A stretch of DNA of 64,000 nucleotides, taken from NCBI GenBank assembly GCA_001839685.1, contig MLAK01000685.1:1-64000 (forward strand), written 5' to 3'. A program made the position numbers and the translations under genes. The notes beneath the pieces were generated by a model. It ran no database searches and had not been told where the DNA came from. It was given only the letters and a program-made list of their open reading frames with translations. Shown here piece by piece: positions 1-64,000 of this stretch. The stretch is from Tritrichomonas foetus. Its lineage: Eukaryota > Parabasalia > Tritrichomonadida > Tritrichomonadidae. Each line of letters begins with the position of its first letter. Position 1 is the first letter of the stretch.

Positions 1-171
1 AAAAACATGACTCCCAAAACACGTGACCCCTCGTCAAAATCTCCCCTTCATTACAGGCAGGTCGGAACGGATTTTAATCCTTCACCAGAATTAGAATCCC
101 CTGCTTGCTTTGCCTTGGAGAAATTGAGANAAGTAATTTTACCGCGCAAATTTATGTCATGNGTGAAATAA
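1..171 (+). pseudogene. possible 3' end or remnant of a gene running in from the left
   Basis: Frame 1 is open from the first base to a TAA at 169-171, about 56 codons, rich in Pro, Ser, Arg and Lys, and with higher GC than the rest of the window. Past that TAA the same frame stays open to a TGA at 241-243. Two ambiguous bases (130 and 162) fall inside it; the codon at 160-162 is TGn, so it could be Cys, Trp or stop. It may be the C-terminus of a gene starting upstream, or a decayed copy of a repeat. I do not recognise the product. The ambiguous bases suggest low-quality sequence. Confidence 0.3.
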
Positions 172-411
172 CACAAAAAGTTTTTCTTGGCAAAGGCGGA
201 AAAAGGAATGTCAAAATTTCATGCCATGGAATTCGTACTATGACCAAATAAATGCAGAAAATATTTTCAATTCAGATTCGACCATCGTAAACTAAAATAA
301 AATATAAACTTTTCAAAATATCTAATTAAAAGGTGATATGATTATTTTAATTCATTTCGACCATTTTGACACTCAATAATCCAGATTATTCCCAATTTCT
401 TCACGAGAAAA

Positions 412-1518
412 ATGTCTGATCTTGGACAGACCCTCATCCTCTCAGGAAGGAACTTCTCGACAATCCCTCAACTCCCCGAAGAGAGCAACATCGCAAAATT
501 GGATCTTTCGAACAACAGACTTGTTGATTTTACCGGAATGAAAAATTATCAACGACTTGCACAATTCATTCTCGATAACAATCCAAAATTGAGTTCATTC
601 AAAGGAGCTGAACCGACGAATGGAATGACCCATTTTTCATGCTTAAAAACACCGCTTGGAAATTCGCATTCGATCAATTTGATGGCAGTTTTAGTATTTG
701 GCGACACCTTGAAGATTATCAATGGACAGCAAATTCCCCGCTCGGTTTATCGACAAGCAGCCGCAATTGGGACTGCCGTTGGTGATTATATTTTGAATGG
801 ATGGGTTATTACAAATGTTGATCCAATTCGCATCATCAACCCAGAAACGAGACAGAGAAAAACCATATATTGCGGTAATACAGCCGCCAAATCACCATCT
901 ACTTCCCCATCTAAACCTGACGACGATAAGCCATTGAGTGTTTATTCAGCCGCTGATAGCTCTATTGAGCAGAATCAAGGTAAAATTTCTGAGGAACAAA
1001 ACGACGATAAAAATGGTGAAATTCCCCAACAAGGTCAAATTGATGTAAATGAAAATGATGCAAACGAAAACGAACTTCGTGACAGATTCAACAGTATACA
1101 CAACGAATACGTGAGTGGAATACAACCAAATCAACCACCAGTCCGTCCAAAGTCTCCACAACAACGATCAAAGACTGCCGCCACAATGAGAAACACAATG
1201 CGTGAAAAAACAGAACGACCGATTTCCCCACTCGGTAGCCCAAATATGCCATTTGAAGAAGAACGAAAAAAGAAGGAAATCGGAAATATTGACCTTCCAC
1301 CAAATTGGATGAATTTCACTTCAACTCGTGCCCAATCGCGTGCCGCTTATACACAATCACAACAAGGATACCATCAAGATAAAAATAACGACGGAAATAA
1401 TGAAGAAGTTGGTAATAATCAAGATGTAATCAGTGGGGAAGAGCAGCAACCTGCTGAACCTATCAGTTCCGGAAGTTTCCCGGCCGAAGTTTTCGACAAT
1501 GTTAATGCAGAGTCCTAA
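412..1518 (+). CDS. leucine-rich-repeat protein with long disordered tail
   Basis: The 368-residue product starts with a short leucine-rich-repeat block at about residues 7-66, with a clear LDLSNNRL core at 30-37 and a following repeat ending in LDNNPKL. A non-repeat cap follows to about residue 150. The remaining 200 residues are low-complexity and charged, rich in Asn, Gln, Glu, Ser and Pro, so probably disordered. LRR proteins of this SDS22-like type usually act as binding scaffolds; the partner cannot be read from sequence. No signal peptide or membrane segment is seen. The stop codon lies in a TAAA context. The fold is fairly clear, the cellular role is not. Confidence 0.7.
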   Translation: MSDLGQTLILSGRNFSTIPQLPEESNIAKLDLSNNRLVDFTGMKNYQRLAQFILDNNPKLSSFKGAEPTNGMTHFSCLKTPLGNSHSINLMAVLVFGDTLKIINGQQIPRSVYRQAAAIGTAVGDYILNGWVITNVDPIRIINPETRQRKTIYCGNTAAKSPSTSPSKPDDDKPLSVYSAADSSIEQNQGKISEEQNDDKNGEIPQQGQIDVNENDANENELRDRFNSIHNEYVSGIQPNQPPVRPKSPQQRSKTAATMRNTMREKTERPISPLGSPNMPFEEERKKKEIGNIDLPPNWMNFTSTRAQSRAAYTQSQQGYHQDKNNDGNNEEVGNNQDVISGEEQQPAEPISSGSFPAEVFDNVNAES

Positions 1519-2643
1519 ATTATCCCTATTTCGATTTTCTATCATTATTTATTTAGTTTAAAAAATATTTTGAAAAGAAATATAACCACAGCACTTCTCC
1601 CCGCTTATTTCCAATTTCCAGAATGAACAAAAAATACAACGAAGAAACAAGCAATGTCAAATAAACACTTTTCGTCATAAAAAGTGTTGTCTTGGATGTT
1701 GTACATTGTGATTAAATATGAAACAAACCTAAAAGCATGAAGTCTTCATCAAGTATTCGCTCCTTGAAAAAATCATGTCAACCGAAAATCATCTTCGCTG
1801 AAATGATTTTTGAAACGAATGATATGATTTTAAAAGAATCAATAGAATGTGTATTTAAATGAAATAATGTTCTAACTTAGTTTTTTGTATCTAAGTATTA
1901 GGAAAGATGTATGATATAGAAAAGCAAATCCAGAACATCAACATAATTTAGTTGTAGGTCTTGCAAATGAACTGAGAAAGGGAATTCTTGTAGATTCGAT
2001 GAATTTTAAGGGCATATATTTGTCGGATAGGACAACAACATTAATTTTGATATAGCTAATGAAATCTAGAGTTGATGTAATCAAGAATAATTAGATTAAA
2101 ACATCGAAAATGTTTGCAAAAACGAAAATAAATGAATTGAACATACTGAGAGACATGAAAAAGAAATCCATTTCACTTGTAACAAAAAAAGCAGAAATAC
2201 TCATCCCTTTGAAACGATATTAAAAATCTAATTCTGACACAAACAACAGAATTAAAAATCACATTGATGATAGAAAAGATGATACTGAAATAAACATTCG
2301 GCTTCATATAAATAACCCGGAAAGAATATATTCCAATTTGAATAGAGCTTTCTCAGAAAACACTTCACGAAATATCTTCTATGGGACATTCACATCTCAT
2401 ATCTACCTTTCGGGATAACTTGTTTTAAAACAATTATGAAGAATTATAATGTAGTATTCAATTTTAATCACTGTTTTTACTGAGCAAACACAACAAATCT
2501 GCAACATGAACAATACGTGCTAATATTTGATTAGTAAATTTAAAGTATAACTCTTTATTTGCCATGATACTGACTATGTGTTTCATATACACTCACTTTT
2601 TGCCATTTTTTTTTTTTTTTTTTTTCTCTCATCATTTTTCTTC
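1519..2643. other. gene-free AT-rich spacer
   Basis: No convincing coding region. The only structure seen is a T20 homopolymer at 2606-2625 next to the 3' end of the Myb gene. Confidence 0.6.
2606..2625. repeat. T20 homopolymer tract
   Basis: Twenty consecutive T on the + strand. Read on the - strand this is an A20 tract starting about 18 bases after the stop codon of the Myb gene. Confidence 0.9.
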
Positions 2644-3837
2644 TTACACTTTGTTAGGACATAGTTGTTGTTGTGGAGGTACTCCTTGTGATTGTGACGA
2701 ATATACAATGTATGATGGTTGTACATTCATTAAATTGGAATTTGGCATCTGTTGATAGAGTAACATTGGTTGGTGAATTGGACTTTGTCCTTGGTTTGGC
2801 GTTTGGAATGGTAGATTAGGTTGAGTTTGAGACATTTTAGGAAACTGAGATGGAGGTTGTATCATAGGTTGTTGAAATTGTAAAGGTAATACAGGCTTTA
2901 TTGGAGCTGTCATTGGAAGAATTGGTACGAAATTTGACTGTGCAAAATTTGGCATTTGTTGGTTATGATTGACCAAACAAATATAAGATCCTGAAATCAA
3001 TGGATCTGCACTTTGTGCATTGGGATTATTAGCTGTGTTTATATTTGTTAGAACATTCATTGGAATTCCATTATTACCAGCATTATTACATTCATTCATA
3101 GTTCCATTATTGCATTCATTGTTTCCCATATTTGAGATTGTACCATAAGAGTTCATCATTTTTACATTATTTGTTTCGATGTTTCTTGGTGATAGCTCTA
3201 TTTGATTATTGCATACTGTCTTTTCAAGTTTTTTTTGGGCTTCTGCAAGCCTTTCATTAAAGTCAGGATCTTTTGAAAGTTGTTTATAACGATATCGACA
3301 TTGAATGTCACTTCTATTACCGATATCCAAAGATATTGCTGTCCAATTTCTTGTTCCATTTTTGGCAATTAAACTTATGAGTAGATCATCTTGATTTTTC
3401 GTCCATTGTTCTTTTTTGATTCGTGGATCAAGGCAACGATACCATCTTTGTGAACATTGCGATTTAGTTCGATTTCCAACGTACATTGCAATATTTTTCC
3501 AATCATTTGTGCCAAATTTATGAATAGCGGCTAACAATTTCTGATCTTCATAAAAACTCCAAGATCGAGTTTTGGAGCGAGTGTTGGTGTGAATGGCTAT
3601 ATTATTGGGAATGTCTGGAAGCTTCAATATATCATTCAATCTTTCAATGGGCTCCATATTTTCAATGAATGGAAATAAAAGAAGTGAACATTCTTTCATT
3701 ATTATTTTCCCACTCACGAAATCTTCAAGAATGGAAGCAATCTTGACCATAGAATCTGTATTGATTTGCTTCTCGCCTTCAAGAATCATCTTCATTGTGA
3801 AGTTGACAAGAGGACTTTGATTAAAGCTATCTTGCAT
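2644..3837 (-). CDS. R2R3 Myb-like DNA-binding protein
   Basis: A likely transcription regulator. Two tandem Myb/SANT repeats lie at about residues 92-138 and 144-187 of the 397-residue product. Each shows spaced tryptophans (SWSFYED...DWKNIA...RWYRCLDP, then QWTKNQDD...NWTAI) and the helix-3 pattern R-(T/S)-x-x-Q-C. The N-terminal 80 residues are helical and unrecognised; the C-terminal 200 are rich in Gln, Asn and Pro, typical of activation or interaction regions. The frame is open upstream to 3939, but those 34 extra residues are hydrophobic and AT-rich. I chose the ATG at 3837, preceded by TCATC and TCATT motifs that resemble initiators. R2R3 Myb factors form a large family in trichomonads, including regulators that bind near the core promoter; the specific target is unknown. 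Confidence 0.85.
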   Translation of the reverse strand: MQDSFNQSPLVNFTMKMILEGEKQINTDSMVKIASILEDFVSGKIIMKECSLLLFPFIENMEPIERLNDILKLPDIPNNIAIHTNTRSKTRSWSFYEDQKLLAAIHKFGTNDWKNIAMYVGNRTKSQCSQRWYRCLDPRIKKEQWTKNQDDLLISLIAKNGTRNWTAISLDIGNRSDIQCRYRYKQLSKDPDFNERLAEAQKKLEKTVCNNQIELSPRNIETNNVKMMNSYGTISNMGNNECNNGTMNECNNAGNNGIPMNVLTNINTANNPNAQSADPLISGSYICLVNHNQQMPNFAQSNFVPILPMTAPIKPVLPLQFQQPMIQPPSQFPKMSQTQPNLPFQTPNQGQSPIHQPMLLYQQMPNSNLMNVQPSYIVYSSQSQGVPPQQQLCPNKV

Positions 3838-6719
3838 TGATGAAAACAAAAAATAATGAATGATTATAGAAATAATTAAAATTTGATATAATGGTAATTG
3901 AATGTGTTTTAATGGTATTTTTTTAACATTTTGAAACAAAACTGCTTATTTTTATGAGATTGATTGATTTATTGACAGATATGCTACATGGAGGTTTTCC
4001 GTATAATAATTTTGTCGAATGATTCATTAGATCCTCGCGAAATTCTAATCATTTTGAAAGGGTGTAAATATCACGAATTTTTTGTATGAGTAATAATTAT
4101 TTTTTTCTTTGGTATTTCTTTCTTGAAACAGTTTGACATGAAATATTGATCATTTTATTTCAAAGAAGGCTATGAAATAATCATTCTAGAGCTTAAGAAT
4201 TTTTGTGGAGTTATTCATGAATATTTTTAAATGAATAATATATTTAGAAGTATTTGTATGAGAAATTATCGAAATATTTAGAAAATGAATATTGAAATGT
4301 TAAACACTCCTGCTATTGATCTGATGTTGTATTGAATTAATTGTGAAATATTGAATCACCTCATTCAATCCAAAAATAAAATTTCTATTAATCGATAAAA
4401 TTTGCGGAAAAATATCAGAAGGCCCCGATTATTTTTTCGTATACTGTAATTGAAAATCAAGACTACATATAGGATACTCGAAACAAAGGAAATTATGATC
4501 AACAAAGACTGTTTGAAAAGAATGGTGATATAAAAATAACTCATTCAAAAGAATTATCGAAAATTATTTCTAATTTATATGCGTTGGGTTTGATGTTTTT
4601 TCGAATAATATGGTAGGAATATTTACATAAACTATTAATACTACTAATAAACTCCTTAAAATCTACTACTTGAATCCAATATAATTATCACTATCAAATT
4701 TTATTTTTTTACAGAATTGGAGGCAAAAATTGAATTAAAAAATGATTAGCGTTTTTTATAATCTGGAATAAAATCATTCAAATGATATTACTTCTAACGT
4801 TTTTATCATACTGTATCAGTAGAATAGAACTGGAAAACGATTGCATAGAATTCCTCCAAAAAAATCAATTTTCACTTTTTAATCCAATATTTGGTTATTT
4901 GAAAATATTTGAAATTTTGTGATAATCTGAAAGTGATGATTCCATTTTCTGATAACTGTTCCTTTCCCGATTATTTCGAATTTATCCGATATAATTTTCA
5001 CAATTTCTTTATAATATTTGGCTATTAATGCTCAATCGATTCACTGACCATGTTATTTTTCACCTTGGTTTTTGAATATGTATGAAATGTCATGAACAAT
5101 CGAAACAATGAGGGGTCTTTAGCATAATCATAGAGAAAATAAGAATCACATGCTTGTCATATTATCACCACACTCATTTTGTTCCCAGTCGTTTTGTATA
5201 TCATCACAGTTTTCTCTCATTTGCACAATTAGATGTTCACATTTTTTCATGATATATTCTTTCCTTTAGTTTAGCTAGTTTTATTATTTCATTTCGGAAA
5301 ATGGGAGAATAGTTATTATATTTCAAGATTAATCTTAGTCAGATTATTGGATTCTATCCTATCCATAATGAGGAATGAATTCTGAATATTCTATTTCACA
5401 GGAGCAATGCTAATTTCAATCTTTCTTCCTTCAGAAACATACTGAAACTTAAATAAAGAAAAAATATGCAAAAGAATAACGAGAATGATCAAAAAGAAAT
5501 TGATCTAATCTTTATTGTTTCCTAAACCTTCTCAATATAGGAGAATATTCTAGATGTACATTCCATAAGATAATTATATCGAAGAGAATGATAAATATCA
5601 TAGAATACATGTTGATTGTTATAAGCAAAGAACATCAAATAATTGTTAATAAGTAAAGAGTGATCATTATTAAACACTTCTCACTCATAATCAAGTGTAT
5701 TCGACCAGATTTGTTTTTTTAGAATCTGATGGAAGATTCACTAATCATATTTGAAACAGACACACAACAGTTCTCAAGTTATGTAACAATTCAAATGGAA
5801 AATCACAAACCAACCAACTAAATAACTAAATATAATAATAACCTGGTTTCACTAAAGAGTCTTTCGGAAACACGGAATAACTTCACAGAAATAACAATAG
5901 AAAGTTTGGAAAAAATGAAGACTTTTATTAACACCTAAGTGGATTCTCAATTATTTCTCATATCAAGTGTATTTAATCCAATAGAAAAAATGCCCTTCAC
6001 AAAAATGAAAAATATCATCGATTAGTGGAGGCCAATATATCACTAATATTTGGAAAGAGTTCGTGAAAGTGAGATACTCCAGAAAAATTAAATGATGCTA
6101 AAAATAAGTGACATTCTTAAGAATTTCATGAAATATTTTAGCAATGATAGAAATTAATTAAGTTTTTCACTAAATCTATAAAAATATGTATCAACAGTTC
6201 TTTTTGTAATATTATGTTCTTTTTTTCACCAGCAGTGAGAGTGATCGCTAAGATATTTCAGATTAATCGTTAGTATTTTTTGAAAGTTATCATTATAAAC
6301 AGGATATCATTCAAAAATCAATCACGATCATTTTTCCACTTTTTTCGTTTAGGTTCAGAAATTTTACAGTTATCTCTCAATGAAATCTTGCCAATAAGTT
6401 TGTTTTATCCTATGAAAAAATTAAAGAAAAACTCACAAAAAGATCTATTAATTGAAATCATTTGACTTTACCGAACTTTTTCATTATTTGAATGTGGACA
6501 TCCAATTCAAATCGTTATTGAACTCATTCAATATTTAAAACTATTTAATTTTTGACCGTTCATCTCAAAATATTGTCTAAAATTCTATCTTAACTACTTT
6601 CTGAAGGTGAATTATAGGCAAAATTAGTAAATCAAATTTTCAATGACCACACTCAAATTATTCAATAAAAAGTGTCCATTGAACTAATTTCAATTCTAAT
6701 CAATTCATAATTATCCATA
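3838..6719. other. 2.9 kb gene-poor AT-rich region
   Basis: Both strands lack any reading frame with protein-like composition. One open frame at 6280-6465 starts at TTG and was rejected. No tRNA-like arms or tandem repeats were recognised. Confidence 0.55.
6705..6710 (+). promoter_or_regulatory. initiator-like element TCATAA
   Basis: Matches the trichomonad Inr consensus TCA-(C/T)-(A/T), with the presumed +1 A at 6707, 13 bases before the ATG of the TBC gene. Confidence 0.4.
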
Positions 6720-7757
6720 ATGGATCTAACGATTAATGAAGAAGATATCAAAGCTGCTTTGATTTCTCAGTCAGGAAACATATATAGTAAAGCAGATGTT
6801 ACTCAATTTCTCCAACACCATGACTATTACAAACACGTTGGTGCTCGATTTCTTTGTTGGCTAATCCAACTCGAATTACTTTCTCCGATTCGCGCCAAAT
6901 GGGTGACCGAACTTTACAATCTTCACAATTCATACAACAAAATCCGATTGGAGCGTTTTCCAGAGCAATCTCATCAATATAATTCGCAATTCAATCCAAT
7001 GTCTTTACTCAGCGATAAAATTCAAAATTCAATAAATGCCGATCTTTCAGTATCACAGGCGTGGTTTGAAAAGCTGATTGAACAGGTTGGAATTCAGCCA
7101 CATTATAAGGAAGATGCGAAAACCAGATTTTCTCGAATTATCACAGCCATCAACTTGGAGAACCCAAGTCTTTCCTACACGCAAGGAAATGATCGACTCA
7201 TTTGGGCATCTTATTTGGTCGCCCTTTCATTTTCATCGAATGGTGGACTCGATCGAAGTTTTGCGGAATCCATGGCATATTTCCTATCTATTGCTTTAAT
7301 TTCTCGTATTAAAATATCACGATATATTACAGATTTATCCCGGCTTGAGCGACACTTCTCAAAGTTGGACTGGCTCCTTGAAAGAGAAGAACCAGAAATA
7401 TCCGACGTTCTTATTCAAGAGCAACACTCAGCAATTCATTATGCAATGAAGTGGGAATTGACACTTTTTGCTGATGAGCACAACGCGCACGAATTAATGT
7501 TCATCTGGGACCAAATATTCTCACGATTAGATGAATATAACGAGTTTTTGAGATGTCTTTGTGTGTCGCATATTAAACAGGTTCCACTGGCCAAAAATCC
7601 AGGAGAAATGGCCATGAATATCCAAAAAAATAGAGTTTGGGATGTTTCCAAAATTGTTGATGATGCTGTCGATATGATGGTTACAAAAGAGGTCAGCTGC
7701 TTCTCAAAATTCTGGAAATCAGTTGTAACAATGTTCCAGGAGCACTGCGTATTCTGA
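6720..7757 (+). CDS. TBC-domain protein, probable pseudo-RabGAP
   Basis: TBC domains accelerate GTP hydrolysis by Rab GTPases using an arginine finger (IxxDxxR) and a glutamine finger (YxQ). In this 345-residue protein the YxQ motif is clear: NPSLSYTQGNDRL, with Tyr153 and Gln155. A matching FADEHNAHELMFIWDQIF segment follows near residues 251-268, equivalent to the later TBC helices. The best match to the arginine finger is INADLSV at residues 105-111, where Val111 sits in the Arg position. The fold therefore looks like TBC but catalysis may be lost. Length fits a stand-alone TBC protein. The product is probably a cytosolic regulator or effector of vesicle traffic; the Rab partner is unknown. 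Confidence 0.65.
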   Translation: MDLTINEEDIKAALISQSGNIYSKADVTQFLQHHDYYKHVGARFLCWLIQLELLSPIRAKWVTELYNLHNSYNKIRLERFPEQSHQYNSQFNPMSLLSDKIQNSINADLSVSQAWFEKLIEQVGIQPHYKEDAKTRFSRIITAINLENPSLSYTQGNDRLIWASYLVALSFSSNGGLDRSFAESMAYFLSIALISRIKISRYITDLSRLERHFSKLDWLLEREEPEISDVLIQEQHSAIHYAMKWELTLFADEHNAHELMFIWDQIFSRLDEYNEFLRCLCVSHIKQVPLAKNPGEMAMNIQKNRVWDVSKIVDDAVDMMVTKEVSCFSKFWKSVVTMFQEHCVF

Positions 7758-8429
7758 AAAAGTAGCGAGAATGGAGAAAAATACATATAGTGTATTTTAT
7801 TGTTGTCTATTTATATTGTATGTTATGTTATGTTTAAATAAAAGAGGAAAATTATTAGAATGAAAATGTGAATAAATTTACTCGATTAATAAACATGAAT
7901 CTATCCGATTGTTTTAGGTGTGATTTTTTATTTATTTTAATACAGTTGCTGGTCTTTCACAAGTCCGAATTAAATAGCCATTCCATACAGTGTTCAAAAT
8001 GATCTCACAGCATTCATGATTAGTCATCCTGGATGTGATTAATTCAAAAATCTAAGGATCAATCTGAGTAAATATTTTCATATATGATTTTGTTGAAATA
8101 TGAGCAGTAAAATAGTGGCTCTGATTTGATGAATAAATTAATAAAATCTGATTTTACTACATATGAAGATCTGTCACCAAATTCATAAAATATGATGAAT
8201 GATTAGGAGATCATCAAAAAAGTATTAATATTTTTATTTATGTGGCTATATGGAAGTATTTGTATATGAACGAACTATTTTTCTTTATATTCTTTACCAT
8301 TACAATCACATCAATTATCAATGATCAAAATGAACTGAAATTTTTTGAATAGTTATGCCGTTAGAAATGAAAACCGTTTTAAATAAGGTAAAAATTTACC
8401 ATTAAAGACGTTATATACGTTATGCATTC
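7758..8429. other. AT-rich intergenic region
   Basis: Nothing recognisable apart from the presumed 3' end of the TBC gene and the promoter of the EF-hand gene. Confidence 0.5.
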
Positions 8430-11192
8430 ATGTCAGTGCCAGGCGACCTTCTTGACCGCATCAGGACACACATTTTTCTCAATGACATTCAACCTTTAGA
8501 GTGGTTCGAAGATTTCGATAAACTTCGAAGTGGACGAGTTTCAAAAGAACGCTTTCGCAGATGTTTCGAATTTTTGAAGTTTAGAATAACGGAAGAAGAA
8601 TATGACTGGCTATGCCAACAATTTTCCGATAAAGGAGATGTGAACTATCGAGAATTTTGCCATACAATCCAAGATATCTTTACAAATCAAGAACTCGAGA
8701 AAGCCCCCACGCAGAATTTAGTTGACTCAAGCAAAATTGTTGCCAAAGTTACGGGAAGGCTTTTGGACGACATTTCGCCCGATCTCGATAAACTTTTCAA
8801 AAAGATGTATCATCAAATCAAAACACGAGGAATTCACGTTCGTGAGTCTTTCATGGACTTTGATACTCATAATAACGGCCGTGTGACATGCTCTCAGTTT
8901 CTGAGAAGCAACCCATTCAAAGATTTAAATGCGAGCGAATTGACTTTATTACTTCAAAGGTATATGGATCCAATTTTGAGGGACGTTAATTACAAGCGAC
9001 TTCACCAGGACCTTTTGGCTTATGCAGAGCGACCACAGGATTCAACAATCACAGTTGATTTAACATTGCCTCATCACATTCAGTCTTTCAAAATGCATCC
9101 ACTTCCATCCAACCCGAATGACGTCATTGAAAGGTTTGCAACATACACAAAGAAAAATCGTGTCAGAATTCGCGACTTTTTCCAATTTCATGATAATTTG
9201 AATTCTGGAAAAATTACAACCGAAGCATTCATGAATGTTTTAACATTATTTGGATTTCAATTCAGCGAAGAAGAGCTTCATTATCTTGCTGATAAGTACT
9301 GTGAGATAAATGGGTCAACTGCTTATGATCGATGGCGCGAGTTTTGCACAGATGTTGAGCGTGCTGCTAAAAATGAGTTACCACAAACTCGAAGTTCATC
9401 TTTAACACATCCACGCGCAATTCAAGCTATTGAAACAATTCGATCATACATTTCAAAACACAGGATTAACATTTTGCCACCATTTCAAGATTTTGATAGA
9501 AGCAAGCGTGGTTATGTTACAGAGCTCCAATTTGGTCGTGTTTTGTCAATGATGAAAGTTCCAGTTAAAGAAGAAGATAAACCATTGCTTTTAGATATCT
9601 ATGGAAATCAATCTGGTGTTGACTACTTCAAATTTGTCGAGGATGTTGATCCTGAACATTCCCAACAAAGAAGATCTTATCGTCCATTAGGAACTGATAA
9701 AGAATCAATTCAAACAATCTATGGTCATACTCCAGCTGGTGATGATTTTGTTACATCTGATCTTGCTGACCAACTCATTTATGAATCCAAGAAAGGTCTC
9801 CTTCCAAAATTGAATGAACAGAATGAATTGAATGGATTATTAAGTGAACTTCAGAAATGGGCTTACGTTCATTCTGTTCACTTTAGTGACTTTATTAAAG
9901 ACTTCGATCCATTAAATTCCGGTGAGTGTACAACTAACCAATTCCGTAGTGGAATTTTGATGGCTGGCTATCGTTTGACAGATAATGAATATGAAACTTT
10001 AATAAATAATTATAAGTCTACTAAAAAGGAAAATTACGTACAATGGAGAAAATTCACCGATGATATTATTCAGTTTGTTGCACCAAAATCACTTGAAAAG
10101 GATCCATTGACAACTCCTCTACGACCAGCTGAATTAATGACAAAGACAATTGAAACACGAACAATGAGACCAAAACCAACTCCACAGGTTAGCCGAATTT
10201 TATATATAGTTAATCGCTTTGTTGTTGCTCGCAGAGTTTCATTAATGGAACAATTCGTTGATAAAGATCGTCATAATCATAAGCAAGTCTCAGCTACATC
10301 ATTTGCACAAGTTATGCAACTTCTTGGCGTTCATATCAGCAAAAGTGAAATTGATCAACTTTGTACATTTTATCTTGATCCAACAACCAACTTTGTAAGT
10401 TATCCTGATTTCGTTAAAGATGTGATTTCACTTGGCGGTATAGACTTTGGTGAAAATGCAGCAACACAACTTGTTGTTAATCCACCACCTGATTACTCAA
10501 TTGATATTCAACATTATGTTGCACAAATTCCAAAATTATCAGCAGATGAAATGCAGTGGAATGCTATTTTACCTAAATTACAGAGTTTTGTTCTTAAACG
10601 TCGAATTCGAATTGTTGAATTCTTTGAAAACTTTGATCGCTTGAAACATGGAACAGTTACACAACAAAAGTTCCGATCTGTTGTTGGACAAATTGAATTA
10701 CCAATTGTTGAAGATGAAATTCAATTCCTCTCCAAATTATTTGCGTTAGAAAGAAAACCAGATCTCTTTAATTATAGACTTTTCTGTAATCAGATTAATG
10801 ATGTTTTCGGTATTAAAGATTTACACAGAGCACCTGCAGTAGACGGAACTTGTCGTGCTTCTTATTTACCAGATCCTTCATTGAGACTCACAGAAATTGA
10901 TCAGAGAGAACAACAGGAAATTGAAAGAATTATTACACGAATGGCAAACTTCGTGGCAACACGAAGAATGGAAGTTAGACAACAGTTCGATGATTATGAT
11001 AAGCGTCCACACAGAAATTATATTACAAAAGCACAATTTAAGCAATGCATTGGAAGACTTGGATTGTCTTCTGATGAAAGAGAACTTGAACTACTTTGTA
11101 AGAGATATAAATGCACAGAGCTCGACGAGCAAAACTATCATGCATTCTGTAATGATGTTGAATCTTTGTCACATTGGGATCCTCCATTTTAA
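8430..11192 (+). CDS. protein of eight degenerate EF-hand modules (EFCAB6-like)
   Basis: The 920-residue product is built of eight modules of about 100-120 residues. Each has an F-x-x-(F/H)-D-x-x-x-x-G-x-(V/I)-T-like loop followed by a segment ending in a (V/N)-x-Y-x-x-F pattern. Loops begin near residues 30, 145, 255, 356, 492, 613, 736 and 857. None has the canonical Asp at loop position 3 or Glu at position 12, so calcium binding is doubtful in most or all. No membrane segment or signal peptide is seen. Repeated atypical EF-hand modules of this size occur in axonemal proteins such as EFCAB6, a microtubule-associated protein of flagella. A flagellar or cytoskeletal role is therefore inferred, not shown. 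Confidence 0.7.
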   Translation: MSVPGDLLDRIRTHIFLNDIQPLEWFEDFDKLRSGRVSKERFRRCFEFLKFRITEEEYDWLCQQFSDKGDVNYREFCHTIQDIFTNQELEKAPTQNLVDSSKIVAKVTGRLLDDISPDLDKLFKKMYHQIKTRGIHVRESFMDFDTHNNGRVTCSQFLRSNPFKDLNASELTLLLQRYMDPILRDVNYKRLHQDLLAYAERPQDSTITVDLTLPHHIQSFKMHPLPSNPNDVIERFATYTKKNRVRIRDFFQFHDNLNSGKITTEAFMNVLTLFGFQFSEEELHYLADKYCEINGSTAYDRWREFCTDVERAAKNELPQTRSSSLTHPRAIQAIETIRSYISKHRINILPPFQDFDRSKRGYVTELQFGRVLSMMKVPVKEEDKPLLLDIYGNQSGVDYFKFVEDVDPEHSQQRRSYRPLGTDKESIQTIYGHTPAGDDFVTSDLADQLIYESKKGLLPKLNEQNELNGLLSELQKWAYVHSVHFSDFIKDFDPLNSGECTTNQFRSGILMAGYRLTDNEYETLINNYKSTKKENYVQWRKFTDDIIQFVAPKSLEKDPLTTPLRPAELMTKTIETRTMRPKPTPQVSRILYIVNRFVVARRVSLMEQFVDKDRHNHKQVSATSFAQVMQLLGVHISKSEIDQLCTFYLDPTTNFVSYPDFVKDVISLGGIDFGENAATQLVVNPPPDYSIDIQHYVAQIPKLSADEMQWNAILPKLQSFVLKRRIRIVEFFENFDRLKHGTVTQQKFRSVVGQIELPIVEDEIQFLSKLFALERKPDLFNYRLFCNQINDVFGIKDLHRAPAVDGTCRASYLPDPSLRLTEIDQREQQEIERIITRMANFVATRRMEVRQQFDDYDKRPHRNYITKAQFKQCIGRLGLSSDERELELLCKRYKCTELDEQNYHAFCNDVESLSHWDPPF

Positions 11193-11525
11193 GTATTTTA
11201 AATTCATATGCTTTTTCTTTATTCGATAATAAAAATTTGCATTTTGTATTATATTTTCTATTTCTTACTACTTTTTTCTTAACTCTAAAAATATATTCAT
11301 ATTATAGTAATTTTGATTATTGTGTAGTTGATCATCAAGAATCAATTTGATCTGGATTTATAGTCCGTGAATTCAGTGAATGCGTTACAATTAAATATAT
11401 TTAAATATATATTTAGTTATTATGGGCAGATTGATTTGGAATGATAAAATAAGCAATAAAAAGGAGAAAGTTGATATCTAATATGAATCTTTATTACAAT
11501 TAACAAAAAATAATTATGGACTTTA
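11193..11525. other. convergent intergenic region
   Basis: It lies between the 3' ends of the EF-hand gene and the small coiled-coil gene. It is AT-rich, with short TATTTAAATATATATTTA-like palindromic runs near 11395-11415 and nothing else recognisable. Confidence 0.5.
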
Positions 11526-11873
11526 TTAGTCGTGTGAATGTTCTCCATTATTTTCTTTGGCCTCTTCAATTTCAGTTTTACACACATTTACAAGCATTTG
11601 AAGTTCAATTGTTGTATTTTTTTCTTCTTCAATTTTCTCTTCGAGTTCCTTTTTGGCACGAAGTTGAGCGAGTAATTCTTTGTTTTTCTTAATTGATTGT
11701 CGAAGCTGATTCTGAAGCTTTTCTTTTTCTTTATCTAATTCATTAAGTCGTTTTTTTGCGTTGTCATCATCTTTTTTCGCACTCAACGGATTATCCACAG
11801 CCTGGCTTCCTGGTTCATATGATTTTGATCGATCATTTTTGGTAAATTTGCTTTCAAAGCGTTGTTTTTCCAT
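11526..11873 (-). CDS. small coiled-coil protein
   Basis: A 115-residue hydrophilic protein. Residues 1-35 look disordered; residues about 38-105 form one long predicted coiled coil with Leu/Ile heptads and many Lys and Glu (RLNELDKEKEKLQNQLRQ...). It ends in a His/Glu-rich tail. The start at 11873 is the first ATG of the frame; the open frame directly upstream has no ATG and was rejected. No family is recognised. Composition and length fit small cytoskeletal or adaptor coiled coils. It is convergent with the EF-hand gene. Confidence 0.6.
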   Translation of the reverse strand: MEKQRFESKFTKNDRSKSYEPGSQAVDNPLSAKKDDDNAKKRLNELDKEKEKLQNQLRQSIKKNKELLAQLRAKKELEEKIEEEKNTTIELQMLVNVCKTEIEEAKENNGEHSHD

Positions 11874-12353
11874 TTAATATGGCCGTTTAAAAATTGAAAT
11901 TTCAATCTCATTCAATGAGTGACCAAAATAAACCTCAAAAAGCTGGTTTCCAACCAAATCCCAAAATATCTTCTGTATAATTACATGACCTATAACTGAC
12001 TGTACTAATATTTTACAATTATGTATTTTTATTAACCACACCGAAAGATCATCATTTAAATAATGCAAAATTATGAATCTTCATTTCCATTTAAACTCCG
12101 TTTGTCCAATTCAAATCAACTCACATGTTGTGAATCACAGTCATAGGTTATATGCTCAATACAGTATGGAGGATTTCTTCAAAAAATTGAAGGAAAAAAG
12201 AAAAAAATTGAAAAAAGAAAAAAAAGATGAGATAAAAAAATAACTTTTCTCGATTTCTATATATATACCTTTTACTGTTATAATAATAATATTAAATGAC
12301 ATACATTATTAAATGAACAACAAATTCATTCACACAAAATATTGGAAAATGCT
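11874..12353. other. AT-rich intergenic region
   Basis: Contains an A-rich stretch at about 12180-12240. No coding or RNA feature is supported. Confidence 0.5.
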
Positions 12354-13781
12354 TCATTCGACTGCTTCTTCTTCTTCTTCCTCTTCTTCATTATTTCGAG
12401 CGTGTCCATTCAAATCCACAACGCTTTGTAATTGATTTGGATTTTGGTTGAGTTGTTCCTGCTCTTTTTCGTTCAAGACTGAGTTTTGTTGCTGTTGAAC
12501 GACCTGCTCAGGGAAGACTTCATTAAAAGGCGGCAAGCCCGGTATATCTATTGTTCTTGAATCAGTCTGCATAACTGCCTGCTCGGAATGAACCTCGTTG
12601 GATGACTTTGTGACATCATCACCACTTCTGTTTCTGACCCAGAATTTCACCATTCCTTCCTGGCCAGTCGAAGCGAGAATGTGGCCGAGTGGGTGGTACC
12701 TTAATTGATAGATGGCATGCGTATGTGCTTTTGGTAATGAAAAAAGTGGTCTTTCATTTCCGACACACCACCAGTGCATTTCACCTGTGAAGCCGCCAGA
12801 CACAAACAAGTCTTCTTGTGTAGGATGCCAAGCAATAGTAAACACATCTTTTTCGTGTCCTTGAAATGCCATCATTTCACCGACCATTCTTGTGTCGATT
12901 AATCTGATTTTTGAATCTCTGCCAGACGATAGAATCCAATTTCCATTCTGGTTCCACTGGACTTTTGTGACAACGTTCTTATGAAGGTTCATCGTTGCCA
13001 AATTGGTGCCAACCCTTGGATCAAACAATCGAATTGTTCCATCTTTCGCGCCACTTGCAATCAAGCCGCGTGATGGGTGCCAGTCAACTGTCCTCACATT
13101 GCAGCCGTGGTCCTGTAAACAGCTCTCTTCTTGGCGTGTCGCAAGATCCCATATCTTAATTGTGGTGTCATCACTGCAGGATGCAAATTTCCTATCGCAT
13201 GGTGAAAATGACAATTGACGAACTTTATCGTTGTGTATCGTCCATTGCTCGATAACGTCGTAATTTGATTGCCATACTTTTAATAGGTTCTTTTCGTCGA
13301 CCGTGAGCATGTAATCGCCGGAATGAGACCACACAAGTTCAAAAATGGCACAGTCGACATCATGGCGCTGCATGATGATTTCGAATTGAAATCCAACGCC
13401 GTTCCATAATGTAACAATTCCGCTTTGGTAGCCTGCAACAATACGTTTCCCATCTGGTTGCCATGCCATTGCATTTACGCCGGATCGTTTTTTGTTCGTT
13501 GCCGCTCTGATAAATTTCGAAGTGATGCTTGTTCCGAGAGTATCGTAAACAAAAGTTGGCTCAAGGAGTCTGAATTGGTCGGGAATATTTTGCGGGTATT
13601 GAACGAAGCTTCTGAATGGAAGATTTTGCTTGTACATTGAAAAAGCTTGATGATGGTCGATATAACGACGAGTAATTTGTTTTCGCTGACGACGTCCATC
13701 GTAAACCTGTTCGGGTTGATGGAACGATTCGTTATTTGCTGTTTGCAGGGTGTCTTCGTCTTCGTCAAATCCGTAGTTCAT
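12354..13781 (-). CDS. WDR33/Pfs2 pre-mRNA 3'-end processing WD40 protein
   Basis: WDR33 (yeast Pfs2) is the WD40 subunit of the cleavage and polyadenylation factor that helps recognise the poly(A) signal in the nucleus. The 475-residue product has the family's N-terminal region (RRQRKQITRRYIDHH, then KFIRAATNKKRSGVNAMAW), followed by a seven-bladed propeller at about residues 95-385. Family hallmarks are visible: TLWNG, FSPCDRKFASCSDD, DWHPSRGL, HKNVVTKVQWNQNGNWILS and YHPLGHILAS. The tail is short and rich in Gln and Glu, lacking the collagen-like region of animal WDR33, so it resembles yeast Pfs2. It is divergent from the SAPS-like gene, 368 bases away. In trichomonads the inferred poly(A) signal is UAAA, so its RNA contacts would be interesting. 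Confidence 0.9.
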   Translation of the reverse strand: MNYGFDEDEDTLQTANNESFHQPEQVYDGRRQRKQITRRYIDHHQAFSMYKQNLPFRSFVQYPQNIPDQFRLLEPTFVYDTLGTSITSKFIRAATNKKRSGVNAMAWQPDGKRIVAGYQSGIVTLWNGVGFQFEIIMQRHDVDCAIFELVWSHSGDYMLTVDEKNLLKVWQSNYDVIEQWTIHNDKVRQLSFSPCDRKFASCSDDTTIKIWDLATRQEESCLQDHGCNVRTVDWHPSRGLIASGAKDGTIRLFDPRVGTNLATMNLHKNVVTKVQWNQNGNWILSSGRDSKIRLIDTRMVGEMMAFQGHEKDVFTIAWHPTQEDLFVSGGFTGEMHWWCVGNERPLFSLPKAHTHAIYQLRYHPLGHILASTGQEGMVKFWVRNRSGDDVTKSSNEVHSEQAVMQTDSRTIDIPGLPPFNEVFPEQVVQQQQNSVLNEKEQEQLNQNPNQLQSVVDLNGHARNNEEEEEEEEAVE

Positions 13782-14149
13782 TTTTGTTGATTTAAATCTA
13801 GAGAACTTTTTGATTGATATGACGGTTATTTAACCTTACTAATAGTGAATATGGTGAAACAAAGGCCAAATAAAACCTAAATTTCAATCAAATGGGAAAA
13901 TGAAGTAGAAATCTAGCAGTGTTAATCAGGTTGATATTAAACAATGATATGACAAATACTAAGAAACACTATGTATGTAATGTATTTTATAATGTGAACT
14001 CAGAAATATCAATATTTGCATCATCAGACATTTGTATCAATGACCTAATATCAATTCAAAAATTGCAAAATAAATGGTCATTTTGTTTCAGAATTTATTT
14101 CCAAGGGCAAATTCAAAACGTACACTTTTTTGTGTAATTTAGCAAAAAA
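13782..14149. other. divergent promoter region (WDR33 and SAPS-like genes)
   Basis: A 368-base AT-rich spacer between two divergent genes. The frame open at 13919-14137 starts at TTG and has no protein-like composition. Confidence 0.5.
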
Positions 14150-15586
14150 ATGTCTTGGCGATATCGAAAGGACACATTTCAAAATATTGCTGACATCATT
14201 GCAAGTAAAGATTGTTCGCTTACACTTCTTGCACGCGCACCTAACGTGAAAGCCGCTTTCAAACGACAAAATAAAAATCTTTTAGAATATCTAATCGCAC
14301 ACCTCCAGGAAGTAATAGACATTGCACTTGGTGATAAGAAGGCAGATAATGATGCTGTTGCTGCATTGTGCATGTTTTTCTTGACAAATCAAAGTCCATC
14401 ATTTACAGCGCAATTTTCGAACAATCCACTGTTTTTAATGAGATTAAGTAAATACATAACCGATGATAGTCTTACTGAAAGAGGATTAATTTCATTTGCT
14501 CGAATTTTAGAATTTTTAGTGAAAGTGTCAAATGGATTTGTTCTCAAAATGTTTCCTAATCGAGACAAATTGATTCCAATGCTTCTTCGTCACATCAAGA
14601 ACTTTTCAATTTATTCCTTGTTATGCGAAATCACAGATCATGGCCATAAAGTCACACTAGAATATTTAGAATCGATAAATGCAAGCAAACTCATATTTGA
14701 AGCACTTGGTAATGATACATTTTTGAATGGTCGAATATTAACGTTATTAACCAATATTATTAGCTCAGGACTTCCTGGATCTCCTTTGGTAACTTTTCTT
14801 GTTGATGAGAAACAACTTAATAAGATTTTCACATTTGCAATGAGTGATAATCAACGTGTTTCAAGTCAATCCTTCAAATTATTGCTCGAAATCACAGGAC
14901 TATGCGATGAAGACTTAGAAGACTCAGATGATGAAGATTCAGATGCACATCGCATTTTCACATATATTGTATCAAAGATGCCAGAAATTTGTGATTTTAT
15001 CGGTTCTCCAAAACCATTCTGTGCTGCAAAATCGGTTGCAAATGACCTTTTAGTTAGTGTCATTTCAACCTGTGAAAAAATTCCAGAGAAAGTTTACAAA
15101 TTATTAGATTCACTTTTCCCACGATTTTTTGAACAACCTACAAGATCGTCACTTCATTGTTTATATGTGAAATTGCTTAATGCTGTAGTTGACAGAGATG
15201 ACGACTATTTCGTTAAATATGATCTTCGTCCACAAATTGTTTCAGCATTTGAAAAGAAAGATAAAATACTTGCAGCTTATTGGGGACATCTCCACAAGAT
15301 TACACAAAGAATAATTGACTCAAAATGTCACTTTAAGAAAGACTGCCCTGGTTGGAACGATTACTTAAATGGAAGATTCCAAACAATGAAGAAGGTGATG
15401 TCAGCTGGATATGGTGGACCTGTCCCGAAGGAGTCTCTTTCTGGAAGCAGCTCAGATGATTTGGACTTCAAGCCACCAAGCAAGTTCTACTTGATGAGCG
15501 AAAGGAAGAATATTCAATTCATTACACAAGATGAACTTGATGATGATTTCGATGATAGACTTGCTTTACGAGGAAGACGCAAGTGA
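14150..15586 (+). CDS. SAPS-like PP6/Sit4 phosphatase regulatory subunit
   Basis: A 478-residue all-helical protein. Its N-terminus (W-R-Y...TFQNIADIIASKDCSLTLLARAPNVKAAFKRQNKNLLEYL) has the pattern that opens SAPS/Sit4-associated proteins: an aromatic start, then LL...TL..LL..d.....K.QN..LL.FL. The middle is repeat-like and helical, with an acidic stretch (DLEDSDDEDSD) near residue 260, and the C-terminus is acidic and Ser-rich. SAPS proteins are regulatory subunits of the PP6-type Ser/Thr phosphatase, acting in cell-cycle and membrane-trafficking control. The match is by pattern only, so an unrelated ARM-like protein is possible. No signal peptide or membrane segment is seen. Confidence 0.5.
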   Translation: MSWRYRKDTFQNIADIIASKDCSLTLLARAPNVKAAFKRQNKNLLEYLIAHLQEVIDIALGDKKADNDAVAALCMFFLTNQSPSFTAQFSNNPLFLMRLSKYITDDSLTERGLISFARILEFLVKVSNGFVLKMFPNRDKLIPMLLRHIKNFSIYSLLCEITDHGHKVTLEYLESINASKLIFEALGNDTFLNGRILTLLTNIISSGLPGSPLVTFLVDEKQLNKIFTFAMSDNQRVSSQSFKLLLEITGLCDEDLEDSDDEDSDAHRIFTYIVSKMPEICDFIGSPKPFCAAKSVANDLLVSVISTCEKIPEKVYKLLDSLFPRFFEQPTRSSLHCLYVKLLNAVVDRDDDYFVKYDLRPQIVSAFEKKDKILAAYWGHLHKITQRIIDSKCHFKKDCPGWNDYLNGRFQTMKKVMSAGYGGPVPKESLSGSSSDDLDFKPPSKFYLMSERKNIQFITQDELDDDFDDRLALRGRRK

Positions 15587-16023
15587 TTCTACTGTTTTAT
15601 CTAGAGATAAAATAATAATACAAATAACTATGCAAATAACCATACAAATAATAATATCTTTAAAGGCGCAATTTCGATAATATTATTTCTAATTTTTTGT
15701 TTCTGAAATTATTCCCATCGCATTTGATGTAATGCAGTTAACAGAATCATTCTAATCTCATTAATTGAACAATGTTCAATAGAAAGAACATGTATTAATA
15801 TCATTCGTTATATTAATGCATTAGTATAACCTTTAATGAAGATTAGTTTAACCGAAATGCAAATTTGGTTTCGAATAGAGGCAATTTTCATTTATATTCT
15901 ATAATTCTCTTCGTGTGTAACTACGCTCACATTAATGATTAATCAGAAGTGGGAATATTTCACGATCAAATGATGGAGATTTGAACATTTTACTTTTCAT
16001 ATAACATTTCAGTATAAAATCTC
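15587..16023. other. AT-rich intergenic region
   Basis: Nothing recognisable beyond short direct repeats of AACAT/AATAATA type. Confidence 0.5.
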
Positions 16024-16668
16024 ATGCCGATTTATTTTGTACATGTCGTCAGGTTGCCGGATAACCTTACATTATCTGCAACTCTTGATGATGATGCAAA
16101 TTCAACAAATCTTATAAAAGAAGCACGCCGTTTCTATCCTCAACTTTCAAATGCATCCGCACCAAGATTAAGCTTTAAACTTCAAGCAGGAACAATTCAT
16201 ATCTCCACACATCAAGGTTTCTTTTCAGTTTGCGCCACAGATTTACAGTTTGAAACCCGCACGGCCTATGAATTTCTTGATAGTGTAAATTCAGCTTTCT
16301 ACAATGAATATGGTGGCGCAATCACTGCAGCCGAACGAGAATACGTTTTCATGGATTTCCACCAGACTCTTGACCTTCTCCGCTCCCGTTATATGAAAAT
16401 CGTCGCCGACCAAAATCTTGGAATGCTTCAAAACGAACTTGATGGAGTCAGACAGACAATGACCAACAATGTGAAATCGGCCTTAATCATGCATGATAAG
16501 CTCGGCGAAGTTGAATCCATGTCACAAAATTTGGTCAATTCGGCTGGAATGTTTGCAAATGAATCCAAAAATTTGAATAGAATGCATCTTTGGAGAACAT
16601 ATGGCCGTCCAACAGTTATTATATCGATTGTTGTGTTGGTTTATTACCTTGTGTCACTGATTATTTAA
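16024..16668 (+). CDS. Sec22-like longin R-SNARE
   Basis: Sec22 is the R-SNARE of ER-Golgi transport. This 214-residue protein has the expected order: an N-terminal longin domain (about 1-115), a SNARE motif (about 130-188) opening with NLGMLQNELDGVRQTM, and a C-terminal membrane anchor (about 196-214). Length matches Sec22. Aligned by its heptads, the ionic zero-layer position, normally Arg, is Met156 (NVKSALIMHDKL against NV..VL.R...L). The protein is therefore R-SNARE-like by homology but without the layer residue. The stop is in a TAAA context. It presumably works with the endomembrane genes seen elsewhere in this window, such as YIF1. Confidence 0.8.
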   Translation: MPIYFVHVVRLPDNLTLSATLDDDANSTNLIKEARRFYPQLSNASAPRLSFKLQAGTIHISTHQGFFSVCATDLQFETRTAYEFLDSVNSAFYNEYGGAITAAEREYVFMDFHQTLDLLRSRYMKIVADQNLGMLQNELDGVRQTMTNNVKSALIMHDKLGEVESMSQNLVNSAGMFANESKNLNRMHLWRTYGRPTVIISIVVLVYYLVSLII

Positions 16669-17293
16669 ATTCATATTGAATAAACTATTCTTTCATTTTA
16701 TTTTTTTTCTTAAATCGAATTTTTCAATGTGCGAACCAAATGTTAACAGCAATCAACCATATAAAATTACAGAGATACAATCGATGCACAACTCAATAAT
16801 ATAAAGTTAGAGAGAAAGAATATTCTCGTGAAGATTAAAAATATACCTGATGAAGAAGAAGTCGATTTATACGCAAAACAATAGAAAAATCAACAGTGCT
16901 ACATTTCTTTGATCTCTGAATCATCAAATGAAATTACTCCAACTAAATCTGCTTTATTATCAATATGATAATGATGAAATATAAAGTAAATACATTATAA
17001 ATACTATCTTATTTCGAATAAAAATCAATAAGCATTCTTTAGGACACTGACACACCACAACTCGACTTGTAATTGAGGAGAAGTCAATTTACGGAACCAC
17101 TAATTACCAAACTCATGGTCGACTTCCAGGAAAGAAAAATGTGAATTCATATAAAATTTTATGATAAATGTAGCCATAAGAATATTTGACAACTTGTTAT
17201 TTAGATGATATGAAGTTCGATAAAAATTGAATAGCATATTATTTCATTCAAAATTGAAAAATTACTGCGAAATTTTCACTTCATTTTTAGTTG
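16669..17293. other. AT-rich intergenic region
   Basis: No coding region, tRNA-like fold or notable repeat recognised. Confidence 0.5.
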
Positions 17294-18181
17294 ATGAATA
17301 CCAATACTTTAAGACTTTCATATCCACAATGGCAAGGTGGTGATCCAGGTTATTTAATGGAGAGATTAGGAGAATTTTCAAAACAAGACGCAACTCAGGG
17401 CTACATTTTGGGATCCAAAATTTTAAACCTATTAGTTCCACCAAGTGATGGACCATCAGCAGAAATTCCTATATCTACCTCTTTTACTGATGATGATCTT
17501 GCTGTGATAGATGGAATATATGCGAAAAAACCGATATTGAAACAGTTAACAGATGCAATTTCAATTATAAAGTCGCATCAACCACAAAAGATAATCACCC
17601 TTGGAGGAGAATGTTCAGTCAGTCTAGCACCATTTAGTTATTTATGTAATAAATACGAAAATGATATAGCTGCAATTTGGTTTGATGCTCATCCAGATTT
17701 TTCACTTCCAAAGGATTCACCAACAGATATTGGATTTCATGCAATGCCAGTCAGTCATTTACTTGGTATGGGCGATCAAGAAGTTCTCTCAATTTTACCT
17801 GGAAAACTTCCAGCAAGTAATTTATTGTATGCTGGATTAAGAGCAACAATGCCATATCATGATGAACGCATTAAATCTTTGGGAATTCCTAGATACACTC
17901 CTCAAGAATTAAGAAAGAATCCAAATGTAATTTCTGATTGGTTGAAGTCAAAGGGATGTTCGAAAGTCATTATTCATCTTGACTTGGATTGCATTGATCC
18001 TCAAGAATTAATAGCTGCTGTGGGAAGAGATCCAGATGGAATGAAAATTAATGAAGTAATTGAGAATATTGTTGAAATCAGTAAGATTTGTGAAATTGTT
18101 GGTTTTTCTGTAACAGAGCATATGCCAACCGTCGAAATGAAGCTTCGTAATTTGTTACACTCATTACCAGTTTTTGATTAA
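17294..18181 (+). CDS. arginase/agmatinase (ureohydrolase) family enzyme
   Basis: Ureohydrolases cleave guanidinium compounds such as arginine or agmatine with a two-manganese centre. The 295-residue protein keeps most ligands: D131-A-H133-x-D135 (FDAHPDF), D230-x-D232-x-x-D235 (HLDLDCIDP), His149 in a GFHAMPVSH segment, and a C-terminal TEHMP like the substrate-binding E-x-N-P. The first ligand motif, normally GGDH, reads GGEC, with Cys107 in place of His. This variant is seen by eye in some bacterial family members, so substrate and metal content are uncertain. I chose the ATG at 17294; the codon before it is an in-frame TTG. Bacterial transfer is possible, since the family is patchy in protists, but base composition matches the neighbours. 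Confidence 0.75.
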   Translation: MNTNTLRLSYPQWQGGDPGYLMERLGEFSKQDATQGYILGSKILNLLVPPSDGPSAEIPISTSFTDDDLAVIDGIYAKKPILKQLTDAISIIKSHQPQKIITLGGECSVSLAPFSYLCNKYENDIAAIWFDAHPDFSLPKDSPTDIGFHAMPVSHLLGMGDQEVLSILPGKLPASNLLYAGLRATMPYHDERIKSLGIPRYTPQELRKNPNVISDWLKSKGCSKVIIHLDLDCIDPQELIAAVGRDPDGMKINEVIENIVEISKICEIVGFSVTEHMPTVEMKLRNLLHSLPVFD

Positions 18182-18678
18182 ACGCATTATGTTTATTTTT
18201 TACATATATTTTATCTTCTCCATATTTTCATTTTGATTATACTCACATAGAAATTTGATTCCTTATTTTATGATTTAAATCACACAAAGATATAGATATA
18301 TAATATTTATCCTAATTCACAATTCTATTTTCGGGAAATATTTGATATTCATGATTATTTCAAAATTTATCGACATATACATAGTAGAACAAATTAAACA
18401 TTATTAACATGTGAAATAAATAAGATACAAGAATGAAAGCGCATTAAAATATATTTTTTTTTCTGATCAACCAAATTAAAATAATCATTAAAAAGCTAAT
18501 TAAATAAAATTAGCTGTTTTTGAACAATTCAGCTGTATTAAACACGTGGACAGACTTTTCACTTTTAATAATTTTTTACTTTAGATGGAAATGGAATATT
18601 CATCGATATAAAATCTCATAAAAAATATTCAATTTTTCTATGTTTATTTGGCCAATGAAACTTACCCTAAAATAAAAA
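18182..18678. other. AT-rich intergenic region
   Basis: Nothing recognisable; probably the 3' end of the arginase-family gene and the promoter of the CAP-Gly gene. Confidence 0.5.
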
Positions 18679-21249
18679 ATGGAAGTCGGAACAATTATTT
18701 CACTCAAAAATATCAAAGGAGTCGTCAAATATGTTGGCGATTTCCATGAAGGCGAAGGCACATACGTCGGAATTGAGCTCGAAAAGCCAAAAGGAAGAAA
18801 TAATGGCACAATCAAAGGCAAAAAATACTTTGAATGTCCAGAAGGCCACGGTTTATTTCTCAAAATCGAAGATATAACTAGGCTCTGCAAGATCGTTTCA
18901 AAGCCTTTAGCCGTATCGCGAAGCACAGACAAATTCGAATCATTAAGTCACGGACCTCTACTCAAAGAGTCGCGAAGTTCAAGTGAATTCGAAGTCAAAA
19001 CTCCAGTCCATTCACCATCAACCGGCAATTTATCGATTCCACTCAATACTCCCCAAAATTCATCAAAATCGCCAATCTCAAGCAGTCCCAAGTTGTCTCG
19101 CGGAACTCCGAGTAACAAAGTCTGGCATCCTTTGCCAAAAGGTGACCAATCCCCGAAAGGTACTCGTGGAAACCCCACAAAAAATAATCCAAATACTCCA
19201 CCAGCCAAACAAGCAGCAGATGCAAGCAAATCAAAGCATATGGTTACTTCTGCATCAGGAAACTTGAATGCTAAATCACCAAAGCAATCAAATGGAATGA
19301 AACTCATAAAAAGTACAAAAGATTCCGAAGTCTCAAAATCATCAAATTTTATGTCAAAAAATAGCAAAACACATAATGCAGAAAATCAACATGTGGAAAG
19401 TCCATTATTATCAACAAAACCTTCACCAAAACCTTCTCCAGCAACACAATCATCATCAAGTTCTAAAAAACTTTCCAATAATGATGGAAAAAGCACGACA
19501 CCTTCTCCTCAATCAAACGCGCTTAAAAATGACGAAGGTGAAGATGTAGAAAACGATAATAAAACAGTGGTTAAATCTATTTCTGCTGATGAGATCAATC
19601 CACATAAACAGTCTCCTTTAGTCGACCCACAAGAACAGCTTCCAATTGCAAAAACTAGTCGTGAAACTTCATCTCTATCACCGACAACATTTTCATCTAA
19701 AAAGCTTCAAAAGAATCAAGACACTCTCAGTAGTCGCATGCTTGCAGAAATTGAAGAAACAGTGAATGAAGCTGAAGGCGAAGCTGTTAATGATGCATAT
19801 ATCGATAAAACTTTGATCTCACCTGATCTTCTAAAGAAAATTTCAGAACTTAAAGCAAAGTTAGAAGGTTATGGAAAACAAAGAAACTTGATCAAAAAGA
19901 AACTTTTAGATATTGCAGAACTTTACAAGAAAGAAAAAGCTGAAAATCATGAAAAAATTGTATCTATGGCAGAAGAAACTAAAACAAAGCTTATTCAAAC
20001 ACAAGTTAATTATGAAGCTGAAATGACTGACCTTGAAACACAAATTCTTGAATCTGCTGAAAGAACAAGACGCTATTTAGAAGTTGCTGATGAAGCACGT
20101 GCTCAAAAAGTGATGGAAATTCTCACACTTATTAATGAAGAACATGCTAGATACGAAGAAGATTTAGAATTATTTATAAATGCACAAAGAATTAATGTCA
20201 ATACAGCCACTCAATCCGTTCATATTTTAAATGAACGTTTGAAGAAAGTTGCAGAAAGAAGAATCGAAAATGATAAAAGAATAGTTTTAAAGAAAGATAC
20301 ACTCAATGATAAAGAAAATGAATTGGCTGAAAAAAGACCACGTTGGCAAGAAGTAACAGAACTTCGTACGACATTTTCCGAACTTTCTGAAAAAGCTGCA
20401 CATACGAAACGAATGTCTTTATATAAAGAAGCTGAACGAGATGGTGTTAAAAAATTTTATCAACTCTTTTCTGAAGTTCCTTTACTTGATTCACTTTATG
20501 TGACTTTAAGCATGGAACAGAAAACTACTAATAATGAAATTTTGCATTTATGTAAACTATCTAAATTAGTTTTAGGTGGTTTTATTTCAAATGCGACTAA
20601 AAGTACAGAATTATTTAACCAACTAAGAGAAATTGATGAATCTATTGACACCAATGAAAATCCTCCTTCTTTATTGGGAGTAATTGGAGCACTTGAAGCT
20701 GTTTCTTCAATTACACTAGAAAATGCCATAACCTCGAATTATTTGAATAATTATGCAAATAAAATAAGTAATGAAGAAGTAAAAGCTCAAGTTTTACAAC
20801 TAGCCAAAGAAATCACTGTTGATGTTCTTCATCCTGCGCTTTTAGATAATGATCAAAAAGAAGAATATACTGAATTAGTTAAAAGTTTGATCGATGAACT
20901 GAAAAGAGCTGAAATCGGTGAAGAAGACTGTGATTTGAAGGAATTCTTTGGAAAATTTGAAAAGTTTAGCAATAATGCAGCACATAAAGATATTGTTCAA
21001 GAATTCATTAATTTCCATCTACCTCCCAATGAATTGGAACAAAATAAAATTTCACCTGAAGTTCAAAAGAAACAACAAGAAAAGAAGGATTTGTTAATGA
21101 AAAGCCAACTCATGGAGGAAGAAATCAAAAAAGAAAAATTGAAGTTTGAATCCCTAAGAAATGAACTTGCTGAGCCTATGAAACTTTACACAGACCTTGC
21201 TGAACAACTTGGACAATTAAAGAAGGAGCTTAGCAAATATCAGACATAA
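18679..21249 (+). CDS. CAP-Gly coiled-coil protein, dynactin p150/CLIP-like
   Basis: CAP-Gly domains bind EEY-type tails of microtubules and their end-binding proteins. The domain occupies residues about 3-70 and contains the core motif GRNNG (39-43, canonical GKNDG) and EGHGLFL. A long Ser/Pro/Lys-rich basic linker (about 75-340) is a likely microtubule-binding disordered region. Predicted coiled coil runs from about 370 to 570, then a helical domain (about 575-780), then a second coiled coil near 800-850. This order (CAP-Gly, basic region, coiled coil, helical domain, coiled coil) resembles dynactin p150-Glued, at 856 residues somewhat shorter than animal p150. A CLIP-like protein is the alternative. 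A cytosolic dynein or microtubule plus-end role is inferred. Confidence 0.75.
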   Translation: MEVGTIISLKNIKGVVKYVGDFHEGEGTYVGIELEKPKGRNNGTIKGKKYFECPEGHGLFLKIEDITRLCKIVSKPLAVSRSTDKFESLSHGPLLKESRSSSEFEVKTPVHSPSTGNLSIPLNTPQNSSKSPISSSPKLSRGTPSNKVWHPLPKGDQSPKGTRGNPTKNNPNTPPAKQAADASKSKHMVTSASGNLNAKSPKQSNGMKLIKSTKDSEVSKSSNFMSKNSKTHNAENQHVESPLLSTKPSPKPSPATQSSSSSKKLSNNDGKSTTPSPQSNALKNDEGEDVENDNKTVVKSISADEINPHKQSPLVDPQEQLPIAKTSRETSSLSPTTFSSKKLQKNQDTLSSRMLAEIEETVNEAEGEAVNDAYIDKTLISPDLLKKISELKAKLEGYGKQRNLIKKKLLDIAELYKKEKAENHEKIVSMAEETKTKLIQTQVNYEAEMTDLETQILESAERTRRYLEVADEARAQKVMEILTLINEEHARYEEDLELFINAQRINVNTATQSVHILNERLKKVAERRIENDKRIVLKKDTLNDKENELAEKRPRWQEVTELRTTFSELSEKAAHTKRMSLYKEAERDGVKKFYQLFSEVPLLDSLYVTLSMEQKTTNNEILHLCKLSKLVLGGFISNATKSTELFNQLREIDESIDTNENPPSLLGVIGALEAVSSITLENAITSNYLNNYANKISNEEVKAQVLQLAKEITVDVLHPALLDNDQKEEYTELVKSLIDELKRAEIGEEDCDLKEFFGKFEKFSNNAAHKDIVQEFINFHLPPNELEQNKISPEVQKKQQEKKDLLMKSQLMEEEIKKEKLKFESLRNELAEPMKLYTDLAEQLGQLKKELSKYQT

Positions 21250-21535
21250 CAAACTACTTTATTTATTCCAAAAAAAAATGTAAACATATTTCTAAATAAA
21301 ATAAAATCAAAGGAAGGGTTTTTGACTTTTATATTTTTAATTTTTCTGCTTTACTTATGAATCTTGTTGTGACCAATGTTGTTTTTTCGAATTTAAGAAT
21401 AGACGAATTTATTTCTTTGTTATAGCTGCCAGTGGAAGGATTTATATATAACAATTCAGCTTTTTAAGAGTTAATCATGTATTCATTCAATAATGACCAA
21501 TTAACTTAATAAAAAGTTCTCAATTTTTTTTTTAC
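21250..21535. other. AT-rich spacer with Inr-like TCAAT
   Basis: A 286-base spacer. A CTCAATTTTT motif ends just before the ATG at 21536 and may act as initiator; nothing else is seen. Confidence 0.4.
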
Positions 21536-23275
21536 ATGTGTGCTGAGCTTCAAGAGCGACTCCTTTCTTCAAAAGATCCGAGTTCGGCCATTTTTGATGA
21601 AACAGAAGCATTTTACGACATTATCGAAAAACTTCATGATACGATTTCTTTACCAAGCGATGTGATGTTACCATTAACCGCGCTAGCTCAAAATTGTGGC
21701 TATACATTCAGCAGAATTACTCAATCCATTCTCGATATTCTTGTCCAGCACCTATCGAAGTGCATGGATGAGCACAAAGAAATAATTCCACAAATTTTAG
21801 AATCTATAGCGAAATATATTCATCGTACGAATTTTCACTCCCTTTTCGAAAAAATCGTTGTTGAAATGCCATCACTTCCAGACTACTTTCTTCTCGAATT
21901 GCTTGAGCTTCCATTAAATTTAATATTAACAATCTTTCAGCAAGAGGAATCACGGACGGTTATTTTCACCCAATGTAGGCCAATTTTCCATCGTATCGTT
22001 CTTCGTACAATCAACGACTTCATCACAGATCCACTTAAACTCGACTTTTTCTTGAATTCCATTCGTACTCGTATTCAAAGGAAGCAGTGTATTGAAGATG
22101 AAATTGTTCCACGCGAGTTTGAGTTCTTTATTAATCTTCAAGGAGAACGTTTAAGTGATAAACATAGCGAAATTTGTAAAGATGCCAAAAATAAACTTCT
22201 CGAATTTTGCTGTCGCCAACAAGTCCTCTATCAAGATGTCTGCTGCATTTTAAGAGATATTTGGGAAAAAACAGATAACGCATTATTGCCTGCATTAAGG
22301 TTAGAACTTGCTGCTACCATTTTAGATTGGCGTACAGATCCTGCTCATGACTTAGCCCTAGCAATTTTCGACTTTTTCGATGATCAGTCCTTTTCTAATT
22401 CAAAAGTTTATCCAACCATTAATTCAACTGAAGCTAAATTTATTTCTTCTGACCCATGTTTCATTTTTCTTCTCTACTGCATATTTTTGAAAAATTTGAT
22501 CACGAGAATTACCAAAGAAACTTATATTCCATTTGATGAACGTGGGGAATGCAAATTATTACTGAGATTGATTGATCCAACTTCAAAAGTTTCTAATTTA
22601 GAGGATTTTGCAAATTATCTTGAATCCTTTTATATCACTTTGGATTTATACGATCCTGAAGATGAACTTGTTCAAACATTAAAATCAAATTTGGCGAAAA
22701 CAATTCATAAAAGTCAAAAACTATCGAATTTACTCATTTTTTGTGGTCAACAACTCATCGAAAGGCGCCAAGACCAGACACTCATGGAAATCGGCCTCTC
22801 TTACGCCATCAAAAATTCAAATAATCAAAATAATGGAACAAATGATGGCATGAATGATTCTTCAGGTTCGAATGTTGAGCCAGATTTAATTTTGGCGCAT
22901 GTAATGTTGACTCATTTAAATGATACTGGGTTCATTGAGAATTTGGTACCATCAAATGATATCTATAATGATGGATTGAATGTTTGTATTGATAAGCGAT
23001 TAGAAATTTTGTTTATCTGGTCATTGAATAACAACAACATATTGTTATATTTCCTTGCACTCTTATTGAGGAGAACACAAATAATAGAAAAAAATGCTGA
23101 TCGAAGAGAAGAATCTCCAGTTAAGGAGTTACAAACTGTTCGATACTGGTTAGAAAATATTAGGGAAGAAATTAAAAAAGGTGTTATTAGACTTGAACCA
23201 GTTGCAAGATCGATTTTACAGGCTTTAATTACGTCTGTGAATAACGCTGAAAGGATATTTGATGGTCCTGAATGA
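21536..23275 (+). CDS. NELF-B (COBRA1)-like protein
   Basis: A 579-residue all-helical protein. A central block aligns by pattern with negative elongation factor subunit B: LLPALRLELAATI, then a D-P-x-H segment (TDPAHDLALAIFDFF), then DPCFIFLLYCIFLKNL and ETYIPFDERGECKLLLRLID, like the family's DP....L....L..L and LP.D...LLLLLRLL. The order and spacing agree, and the N-terminal 200 residues are helical repeats. NELF-B is a subunit of the complex that pauses RNA polymerase II near promoters. If correct, the product is nuclear. A low-complexity Asn/Gly insert lies near residues 430-447. The match is motif-level only, and an unrelated HEAT-like protein remains possible. Confidence 0.5.
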   Translation: MCAELQERLLSSKDPSSAIFDETEAFYDIIEKLHDTISLPSDVMLPLTALAQNCGYTFSRITQSILDILVQHLSKCMDEHKEIIPQILESIAKYIHRTNFHSLFEKIVVEMPSLPDYFLLELLELPLNLILTIFQQEESRTVIFTQCRPIFHRIVLRTINDFITDPLKLDFFLNSIRTRIQRKQCIEDEIVPREFEFFINLQGERLSDKHSEICKDAKNKLLEFCCRQQVLYQDVCCILRDIWEKTDNALLPALRLELAATILDWRTDPAHDLALAIFDFFDDQSFSNSKVYPTINSTEAKFISSDPCFIFLLYCIFLKNLITRITKETYIPFDERGECKLLLRLIDPTSKVSNLEDFANYLESFYITLDLYDPEDELVQTLKSNLAKTIHKSQKLSNLLIFCGQQLIERRQDQTLMEIGLSYAIKNSNNQNNGTNDGMNDSSGSNVEPDLILAHVMLTHLNDTGFIENLVPSNDIYNDGLNVCIDKRLEILFIWSLNNNNILLYFLALLLRRTQIIEKNADRREESPVKELQTVRYWLENIREEIKKGVIRLEPVARSILQALITSVNNAERIFDGPE

Positions 23276-23503
23276 AAAGAAATCCTGTAATCCTCCTTTT
23301 TTAATATGAAATTTTATTTTTATTAATTAAAGTGTTATTTTATATAAACTTGATTTTGACAACCTCTGCTGATTTTACTTCATTCTTCATTCTTTCATTT
23401 TTTCTCCCTCATCATTAAAAAAAGAAAACAACAATTCACAATGAAAAGAATAATTAGAAACAAATGACAATCAATAGCAAAATTTATTAAATGTTCAGTT
23501 TCA

Positions 23504-24274
23504 TCAATGCCTCGTAAAGATGGCATATTTTAAATAAGTATATATTACAAAAAATATCGAGAAAAATGGTGCAAACATCGGTGGATGTATGAGGGCTGCT
23601 ATCAAGAGAATGATAACTAAATATGGAAGAATGCTATAAAACTTGTATAATGTTGATGTTGTTGGTGGAAGAGGCGTTGGTGAGTATGATCGTGATGATT
23701 GAGAACTTAACGAAATAGAATTTGCTGTGGATGCATGATGTTCTAAATTTGGCTGATTTAGCGGAACTTTTTGTGAGGGTGAGGATTTCCTTGATGGAAG
23801 CTTTGGCGATTCTTCTCTTTGTTGTTGTTGTGGTGATGGTTGATGTGTTTGAGCTTCTGAAACAGGCTGTGCTGGCTCTGCTTCAGGCTGTGAGCTGGGA
23901 GGCAACTGGGGTGGGACAGGCTGAGATGGTGGTGGAACTGCTTGAGCTGCAGCTGCTTGTTGAACTGTTTCTTTTGTCTTCCTTCTGGAAATTTGTGGAG
24001 TCATTGAGGATGGCGCAATATGGGTGGCTCTGATATTTGGCGAATTTTGGGCAGACATGGAGAAATTATTATACATCATTGTTGGTGCAGACATGTTTAG
24101 TTGCGAATTAGTTGCCGAATTTTGTGCGATTTTCGCTGATATCAACATTTGAAGCATTTCGATTTTTTTCGCTCCGTTGGGTAATTTTACACCAAGATTC
24201 TCGGCTTCTTTCTTGATTTCTGAAATGCGATTGGACTGTGGATCATTCCAATTAAATTGCTTTTCTTCCGACAT
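23504..24274 (-). CDS. SAP/HeH-type N-terminus plus C-terminal membrane hairpin
   Basis: Residues about 16-48 (ISEIKKEAENLGVKLPNGAKKIEMLQMLI) match the helix-extension-helix pattern of SAP, HeH and LEM-like domains, which bind DNA or chromatin proteins. A basic SRRKTK cluster (96-101) could be a nuclear signal. Residues about 104-205 are a Pro/Gln/Ser-rich linker. Two hydrophobic segments (about 214-230 and 232-252), separated by HPP, end the 256-residue protein. This layout, a small chromatin-type domain, flexible linker and membrane segments, is that of inner nuclear membrane proteins such as Src1/Man1 relatives. That role is an inference. The - strand neighbours do not suggest a pathway. 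Confidence 0.6.
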   Translation of the reverse strand: MSEEKQFNWNDPQSNRISEIKKEAENLGVKLPNGAKKIEMLQMLISAKIAQNSATNSQLNMSAPTMMYNNFSMSAQNSPNIRATHIAPSSMTPQISRRKTKETVQQAAAAQAVPPPSQPVPPQLPPSSQPEAEPAQPVSEAQTHQPSPQQQQREESPKLPSRKSSPSQKVPLNQPNLEHHASTANSISLSSQSSRSYSPTPLPPTTSTLYKFYSILPYLVIILLIAALIHPPMFAPFFSIFFVIYTYLKYAIFTRH

Positions 24275-24386
24275 TTCTCCAAAATATCAAATTTGAACTA
24301 TAAAAGACGTTAAGGGTAAAATATGGCGCCAAATTATTATTTTTCAACTATTTGATTCACTTCATATAGTGTCATGACGATCATAA

Positions 24387-24427
24387 AACACTCAATTATA
24401 TGAGTGAAATTTATGAAATTGAGTGTT
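24387..24427. repeat. inverted repeat, 11-bp perfect arms
   Basis: AACACTCAATT at 24387-24397 is matched by AATTGAGTGTT at 24417-24427 with a 19-base loop. Inside it ACTCA...TGAGT forms an alternative smaller hairpin. It lies upstream of the SAP/HeH gene. Chance occurrence in AT-rich DNA is possible. Confidence 0.6.
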
Positions 24428-24915
24428 AAAAATCTATGATTCAAAACTTTTGATAATTGATTAGAGCTTTTTGATTAATACTTTGAAAAAATGGTTATTA
24501 AAAAGTTAATTATTAAACGGCATAACACAGGTATCATAGATGTATACAAACTAACTAGATCTAGATGTAGAAGACTATTGAGATATCTAAATGAATAATT
24601 GTTGATATTATTGTCATCTAAAAATTATTTAATTGTAATCCTATTAATAGTATATAAATATTATAATTTAAAAATCAAGATACAGAGAAAACCAAATCCA
24701 AAAAAAAATTGTGAGAAAAAAATAAACCCCACAGAAATTTCTGAGAATTATTGAGATAGAAAGTGATTTTATAGCATTAATATCTTGATTATTTCTTATC
24801 ATAAATCGTGCTTTTTATTATCATATGACCCTCCATCGAAAATTATAATGTTTTCCAAAATACAAAAATGAAGTATAAAAAAAATATTAATAATTTTGAT
24901 ATAAATAAAAAAAAT

Positions 24916-25103
24916 TTAGGCATCAATGAGAAGATTACGAATGTTTTGCCATCTAAATGGCGAGTCATCAGAAAATTCACTTGGCATCGAGTCTGGAAAA
25001 AAACATATTGGATTCCATTTTTCTTGAATTGGTCTTTCAATCGTTGTATCTGTATCCCTGCTTGAGAATGTGCTGTTGAGGACTGCCAGTCTATTTTCTT
25101 CAT
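24916..25103 (-). pseudogene. candidate small gene broken by a one-base frameshift
   Basis: On the - strand an ATG at 25103 opens a hydrophilic frame (start MKKIDWQSST, then GIQIQRLKDQFKKNGIQ). At an A7 run (24997-25003 on the +) the protein-like composition moves to another frame, which continues as DSMPSEF, SDDSPFRWQNIRNLLIDA and stops at TAA (24916-24918). The unshifted frame instead runs into a hydrophobic AT-rich tail. One extra base in the run would give a single product of about 62 residues. It may be a sequencing error, a real pseudogene or coincidence. No family is recognised. Confidence 0.35.
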
Positions 25104-25891
25104 ATACTAAAATTTTATGACAGAAAAGATTTCAATACATTCATATCTGTCAAATGGAAATTGAATTAATTCAACATCACTGAGTTAAAACTATCAAAAT
25201 TTTCGCGATTTTTAATTAAAAATCGATAGAAGAAGTGTAAATAGAATTATGGGAAGCAGTATTATAATCTTTGTGATTCTTGGAAAAAAAGCTTCTCACA
25301 ATTTTTTTTTAGGCTTTCTCCAAAATCGCTCTTTTTTCGGTTTAATTGTTGCAAAATTTCAAAACTATGAATAAATATGGCTCATAACTATAAAAAATAG
25401 ATTTAACAATTGACTGAAAGCTGTTCACCCGAAAACTGAAACAATAGCTTCTTCAGAATCATTTTCGAAATATTTTTGAATTCGGCCATTTGCGAAGTTT
25501 GCGATAAGGGAAATTTTCGTCATTCTTTTAGCTATTTGGGTTTTGATTTTTGACTGATGGTATTAAGTAATACTGATGATAAGGATCATTTTAGTGATTT
25601 CGTACGTTAAGACTATTTGGTTTGTATACATCTGGTATCATGCTAGATTTTCTTGAAAAAAATATTAATATGAAATAATTCTGAAGTTATTTGGTCAATA
25701 CCAGAAAAATTTTTGGAAAAGAATATGTAGAACTTGTAGAGAGAGTATTAAAACCAGCAATCATAAGGCCGAGTGAAGCTTATGTAATGAGATGCTGAGA
25801 ACAAAATAATAGAAAGTAAAAAAACATAGAAAAGCCATTTTTACTAATTTTTTCTATTACAAACATTTCACAAATAATAACAAAGAAATTT

Positions 25892-26524
25892 TCATGTGTC
25901 CAATGATTCAAGGTGAAGCTGCTCGCCTTGGCGTTGATCATCATGACGAATTTCGTCTTCAATTTCATTTTCAATTTGGTCATTCCGTTCATTTTGAAAC
26001 AGAATCAGATTCACAATCTTCCAGATAATATTTGCGACTGCACAAATCCCTGCATCAATCAAATGACCGATAGGATCATAAAGAATGTATTGAATAACAC
26101 CAATTGAATATAAAAATGTATCAGAAAAGTGAAACTTAAATAATTTGAAATAATAAACTGGACGATGAATGAAAACAAAACAAAGAAAAACAGAAAAGAC
26201 AAGCGGGGTGGGCCCCATCGATTCATTCAATTTAAAAAAGCTTCTGAAGCAAAATAAAAATGAGAACGACCAGACAAGCCAAAACGAGTAATGTGATGTG
26301 CCAATCGACGCTTCAATACCACTGAATAAAATAGAGAATAAAATATTTACCGCAACAAGAGAGAAATCATCGCAGATGAAAAGATTAATTATATTATTGA
26401 GTGTTTGATTGGTGAATCGAATAAAGGAGAATATTATCGAGAGAAGAAGGTGTGTGACGATGAATACTGATGTAGCACGATGCGCAGTGGCCCATTCTAG
26501 TATTGATTGGATGAATTCATTCAT
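25892..26524 (-). CDS. polytopic membrane protein, possibly rhomboid-like (UBAC2/Derlin type)
   Basis: The 210-residue product has about five hydrophobic segments (roughly 18-38, 52-70, 80-98, 107-126 and 155-176) and a cytosolic-looking, highly charged tail rich in Glu, Asp, Arg and Gln. A segment GPTPLVFSVFLCFVFIHRP...F..FHFSDTFLYSIGVIQYIL resembles the later helices of rhomboid-like pseudoproteases such as UBAC2, which act in ER quality control. No catalytic Ser-His pair of an active rhomboid is evident. The family assignment is tentative; the membrane topology is not. Residue Met1 is the first ATG in the frame. Confidence 0.55.
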   Translation of the reverse strand: MNEFIQSILEWATAHRATSVFIVTHLLLSIIFSFIRFTNQTLNNIINLFICDDFSLVAVNILFSILFSGIEASIGTSHYSFWLVWSFSFLFCFRSFFKLNESMGPTPLVFSVFLCFVFIHRPVYYFKLFKFHFSDTFLYSIGVIQYILYDPIGHLIDAGICAVANIIWKIVNLILFQNERNDQIENEIEDEIRHDDQRQGEQLHLESLDT

Positions 26525-27252
26525 GTGAACTTTTTGAATCGAATTTCATCGGAAATTTTGGATTTGCGATGAATACAAGGGAAAATCACATCGATATTTA
26601 TCGTATGAGTTCATGAAATTTCATTTTTAAATTATTGGAGTTATTTGAATGTGATTGTACTTAACTAGAAGTATCGAAAATGTTGTGAATATGATTCCTG
26701 ATGAATGATGATATACGGAATTGCATATTGCAGAAATTCAAAAGTTTTCACTTCTGAGTTGGAAAAAAGTTATTCAAGATTATCCACTTAATGATCAACC
26801 AAACCAACTTTGATAGGCCAACTCCAATTCACTTCCAATTTAAGTTAAATCATTTCAAATTGAGTATTGGGACAATATCACGAATGCTGTCAAGTATTTA
26901 GTTCTATGACTTTATATGTTCATCTTGGACCAATTAGACACAATTCAGTTATTGGAAACCAAGTTAGATCAGAGAAAAAAAATGAATGAAAACACGGGCA
27001 GAATTTTATTTATTTCAAAAACTAATATCAAAACCCAGCTTGAAAATTGTTTTAAAAATATTTCCCCATGTATTCATCAACACTATTCATCAATACTATT
27101 TTGAACAAAAACATAATGATTAAATACAAAAAAAGAACGAAGATATTTTAGCGAAAATTTATTTTTTATATTTTTCTAATTCTCGTAAAAATTTATATTA
27201 ATTTATATATAAAATGTCTATAAAATTTATTTCTTTTTAATTTTACAATATC
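26525..27252. other. AT-rich intergenic region
   Basis: No supported coding or RNA feature; the open frame at 26916-27104 has random composition. Confidence 0.5.
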
Positions 27253-27996
27253 TCACTCTATTTGGCCCACAATCTTGTCTGCGATTGGTGCAAAGTATGA
27301 AAGTATCATGTCACATTGCTCGCCTTTGTCTGCTGCTGCAGCGGCTTCTGGAAGGAAAGGAATCCTCGCCATGACGGGTAAATTTGTTTCCTCACTCAAT
27401 GAGTCAGCTGCATTTGGTCCAAGATATTCTGAAACTTCGCCACAACATGGACACATAACCCCACAAAAATTCTGAATAATTCCGGTCACTGGCGCCTCCA
27501 TTTTTTCGCATAAGTTTAGTCCTTTTTTGACGTCTGCCACGGAAAGAATGTTTGGAGTTGTTACCACAAAAACCGAAAATTTAATTCCATTTTGCTTCAA
27601 AAGTTGAATTGTGGAAATATGTTCATCACTTGTTCCAGGTGGCATATCGACGACCACCACTTTTGCTGTCCAATCAATTAACTGGAAAAATGTATTGATC
27701 ATTCCGTGTTTTCGAGGGCCGCGCCAAATTACTGCTTCATTCGGATCGGCAAGAAGAAGGCCGAGGGAAACGATTTCGATGTTTCCACTTGTAACAGGGA
27801 CCATTTTGCCTTCACGGTTTGCAATATCGCGTCCTTTTACACCGAAAATTGTTGGGATTGATGGACCAGTTAGATCGAGATCGAGGATTCCGACACATGG
27901 AAGTCTTGAACTTAAAGATCGTGTAATATTGGAGGCAACTGTTGATTTTCCAACGCCACCTTTGCCACTCATGACGAGTACATAGTGGATATCCAT
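27253..27996 (-). CDS. Cfd1/NUBP2-type cytosolic Fe-S scaffold P-loop ATPase
   Basis: Mrp/NBP35-family ATPases assemble Fe-S clusters for cytosolic and nuclear proteins. The 247-residue protein has the deviant Walker A KGGVGKST (12-19), the family signatures DLDLTGPSIP (39-48) and WRGPRKHGMI (91-100), the Walker B-like VVVDMPPGTSD (114-124), and the C-terminal cluster-binding CxxC, Cys182 and Cys185 (MCPCCG). It lacks the N-terminal four-cysteine cluster of Nbp35 and any targeting presequence, so the Cfd1/NUBP2 subunit is the best match. Length is typical of Cfd1. It would pair with an Nbp35 encoded elsewhere. An Inr-like TCACA lies at 28009-28013. Confidence 0.88.
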   Translation of the reverse strand: MDIHYVLVMSGKGGVGKSTVASNITRSLSSRLPCVGILDLDLTGPSIPTIFGVKGRDIANREGKMVPVTSGNIEIVSLGLLLADPNEAVIWRGPRKHGMINTFFQLIDWTAKVVVVDMPPGTSDEHISTIQLLKQNGIKFSVFVVTTPNILSVADVKKGLNLCEKMEAPVTGIIQNFCGVMCPCCGEVSEYLGPNAADSLSEETNLPVMARIPFLPEAAAAADKGEQCDMILSYFAPIADKIVGQIE

Positions 27997-28542
27997 AATG
28001 ATTTTAGATGTGAACGATAAATACTTTCAATTTAAATTCATCGTGGGGAACTCAAAAATATCGGCCATATTTCAATTTAAAGTTATCCATTCACTCAATA
28101 TTTCTATTTCAATTTACGTTGTTTAGCATGTTAGATTCAACTTTGAATCCGACACTTGAGCAAAGAGAGTAGAAGTAGCACACCGTTTCTTTTACAATAG
28201 CAACAACAAAAAAAGACAAATGATCAATATTTTATTAATTTCTACATTTTTCATATTTATCATTTTTTTCATCATTGTTTGCTTAAAATAAAACACCTTT
28301 AAATTGGGAAAAACAAATATATTTCCTATTGTTTTGTTATGCAAACAAAACAATAATTAATTTTCGCATGTTTAGCCTAAATGTTAAATATAATATTTGA
28401 ATACTACAACATTTTGGGAGAAATAAATAATAGGAAATACGCAATACATAAGTCATGATAGAAATATTTAATCAAATTAATAAAAAATAAATAATTATTC
28501 CGCTAATATAATTAAAAATTCAATAAAATATTAAATAATAAA
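27997..28542. other. AT-rich intergenic region
   Basis: Contains the promoter of the Cfd1 gene at its left end (- strand). Nothing else recognised. Confidence 0.5.
28009..28013 (-). promoter_or_regulatory. initiator-like element TCACA
   Basis: Read on the - strand as TCACA, about 15 bases upstream of the Cfd1 start codon. It fits the trichomonad Inr consensus TCA-(C/T)-(A/T). Confidence 0.35.
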
Positions 28543-29256
28543 CTAACAAATGAAACAACATCCACCAGAAGTTTCAATAAATTCTAAAGTATCAAATGGA
28601 AGAAGTCCATTTGCGGCTACACTTTTTTTTGTATCAATTTTCTGATCATTTTTCATCAAATCATGATTTTCATCAAGAATTCCGAGTTCACGTTTGACGG
28701 AAATGATATTTTCTCCTATTGTTTTCTTTTTGTCCAGACAAGCGAGAGTAATTTTTCCATTTTTTATAAATTTGATTGGCATTTTTGACTCATTTTCAAT
28801 GTAAAGGCCATATTTTTCGTCATTTTTAAGGCTAACAATTTCTGGTAATTCTTCCCATTCTGTTGTAAATATTTTCATTGAATTTGCCTTACAATTTGGA
28901 TATTTTATTTCGATTGATTCTAAAACACCTTGAGATGTTCTACATTTTGCTGGAATAGGAAATGGATTATTATAAATATTCATGCTATCTTGGTATTTTG
29001 GTGGAATGAAAGTTAAATAAATTGTATCAATTAATGAAATATTAAACTGCTTTTTTCCACTGGAATTAAAATTTAAATCACCAATTATTTGGTCATCAGA
29101 AAGAATTTTCTGGTTTAAATGAATTTCTAATAAATCTCTCCGATATTCACAAATCATATTTTCGATTTTGATTTTCATATCAGCGATAGTATCGCTTGGT
29201 GATAATTCTACATGATGAACACTTCCTTCTATATCAGTAAAAACGTAGGTGGACAT
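28543..29256 (-). CDS. two-ubiquitin-like-domain protein ending in GG-CCFIC (CaaX-like)
   Basis: The 237-residue protein has an N-terminal ubiquitin-like region (about 3-84: YVFTDIEGSVHHVEL...TIADMKIKIENMI...LNQKILSDDQIIGDL) and a second, C-terminal one (about 160-228: IKFIKNGKITLACLDKKKTI...VKRELGI...KNDQKI...LLPFDTLEFIE). It ends SGG-CCFIC. The last four residues form a CaaX-like prenylation box with a neighbouring Cys, as in membrane-anchored ubiquitin-fold (MUB/UBL3) proteins. The Gly-Gly before it could alternatively be exposed by proteolysis, as in ubiquitin-like modifiers. Which of the two applies cannot be told. The stop is TAG, the only one in the window. Confidence 0.7.
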   Translation of the reverse strand: MSTYVFTDIEGSVHHVELSPSDTIADMKIKIENMICEYRRDLLEIHLNQKILSDDQIIGDLNFNSSGKKQFNISLIDTIYLTFIPPKYQDSMNIYNNPFPIPAKCRTSQGVLESIEIKYPNCKANSMKIFTTEWEELPEIVSLKNDEKYGLYIENESKMPIKFIKNGKITLACLDKKKTIGENIISVKRELGILDENHDLMKNDQKIDTKKSVAANGLLPFDTLEFIETSGGCCFIC

Positions 29257-29944
29257 CTAAATCACAAGCAATTCTATTATTTGCTAATGACCAAATATAT
29301 ATTTAAAATCTAACCACATCTTTTTCATAGTGATATATGGCCTTTTTACCAAGTTTTTCAATACTTATCATTGGATTGGTGAATATTGTCACAAATTGAA
29401 CATATTGAGATTTATTGGAAACAACAACTTATTTTTCAATTCATGATTTTTATCATTTCTTCATGTAGAATTTCGAATTTATTCAACGCTCAATGATTTT
29501 GCGGTCATCTTCTGATTCACAAAATGTTACAATTGGTAAAATGAACACGAGTTTAAAATCACCAATGATATCTTATGATTTTACTAAGGTTAATTAACAT
29601 GAAATAGAAACAACTCAATTGAAAAGAAGATCATTTAAGTTTTACGCCCGATTTTAATTAGAAGTTTAATGATTCCAATAGAAGGATGCTAGAGATGCAT
29701 TTACCGTGATTCAACCATTCATTTGTTCTTTCTTTCATTCATTGATTTCCAAAAATATATTCTAACAATTAAGAACATTCATTGATATCCTCTTCTTTTT
29801 TCTTCAAAAATAGTCATCCTTTTATATTGGAATTGATTTTAGATTCTTACTTCTTCATGATAATATTATATATTACTTCATGCATCATTTTTCCTTTTTC
29901 ATTTTGTCAGTTATACTTCAATGAAGTAATTCTGATGTTGTTTT
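29257..29944. other. AT-rich intergenic region
   Basis: No coding region; the hydrophobic open frame at 29782-29964 looks like AT-rich noise. Confidence 0.5.
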
Positions 29945-30757
29945 TCATTTTGGTGTTAAGTTGATCACAATACATGTCACGTTGTCTGTTGTTCCACGCG
30001 ATATTGCCAAGTCTTTTATCACACGAGCGGCCTCTTGAGTGTTTGAATGCCTTGTTGCGAGCGATCCAACAGTTTCATCATCAACCACATCAAAAACTCC
30101 ATCACATGCAATTACAATCCTCATTCCGTCCTTGCGCCTCATTCTTTTTATAAATGGTTCGCACGACAAGCCTGGTCCAACCACGCGGTCTCCTATTGCT
30201 CTCGAAAGCATTAAAACACCGTTTACACGATTTTGAACGATTTGACCTCCACGAGCAAGGACGAGCTGCCGTTCTGCAGGATCACTTGCTTTGTGGTCAT
30301 ATGAACATCGCGTAGTTTTTCCATTTTCAACAAGCAAAATTCTGGTATCTCCAACATTTGCGCAATATACAATATTATTTACAACCATGACGATTGCAGC
30401 GGTAGAGCCGGTGTTTGGATATTTGGAAGAAGCTCCTTTGTTTACTTCTTCAATACTGTTAATTATCGCTTTTTCGACTGTGATATCTTCATCTTTGAGG
30501 GTGCGACTAATAACTCGGTGTAAATTGTTGGCGCAATAAAGAGAAACTTCATTACCGCCATGTCCATCAAAAACTCCATAAAATTGAGTTCCTGCTCCAG
30601 CAAATTCGCCGATTATCGCGCAGGCATCTTCCATTGATGATCTTAGGCCAATTTCTTCTGCGTGGCCTCCGGAAAATAATTGTCTTCCTGACAAAACAAA
30701 GTTTCTATCTTGTGTTGGGCTTGGCATTGTTTGTGCAAACACATTATTCATCTTCAT
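29945..30757 (-). CDS. PP2C-family (PPM) Ser/Thr phosphatase
   Basis: PPM phosphatases remove phosphate from Ser/Thr with a two-metal centre and act as single subunits. All main motifs are present in the 270-residue protein: RSSMEDA (39-45), FDGHGG (63-68, metal ligands), GSTAAIVMV, CANVGDTR, DHKASDPAER, LMLSRAIGD, IACDGVFDV and TTDNVTCIVI near the C-terminus. It is a near-minimal catalytic domain without membrane or targeting segments, so it is probably cytosolic or nuclear. The first ATG at 30757 is followed by another two codons later; either could start. It is divergent from the Hsp70-like gene. Confidence 0.92.
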   Translation of the reverse strand: MKMNNVFAQTMPSPTQDRNFVLSGRQLFSGGHAEEIGLRSSMEDACAIIGEFAGAGTQFYGVFDGHGGNEVSLYCANNLHRVISRTLKDEDITVEKAIINSIEEVNKGASSKYPNTGSTAAIVMVVNNIVYCANVGDTRILLVENGKTTRCSYDHKASDPAERQLVLARGGQIVQNRVNGVLMLSRAIGDRVVGPGLSCEPFIKRMRRKDGMRIVIACDGVFDVVDDETVGSLATRHSNTQEAARVIKDLAISRGTTDNVTCIVINLTPK

Positions 30758-31049
30758 TCTCGCGAAAATAGAATGTAATTATGTTCAATTGTCAATGACA
30801 TAAATACATTGAAAATGTTGAAATGTCAGTCACTAAAATTTATGAATTATTTTTTAAAAAGTTTATCAGATGAAAAGGATTTCAATGAAATCTGTTATTT
30901 TACGATACAAGTTTTTCTATGGGATTTTGATTTTGACAGTGTCAAATGTTTCCATGAATTATTTAACCTTATCTGTCAATTCTTTTCAAATATATTTTGT
31001 ATGGTTTACATCATGCAAGTAAGGTGAACGTTTACGTGAATTTGGTCAA

Positions 31050-34000
31050 ATGAATTTTTGTTTTATTTTCTTTCATTTTGCGCTTAGTAGTGTATATTCT
31101 GTCGATACAAGTTCATCTTCCTACTATGCTGCAGAAGAAGGAATACATCAAAATTACAGAAGTTCGCCCAATATTATCGCTTCCAACATTCTCCCTTTTG
31201 CGTGCCCCCAAAACGACGAAATTGGCCTCGACGAATGGACAATTGGTGAAGATGCGCTTAATATCAATCAATCACTTCCAAACGTATTCTCAGATTCCGC
31301 GTCATCGATCGAAACATCTGCTTTTTTAATGAAAACTCTTCCTCTTAAGCACAAATATTTCAGTACAGTTAATGGAATTGTTCCACCAATGGCATCTTCA
31401 GAATATCGCTATCGATTATATAATATTATTAAATCGATTGGATACAAAAATGTTCACGTGATTGATACATTAACTGCGATTTCTAAGTTTTTCAAGCGAT
31501 CTAAAGAGCTCAAATCTCTTCAACAATTTATTTTGTTGGAATTAGGATATTACGAAAGCGAAATTTTATTGATCAACAAAACAACAAATGTAACGGCTGA
31601 TTATCAAATTGTTAAATATGAAAGTCTTGAAAATGTTACTGGAAAGGAATTAGATCGTCATATTGTTGAAGGTCTTTCAAAAAAATTTGATTTGAACAAA
31701 GTCGATTCAATTTTTGAAATTCAAATTCAAAAAGCCAGAAAAAATATTCTTGATCAAAATTCCATTTCAATTAATGATAAAATCAATTTAACTCAATCAG
31801 ATATTAATTTATTTGCAGAAGACCTCATTCAACACCTTTATCAAACTTTATATCAATTTGACAGAGAGATTCCGATTTTGATTTTTGGCGAATTGTCAAA
31901 TTTCCAAGCTTTCAAAAAAGTGACACAAAGCACTAATCTTAACCGATTTTATGTTGATCCAGATTTTGTTTCACTTGCTGGAACTTTCCAAGAAGACCAA
32001 AAACATCTTTTATTTACAAACTTCACTTCAATTTCGCCAGTCGATTTTGAACTTCAAATAAATGGGGAACAAGAATTACTCTACAGAAAAGGAGAGCCAA
32101 TGGTTACAAAAGAATTCAGTATCGAATACAACGATTCAATCCAAATTATCACAGAAAACAGTCACTATACATTTGAATTTAATTTCATTACAGAAAAAAT
32201 GTTTGATAATTTCAGACGAAAGCACCTCCACTTCTACAATCTCATGAAAAGCACTTGGGAATCACTCATTAAATCACACAACCAAAATCAAACAAATGAA
32301 CAAGACCAGAATAAAGATGAAGGGCACAACCAAGATCATAACACAAAACCAGAAAATAGTGTACATGAAAACAATGAAGGTCATCATGAAAGCCAGAATA
32401 ATAATGGCGATAATGATCATTTGAATAGTGGTGTTGATGTAAGCGATGGTGTTGTAAATGCAACTGATGAAAATATGAAGAAAACCGAAGCTGATGAACA
32501 AAGAAGAGCTGCAAATCAAAAACGTAAAAGTGAAAATCCATATAAAATTCATTTGGTGATCGGTCCTTCAGACAGATTTGGAACCATTGATTTAATTGAA
32601 GCTTACATTATCGTCAGTGGTAAAAAGAGAATCGAACTATTACAAACTTTCTTAGACGCAATTCATCAAGGTTATTCAATTGATGCAGATTTTATCAATT
32701 CTACAATCAAATTCGAACATTTAACACATTACAAGCAGCATCAATGCAAAAAATTTTACACAACTATCGATGAAATGCGGCAAGCAGCAACAAATGACAT
32801 TGAATTCAAAAAAATCACAACAGAAGAAGAAAGAGCTGCAATTCTGGAAAGCCTTGATGAACTTCCTCAATGTAATGAAAGTTTAACAATTGATGAAATC
32901 AATTATTTAATTGGAAACCTTACAAATGACTTCCAAGAATACCACGATCGTTTAATGGAATCTATTCACTTATTTGAAGCAATTGAAGGGTTAAACAATA
33001 CAATTATTAATGCGAAAGAGAAGCTTGCTGAGTCTGATAAAGACCAAGCAACAAATGAGGCATGCAACCAGTCAATTATTGCAGCAGAAGCGCTTATTAA
33101 AAGTATTTTGGAAGAAAATGAAACATCGAAAGTTCGAACATCGAGTGCGGCGGTTTTGGCAGCTAACAGGGATCTTCAGGAAAAGCTTGGAAAAGTGACC
33201 GCACAAGTGATTTCATTCAGCATTGGTCCAGATGGAAAAATGGACGCTGCAACAATTGAGAAGCTACGGAAAATGGGAATCAATATCGGAGGAGGAGGAG
33301 GAGGAGAAAGGAGTAATCAGCAGCAAGACTCGAGCCAGGCGCAGTCTAAATCACAAGAAGACACAAAAGGTGAAGAAAAAGTAAAGGAGGAGCCTCCAAG
33401 GAGGACACGCCAGCATCCACCTCCAACACCAACTCCAACGCCTACACCAGTACCAACTCCAACACCAACACCAGTACCAACTCCAACGCCTACACCAGTA
33501 CCAACTCCAACACCAACACCAGTACCAACTCCAACGCCTACACCAGTACCAACTCCAACTCCAACACCAGTACCAACTCCAACGCCTACACCAGTACCAA
33601 CTCCAACACCAACACCAGTACCAACTCCAACGCCTACACCAGTACCAACTCCAACACCAACACCAGTACCAACTCCAACGCCTACACCAGTACCAACTCC
33701 AACACCAACACCAGTACCAACTCCAACGCCTACACCAGTACCAACTCCAACACCAACACCAGTACCAACTCCAACGCCTACACCAGTACCAACTCCAACT
33801 CCAACACCAGTACCAACTCCAACGCCTACACCAGTACCAACTCCAACTCCAACACCAGTACCAACTCCAACGCCAACACCAGTACCAACTCCAACTCCAA
33901 CGCCTACACCAACTCCAACACCTACACCTACACCTACACCTACACCAACACCTATACCAACACCAACTCCAACAGAACCACCAAGGCTTACACAATCTCC

Positions 34001-34085
34001 TGAAGTTGAAGCCAGGAGGATTGAACAAGAAAGTTGGGATAGATCTTTCTTTGACAGTCAAGAGATGTCCGAATCTGAATTGTGA
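31050..34085 (+). CDS. divergent secreted Hsp70 (GRP170-like) with Pro-Thr repeat domain
   Basis: The 1011-residue protein opens with a signal-peptide-like hydrophobic stretch (1-18). Residues about 115-190 follow Hsp70 ([22 protein letters not shown]...[12 protein letters not shown]...[15 protein letters not shown]), and [17 protein letters not shown] matches the LVGG.TR.P.V region. The phosphate loops are lost: the N-terminal GIDLGTT and the central DLGGGT (here ELGYYES). A His/Asn/Asp/Glu-rich insert (about 409-467) resembles the acidic loop of GRP170/HYOU1, and a helical region follows. Residues about 790-975 are VPTPTPTP repeats. The last residues are ESEL, loosely like an ER-retention signal. 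It is probably an ER-lumen or surface co-chaperone without ATPase activity. The spacer to the divergent PP2C gene is 292 bases. Confidence 0.65.
33421..33985 (+). repeat. 24-bp coding minisatellite (VPTPTPTP), 48-bp higher-order pattern
   Basis: Tandem units of 24 bp encode V-P-T-P-T-P-T-P about 20 times. Two codon versions, one with ACGCCT and one with ACACCA in the middle, mostly alternate, giving a 48-bp period with a few ACTCCA exceptions. The unit breaks down into plain CCTACA/CCAACA repeats toward the 3' end. Confidence 0.9.
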
Positions 34086-34313
34086 GATAAACTGTTTCAT
34101 TAAATAAATATTTTTATATCATCGATTAATAATTACATTCTTTATTTCTTTGTCTCACTATTAAAGAAATATTCCTGATATTTTGAAAGGAGCTTAATTT
34201 CAAAACGAAAAACATACAATACATGAAAAATTAATAAAAAACATCGTTTACTTCGAGATAAGTTCAACAAATATGGACGAAAACAAAAATAAAATAAAAG
34301 GGAGTAGAAGAAA

Positions 34314-37300
34314 TCACACTTTCTCCAATAATTTCGCAAATGCCCGCAAAGGATCATCTGTAAATAAAATATCAGCTCTTTCTTTTTCCTTCACTTTATC
34401 AGGAAGTGAAGATTTAGTTGCTTCCCATAATCCTTTAGTGTTTTGATCATCTGAGTTATTCAAATGGTTTTCAAATAAATGAATAATCAAGAAAATATTC
34501 ACGAGTTGTGGTGCATTCAAAACACTTTCTTTCATGATATTCATATACATTTGCATCAGTGGTGTATTATTAATAACAGCCTTCAAATACTTAATCATGT
34601 AATAAGTTGAACAATCACGCTTAATTAGAGCATCAATGATCTTTTCACTTATTTCAATCATTGCTGCATCCGCACTGACAGTATTAAAATAGTTACAGAG
34701 TCTTTTATCATCAAGTTGATAAAACTGACGAGCAACTATAATTCCACCTGAATTAATTTGTCCCAAATAAGTTTTTAGTTTAATGACAACATCCATATTT
34801 TGTTTTTGAAAAATTAAACCAGATGTATAGTTTGGTTTAAAATTATGATCAAACAGCTTTTCACTGAATTTATCAAATCCAATAAAAAGTAAATCAAAAA
34901 GAACTGGTTTTGCTTTCGCACAAAGATTGTTAATGTCTTTGGATGAAATCTTTGGACAATTTGGCGAAGTTAAAGCAGAGACCAATTGTCGAGTGCATGA
35001 TGGTGGTTTTGTATCATCTGAACTCTGACTGGTTATTGTCGTTGTTGATTCAGAAACAGCCAAATCCTTGAGTGCCAAATGAACCCTATAAGGACAATTC
35101 GTCCACATTTGACGAATTGGCGCAATTAATCGTTTATATTGTTCATTTGTGATATTAAAATGAGCAATAACATAGAATAAGAAGCGATCAGCGATTCGAG
35201 AATTTTCAAACAATGTAATTAATTTATCAACAATTTCTTCATTTGGTGGTTCAATAACTAGAAAATCTTGAATCAAAATACTTGTTGGGAAGTATTTTTC
35301 AAGAATTGGAACATGTTTTGGCATAAAGTAGACATCATTTCTGGAAAGTTTAGGAATTGGGTAAAGGTAGGTAGACATTAAAGAAACTGCTTCATAGCAG
35401 AGTGGTGCATTTTCTTCATTTTGGAGCATTTCAATAATAGAATCCAATTTTTGGAAAAAGTTTTCTTTGCCGAGGAAAATATCGGCGAAAAATGGAAATT
35501 CTTCATAACGTGAAGGATCAATCGAAATTACAGCTTCTGCAGCCATCCTCAGAAGTCCATGTTCTTCTTTGTAGGTTTTAACAAGATTGAATTCTGAAAG
35601 GTCATGGATTCCTAAATCACCCATTGATTCTTGTAAATAATTGAGTTCATTTTTGCTTAATTCATTCCATTTTTTCCGGATCCAAGTTGTTAAAACAACA
35701 AAAGACAAAACTGATGTATCATTATTTCGATCAACAATTAAAATTTTCAGCCAGGCATCAATGTCGATTTTCAAGGAAAGACGAGCAGCATAACCCAAGA
35801 AAGCTAAAGCAAATTTGTAATCACCAACACCGGTTTCATGTAAAGCGTATTTTTCAATTTGTTGGAAATCTTCTTCAGATATCGTTCTCTTTGAAAACCA
35901 AAGAAATGATCGAAGCGTTGCTTTACTTGGTGGCACATATTTATACGGTGAAATTGGTTCAACTTCAGGTGGAATAACTCTTTCAACAAGTGGTAAATCC
36001 TGATCAAATTCATCAGAAATTTCATGTCCAATGTTTACAGTTTCTGGAAGATCTTCAAAAATGTAGGAGTTGTCAAATTTAGTTTCATTCTCAATAATGA
36101 ATGATTCAGGATACAAATCAACAACTTTTCTATGAATTTCATCAAGAAAAGTCAAGTTTTTAACATGAATTTCTTTCAACCCACTGATGAATTCGAAATC
36201 TTCCTCTTCAATTTGCCAATTTTCAAATGGAATTTCTTGAATGCATTGTTGAACAAATTCTTCTTTAGATTTATCATTCTTTAAGCCTAAGAAAGTGTTA
36301 TATAATCCTTTCTTTTGTTGAACTTTAAGCATAATTGAACGATTAGTGTTTGCAGCTGCATTCATATGATCATTTACACATTCAAGTTGATATTTTGGTA
36401 AACATTCAATTGCAGATAGTGAAACATAAAGCGAATCATCATAAGGGAATGTTTTTGTGAAGAAATTTGAAATCTGTGATGTAATTTTCAAATCTTTAAA
36501 GTTTCGATTCACTTCTTCAACAATTTTACATGAATTTACAGTAAATGCAGTTCCAAAAACTTTTGCAATTTCAATTAAGTCAATTGCACGATTTATTGAC
36601 ATTTCTACGTATTTAATTGTCGATGCAAGTAGTAAAAGACTTGAATCAATGATTTTACCAAATGGTGTATTTGGTAAATTATCATTAATCATTGCAAGCA
36701 TTTCAGGCAAACCTTTACACAAATGATGCCATTCTTTAGTAGCAGATTTCTTGAGTGAAGAGGCTCTCTGGTATTCAATTTTAAGAACATGAAGTGCTTC
36801 TAAAATAACATGAAGACATCGATTGAACAATTTTTTGGCTACAGGTTTGTCTTCATCTTTTAGTTCGCTTGCAATTGATGCAATGGCAGATGGATATGAA
36901 GCAGCAGGTAATAAATTACAATCAAGTAATTCCATGATAAAGAGTGGATCACAATAAGGAAGAAGTGTTAAATAAGATGGTGCTTTTTCATACCAGTCTA
37001 ATTTGGTGTAAGGAAGAATGATCTTTTTCTGGTCGATTAGTGATTGAATTTCAGGAATCACTGAAGGATGTGGCTTATTTATAAAATTCAAAATTATGTC
37101 TAAAATTGGAGTTCGAAGTTTAGATTCTGGGAAAACATCGAAATTGATGTTCTTTATGAGTTTTATAAGAGCAATTTGTTCAACAAAGTACTGTGGCAGT
37201 GGATTTATACATAAATCAAGTAACTTTTCAGCACTTCGAGGCAAAATTTCATAGAATTCATTAAAACATTCAACAAGGAATTCAATAGTGGCAACAAACA

Positions 37301-38390
37301 AAAGTGGGTCACGTTCGGTTGCATTATTAATTAAAAATGAAGTAATTCCATGAGGAAGCTTTTTCTCCATTTTCACATAAAAGGCACAGCATTTGATGAT
37401 TGAGGTAGACATAACAGTTGGAACACTTGAATCGAAGTACATAAACTTATGGAGAACGTTAATTGGAATCATATTGAATTTGGCAGCATATGTGAAAAGA
37501 TCGATAATTGCAGATTTTTGAGAAACAACTTTTGTAGTTGACCAGAAATTGGTAACTTCATTAAATATTTCTTTCCAAATTTCTTTATCTTCTGAAAGTC
37601 TTGGCCGATTAATCAATAAAATAATAATTTCAATGGCGCCTGAAATTTCTTGTGAATTTTGTGAATTGATGGCTTCAAAAAGTCTACCCTTCAACATTTC
37701 AATGGGAATTTGAACATTAGCAGGAATTAAAGGAATCAATTCTTTCAAAAATTGCAAATTGCTTCCGCTTAAAATTATTGGCAAAGTTGAAGCTGGATCT
37801 TTCTTTAAAAAAGTGACAACGGCTATATTTAATGGTGAATTTAACAAAAATTTGACAATTGCTGGAATAATTTGTAATGAAAATGTATTGGCTAATAATT
37901 CCCAATCTGATTTTGTCAAATGATTGAGAAACTCTGGCTGGCTTGAAAGAAGAAGCGAATGGCAGGTTCCAAGATAATCTTCCCTGGAATTTGGAGATAT
38001 ATAATGAAGCGCATTTGTTAAGAAAGTTAAAAGAGAAGCTTGCGCAGCGGGCTGTAAGGTGGTTGTTTGTAGACTCTGATAAACTGTGAGGAGGTAAACC
38101 GGCGAAAAAGACGAAAGTAATGAATACCAGTGAGTCAAAAAAGACTCGGCTTGAAAGCGAAGGTTTAATTGCTCGTTATAAGTAATTGGTAGAACTTTTT
38201 GCAAGATTGACGGTAAAAGATCATGTTTGAATTTAGAATCTGTTGGGATGAAATATGTCACAACAAGCGAGGAAGAAATATCGACAAGTTTGGCTTCTGC
38301 TTTTTCATATTCTTTGTTTTGAATATTATTGTCGAGTTGCTTCAACGATCGTGGAATCAGCATTGATAAATTCTTCATAGTATTCTTCAT
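34314..38390 (-). CDS. large helical protein of unknown function
   Basis: The 1358-residue product is rich in Leu, Ile and Lys with evenly spread helical character, suggesting an ARM/HEAT-like alpha-solenoid. I see no catalytic motif, signal peptide, membrane segment or known domain. Acidic and Ser/Thr-rich linkers occur near residues 765-820 and around 1120 (ESTTTITSQSSDDTK). Segments of alternating Phe, Pro and Leu are typical of scaffolds. Large eukaryote-specific solenoids such as transport adaptors or nuclear factors are candidates, but no specific family is recognised. A near-perfect initiator TCATAC lies on the - strand at 38395-38400, just before the ATG at 38390. Confidence 0.75.
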   Translation of the reverse strand: MKNTMKNLSMLIPRSLKQLDNNIQNKEYEKAEAKLVDISSSLVVTYFIPTDSKFKHDLLPSILQKVLPITYNEQLNLRFQAESFLTHWYSLLSSFSPVYLLTVYQSLQTTTLQPAAQASLLTFLTNALHYISPNSREDYLGTCHSLLLSSQPEFLNHLTKSDWELLANTFSLQIIPAIVKFLLNSPLNIAVVTFLKKDPASTLPIILSGSNLQFLKELIPLIPANVQIPIEMLKGRLFEAINSQNSQEISGAIEIIILLINRPRLSEDKEIWKEIFNEVTNFWSTTKVVSQKSAIIDLFTYAAKFNMIPINVLHKFMYFDSSVPTVMSTSIIKCCAFYVKMEKKLPHGITSFLINNATERDPLLFVATIEFLVECFNEFYEILPRSAEKLLDLCINPLPQYFVEQIALIKLIKNINFDVFPESKLRTPILDIILNFINKPHPSVIPEIQSLIDQKKIILPYTKLDWYEKAPSYLTLLPYCDPLFIMELLDCNLLPAASYPSAIASIASELKDEDKPVAKKLFNRCLHVILEALHVLKIEYQRASSLKKSATKEWHHLCKGLPEMLAMINDNLPNTPFGKIIDSSLLLLASTIKYVEMSINRAIDLIEIAKVFGTAFTVNSCKIVEEVNRNFKDLKITSQISNFFTKTFPYDDSLYVSLSAIECLPKYQLECVNDHMNAAANTNRSIMLKVQQKKGLYNTFLGLKNDKSKEEFVQQCIQEIPFENWQIEEEDFEFISGLKEIHVKNLTFLDEIHRKVVDLYPESFIIENETKFDNSYIFEDLPETVNIGHEISDEFDQDLPLVERVIPPEVEPISPYKYVPPSKATLRSFLWFSKRTISEEDFQQIEKYALHETGVGDYKFALAFLGYAARLSLKIDIDAWLKILIVDRNNDTSVLSFVVLTTWIRKKWNELSKNELNYLQESMGDLGIHDLSEFNLVKTYKEEHGLLRMAAEAVISIDPSRYEEFPFFADIFLGKENFFQKLDSIIEMLQNEENAPLCYEAVSLMSTYLYPIPKLSRNDVYFMPKHVPILEKYFPTSILIQDFLVIEPPNEEIVDKLITLFENSRIADRFLFYVIAHFNITNEQYKRLIAPIRQMWTNCPYRVHLALKDLAVSESTTTITSQSSDDTKPPSCTRQLVSALTSPNCPKISSKDINNLCAKAKPVLFDLLFIGFDKFSEKLFDHNFKPNYTSGLIFQKQNMDVVIKLKTYLGQINSGGIIVARQFYQLDDKRLCNYFNTVSADAAMIEISEKIIDALIKRDCSTYYMIKYLKAVINNTPLMQMYMNIMKESVLNAPQLVNIFLIIHLFENHLNNSDDQNTKGLWEATKSSLPDKVKEKERADILFTDDPLRAFAKLLEKV

Positions 38391-38394
38391 TTTT

Positions 38395-38400
38395 GTATGA
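38395..38400 (-). promoter_or_regulatory. initiator-like element TCATAC
   Basis: On the - strand TCATAC starts 10 bases before the ATG of the 1358-residue gene and fits the trichomonad Inr consensus. Confidence 0.4.
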
Positions 38401-38665
38401 CCAGATAACTTTTTGTATTGCTATTTCAATATATTTCTATTCAATCTCACAATCAATTCAAAATCTGATCATATTGTTACATTTTCAATGAATTTATCCA
38501 TATAAACTCAGAAATATTATGACAAAAACATATTGATTCTTTTTCTCCACCCATATATCTAATCAAGCCTATATGACTACAACAAATTGTAATAAAAGAA
38601 GAATAGAGAAAGGAACTATAAAATAAATCAAAAGGAGCTTCGTAAAAATATATTTTATATAACAT

Positions 38666-39730
38666 TTATACATTTCTTCTTTTTGTTTTATATTTATCAT
38701 TTCTTATTCTCTTATTTCTAAAATTAATTTCACCAAATTCTTCAGAAGAAGACTCATCCGATTCTGATTCTGTTTCCTCTTCTTCTTCTTCTTCTCCTTC
38801 AGCCTCTTCTTCCACTTCATCATCGTTATCTTCATTATCTTCATCATCATTATCAATATCTTCATCTTCATCATCATCGTTTTCTTCATCATATTCCTCA
38901 TCTTCATTAAAATCATATTCATCAACTTCATGTTTTTCATCTTCTCCAATTCGATCAAGGAATTTTTTAACAATTGGATTGTCTTTCAAATTCCTCATTA
39001 CGTACCTTGAACATTTATTTGAATTTGGTAAAGTTTGAATCAAATAGGTAGTTATTGGTGAAGCTAATAAAAATGCTTCTGGCCCAGAAATCGAAGCAAC
39101 TCTACCTTTATTTCGTTTAGAATTAGCTACAGCTTTTAATACTTGTGACCATGGTGCTGTCGGCGTTGCACCTTCATAGATTTGTTTGGGTGAATCTTCC
39201 ATCCAAACTCTGAATATTGGTGATTCTTCACCTTCAACAATTTGGGAGTACCAACGAACCCTTTCATCTGGGTTATCTACTGATGCTGAAAGACGACTTG
39301 ATTTAAATCCAACTGGATAAATGTATCGCTCAGTATGGAAATTAGATTTATCATAAATAATGCTTCCTATATTATGAATAAAACTATTAGGTGTAATAAT
39401 TATTGGATAATCCATTTCTAGAGCATTCAGTGGTTGTTTAGAATCATTATTTAACTTATTAGGTGCTGATTTATTAATCGATAAACTTGAAGCTTTATTC
39501 AAAGCTATGTTTGAAGAATTGATTGATGTGTTGTTGGTATTGTTGGACTGTATTCCAAGTTTCGTATCTTTAGAAGAATCAACGTTTGGTACTTTCTCGT
39601 CATGTATGGATTTTTTATTTTCTCTTAATGTTTGAGAGTTTTCATTCAAAGTTTGCTGCTGCAAGGGTGCAAAGGTAAGTGTATCTTGAATTGGTGGCAT
39701 TAAATCTAAACTACAGTTCTTTGATATTAG

Positions 39731-39808
<78 letters not shown>

Positions 39809-42800
39809 TTTATCAATTGAAGAAATTTTCGTTTTATTTTTAGACAGTGATGTTACGATGTAATTTTCTTTTGCTGCATATTCATATATGACTCCAGTAC
39901 GTCGAATTACGAAAAAATCCTGTGAAATTGCAGTGGATTCACTTAAAGAAGAAAAAATTGGAAGCTGAAGAATTTCTGATTGTGACCCAAAGCCACATTT
40001 CAATAATTTTGAAAAAAATTCGAATTCCATTTCTTTTGTCCATTCTTGAGGTGCAAATCTCCAACGAGGCGCATTTCCAAGTATATTAACCATTTCTTTA
40101 TCACTATGTCCATAAAATATTTGTCTTAATTTATGCATTGCATCAATACGTTGATCAAGCATGAAATAAGCAGCATGGAGTCCAGTTTGTTTAAAATCAT
40201 ATGGTTTTTCCATTTGTTTTTTTAATGCATTAATAAATTTACCGATTTCTTTAGCTGTTTTATTTTCAAGCTTCGCAGCTTGTTTAATATATTCAAAATC
40301 ATATATAAAGTTTGCGTCTGTATTAATTCCGAATTTCATTAAATAATTTATAAGAATATCTTTTTCTTCAAGCGTCCATGAATCATCGACGAAAGTGATC
40401 AAATTTGGATCAAATTTATTATGATACAAAAAGTTCATTTTCATTGTAGCTGCAATGCATTGTGCACGGTTGGATAGCCAGGGATAACTGATTTTTTCAC
40501 CATCATGCGGCATTACAATTTCTCGAATTTTTTCATCATCATCACATGAAAAGTAATCAAAATCATGACCATATTTATAAACACCTAATAAAAGTGATTT
40601 ATCCATTTCCTCAGTCCACCAATTCAACTTAATTGGAGAAAATATGCGAATTTTTTCATGATTTATCATATTCTTTTCAACAGCAATGTTTATGAAATAA
40701 CATAATTCAATTTTCTTAAGCAAGCCAGAGCGTCCTTGAATAATTTGTTGAATAAATTTTTCTTCTTTGAAAATCGTACTTTCAAATTTCATTTTATCAT
40801 CATATTCTGAAGCATTTGACGATTGCAAATATTCACAAATGATTGGATAAGAATTTGGCGGATTTATATGCGACATTGCAAATCTTAAAATATAACGTAT
40901 GAATGAATTAATGAAGTCATCAGAAATATTCATTCCTGTAAGTTCTCGAATTGCTTCATTTCTACCCCAACCAAAAGTAGTCACCCCATGAAGAAGTTTA
41001 TAGCCTTCCCATTTTGTCCATTGATGTGTTTCATTAATAAGTTTATCATGATTGTCTAATAAAGGATCGGATTTGTCGTTTGATTCATAAAAGTTGTCCC
41101 AAAATCCATCTAAATTCAATTCTTTAAAAAACAAAGGGCTAAAACAATATTTCCTGGATTCTTTTTCATCTTTTGTTGATTCACAAACTTCAACAAGTTC
41201 AGAAGGCTGAGGGCATTTATTTTTAAAAATGGATAAAATGGCAGCTTTTTGACAATAGTTTTGTTGATTGAATAATTGGTCTAATTCTACACCCGTTGAA
41301 TTATTTATTTCGTTAATTTCATTATCCAAACAATCAAAAACTTCCAATTTATATATATGTTTTAATGTACTTGCCTTTCCTAAATTCATTTCTTTTTCCC
41401 ATATAGAAAATGTTCCATCATGAATAATTAATGTTTGATAACCACTGTAACATTTTGGAAAACCTGAGGTAAGTGGGCAAACTGTATCAATAATTGGAAT
41501 TTTTGGATCAATCGATGAATTTAATTCATTATATTTCATGACATTGCAAAATTCAAATAAAACACTACAAAAATATTGTGAATCTGATGCAATTAAAATA
41601 CGTTCATTATTTTTTAACGAACGGTGAATTAAATAATCCAAGACTTCAATTTTCGTAGAGGAGTTCAATAAATTGGTAAGTGAAAAATAAAAAGCTGCAC
41701 CATGAATAAGAAGTGGATTTACACAAATTCGATGAATTTTATGAATTAGTGAGATGTAATGGCCGGATAGAATTTTATTTTTCTCTTCAAATAATAATTT
41801 TTTAATGATTAATTTTTGGGATAGGTTTAATGGACAATTAATTTTAATAATTTCTGGAATTTCTTTTTTATTATTTTCGTTTCTATCTTTTAAAAGCTCA
41901 TTTAATGGAGTTTGAATCAGATGTTGAATTTTTTTTGAAACATTTGATGTTTTATTTTTTGTATGTGTAACTCTCATGCCAACTATTAATTGATCTAAAG
42001 ATTTGTTTAATTCAACTAAGGCATCACCAGAGAGTTCATTTTCAGTAATTATGCAGAAATTCCAATGAATTGCAGATATTCGATCAATTTCATAAATTAA
42101 AACTTCAGGAGTCGTCAACATAACATGAAATTTCAAATTTCCATTATCATCCATGAAATCATATTTATGAATGATTTTACGCGATTCCTTAGATACATCA
42201 TATGATAGTGTAATCATTTTTTCATTTTTACGTAAAATTTCATACCAACTGAAAAATGATCGAATTGGAACAATGATTAGAAAAGGACCATTGTTGTGAT
42301 ATTTTTCATAAACTGTATTGACGAAAGAAGCGGTTGGTAAAATTGATTGAAAATAATAATCTTCTGTAAATGCTGCATCTTTTTTAGAGCGCCAACAATA
42401 AAGTATGTAATTGAAAGTCTCGATTTGTACACAATCAAGTTGTTTACCATGAAGTGTAAAATTTTTGATATATTCATGACTGTTAATTGGTTCATATTCA
42501 TTTGAATTATTGTCTTTATTCGGATAATTATACTGATGTCGAATATTGAAAAATGTGATATCTTTGATATTAACATCCTCTTCCCATGTTAAATCTTCAT
42601 ATGATAAATGCATCCATTTCATTAAATATTTTCCGTTTCTTATGGCAATAATTCGATCTGGAATATCAAATGACGAATCGTAAAAGGGTGGTTGAGTTTT
42701 GTGCATCTCGACTAGCATGTTATATTTAGCTAAAACCGTTGAACCGTGATTTGATACTTTTAATTCCGCCTCTGTCATCCATTTGCATCGCGAATAAGGT

Positions 42801-42925
42801 TGTTTTGCAATTTTGGTTAAATATACTGTCGATCCATTGGGTAAAATTCTGTGTCCTAAAACTTTTTCGAATTTTCTTTCTTCGGATTCAAGATGATTTC
42901 CAGATATTATTTCCCCTTCATCCAT
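38666..42925 (-). CDS. CHD-type chromatin protein: double chromodomain, dead SNF2 core, SANT-like repeats, FYRN/FYRC
   Basis: Residues about 20-60 and 88-128 form two chromodomains (DRIIAIRNGKYLMKWMHLSY, then EDLTWE). Residues about 160-530 follow a CHD6-9-type SNF2 ATPase: LHGKQLDCVQIETFNYILYCW, GPFLIIVPIRSFFSWYEI, LTTPEVL, IHRICVNPLLIHGA. The Walker A GLGKT is missing (FTEDYYFQSI at 186-195), and DEAH reads TENE (294-297). SANT-like segments follow at about 636-665, 769-800 and 850-880. After a 26-Asn run (about 1040-1065) comes a FYRN-like block (1184-1240: FHTERYIYPVGFKSSRL...W) and a FYRC-like block (1250-1310: SGPEAFLLASPITTYLIQTLP). An acidic stretch and basic tail (RNKRIRNDKYKTKRR) end the protein. 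It is nuclear, probably chromatin-binding without remodelling activity. An Inr-like TCATT lies at 42938-42942. Confidence 0.85.
39731..39808. repeat. (ATT)26 trinucleotide microsatellite coding for poly-Asn
   Basis: Twenty-six perfect ATT units on + (AAT on the coding strand) encode 26 Asn between the SANT-like region and the FYR domains. Confidence 0.95.
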
Positions 42926-42937
42926 TAAACGGTTTTC

Positions 42938-42942
42938 AATGA
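42938..42942 (-). promoter_or_regulatory. initiator-like element TCATT
   Basis: On the - strand TCATT ends about 13 bases before the ATG of the CHD-FYR gene. Confidence 0.35.
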
Positions 42943-43218
42943 AACGATAGTAAACTTTTTGATAGACATCTCTTTCTTTCTTTCTTTAGCCAAATATGAA
43001 TTCAATATTAGTGAGTTCAATCAGAAAAATTGACAAAAATTCTTTCAAAAATTTTGTAACAAAAAATAAATCCATAGAAAATATGTTTTGTGAGATTACA
43101 AAGAAATTTTTTCTGAATCCGATAAAAAAATGTTTTGAGATTCTCAACGATAACAGAACGATAAAAATGCATTGAAAATCCTCATCATGGAATCCGCCAT
43201 GAAAGGAAAAATTTAATT

Positions 43219-43224
43219 TCATTT
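43219..43224 (+). promoter_or_regulatory. initiator-like element TCATTT
   Basis: TCATTT with the presumed +1 A at 43221, 9 bases before the Hsp70 ATG. It is the best match to the trichomonad Inr consensus in the window and implies a very short 5' leader. Confidence 0.5.
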
Positions 43225-43229
43225 TTTAC

Positions 43230-45104
43230 ATGTTAAGTTCGATTTCTCGACATACTCGATCGTTTGCCGCAGCATCAGGACCAATAGTAGGTATTGATTT
43301 AGGTACCACCAACTCATGTGTTGCTGTTGTTGAAGGAGGAACACCAAAAGTTATTCCATCTTCAATTGGCGCCCATACAACTCCATCAGTTGTCGCATTC
43401 AATGAGAAAGGAAAGATGATTGTTGGTGACCAAGCAAAAAGACAATCAATTACAAATCCACAGTCGACTTTCTTCGCTACTAAAAGATTAATTGGTCGTC
43501 GATATGAAGATGAAATGACCAAGAGAAGTCAAACAATGGTCCCTTACTCTATTATCGAAGACAAGGAAAGCGGTGAGGCTTGGGTGAAAGACGCTCAATC
43601 AAAAATATATTCCCCAGCTCAAATCGGTGCTTATGTTTTACAATCGATGAAAGATACCGCATCAAAATACCTCAGAACGGACATCAAAAACGCCGTGATT
43701 ACAGTTCCAGCATATTTCAATGATTCTCAACGTCAGGCCACGAAAGATGCTGGAAAAATCGCTGGATTGAACGTAACCCGTATTATTAACGAGCCAACAG
43801 CTGCTGCCCTAGCCTATGGTGTAGAAAGGAAGCAAGGTCAAACAATTGCTGTTTTTGACCTTGGTGGTGGCACTTTTGATATATCTATTCTTGAAATCAG
43901 CAAAGACGGTATTTTCGAAGTGAAAGCTACAAATGGTGATACTTTCCTCGGTGGTGAAGATTTCGATCAAGTTATTATCGATCATATTGTCAAGAAATTC
44001 CGTGAAACGAATGGAACTGATATCACTGGTGATATGTTAGCTATGCAACGTATTAGAGAAGCAGCAGAAAAGGCCAAATGTGATTTGTCTGGTTTATTAG
44101 AAACTGAAATATATCTTCCATATATTGCATCGACTCCATCTGGTGTCCAGCACCTAAAAATGTCACTTTCTCGCTCAGATTATGAAGCAATGGTTCGACC
44201 ACTCATTGATCGTACAATTTCACCTGTTTCTCGTTGTCTCAAAGATGCAGAATTGAAACCGTCTCAAATTAATGAAGTTATTTTGGTTGGTGGAATGACT
44301 CGTACACCTGCTGTTGTTAATCGTGTGAAAGAATTCTTTAAGAAGGATCCTTACACTGGTGTTAATCCTGATGAAGTAGTTGCAATGGGTGCAGCTATTC
44401 AAGGTTCAGTTTTACAAGGAAAAATGAATCAAATTGTTTTACTTGATGTTACACCTTTATCACTTGGTATTGAAACAATGGGTGGAGTTTTCGCTAAACT
44501 TATTCCAAGAAATACTGTTGTTCCTTGTAAGACTAGCGAAACATTTTCAACAGCAGTTGATGGTCAAACTAATGTCAATATTAAAGTTTATCAAGGTGAA
44601 CGTGAAATGGTTAAAGGTAATAAATTACTTGGTGATTTCACATTAAAAGGAATTCCACCAATGCCACGCGGAATTCCAAAGATTAAAGTTACCTTTGAAA
44701 TCGATGCAAATTCAATCGTACACGTTTCAGCTGAAGAAACCAATAGTGGAACAGAAACAGAAATCCAAATTAAACAACATGGTGGACTTTCCCAAGATCA
44801 AATTGCACAGATGATTAAAGATGCTGAAGCACATCATCTTGAAGATGTTAAATCACGTTTAATGGCTGAAAAACGTCTTGATATGGAAAGTTTCATATTC
44901 AACGCAGAAAAAAGAATGGCTGAATGTGCAAATATTTTGCCAAAGGAATTGACTGATGAAATAAAGAAAGAATTAGGTGAACTTCATTCAATCTTGAATA
45001 CTGCAACAGATGGTCAATTGAACAGGAAGTTCAATGGTGTTAAGAAATTAACAGATAAGATGCAACAGATTATTCGTGAAGAAAATGCTAAAAATAGCCC
45101 ATAA
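43230..45104 (+). CDS. mitochondrial-type Hsp70 (hydrogenosomal)
   Basis: A DnaK/mitochondrial-type Hsp70 chaperone, 624 residues, with intact motifs: [11 protein letters not shown] (19-29), [45 protein letters not shown], and a full substrate-binding domain. The first 16 residues ([16 protein letters not shown]) are a short Ser/Arg-rich presequence, as in hydrogenosomal import, with a likely cleavage near RSF. Organellar Hsp70 drives import through the TIM channel and folds imported proteins. That, with the absence of other mitochondrial genes, supports an organism with mitochondrion-related organelles. The ER-type C-terminal KDEL and the cytosolic EEVD end are absent. TCATTT at 43219 is a likely initiator. 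Confidence 0.95.
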
Positions 45105-45105
45105 A

Positions 45106-45122
45106 GATATATATATATATAT
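45106..45122. repeat. short (TA)n tract after the Hsp70 stop
   Basis: About eight TA units in the presumed 3' UTR. Confidence 0.7.
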
Positions 45123-45365
45123 AATTCATACAAAAATAATCTAAAAAAACATATGATGAAAAAAAGAACTTTGATACTAAATAAAAGTTTTATATAAACT
45201 TCTTTCAGCAAAACTTTCGACAACTACTTCCTTCATATTTTGTTGATTATTATTTCTTACATTAATGATGAAATGAATAAAAATCAATCATTTTCGATTT
45301 GTTGAAATGAATAAAAAAGAGATAATAATAAAAAAGTATAGAGATATAAAAACAAAATCAATCGT

Positions 45366-45947
45366 TTACACATCTGCTTTTTCTTCTTCTTCGCCTTTTT
45401 CAGAATGAGAAGAACTTTGTTCCTGCTTCAAACTATTTTTCGTTGAGTTTCTGCTCTTATTCAAACTTCTGCGTGAAGAATTTCGGGAAATCGATGAACT
45501 ACTTGATCCGGAATGCTGTGGAGCGTTCCTCATTAAGTAGCGAGCAAGGAAAAGAAGTGGTGAGATTTCTGGTGGCTTTTCTTCCTCCTCTTCGTTATTC
45601 ATTTTCTTTTCTCGTTCTTCGACTGCTTTAAGAAGCTCTTCAAGGCCGCTTGTCAAAATTGGAAATACTTTCTCTTCTAAATACACTCTAACATCTTGCT
45701 TAGCAGATTTTTCAGGATTTGCTTCGCCATCTGGACCAATAATTTTTGAGGATCTTGCACTCATTTTGGCACTTGCAATTCTGCTTCCTTGTGTAGAACC
45801 CTTGCTTTTGGCAGTGGCTGGGTGTTGAGCATTTCCTTCAGATTTTGAATCGTCATTTTGGTCAGCGTCATTTGTTTCACTTTCGGCGTGCTCAGTGTCT
45901 TGATTTTCTTCTGAACTTATTTGATTTTCGTCGTGGTCGGAGTCCAT
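45366..45947 (-). CDS. Dpy-30-motif protein
   Basis: The 193-residue protein has an acidic N-terminus (1-40), then a Dpy-30-type dimerisation motif: VRVYLEEKVFPILTSGLEELL (87-107) and PLLFLARYLMRNAP (130-143), with a 20-residue acidic insert between the two helices. Dpy-30 motifs (YL...V.P.L..GL..L....P..FLA.YL..N.P) form four-helix dimers that hold amphipathic helices, either in H3K4 methyltransferase complexes or in flagellar radial-spoke and central-pair proteins. The long disordered tails point to a flagellar or scaffold use. It is divergent from the RIIa-type gene, only 174 bases apart. TCACA at 45958-45962 is a likely initiator. Confidence 0.7.
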   Translation of the reverse strand: MDSDHDENQISSEENQDTEHAESETNDADQNDDSKSEGNAQHPATAKSKGSTQGSRIASAKMSARSSKIIGPDGEANPEKSAKQDVRVYLEEKVFPILTSGLEELLKAVEEREKKMNNEEEEEKPPEISPLLFLARYLMRNAPQHSGSSSSSISRNSSRRSLNKSRNSTKNSLKQEQSSSHSEKGEEEEKADV

Positions 45948-45957
45948 TTCGTGTGTT

Positions 45958-45962
45958 TGTGA
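45958..45962 (-). promoter_or_regulatory. initiator-like element TCACA
   Basis: On the - strand TCACA lies about 11 bases before the ATG of the Dpy-30-motif gene. Confidence 0.35.
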
Positions 45963-46121
45963 AAACTTGAAGAAATAGAGATTTCTTTTTTTTTCTAACG
46001 GACAAATTTACATTTATTCAATGGTTTATATTCGTATTTGAATAGTTTATTTTCATGAAGGTCAATTTTTCTCAAATAATTTAAATATCTCCGTTAATTT
46101 TTTCACCTCAAGAATATACAA

Positions 46122-46349
46122 ATGTCTCTTCCACCAAAACCGGGTGCGCCACCTCCAAATAATGCAGCTCAAGTTCAACGCGACCAACTCGACAAACTTC
46201 GAATTGAAAATGAAAGATACATGCGCTCTCATCCAGAATTAAATGATGCAGTTCAGGAATTTGTTTATGCTGTTTTAAAGAGGAAGCCAGATGATGTACG
46301 TGCTTTTGCTGTAGATTTCTTTACTAAGCCTATCGCTGATTCTTCGTAA
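46122..46349 (+). CDS. RIIa docking/dimerisation protein (RIIAD1-like)
   Basis: A 75-residue protein. ENERYMRSHPELNDAVQEFVYAVLKRKPDDVRAFAVDFFTKP (30-71) is a single RIIa fold, the docking and dimerisation domain of PKA regulatory subunits, in the stand-alone form seen in RIIAD1. Such proteins bind amphipathic helices and are typical of flagella, where they tether other proteins. The N-terminus is Pro-rich (PPKPGAPPP). It is divergent from the Dpy-30-motif gene, which belongs to the same structural class, so shared expression is plausible. Confidence 0.75.
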   Translation: MSLPPKPGAPPPNNAAQVQRDQLDKLRIENERYMRSHPELNDAVQEFVYAVLKRKPDDVRAFAVDFFTKPIADSS

Positions 46350-46908
46350 CATATTTAAATAAATATTTCGTTCTTTTGTTAATTCCATTACTTTTTTGGA
46401 TATTCTATTGAATTTTTAAAGCTATATCTAAAACAAAGATTTTTTTATTTTTTCCTTTACAGCAGAAGTTACAATGAAATCGGAAATGCCCTGTTTTCAC
46501 CTTGTCCTGAAATAATAGTGAGTCTCCTTTCATTTTTATTTCCAGACAATTTGAAAATTGTTTCTCTCTTTCCGGACAAAGAAAAAACCGAATGACTGGA
46601 AAATATTATTTATTAGAAAAGACAAAATTCTTTCTATTTCCGAACAATCCGCTAACTAAGCTTTTATTTCTGGACAAGATGAATTTTTTTCCTGATTTGA
46701 TTGCACTTCTCGATAAATTGGAATGATCAATATTTTGATCATAAAATGAGAGCTATTATGATTCATATATTACTTGTATGGCTATTATTTCAGAATGACA
46801 GTAACAAGAATGAGACACTACCATCTTAGTTGTCATCCTCACAGTCAATAATATAGAGGCCAAATTGTTATTGAAAAAGTGGAATTTTATACAAATTTCA
46901 AACGTAAA
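46350..46908. other. intergenic region with five TTTCCGGACAA-like motifs
   Basis: Four + strand copies (46539-46549, 46569-46579, 46637-46647, 46667-46677) and one inverted copy (46502-46512) of TTTC(C/T/A)(G/A)(G/A)ACAA lie within 176 bases. They precede the first Vps8-like gene. Confidence 0.6.
46502..46677. repeat. cluster of an 11-bp motif, consensus TTTCCGGACAA
   Basis: The copies read TTTCCAGACAA, TTTCCGGACAA, TTTCCGAACAA, TTTCTGGACAA and, inverted, TTTCAGGACAA. Three are preceded by TAT. Spacings are 30, 68 and 30 bases between + strand copies. It may be a protein-binding site cluster; not a known element to me. Confidence 0.6.
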
Positions 46909-49900
46909 ATGTCATCGTGTTTGCAGCTACAATCGCTCAAATGTTTTTACGTTCCGACAAATGTAAAGATCTACGATTTTCACGATAACCTTTTTATTTT
47001 TTATTCAGAAAAAGATTCGAAAATACATTATTACGATATTAAATCGTTGATTTGCACAACACTCGAATTAGCAGCAACAAAAACGAAATCAGATTTAACT
47101 TCAATCGCCATCTCTCCATCCCACACCATTGTTGCTTTTGGATATACATGCGGCACGATTCAATTATTTTCCCTCCAAGCCCAAAAAGTTGTAAAATCGA
47201 TATTAAGAGTGAAAGGAGTTTCTGTTTTAAGTTTAATTTTTGTAATGGATGATTATTTATTGGCATCATCAGATGATTCGAAAATCACTGGTTATAGAAT
47301 CACATCAGGTCGTATAACAGGTACTTCATATCGAGAAATTCCAATTACAACATTAAAAGAACCTGTTATTAAATTAACAGCACTTCCATTATATCAATAC
47401 GTCTCAGACTTGGCTAAACCGCGCTGTGTATCCACACAACTTGAAGGATTGTTTGCCTATCGAACAATGAAATATTTGGCTGTTGCTGATGTATCTTCAG
47501 AATTTGAAGTTATATATGAACAAAGTTATATTTCATGTGTATATAGTTTTTCTGCTGTGAATAATGATGAAATTAGTCTTGGTATTGCAACACCAACTTC
47601 TATTGAAGTTTTAAAGATTGCAAAAAGAACAAAAGTTGAATTAGCTTACTTTTATGAAATTAATTTTTCGCCTAACTTTATTTCATTTTTAGCGCCAACT
47701 ATATTTTTAGTGATTTATGATAAAGTTAAAGGTTATTTATTTTCCATTACACAAAATACAAAAGAATTTGAATTGAATGATGAAATTCATAATGAGCGAA
47801 TTCCTTTTGATGGAGTTTTAGTGAATGGAAGAAATATTTTCTATTTATTTGGAAAAGATGATTCATTTAAAATTTCTATGATAACATTTTTCGAAATAAT
47901 TAATCAATACAAAGAAGAAGGAAAGTTTCAAGAAGCTGTAGATTTTTGTAAAAGAGCAATAGAAGGAGATTACAGAGCCACTGTTGGCCTTCCTTTCAAT
48001 CATGTTCAACGAAATATTCGAATCGAAGAAACAATGACTTCATTTCTCGAAAGCAAATGTCGTCAAGATCTTGATAAGAAACTTAAACCTTCTGAAGTCG
48101 CAACTAACTTTATTAAATTATCTAAAAAATTGAAATTCCACAATTGGATGATTTCAACAGGTCTCAAGATTTTCAATGAATATAAATTTTTACATGAATA
48201 TTTCCAAGAAATCATTGCCAATGATGTTGAAGCGAATTTCTTTTCATATAATAAAGAATTTGTGAATTCATTGTTAAAAAATAGTGAAAAGCTTGAAATA
48301 AACTCATTTTTATTGCTTTTACCACGTAAAGCCTCACAACCCCAAGAATTGATTCAATTTGCAAAAGAGAAAAATGATATTAAATTAATAGCTAATATCA
48401 TGATTCAAAAATTGAATGATTTTGTTGATGCTGCTGCTGTCTTTTCTAATGCTAATGATTCCGAAAATTTATGTGACCTCTTTCATAATAACTTATATCC
48501 TTCAATGAATGATCAACAACAAACAATTTCATTAATTAGTTGGCTTTTTGGAATCAAAAAGAGTGATAATGACACTGTTTCTTTTCCACATTTAATATGT
48601 ATGCTTAAATATAATAATCCATTAACGTTAGACACTTTAGCAAAAATTCAGAACTTTATAAAACTTACTGGGAAACCATTTAGCTTAGATGAATTCGTTA
48701 ATGCAATCCTTTTGACTTTGTCACAAAATCAACAATTGAAATTATTCAATAAAATATTTGAATTTGCGGAGAATGTAATTTTAAACTGCAATGTTCAAAT
48801 TACAAATAACAACTTGCCTATAGTTTTTTCAAGGATATTTACAAATACTAAATCTGATCCAGATAATCGTGAAGCACTTTTGGTGTCAATAATCAATGGA
48901 AATTATCCAATTGAATTTAAAGATATGCTTCTTCCACTTTGCGACAATTTTGAATTCAAAATTGCAAAAAGACAAATTCAAATCGAAACTAATAGATTTG
49001 ATAGTGCATTTAAAGAAGTTATTTGTAATCCCAATGAAGATATTTTTGCTTTTATTCGTGCAGCAATTAGAAATGATGAAAAGTCGCTATCAAAAATTTA
49101 TGATGCAATGGTTTCAAATGCAACTTATTTAATTAAAAAGAATGTTGGACAATTTGTGCATATTATTCGGCTTTATTTCCCAGATCTTCTAACAGAAGTC
49201 ATTGATATTGTAACAGAAGATGATACAAGAAATTATTACATTAAGCATCTCTTAAATTATCAAGATATTTCAGAAATTAAACTATCGAAGAATATAGCTA
49301 TTCAATTCTGCAATTTCTTATGTCGCTACTATCCAGGCGAAGTTCATAAATTCTTGGAAACTCAACGAGACAACTTAACTGATTTCTTCTCAATTTGTAA
49401 AGAGTTTAATGTTTTTGATGGGTGTGCAATTATTGCCGACTATACAAATGATATCAATCAATTCACACATTATCTTTCTGAATATTTTAAAGTGAAAATG
49501 ATTTTATTTGTAGATTCTCGTGAAAATTCACAACAAAGTCATGCAGGTGAAAAATCAAAACAATTAAGTGAATGCTCGTCATGTGAGTTATTTGAAGAAC
49601 AACTTCAATTTGTCTGTTCAAAAATCGAAAAAGCAATTTCAAAACGTTCCAGATCACCTGGAATTTATGATTTCTGTAAAATTATGACAGGTTCATTTGT
49701 TTTACCATTCTTTTCCTTGCAAACACAAGAAAATGAAAAAGATCCACTTTTATCTAAAAAAGAAGAAATCTTAAAACATGCTATGAAAAAGATTTGTGTT
49801 TTAGTAGCAAATGTGATTCCATTTTCTGTCCTTCTTGAACATTTAGTTACACAATATGAAAATATTTATGTTGATTATACTCGACCAACGTTTCTTGCAC

Positions 49901-50385
49901 TAATTAATGATGCTGCATATGATCTTCAAACAACGACAGCACTGGCACAACTCTTCCACCAAGATGAACAAGATGCACATAATAAATACATTTTGAAACA
50001 AGTTAAAGGAACAATAAATAGAGATACTGTTTGTGATATGTGTGGTGGTATTCTAAATGGTATGAATTGTTGTGTCCGTCTATTCCCATGTGGTCACACA
50101 TTCCATGATAATGAAACTTGTTTGCCGAAACAAATTTGTCCAATTTGTAATCCAGAAGTTCGAATAGATCAAGATGTTGAAAGGCCAATTTTCGCAATTC
50201 ATGGAAACCAAGTTCAAAAACGTCTGAAGCGATTTGAATTCATGGTTCATAGAAAGCAATGTGACTTTTCACAAGATCGTCTCACTGCGCATAGAGAAAT
50301 TCAAAAGAAAGGCTCAATCAGAATTTGCCGTATTTCAAAACTTGAAGTTAATGAAGCAAACAAGGAAACTTTTGCTACTTTATAA
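46909..50385 (+). CDS. Vps8-like WD40/solenoid/RING membrane-tethering subunit
   Basis: A 1158-residue protein with an N-terminal beta-propeller-like region (about 1-300: IAISPSHTIVAFGYTCGTIQLFSL..., LLASSDDSKITGYRI), a long helical solenoid, and a C-terminal Cys/His RING-type finger (CDMCGG...CGHTFHD...CLPKQICPIC, about 1045-1085). This order is that of HOPS/CORVET subunits (Vps8, Vps41, Vps18, Vps11), which tether endosomes and lysosomes. The mid-protein LCRYYPGEVHKFL favours Vps8. The frame is open upstream through a GTG; the first ATG is at 46909. A same-strand paralog follows. Subunit identity is uncertain. Confidence 0.6.
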   Translation: MSSCLQLQSLKCFYVPTNVKIYDFHDNLFIFYSEKDSKIHYYDIKSLICTTLELAATKTKSDLTSIAISPSHTIVAFGYTCGTIQLFSLQAQKVVKSILRVKGVSVLSLIFVMDDYLLASSDDSKITGYRITSGRITGTSYREIPITTLKEPVIKLTALPLYQYVSDLAKPRCVSTQLEGLFAYRTMKYLAVADVSSEFEVIYEQSYISCVYSFSAVNNDEISLGIATPTSIEVLKIAKRTKVELAYFYEINFSPNFISFLAPTIFLVIYDKVKGYLFSITQNTKEFELNDEIHNERIPFDGVLVNGRNIFYLFGKDDSFKISMITFFEIINQYKEEGKFQEAVDFCKRAIEGDYRATVGLPFNHVQRNIRIEETMTSFLESKCRQDLDKKLKPSEVATNFIKLSKKLKFHNWMISTGLKIFNEYKFLHEYFQEIIANDVEANFFSYNKEFVNSLLKNSEKLEINSFLLLLPRKASQPQELIQFAKEKNDIKLIANIMIQKLNDFVDAAAVFSNANDSENLCDLFHNNLYPSMNDQQQTISLISWLFGIKKSDNDTVSFPHLICMLKYNNPLTLDTLAKIQNFIKLTGKPFSLDEFVNAILLTLSQNQQLKLFNKIFEFAENVILNCNVQITNNNLPIVFSRIFTNTKSDPDNREALLVSIINGNYPIEFKDMLLPLCDNFEFKIAKRQIQIETNRFDSAFKEVICNPNEDIFAFIRAAIRNDEKSLSKIYDAMVSNATYLIKKNVGQFVHIIRLYFPDLLTEVIDIVTEDDTRNYYIKHLLNYQDISEIKLSKNIAIQFCNFLCRYYPGEVHKFLETQRDNLTDFFSICKEFNVFDGCAIIADYTNDINQFTHYLSEYFKVKMILFVDSRENSQQSHAGEKSKQLSECSSCELFEEQLQFVCSKIEKAISKRSRSPGIYDFCKIMTGSFVLPFFSLQTQENEKDPLLSKKEEILKHAMKKICVLVANVIPFSVLLEHLVTQYENIYVDYTRPTFLALINDAAYDLQTTTALAQLFHQDEQDAHNKYILKQVKGTINRDTVCDMCGGILNGMNCCVRLFPCGHTFHDNETCLPKQICPICNPEVRIDQDVERPIFAIHGNQVQKRLKRFEFMVHRKQCDFSQDRLTAHREIQKKGSIRICRISKLEVNEANKETFATL

Positions 50386-50726
50386 TTAATTTGCAAGTAC
50401 TGTTTTATGTATATAATAAATTTAAATTATGTTATTTGATTTCCAAATATTTTTCATCTGCGTATTTTGCTCAACAGCTTCATTATTAATTCTAATTTTA
50501 TTATCAACTGTATGTATCGCCGTTATGACAAAAAATCATGAAAAATGAAAATTCTCTCACAATCTTGGTGATGATTATCATATTATAGATATCTATTTAG
50601 TTGTTTTATTTGTACTATTAAAAAGAATTACTGTAAAGAAATATTAGTTTCTTCATAAGATATGAATGTTGTGATATTTTTCAAACATGACATTTGATAA
50701 GAAAAGACGATGAGATCTCAATTCAA
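50386..50726. other. spacer between the Vps8-like genes with a short uORF
   Basis: A 341-base AT-rich spacer. An 8-codon frame (50687-50713) lies 13 bases upstream of the ATG of the second gene and could act as an upstream ORF. Confidence 0.4.
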
Positions 50727-53700
50727 ATGACTGAAGAAGAAAGCAATTTTATTCTTATTACGAAAATCAATGAATTTCCGATGAACGAGATTGTTCCAAT
50801 GTCTGTCGCTTATTCATATCCGTTTATTGCAATTGTAACCGCACCTACAGAAATCTTATTATTTAATTTAGAAACCCGAATCACATCGAAACTCGAACGT
50901 AAAACGATTTATACCGAATCTGTTGTTCTTTGTTCAGTCATTAGTGACGATAAATCCTTTATTGCCACCGGACATAACGATTCTTATGGTGGCGAAGTTG
51001 TTTTATGGTCGCTTTCTTCACTTACAGAAGTTTTTTCGTTTAGATTAAATGAAGGCGTATCGCAAGTACAATTCGGATTGACTTCAGACAGCATCCTCCA
51101 TTCAGATTCTATGGGCGTTTTAACATTATCGACAATCACAACAAAATTTTTCAAAAAAGTTGTAACGCATCAAGTATTCAGAGATTTTGGATCACCGCTA
51201 GTCACGATGGCTGTTCACAAACGCCATCTTTTCACATCATCATCAAATTTAACACAATGCTTCACACTCGACTTTTTCAAAGATAATGAAGTGTGGCGCG
51301 AATCAGAGCCATCCAATTGCTTCGCTTTTCTCGACACACCAAATGAAAACTATGTCGCGAGAGGAGTTGGACACGATGTTATTGTTACCACATTAAATGG
51401 AAAAAACCCACACACCTATGAATTCTCAAGAACACCAAATGTTATATCTTTTATTGATCTAAATACAATATTAGTACTTTTTGCAGGAAATTGCGAAATG
51501 ATTCGAGAAAATATACGCTTCCATAGAAAAGTACCACCTGGTATCGCTTTAGCACTCTCTGATCGAATTTTTATTGCTGGTCAGGATTTACTCCAACTAT
51601 CTCTTGCGTCAGTCGAACAACGAGTTGATCACTACATTACAGAAAATGAATGGGGGAAAGCATTCGAACAAATTTCATCAGCCAAAGAAATACCAAATAT
51701 TTATGATTTCTTTAATAAATTCATTAATTCGAACAGTTTTGATCCTGAAATACTCTTCAAAAATGTTGATAGACTTCAAAAAACAGATTTTATAATCGAT
51801 TGTAAATTTACCGAAAAAAATGAATTAATTCTTAATGCGTTTGCTGAATCAGATTACATTAAATGGAATTTAACTGAAAAATTCATTGAAAAATTGATTT
51901 CTGAAGTGAAGGATGATGATAAGCTTTCCGGTTTCTTAATGAAAATTGAAATAAATAGAAGATGGTTACCAAATATTTATCAATTGCTTCTTAAGCGAAA
52001 TATGCTTTCAACTGTTTCTCAGTTAGCTTTAGTATATAGTTGTGACTATTTCGTCAATTTGCTAATTGCACATTATCAAGAAAACTTTTGTGAAATTCAT
52101 CGCCTACTTGATATTTTGTTAATGAGTGAAAAACTGTCTCCACAATCTGCTATTTCGTATTTAGAAAGTGTTGATTTAACCTATTTTGTAGCTTTCAATA
52201 AGGAAAATGCAATTAAAATATTATCTTTTGCATTTGATTATTTAATAAATCATCGATTATCATGTCAAATTTTAGTAAATAAAGTAATTCCCGCAATCGA
52301 TAAAGATGATGAAGATGCATGGAAGAAGTTAGTAACTTTAGTTACAACTAAATCCGTTCTTATTCAAGAAGATTTAATTCCATATATAGAAAATTATGTT
52401 TATGCATCGAATTGTGACAAAACTACACGTGGTGACCTTTTAGTCTATTTATTGGCTTCTTCACAAATCACTGATACTCAACGAGCACTTGATCTTGTAA
52501 GGAATTCTGGTTTACAAAGTTGTGAATTAGCTATTATTATTTCAATTCATGATGTTGATGAATATTTTTCATATATAGTTGATAACAAAAAATCCAGTTT
52601 TAGAAGTGATTTATATAAAGTTGTAAAAGATACATCTGAATTAAAGAAAATTTATATCGAAAAGGCACACCTTTTAATGTCTGTCAATCCTGATGAATTT
52701 TGTGAAGAAGTCGTAAAATTAGAAAATGTTCAAATGATTCATGAAATTTATGATATATTAAGTAAGAATAAAGTATTAACTTGGCATTTCATGAAAAGAG
52801 TATTTTGTCGTCCAGAATTTACTGAATCTGCAACCAGTGAAGAGGTTTTAACATATATTACCTTTTTGGCCAGATATAATCCATCTGGTGTTTATTCGGC
52901 TCTAAAGGCTTTTCATAATATTCCACTTGATCAAATGTTAGAGATTTGTAAGAAACATGGAATAGTTGATGCAACTTTATATTTGTGTGGATTATCATAT
53001 GACTTTGATGGTGCCTTAAAATTCGGTACAGCTGCATTAGAAACTTCATTAATGGAAAATCAAAGCTCACTGATAGTTTCACAAATTTGTAACTATTTAA
53101 CATCAACTTATCAAGAAGATAAAATCACTGTCTGGTTGAAGTTCTTAGCAACATTCCAAATTCCTATTTATGTCTATTATTGTGATCCTGAGAAAGCAAG
53201 TCCAGAGAAACTTGAACCAATTTTAGAATTACTAGGTGTATTCCTTGATTCAATGATTCGTGATCTTGATTCTGCTACAATTGTTGCAACTAAATTTATT
53301 GATATGTTTTCATTTTTACCTTTCCAAGTAGCAAGATCTATTATTACTCGATTCTTTAAATCAATTCGTGAAAAGAATCAATTCAGTGGAACTTTGGTGC
53401 AAATTGAAAAATTCGAGGCTGTTAATATTCAAATGAACAGACTTCAAGATCTTGCACAAGGAAAAGAATATGATGGAATTAGATGTGCAAATTGTGGAAA
53501 ATTACTCGGACAAAGTGATGCAGTTGCTTATCATTGTGGTCACGTTTTTCATGCACAATGTTCAACATCAGGTTGGTGTAAAATTTGTGAAGTTTCAATC
53601 GAAAGAAGTGAAAAACCAACTGAAGCAACACCTGATGTTTCTAAACAGCTTGTTACGCTTGATCAATTTTCCGATGAGATACCAGAATTAGAAATATTTA

Positions 53701-53774
53701 AGAAAGAAGAACTACATCGTCCAATGAAGAAGATGTTGGATATACCAACAATTGGATATATATCAAATGTATAA
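50727..53774 (+). CDS. second Vps8-like WD40/solenoid/RING protein
   Basis: A 1015-residue protein with the same plan as its upstream neighbour: a propeller-like N-terminus (about 1-280), an alpha-solenoid, and a C-terminal RING-type finger (CANCGKLLGQSDAVAYHCGHVFHAQC...WCKICE, about 920-960). The solenoid segment LARYNPSGVYSALKAF parallels LCRYYPGEVHKFL of the first. The pair looks like an old tandem duplication, since sequence agreement is low. The frame is open upstream via a TTG; the first ATG is at 50727. A 27-base uORF ends 13 bases before it. It is a probable endosome/lysosome tethering subunit; Vps41 or Vps18 are alternatives. The stop is in a TAAA context. Confidence 0.55.
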   Translation: MTEEESNFILITKINEFPMNEIVPMSVAYSYPFIAIVTAPTEILLFNLETRITSKLERKTIYTESVVLCSVISDDKSFIATGHNDSYGGEVVLWSLSSLTEVFSFRLNEGVSQVQFGLTSDSILHSDSMGVLTLSTITTKFFKKVVTHQVFRDFGSPLVTMAVHKRHLFTSSSNLTQCFTLDFFKDNEVWRESEPSNCFAFLDTPNENYVARGVGHDVIVTTLNGKNPHTYEFSRTPNVISFIDLNTILVLFAGNCEMIRENIRFHRKVPPGIALALSDRIFIAGQDLLQLSLASVEQRVDHYITENEWGKAFEQISSAKEIPNIYDFFNKFINSNSFDPEILFKNVDRLQKTDFIIDCKFTEKNELILNAFAESDYIKWNLTEKFIEKLISEVKDDDKLSGFLMKIEINRRWLPNIYQLLLKRNMLSTVSQLALVYSCDYFVNLLIAHYQENFCEIHRLLDILLMSEKLSPQSAISYLESVDLTYFVAFNKENAIKILSFAFDYLINHRLSCQILVNKVIPAIDKDDEDAWKKLVTLVTTKSVLIQEDLIPYIENYVYASNCDKTTRGDLLVYLLASSQITDTQRALDLVRNSGLQSCELAIIISIHDVDEYFSYIVDNKKSSFRSDLYKVVKDTSELKKIYIEKAHLLMSVNPDEFCEEVVKLENVQMIHEIYDILSKNKVLTWHFMKRVFCRPEFTESATSEEVLTYITFLARYNPSGVYSALKAFHNIPLDQMLEICKKHGIVDATLYLCGLSYDFDGALKFGTAALETSLMENQSSLIVSQICNYLTSTYQEDKITVWLKFLATFQIPIYVYYCDPEKASPEKLEPILELLGVFLDSMIRDLDSATIVATKFIDMFSFLPFQVARSIITRFFKSIREKNQFSGTLVQIEKFEAVNIQMNRLQDLAQGKEYDGIRCANCGKLLGQSDAVAYHCGHVFHAQCSTSGWCKICEVSIERSEKPTEATPDVSKQLVTLDQFSDEIPELEIFKKEELHRPMKKMLDIPTIGYISNV

Positions 53775-53816
53775 ATAAATATGATTGTTTTTTCGGTATT
53801 TTTATGAATATCATTG

Positions 53817-53860
<44 letters not shown>

Positions 53861-54159
53861 CATTGAATTAATTTTTCCGTATTTTCTAAGTGATAATCTA
53901 TACATGATTACACTATGATACTTGCATATAGTGCGCTACATATTAAATTGAAACATTTAACAAGAATTATTGAAAGAAAATATCACACAGAAATCAGAAG
54001 TATATGCAAGCAATTGTATCCAAAAACAATAAAATACCAAAAAATTATGTATTTAAAATAATTTTTTATTAGCCATGAAGACCAAAATTTCCCCGACTTT
54101 GAGGAGGAAAAAATGTTAAACGGTCTTAACGTTCTCCTCAGAAACAACATCCTATCTTC
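53775..54159. other. AT-rich intergenic region with a T43 tract
   Basis: Contains a 43-base homopolymer (53818-53860); otherwise unremarkable. Confidence 0.5.
53818..53860. repeat. T43 homopolymer
   Basis: Forty-three consecutive T just downstream of the second Vps8-like gene. The true length is doubtful in any assembly. Confidence 0.9.
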
Positions 54160-57100
54160 ATGGTTGACAATCTCGTCGACGAAGCCGTGTCAATCATGGA
54201 GATGCTGCATGTTTTCTCCTACGATGATGACATTATCGATTCAGTAATGCGAAATCAAGCCTACGAACCGGACGATACGTTTTTAGAATATATGGGCGAA
54301 ACTGTAAATAGTTTGAAAGATATTGAACGACTAATCGAAATTTTATGTATTCTGCGAGAAAAAAATAGTCAAGAAGCATTATGGGATAGAATATCATCAC
54401 AAGGAAAATCGCCTGCCGCTTTTCAAGCACTTTGTTTTGGCTTAATGGAAAATAGTGGTAAACCAAAACAAGTTGGTGTCATTTTATATGTGACATTGCT
54501 TGGATTGAATGCATTGAATTTATTATGGAATCCAATCATTTTCAATAATATTCTTTCAATTATGATTGCTGCATCTCAAGCAATTGAAACACCGAAAGTT
54601 ATTGGTGAAGAAGAGAAGTATTGTATTCATTTAACAGCAAAAGCTTTAAAAATGTTATCTTTTTCTTTAAATCGATCATTTTTAAATTTAGCTGGATCTG
54701 ATGTAGTTATTGCTCTGATTGAAATATCCATGAAAATGTTAACAATTTATCAAAAAGAACTAGAAAAATATTCACAAAAACTTGCGCCTGCAGCCCTTCA
54801 ATTTTTAAATGCTGCATCTGAAACTAATTTACTTTATATTTTACCTTTTTTAGTTTTGGGATTAGTTTTGGATTTTTTACCAGCTGGCAAAACAGTCACA
54901 AATAAAATATCACAAATTAGAGATACTCTCTTACAGTTTTCAAAGGATCATCTCTCAAATAAAACAGACTTATTAATTTTGTTAATCAAACATGTTTTTA
55001 CCAGATCACCAGAAAGAGCAGCTGTTAGAGAAAATTCTGCTATCGTTGTTCATTCTCTTATAAAGTATTTAGATGATCCTCAACAAATGATCAACTTTTT
55101 GCTACAAACTGCGAAAGCACAAAAAGCGAGTTATCGCTCTCTTTCTTTAGATTTATTTAGACTTTTTATTAATGATGAAGATGGTTTTTTAACAGATGAA
55201 ATAGAAATAGAAATGGTAGATCGTATGAAATGCGGAATTAACGATACTGTTCCATCAGTTCGTGCGTCTGCAATTAACGCAATAACATCTCTCATTCCCA
55301 AAGCTGATGATCGTGTATTAGCAGCTATTGGGTTGAATGATGATCGTTTAATTGCATCTATCGATAAACGTATACGTGATGAAAAACTTGTTGTTCGAAA
55401 AGCAACTTTACGTTTAATTCAAGCCATGATTTTTCGTTCAGAAACTCCAGACTTCTTTTTGTTTACTTTAATTGCTGCACGTGTTAGAGATCGATCTGTA
55501 ACCATGAGACAAGAAGCAGCAACAATTTTAACTAAATGTTTACCAACTTTTAATTTTCCAAAAAGGCTCATTACAATTTGGTTTGATTCAATTTTACCTT
55601 TGGCACTTGATACTGATACTAGAACGCAAGATTTTGCATTAAAATTAATAGATTCCCAATTTCTACAACCAATGTGTACAGAAGTTGGTGTAGAAATGGC
55701 GAAATGTTTAAGTGATGAATATCGAGATATTTTATTACGAGTTTTTATGGTTTATCGACAAAAATCGATAAATTTATCACCTTTTTGTAGAACTTTACAA
55801 AAAAAATTATCTGAAACATGTGATTCTATGCTTTGGAAAATTGCTGATATTTTATTAAGTGTTGTTCCTGAACATTTCCATAAGAAATATATCGAGTTTT
55901 GGTGTTCAAGAGATTTGTTTCCCATCGAATATTTACTAATTGTTGGAAAATTACATTTAGCAAATAAAGATATAATTACCGACTGTTTGGAGTACTTGAA
56001 ATCTATACCTGCATTAGCCCATCAAGAGTCAACTAATAAAAACTATAGTTTTAAAACAATTAATGCTTATGTGCAAATAATTGTGAACCAAACTTGTCAA
56101 GATAAAAATGAAATTACTGCAAGTATTGAACAAATTGTTGATAGTGCTACTAAACTAATAAATTCTACAGTTTCTGATTCAGCATTAACACAACAAAAAT
56201 TGCTTAATCTTGTTCCTTCAATTTATTTAGTTGGTGAATTAATTGCACTTTTAAAGAATGCTAATGATTTTAATTTTACTGGTTTACAAATTTTAATTGG
56301 TGCCAAATTGCCAAACAAATTAGATATACCATCCCGAGTTAGAGCTATTTCTTGTGTATCAATTGGAAAATTGTGTTTAGGAAGAAGAGATATTACGAAT
56401 TCATTTGTTGCAGCATTCGCTCATATTCTACACAATTCTATTGATCCTGTTATAAAATGTAATTGTTTAATTGTTTTATGTGACTTGTGTGTCAAATACA
56501 CGGCTACTGTCGATTCATATGTTATGGATATGTCTGGTTGTTTTGCAGATCCATCACCTGTGGTTCGACGACAAGCATTGTTAATTATGACACGTTTAAT
56601 TGCTGAAGATTATGTGAAAATGAAACCTTTATTGTTTTTTAGATATGTTTTTTCATTAGTTGATCCGGATGTATATGTTTCTCAATTTGCACAAAGTTGT
56701 TTATTTGATGTTCTAAATGAGAAAGATAATAAACTTCTTGCACAACATTTTATTGATGCACTTTTTTATTTCAATGATCATATAGATATTTTGTCATTGA
56801 ATGAAGATAGTGAATCACACTCTGTTTTTCGAATTTCTAGTAAAGCACGACGCGTTAAAGCTTATCGATTAATGATTGAGAGAATGGGCAATGGTACACT
56901 TTTTGAATTATTACAAGCATCGTGTGTAAAATCATTACAATCATTCCTTGACGGAACAATGGATATTGAAGACGGTGAATCACTTCTTAGTGATACATTT
57001 GATGTTATGATGATGATAGAAGATGTTATGGAAGCAGTAAATATTACTGAAGCTAATGTAGATGATCCTAAAGGTGAACATATTGTTGAACAAAGCAGAA

Positions 57101-57546
57101 TATATATGTCAATGATTCATGATCACCTTATTAAACGAGTTTTACCTATTTTGAATCAAATGCATCGATATTTAAGAGATGCTAAATCACCTCTTCAATC
57201 AGAACTGCGAAGATTCTTTAGAAAACTCTGTCAAAAGCATCCAAATCTCCTTGATGAACTTCAGAAACAAGAACCAATTCTTGCTGCTGAACTTGAACAT
57301 GATATAGCAATGACGCAAACACCTGATCTTGATTTCTCACAGCCCTCCTCACCAATTCATAAAACACCATTCAGATCGCCTTTGTTATCGAAAATTGCCA
57401 AAACACCAACAAATACCATGGTTGCACCATCAGGTTCACAATCGCCGCTATCTATTTTATCACAGACTGATTTATCTCAAGCGGATAATGAAGATGGTCA
57501 TTCACAAAAGCGGCCACCTATTCCATTTAGACTTGATGATGAATAA
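54160..57546 (+). CDS. NCAPD3: condensin-II subunit CAP-D3
   Basis: CAP-D3 is the HEAT-repeat subunit that distinguishes condensin II from condensin I and helps compact chromosomes. The 1128-residue protein is HEAT-like throughout. A C-terminal block matches the family: CNCLIVLCDLCVKYTATVD, SYVMDMSGCFADPSPVVRRQ, ALLIMTRLIAEDYVKMKPLLFFRYVFSLVDPD, AQHFIDALFYFND, and near the end LQSELRRFFRKLCQKHPNLLDELQ and LAAELEHDI. The tail is Ser/Pro-rich with several S/T-P sites, likely targets of mitotic kinases. Length is shorter than the animal protein. It would function in the nucleus, and its presence implies condensin II in this organism. The stop is in a TAAA context. Confidence 0.8.
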   Translation: MVDNLVDEAVSIMEMLHVFSYDDDIIDSVMRNQAYEPDDTFLEYMGETVNSLKDIERLIEILCILREKNSQEALWDRISSQGKSPAAFQALCFGLMENSGKPKQVGVILYVTLLGLNALNLLWNPIIFNNILSIMIAASQAIETPKVIGEEEKYCIHLTAKALKMLSFSLNRSFLNLAGSDVVIALIEISMKMLTIYQKELEKYSQKLAPAALQFLNAASETNLLYILPFLVLGLVLDFLPAGKTVTNKISQIRDTLLQFSKDHLSNKTDLLILLIKHVFTRSPERAAVRENSAIVVHSLIKYLDDPQQMINFLLQTAKAQKASYRSLSLDLFRLFINDEDGFLTDEIEIEMVDRMKCGINDTVPSVRASAINAITSLIPKADDRVLAAIGLNDDRLIASIDKRIRDEKLVVRKATLRLIQAMIFRSETPDFFLFTLIAARVRDRSVTMRQEAATILTKCLPTFNFPKRLITIWFDSILPLALDTDTRTQDFALKLIDSQFLQPMCTEVGVEMAKCLSDEYRDILLRVFMVYRQKSINLSPFCRTLQKKLSETCDSMLWKIADILLSVVPEHFHKKYIEFWCSRDLFPIEYLLIVGKLHLANKDIITDCLEYLKSIPALAHQESTNKNYSFKTINAYVQIIVNQTCQDKNEITASIEQIVDSATKLINSTVSDSALTQQKLLNLVPSIYLVGELIALLKNANDFNFTGLQILIGAKLPNKLDIPSRVRAISCVSIGKLCLGRRDITNSFVAAFAHILHNSIDPVIKCNCLIVLCDLCVKYTATVDSYVMDMSGCFADPSPVVRRQALLIMTRLIAEDYVKMKPLLFFRYVFSLVDPDVYVSQFAQSCLFDVLNEKDNKLLAQHFIDALFYFNDHIDILSLNEDSESHSVFRISSKARRVKAYRLMIERMGNGTLFELLQASCVKSLQSFLDGTMDIEDGESLLSDTFDVMMMIEDVMEAVNITEANVDDPKGEHIVEQSRIYMSMIHDHLIKRVLPILNQMHRYLRDAKSPLQSELRRFFRKLCQKHPNLLDELQKQEPILAAELEHDIAMTQTPDLDFSQPSSPIHKTPFRSPLLSKIAKTPTNTMVAPSGSQSPLSILSQTDLSQADNEDGHSQKRPPIPFRLDDE

Positions 57547-57870
57547 AATATATTTATTGGAGTAATTCTTTTCTATTTTATTTGAATAAATATAGATAAG
57601 TCTGATCGACCATGAATTATTTTATCCACTATAATATCTACTTTATTTTAAATCATACGAAAAAACATTTAAGTCATATTTATCTTAATAAATGAACGGC
57701 GTATCTAATTAACAACATAAACAAGTACTTCCAGAGACTTGGTTGTGCAACCAAATATGAATAGAAAAATCATTTTTCGAGAAAAGGTGAAATTTTATTG
57801 TCACTTTTGGATCGGTTTCAAAAAGTTGCTCAAATTTCGAAAAATTAAACTTTGGTCAGTTGTTTAACAC
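57547..57870. other. intergenic region with a short palindrome
   Basis: TTGGTTGTGCAACCAA (57739-57754) has 7-bp inverted arms, upstream of the YIF1 gene. Nothing else is seen. Confidence 0.5.
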
Positions 57871-58716
57871 ATGCTAAGTTCTGATGGATATCCTGATCAA
57901 TCGCAATCTGGTTCAATGCCAGATATGGGACAATCTTCCGCCATTCTCGATCCAACGCTTTACATTCAAACAGCCAATGCTGCAGCCAGCGTTTTACTCA
58001 AAGGCACAGATATTAACACCAAGATGGACGAAATCAAAACCAGGTTTACAGAATCCGAATCAACAGTTCGCCGCTATTTTACAGTCGATTATAAATCGGT
58101 CATAACGAAAATCACTAATCTTGCATGTCCATTCAATGTGAAAAATTGGAGTCGCTCAGTTGAAGATGGAAAGCCCGCCTATCCAATCTACAACCCAAAT
58201 CTTCCAGAATTTTATACACCATTGGTATTCCTTTTCAGCTTCCTTCTATTGTCATCAGTTTATCGTGGAGTTAATGAAGAATTTTCTTTTGAGTATATTT
58301 CTTACCTGTTTATCAAAACGTGTGGGTATCTTGCCTTTTTAGTATTACTTTCAAAACTTATTTTCTTCATTGTAAACATTCCAAACTCATATTCACTCCT
58401 TCAGCTTGTTGCTGATCTCAGTGTTTTCACTTTCTACACAGCCGTCGTTAATGTATTTGTATGCACGTTTTCATCACTTCGTTGGATTGCTATCATCTAT
58501 TGTATAGTAGCATCATTTTTCTGGAGCATTCGAACATTGAATCCAAAATCAGGAATCCAAAGTGTTCACCCAAGTCCAGCCCATACTTACAGCATCGTCA
58601 TTGTTGCTGCTCTCCAAGCCTTCGCACCAATCATATTATCAGAAAAGGTGATTGTGAAGAAGGCTGTGGCGGCAGCAGCTGCAGCCGCAACTGGAACAGA
58701 ACCAATTGAAGAATGA
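57871..58716 (+). CDS. YIF1: YIF1 family ER-Golgi membrane protein
   Basis: YIF1 pairs with YIP1/YIPF proteins and Rab GTPases in ER-to-Golgi vesicle transport. The 281-residue protein shows the family's motifs: a hydrophilic N-terminus, then RRYFTVDYKSVITKITNLACPF, KNWSR, PEFYTPLVFLFSFLLLSSVYRG and a run of about five membrane segments (roughly 116-270), with IRTLNPK in the expected place. Its length is near the usual family size. The C-terminal tail has an Ala run (AVAAAAAAAT). It probably acts with the Sec22-like SNARE in this window. Confidence 0.85.
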   Translation: MLSSDGYPDQSQSGSMPDMGQSSAILDPTLYIQTANAAASVLLKGTDINTKMDEIKTRFTESESTVRRYFTVDYKSVITKITNLACPFNVKNWSRSVEDGKPAYPIYNPNLPEFYTPLVFLFSFLLLSSVYRGVNEEFSFEYISYLFIKTCGYLAFLVLLSKLIFFIVNIPNSYSLLQLVADLSVFTFYTAVVNVFVCTFSSLRWIAIIYCIVASFFWSIRTLNPKSGIQSVHPSPAHTYSIVIVAALQAFAPIILSEKVIVKKAVAAAAAAATGTEPIEE

Positions 58717-58784
58717 AATTCTTTTTGGTGATTGAAATGAATGCTATCTAATTAAATCGTTTTTATTTTCCATTAATTGGATGC

Positions 58785-59317
58785 TTTTGTTTTCTTTCTT
58801 GATTACTTATTTTACTTTCTTGATTGCTTATTTTTCTTTCTTGATTATTTCTTTTTCTTTCTTGANNNNNNNNNNNNNNNNNNNNNNNNNNNNNNNNNNN
58901 NNNNNNNNNNNNNNNNNNNNNNNNNNNNNNNNNNNNNNNNNNNNNNNNNNNNNNNNNNNNNNNNNNNNNNNNNNNNNNNNNNNNNNNNNNNNNNNNNNNN
59001 NNNNNNNNNNNNNNNNNNNNNNNNNNNNNNNNNNNNNNNNNNNNNNNNNNNNNNNNNNNNNNNNNNNNNNNNNNNNNNNNNNNNNNNNNNNNNNNNNNNN
59101 NNNNNNNNNNNNNNNNNNNNNNNNNNNNNNNNNNNNNNNNNNNNNNNNNNNNNNNNNNNNNNNNNNNNNNNNNNNNNNNNNNNNNNNNNNNNNNNNNNNN
59201 NNNNNNNNNNNNNNNNNNNNNNNNNNNNNNNNNNNNNNNNNNNNNNNNNNNNNNNNNNNNNNNNNNNGATTACTTATTTTTCTTTCTCGATTACTTATTT
59301 TTCTTTCTCGATTATTT
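58785..59317. repeat. 21-bp tandem repeat around an assembly gap
   Basis: Copies of GATTACTTATTTTTCTTTCT-like units begin at 58801, 58822 and 58843, and again at 59268, 59289 and 59310. Between them are 402 N (58866-59267). The unit length is a multiple of three, so frames on both strands stay open across it, but no gene is supported. Confidence 0.85.
58866..59267. other. assembly gap (402 N)
   Basis: A run of N within the tandem repeat. The true repeat copy number cannot be read. Confidence 0.98.
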
Positions 59318-60206
59318 GAGGAATCGATATAGAAGTTGATTGCAAAAAGATTAACATTCATTCGACAAGTATTTTTCATTGTTGTTGATAATTACTAATT
59401 TGAATCGATTACTTTCGGTTTCATTGATTCTATTCAGATCACTTGGTTCAAAATGATTTTAATTCTGAGCTTTTCCATATGAACAAATGAAAGAGTATGT
59501 AACAAGTAATCTTAACATATTATTAACACTATTTTTTGGCAATTAAATATTCCTTTCTAACCTAACATTATATCAAAATAATAATTATTTATCGTTTGCA
59601 TGATGTATCAGCTTATTTTCAGCAAATAAATATTTTTTCCGATCTCAAAAAAAAGTGATAAAAAAGCACCTTAGCCATTGGCTATTGCAACAGCCAAAAT
59701 TTACTCAAAATACAAAAATCAATGATATGTGATTACATTTCTTCATGCGGTAATTCCCTAACCTGGTTATTTTCAAGGAGAGTTAGGTCAATTATAGGCC
59801 AATATTGATTCACACCTTCTTTTTTTTGAATTCCTAAATGGCTACAATTTCAAATTGATCAATGTGGGAGTTAACTCTAAATTTCCTGTGATATTATGCT
59901 AATGAATCGATAATGATCATAAACCTAATAACATAATGGCTCGATATCGAACTTTTTCTATGACAATAGTATAAATAAAAAATAAAAAGTTGAAAAAGGA
60001 AATAAATTGGGTGTCATAATAATATTCAATAGAATAACTCACTGTCCACTTTAATTTCAGTGTAAATAGCATTTTCAGATTTTTACATTGAGACAAATAA
60101 ATAAAGATTTTCAAAAGACATTGATAATAATATCTTTTCCTTTCAATTTTTCAATGAAATTTCCTAAAATTGAGAAATTAAAATGGAAAAAAGTGACACT
60201 TACTTT

Positions 60207-60212
60207 TCATAA
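60207..60212 (+). promoter_or_regulatory. initiator-like element TCATAA
   Basis: TCATAA with the presumed +1 A at 60209, 7 bases before the ATG of the Spg1-like gene. Confidence 0.4.
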
Positions 60213-60215
60213 AAT

Positions 60216-60797
60216 ATGACCAACGAAGGCACAGTGACAGTAAAAATCGCCCTCATTGGCAGTACAATGGTCGGAAAGACCTCCCTCATGGTTAAATACT
60301 GTAAGGGGTCCTTCACAGAAGACTATATCGCCACTCTTGGTGTCCAATTTCTCGAGCGCACAATTACAGTCAAGAATACGCCAGTTAACATTGTTATTTG
60401 GGATATTGGTGGTCAAAAGAATTTTATGGACATGCTCCACATTTGTTGTGAAGGTGCGCACGCCATGATTTTCATGTTCGATTTATCAAATATCAAATCT
60501 TTGACAGCCCTCCGTGATTGGTACAAGGCCGCCTATTCGAGCAACAATACGGCACGTGCTTTCCTCGTCGGAAACAAATTCGACCTTTACTTCGAAATGC
60601 CAGAACAGGAACGAATCGTGATCACAAACAAGGCCAAAAAGTTCGCAAAGGCCATTGGAGCTCCCCTAGTTTATTGTTCAAATACCAAATCTATTAACGT
60701 GAAGAAATTGTTCCAGATTGTTGTCGGATCTGTCTTCGGATTGACCCCAAAGATCGAGCAGGTAGATGACCCAAGCAAGCCTGTCATCATTTTCTAA
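60216..60797 (+). CDS. Spg1/Tem1-type small GTPase
   Basis: Spg1 (fission yeast) and Tem1 (budding yeast) GTPases switch on the septation and mitotic-exit pathways. The 193-residue protein has GSTMVGKT (15-22, P-loop), the diagnostic switch region FTEDYIATLGVQFLERTI (33-50), DIGGQ (63-67, where Rabs have DTAGQ), FMFDL, NKFD (120-123) and CSNTKSINVKKLF (154-166). These match Spg1 over Rab or Ras. There is no C-terminal Cys, so no prenylation, as is usual in the family. It probably localises to basal bodies or spindle poles. TCATAA at 60207 is a likely initiator. Confidence 0.9.
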   Translation: MTNEGTVTVKIALIGSTMVGKTSLMVKYCKGSFTEDYIATLGVQFLERTITVKNTPVNIVIWDIGGQKNFMDMLHICCEGAHAMIFMFDLSNIKSLTALRDWYKAAYSSNNTARAFLVGNKFDLYFEMPEQERIVITNKAKKFAKAIGAPLVYCSNTKSINVKKLFQIVVGSVFGLTPKIEQVDDPSKPVIIF

Positions 60798-61787
60798 ACT
60801 TTTCTAATACTTTTTTTTCAAGGACTTTTGCTGAACAAGGAATAAATCAGGTGTTATCACAATTTTCTCTTTTTTTCTGTTTTTAATTGGCCAATTACTC
60901 TTTGGTTTTATTTTGATTGATATCATAAAGCATTTAAATTTTTGAGTAATTGGAATCTTACTTCTTTTCCATTATTTTTTGAAAACAAATAAGTGAGCTA
61001 ATCGCATGATTTCTAGCCTATTTAGATTGTTATTTGCAATGGACATGTTTAAAATATAAGGAAATATGATGATTAAGAATATGAATCTGAAGAATAACAA
61101 GACGAATAAACGAATAAATAAAAAGATTGACTGATAATAGGTCTTTTTAACATCTTATGTTCAAAGTAATTCGCAAGAAACTGAAAACATTCTTGTATAT
61201 CGTGATTTATTCCTAATAAATAGTGATTAAGAACAATGGATGAGAGAGAATATAGATTTATTTCTTTTCATTTCTTCAATTTGATGAAAATTCTTATCTG
61301 AATAATTCATATTTCCATTTCCTCTTTTTTTTCTCTTGTTTTCATTTCTGATAGATATATGTATAGAAAAATGGTCACAAAAAAGTATGCTCAATGAAAC
61401 AAAAGTTTATATTGCTGTTTTTCGAACATCTTTAGATTCATCCAATGCACTAATTGTCTTGTTTAGTAATTGGATTAGTAATTAGATGCACCTAATGTAC
61501 TAATTGTATTGTTTTACTATCTCAGTCTTAAAGGAGTTTAAATTCTGAGGCTTAATTTCCATCATGCCATGATTAAACCATATCATATAGACTTTATCAA
61601 GTCTCCAAAAAGCTAGAAAGTAAACACAATTCGTGCACTTACGAATTGGGTGCTCAATGTATGATATATAACCTATATAAATATGAAATCATTGATAAAA
61701 ATTTGTTACACTATTAAAATAGATTTCTAACTAATCTTTTTTTCCTAAATTTAGTAAAATCAAACAAAATAAAGCGAGCTTCGTAAT
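60798..61787. other. 1 kb gene-free region
   Basis: Includes a perfect 12-bp palindrome AATTGGCCAATT (60885-60896) and an imperfect 21-base direct repeat (61444-61464 and 61494-61514). No coding or RNA gene recognised. Confidence 0.5.
61444..61514. repeat. imperfect 21-base direct repeat
   Basis: AATGCACTAATTGTCTTGTTT and AATGTACTAATTGTATTGTTT share 19 of 21 bases, 50 bases apart. Function unknown. Confidence 0.6.
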
Positions 61788-62423
61788 TCAGAGTGGGAAA
61801 TAGAAATTATTCGATTCATACAGATATGAATTATTCGCCATAGATTCAATCACATTTCGAGCGGCATATTCATCGTTATCACATTCTCTTTTTATCTCTT
61901 CAAATGATACGCCTGTGTCTGGATCTGCGCTTTCAAGAAGAGCAACAATTTTTTTGGTGTAGTTATCGTTCTGGTTTGGTATGGAAGCTTCTGATGACAA
62001 GAATGTAACTTGCTGTGACAGTTTTCTGTATTGCAGATAGTCTCTGTGAATTGCAGCCTGTTCAAGAAGATGACGAATTTCTTCCATTGGCTCATTTCGT
62101 AAACAGCAGCATAGTGCTGTAATTGACCTTTCAAGCTTACCTTTCAATTCTCCAAAAACCTCGACATAATCTGAAATTTTTGGAATTTCGATATTTGATT
62201 CATCTGGAACGATAATCACTATAACACCTGTTCCGTCATCGATTGCAAATGAGCATTCGTTTTTTTGAGTCACCATTCCACTCAGCCTCACATTTTTGAA
62301 AATTGTTGGACGAGATCGATTTTCTGAAAAAAGCGTGCAGAAGAAAGTTTCGCCGTCATCTGATACTTCGCAATTAAATACATCACGTATACTGATTTTA
62401 ATGTAAGCATTAGTCGTAGACAT
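61788..62423 (-). CDS. replication protein A 32-kDa subunit (RPA2-like)
   Basis: RPA2 is the middle subunit of the eukaryotic single-stranded-DNA-binding complex, used in replication and repair. The 211-residue protein has an OB fold (about 38-112) with FKNVRLSGMVTQKNE and FAIDDGTGVIVIIV, the family's V.lVG.V.......y.iDDgTG.i.v pattern. A C-terminal winged helix (about 150-211) follows. The N-terminal Ser-rich phosphorylation region of animal RPA2 is missing or very short. A Stn1-like protein has the same OB plus winged-helix layout and is the main alternative. Nuclear function inferred. An upstream TCATT on the - strand is a possible initiator. Confidence 0.65.
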   Translation of the reverse strand: MSTTNAYIKISIRDVFNCEVSDDGETFFCTLFSENRSRPTIFKNVRLSGMVTQKNECSFAIDDGTGVIVIIVPDESNIEIPKISDYVEVFGELKGKLERSITALCCCLRNEPMEEIRHLLEQAAIHRDYLQYRKLSQQVTFLSSEASIPNQNDNYTKKIVALLESADPDTGVSFEEIKRECDNDEYAARNVIESMANNSYLYESNNFYFPL

Positions 62424-62575
62424 GAGTGTTTCTCTAGAAGTTTGTTAATGAAATGTGATATAAAAAAGCTTCACTGGTGAATGAGATTTGATTCACATAT
62501 ATTTTCATGTCACATATCAGTTAACAATTTTCTTAACGGTTGATAAAAAAATTAAGAAGAGATTTTCTATTCTTC

Positions 62576-64000
62576 ATGTTTAATTTCGCCTATTCTGTTT
62601 CAAGATCGCGCGCATCAAGTCGTGCAAGATCGTCAATATTCACAGAAGAAGGTGATATCGAAATGGACTTCTTCTCTCGACAGGTGAAAAAAATCGAGGC
62701 GAGTATGAAATCAACAGAAGAGAAAAAAGAAGAAATTACGCATCAAATGGAAATCGAGAAAAATAACTACAAAACACTCAAAACGCGCGTTAAAAAGCTC
62801 CGAGAAGAAGTCGAAAAAAGGGAAAGTGAATCCAACGAAAAAGCCCAAAAAATCCACAATTTCGAAATGACTGAAGAAAGTGTCGAAGAAGAACGTCAAA
62901 ACGCAGTTAATGAGAAGGAGAAAGTCGAAAAAGAAATCGAATCAACAATGTCCGAACTTCAGCACACTTACGACGAATTAAGTGAAGTTGTCGCATCAAC
63001 GAAGTCGATTCAGCCACCAAACGAAGAATATCCAGCACTTTACGCCAAAACTGAAGCATTAAAAATCAATGTCGATAATCGCCGAAACGAAATTCATAAA
63101 GCTCAATTGGAAAGCGACCGTTTACAAAGACAATTTCATGAATTGGAACTTAAAGAAATGGAGCTTAACGGACGAATTACCGGACTTAACGATAGATTTA
63201 CATTATTCGATACAAGAAAAGAAAAATCGCTTGCAACGCTTGCCAATCCAGCCGACAATTCTTTGGACAGTTTGGAGAAACTCGTTGAGCGTCTTGAGCA
63301 GTTTGCGAATCATTCTGAAACAAGGCAGAAGGCACTGGGACATGATAAAACTGATACAAGCTACAGAACAAAGCTTGTTGAACTTGATAGAGTTGATGCA
63401 ATTAACGAGCAAAGGCGTCACGAGCTTACAAGTAAGCAGCAAGTTGTTCAGAAAGAAATTCGTGGAATTCAAAGAGCCATCAGAATTCGGCAAGGTTTAT
63501 CAAGAGAAAGTTCTGAAGCATTTTTGAAATCGAAACATACACCAGAAGAAGCCCTTCGAATCGTTGATAATCGGTCAGATGACTTGGCTGAGAAATATCG
63601 GCAATTGGCTGAAGAAATCGGAAAAGTCGATGATTTGGAAATGCAAAACTATCAACAGCAACAAAAGATTGAACACGAATGGAAGATGAAAATGCGTCAA
63701 GCAGAACAACATCGTGATCAATGCATGACAGATGATCAAACAATCATTAAAATTGATCAATTAACTGATGAAATTGAACATTCAAAGGCGGTAATTATTT
63801 CAAATGATTCAAAGATCGAAATGCTTCGGAGGCGCGCAGCTGCTGCTTCTGAAGAACGAGCGAAAAATATCGAGATTAATCCAGAGCTCGTACATTCCAG
63901 AATGAGACTCCAAGGAAAACAACAAAGATATGATGATAAACAATTGAATATTGAACAAAGAAAAATCGCTTATGAGGAAGGAGCAAAAACAGCCGATGAA
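62576..64000 (+). CDS. coiled-coil protein, truncated by the window edge
   Basis: From the ATG at 62576 the frame stays open to the last base (475 codons) without a stop, so only the N-terminal part is seen. After a short Ser/Arg-rich start (SRSRASSRARSS) it is almost wholly predicted coiled coil, rich in Glu, Lys, Gln and Arg with regular hydrophobic heptads, and a short break near residue 145 (QPPNEEYPA). No catalytic motif or membrane segment appears. Long coiled coils of this sort are commonly cytoskeletal or flagellar, such as the CCDC-type axonemal rulers, but no family is recognised. Confidence 0.75.
   Translation, partial: MFNFAYSVSRSRASSRARSSIFTEEGDIEMDFFSRQVKKIEASMKSTEEKKEEITHQMEIEKNNYKTLKTRVKKLREEVEKRESESNEKAQKIHNFEMTEESVEEERQNAVNEKEKVEKEIESTMSELQHTYDELSEVVASTKSIQPPNEEYPALYAKTEALKINVDNRRNEIHKAQLESDRLQRQFHELELKEMELNGRITGLNDRFTLFDTRKEKSLATLANPADNSLDSLEKLVERLEQFANHSETRQKALGHDKTDTSYRTKLVELDRVDAINEQRRHELTSKQQVVQKEIRGIQRAIRIRQGLSRESSEAFLKSKHTPEEALRIVDNRSDDLAEKYRQLAEEIGKVDDLEMQNYQQQQKIEHEWKMKMRQAEQHRDQCMTDDQTIIKIDQLTDEIEHSKAVIISNDSKIEMLRRRAAAASEERAKNIEINPELVHSRMRLQGKQQRYDDKQLNIEQRKIAYEEGAKTADE

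Follow-up and report, generated by a model that had tools for sequence, protein, structure and literature searches.

A CHD-type protein with degraded ATPase motifs and a FYR module in Tritrichomonas foetus, and its family of live and dead paralogues

The window, i.e., the whole 64,000-nucleotide stretch analysed here (positions 1 to 64,000 of contig MLAK01000685.1 in the T. foetus assembly GCA_001839685.1), carries on its minus strand, at 38666–42925, an open reading frame of 1419 codons that runs from ATG to stop in a single frame with no internal stop and no N. Its product unites chromodomains, a dead SNF2 ATPase and FYRN/FYRC domains in one frame, an arrangement that had been proposed in an earlier note from the letters of the sequence and is confirmed by the frame itself, by Pfam and by alignment with the paralogues found in the same assembly. 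These paralogues are designated below by C numbers, and are called live or dead according to whether the catalytic motifs of the ATPase are kept or lost. The features of the window gene are as follows.

38666..42925, minus strand: whole ORF, dead-ATPase CHD-FYR protein of 1419 aa, one frame, no N
42710..42871, minus strand: chromodomain 1, residues about 19–72 (alignment with 11 live paralogues; live chromo profile, 78.1 bits)
42536..42670, minus strand: chromodomain 2, residues about 86–130 (alignment; best Pfam Chromo stretch 99–123)
41891..42463, minus strand: degraded SNF2 lobe 1, residues about 155–345 (Pfam SNF2-rel_dom, 26.7 bits; live lobe-1 profile, 73.2 bits)
42341..42370, minus strand: former Walker A, reading FTEDYYFQSI, residues 186–195 (alignment with live paralogues)
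42035..42046, minus strand: former DEAH, reading TENE, residues 294–297 (alignment with live paralogues)
41246..41848, minus strand: degraded SNF2 lobe 2, residues about 360–560, motif VI arginines absent (alignment; six-row profile covers Chd1 lobe 2)
39926..41128, minus strand: middle region, residues about 600–1000, with Myb/SANT-like and CHD1-HTH-like stretches (live middle profile, 94.8 bits)
39230..39409, minus strand: FYRN, residues 1173–1232 (Pfam)
38993..39220, minus strand: FYRC, residues 1236–1311 (Pfam)
38669..38989, minus strand: acidic C-terminal tail, residues 1313–1419, 49% D/E (residue composition)

A run of 26 asparagines (window positions 39731–39808, minus strand; ORF residues 1040–1065) lies between the middle region and the FYR module. 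The acidic tail was considered as a family trait and rejected, a 40-residue stretch with at least 50% D/E being present in 4 of 28 rows (the window gene, C175, C474 and C197). The initiator pattern of the Trichomonas vaginalis type occurs within 60 bases upstream of 8 of 21 genes, at −17 in the window gene; with about 7 such occurrences expected by chance on a rough estimate, it is uninformative here. The divergently oriented neighbour at 43230–45104 on the plus strand looks, by eye, like an Hsp70/DnaK gene whose short N-terminal extension resembles an organelle-targeting sequence. The assembly gap in the window (402 N at 58866–59267) is far from the gene.

In the window protein the Pfam FYRC and FYRN domains are adjacent and score far above their curated cut-offs (67.4 bits against 21 and 65.5 bits against 24, respectively), which bears out the reading of these blocks by eye. 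The two chromodomains also stood: Pfam Chromo matches in two stretches (34.6 bits, cut-off 25.1), and both the profile built from live paralogues and the alignment agree. SNF2-rel_dom is barely above its cut-off (26.7 against 24.9 bits, residues 198–347), and for Helicase_C, the remaining domain named in the earlier note, no match is listed. The second lobe was identified by alignment and by a profile built from the six dead members of the gene's clade, the window row by itself being absent from the matches of the live lobe-2 profile at an E-value of up to 10. The SANT-like segments noticed earlier correspond to Myb matches in the middle region that are present but stay under the Pfam cut-offs (20.7 against 24.4 and 14.4 against 22.9 bits), as does HTH_CHD1_Hrp3 (18.9 against 27 bits). 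AlphaFold2 models of the single window sequence had no value (mean pLDDT 34.7 and 34.3), so the assignment of folds rests on sequence profiles.

The loss of the motor is seen directly in the alignment. FTEDYYFQSI stands opposite LADEMGLGKT of the live paralogues and TENE opposite their DEAH, and the motif VI arginines are absent, in line with the earlier note, which had called the last helicase motif degenerate; hallmarks of an active SNF2/CHD ATPase are thus missing. Among single residues, the Walker A lysine and threonine and the motif II aspartate are gone, the motif II glutamate aligns with a glutamate, and motif III is lacking as well.

Tandem chromodomains and homology to both SNF2 lobes (for lobe 2 of the window protein via the alignment and the clade profile) place the protein among the CHD proteins. 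Compared with the sequences of solved structures, its best match is chain 6ftx_W, annotated as 'Chromatin-remodeling ATPase' (E 6.4e-21, residues 98–433), and the next six rows are Chd1; the best FYR match is the FYR domain of TBRG1 (2wzo; E 4.1e-14, residues 1182–1308). The six-member dead-clade profile gives 6ftx_W at 2.6e-62, aligned over residues 123 to 842, and Chd1 at 1.1e-58, with both lobes covered, and the TBRG1 FYR domain at 1.8e-27. The CHD6-9 identity suggested earlier was not confirmed, Chd1 ranking above CHD4 in this comparison with solved chains. CHD subfamily II (CHD3-5) is marked by PHD fingers and subfamily III (CHD6-9) by BRK domains. No PHD finger is listed by Pfam for the window protein at E up to 10 (matches above about 0.1 are mostly filtered out), nor are BRK, HTH_CHD6-9 or, again at E up to 10, a SET domain. 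Among the relatives, HTH_CHD6-9 stays under its cut-off of 27 bits in two paralogues (C201, 15.9 bits; C175, 21.5 bits), and CHDCT2 is matched under its cut-off in the clade mate C272 (21.0 against 27.7 bits), in which alone the CHD1 HTH exceeds its own (28.4 against 27 bits).

The assembly that contains the window comprises 63.7 Mb in 1064 contigs. Matches were counted in it as lower bounds, one search having scored 33 of 73 candidates. At least 25 FYRN matches, all above the cut-off, and at least 23 FYRC matches were found, every FYRC on a contig with FYRN; C137 and C123 have FYRN with no FYRC match. Neither domain was matched in 14 control genomes. In 24 of the 25 genes FYRN and CHD-like sequence share one open frame of 1219–1909 codons. 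Twenty-three genes were read whole, while C137 (1719 codons) and C123 (1564 codons) were each read in two pieces with the middle unread, their single frames being based on equal lengths of the FYRN and SNF2 frames and on frame arithmetic. The remaining gene, C548, consists of a CHD ORF of 1283 codons and, no more than 12 bases further on, a FYR ORF of 711 codons that uses a different frame. At its junction (L043:6900-7130) an AT-rich palindrome is visible by eye, which might stem from a small element of palindromic type or from a fold-back in the assembly. No SET domain was found by Pfam in 19 family sequences (the window protein, 17 complete paralogues and, of C548, the FYR half), and the SET matches of the assembly (at least 7) are all on contigs other than those of the 25 FYRN matches. 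Every FYRN found thus goes with CHD-like sequence. Judged from the sequences, FYR is a property of the CHD family as a whole, live and dead, and not of the dead member alone. The fusion of a pseudo-remodeller to FYR reported in the earlier note is therefore real, whereas the pairing is not special to it, as FYR is common to a family of 25 CHD genes of which 11 are live. In the same assembly, C392 (L048), C297 (L050) and C180 (L049) are long CHD-like ORFs whose ATPase motifs are degraded and in which FYRN is not matched; the end of the C297 ORF resembles, by eye, a remnant of a FYR-containing C-terminus. Overall, the 63.7 Mb hold at least 75 Chromo and at least 46 SNF2 matches.

Eleven of the 25 genes are live, keeping ADEMGLGKT together with DEAH or DEGH; RCHRIG is found at motif VI in all nine in which this motif was covered (C137 and C123 being uncovered there). 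The other 14 have lost the catalytic motif set. All of these lack the Walker A T/S and ten the lysine, which C651, C244, C863 and C642 retain; the D and E of motif II are both kept in three (C183, C175 and C244), and both motif VI arginines, in this alignment, in C114 only. Because 4 of the 14 keep the Walker A lysine and 3 the motif II pair, the dead genes that retain these residues may encode proteins with residual nucleotide binding. With profiles built from the live rows for the chromodomains, lobe 1, lobe 2 and the middle region, each of the 14 dead proteins was matched in at least one of the four regions, against a background in which the best of 850 shuffled proteins reached 10.4 bits. 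The window protein scores 78 bits for the chromodomains, 73 for lobe 1 and 95 for the middle region, and the weakest dead match is C642 (25 bits in lobe 2, 77 bits in the middle region). Among the 14, the lobe-1 profile misses C642 and C165, the lobe-2 profile the window protein, C454 and C244, and the middle profile C651 and C244.

The 25 rows, with the four motif stretches removed, were used to build a maximum-likelihood tree. With regain of the motor disallowed, it requires four losses; in 200 bootstraps the number was 3 in 25, 4 in 132 and 5 in 43. The window gene falls in a clade of six dead paralogues (support 100/100), whose sister is the live C536 (85/97). C651 with C244 (100/100) and the C144-C165-C863-C642 group (100/100) form a second and a third dead group, and the dead C183 and C486 are nested in the live C3 group (99/98), with support of just 73/58 for grouping the two together. 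Adding the three FYR-less dead rows (28 rows in all) gave the same groups. Thus the 14 dead genes probably arose in about four separate motor losses, a number better taken as a minimum, as the long branches of C165, C244 and C642 may attract each other.

Live and dead genes differ in what is conserved. The mean pairwise identity among the live genes is 0.31 for the chromodomains, 0.49 for lobe 1, 0.56 for lobe 2, 0.22 for the middle region and 0.29 for FYR; in the window clade the corresponding values are 0.32 (10 of 15 pairs), 0.24, 0.28, 0.28 and 0.41, the FYR values of 0.29 and 0.41 not being directly comparable because the live set is wider than the clade. In the three other dead groups the lobes are at 0.16–0.28 and FYR at 0.32–0.44. 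The best-kept part is hence the motor in live genes and FYR in each dead group; judging by these identities, the pattern is inverted and constraint has moved from the motor to FYR in the dead genes. In the window clade 65 columns are invariant over all six rows: 22 in FYR (within its 143 residues), 25 in the middle region, 18 in the lobes and none in the chromodomains, the last because C474 lacks the chromodomain part in the alignment. At 24–28% identity, part of the alignment of the lobes may be wrong.

Long branches and lost catalytic motifs are what would be expected of a decaying pseudogene without function, either the window gene alone or as one of a set, but this explanation is improbable given that none of the 14 dead frames (1219–1909 codons) is interrupted. 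The window protein is 26–28% identical to its five clade mates, with its frame still free of stops. Neutral substitution was simulated with the base composition of the gene, in 10 runs for each identity level; no run gave fewer than 8 stops at 90% identity or fewer than 71 at 35%. Pair identities span two lineages, yet even the mild simulated level yields stops. Moreover, FYR of the window clade, at 41% identity, is conserved about as highly as in the five near live genes (43.5%). A split of the locus, in which the FYR module would form its own gene downstream and the single frame would be a prediction artefact, has a parallel in the adjacent ORFs of C548; we regard it as very hard to credit for the window gene, whose ORF contains neither stop nor N, the more so as FYRN shares its open frame with CHD-like sequence in 24 of the 25 genes.

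The degraded lobes might alternatively serve as a nucleosome or DNA clamp with a structural or allosteric role of their own, perhaps paired with live CHD-FYR paralogues. The 18 invariant columns in the lobes (G213, P214, L216 and I217 of motif Ia, P404, S423-T424-K425 and others) point that way, as does the match of the six-row dead profile to Chd1 over both lobes; on the other hand, of the regions measured in the window clade, lobe 1 has the lowest identity (24%), and lobe 2 (27.5%) is no better kept than the middle region (28%). We therefore consider the clamp rather unlikely. The interpretation we prefer, and hold to be reasonably probable, is that the window gene encodes a CHD1-like remodeller that has lost ATP binding and hydrolysis and has been kept as a chromatin adaptor; the dead genes in general look like maintained non-enzymatic chromatin adaptors with a MOM1-like fate.

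In such an adaptor the chromodomains and the SANT/HTH-like parts of the middle region would continue to dock on nucleosomes or DNA; the degraded lobes would act mainly as a scaffold, and FYR would recruit the partners that it has in the live CHD-FYR enzymes. The dead proteins would then act at chromatin by tethering or competition and leave nucleosomes unmoved, comparable to plant MOM1, which functions without the motor derived from CHD3. The docking step is weakened by the fact that the live chromo profile matches only 10 of the 14 dead genes (C114, C474, C863 and C642 are missed) and 4 of the 6 in the window clade. The CHD1 chromodomain has KWxxW at its cage stretch, and KIAKQPY of window chromodomain 1 presumably occupies that position. 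With this reading at the cage, and with the strongest constraint of the dead genes in FYR, the role of histone-mark reader once suggested for the protein is not established.

The component domains were known before, as is a degenerated CHD motor, from MOM1. Among the matches listed in the non-subscription literature (titles and starts of abstracts) there is no CHD-FYR fusion and no pseudo-remodeller of this kind, nor do these matches describe FYR linked to CHD in as many as 25 genes or a motor lost repeatedly. As a single genome holds 11 live and 14 dead relatives that share the additional module, it allows roles of remodellers beyond nucleosome moving to be asked about, and FYR, a poorly characterised module, is tied here to remodellers in cis.

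With the CHD1-type remodellers (yeast Chd1, human CHD1) the window family has in common the double chromodomain, the two SNF2 lobes and a CHD1-HTH-like stretch, and Chd1 is the best solved relative of the window protein, of its dead clade and of the nearest live paralogue. The window protein differs from CHD1 by the missing catalytic motifs and its family by the presence of FYR, which is not known from CHD1. The FYRN-FYRC module is shared with KMT2/MLL, TBRG1 and plant demethylases; unlike in KMT2/MLL, SET is absent from the 19 family sequences scanned with Pfam. On balance it seems more likely than not that in this lineage FYR has become a standing partner of CHD remodellers in place of SET enzymes, and that about four independent turns to FYR-centred motorless adaptors produced the 14 pseudo-remodellers among the 25 genes. 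For T. vaginalis, a review describes a large expansion of bromodomains and chromodomains (PMC8638923), with which the present family offers a concrete set of genes to compare; a T. vaginalis epigenome paper mentions CHD1 once and FYR never (PMC5366954).

Two further systems offer parallels. In plant MOM1, a CHD3-derived silencing factor, the remaining SNF2 motifs are dispensable and another domain does the silencing (PMC2507757); the motif loss in the window protein would be consistent with a similar independence from the motor. MOM1 is likewise a CHD descendant with a degenerated motor, and can be considered a precedent for such a descendant becoming a motorless factor; it differs in being derived from CHD3, in having its own CMM2 domain and in lacking FYR, while in T. 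foetus the motor was lost about four times in one genome. FYRP, a FYRC protein of the Trypanosoma brucei ISWI complex, is weakly bound within that complex, and its knockdown derepresses silent VSG expression sites (PMC4646403). There, too, a FYRC protein acts alongside a SNF2 remodeller in silencing, in agreement with the link between FYR and remodellers seen here, and FYRP can serve as a precedent for a FYR protein that assists a remodeller in this role; in T. brucei, however, it is a separate subunit and the ATPase is ISWI, whereas in the window family FYR is fused in cis to CHD.
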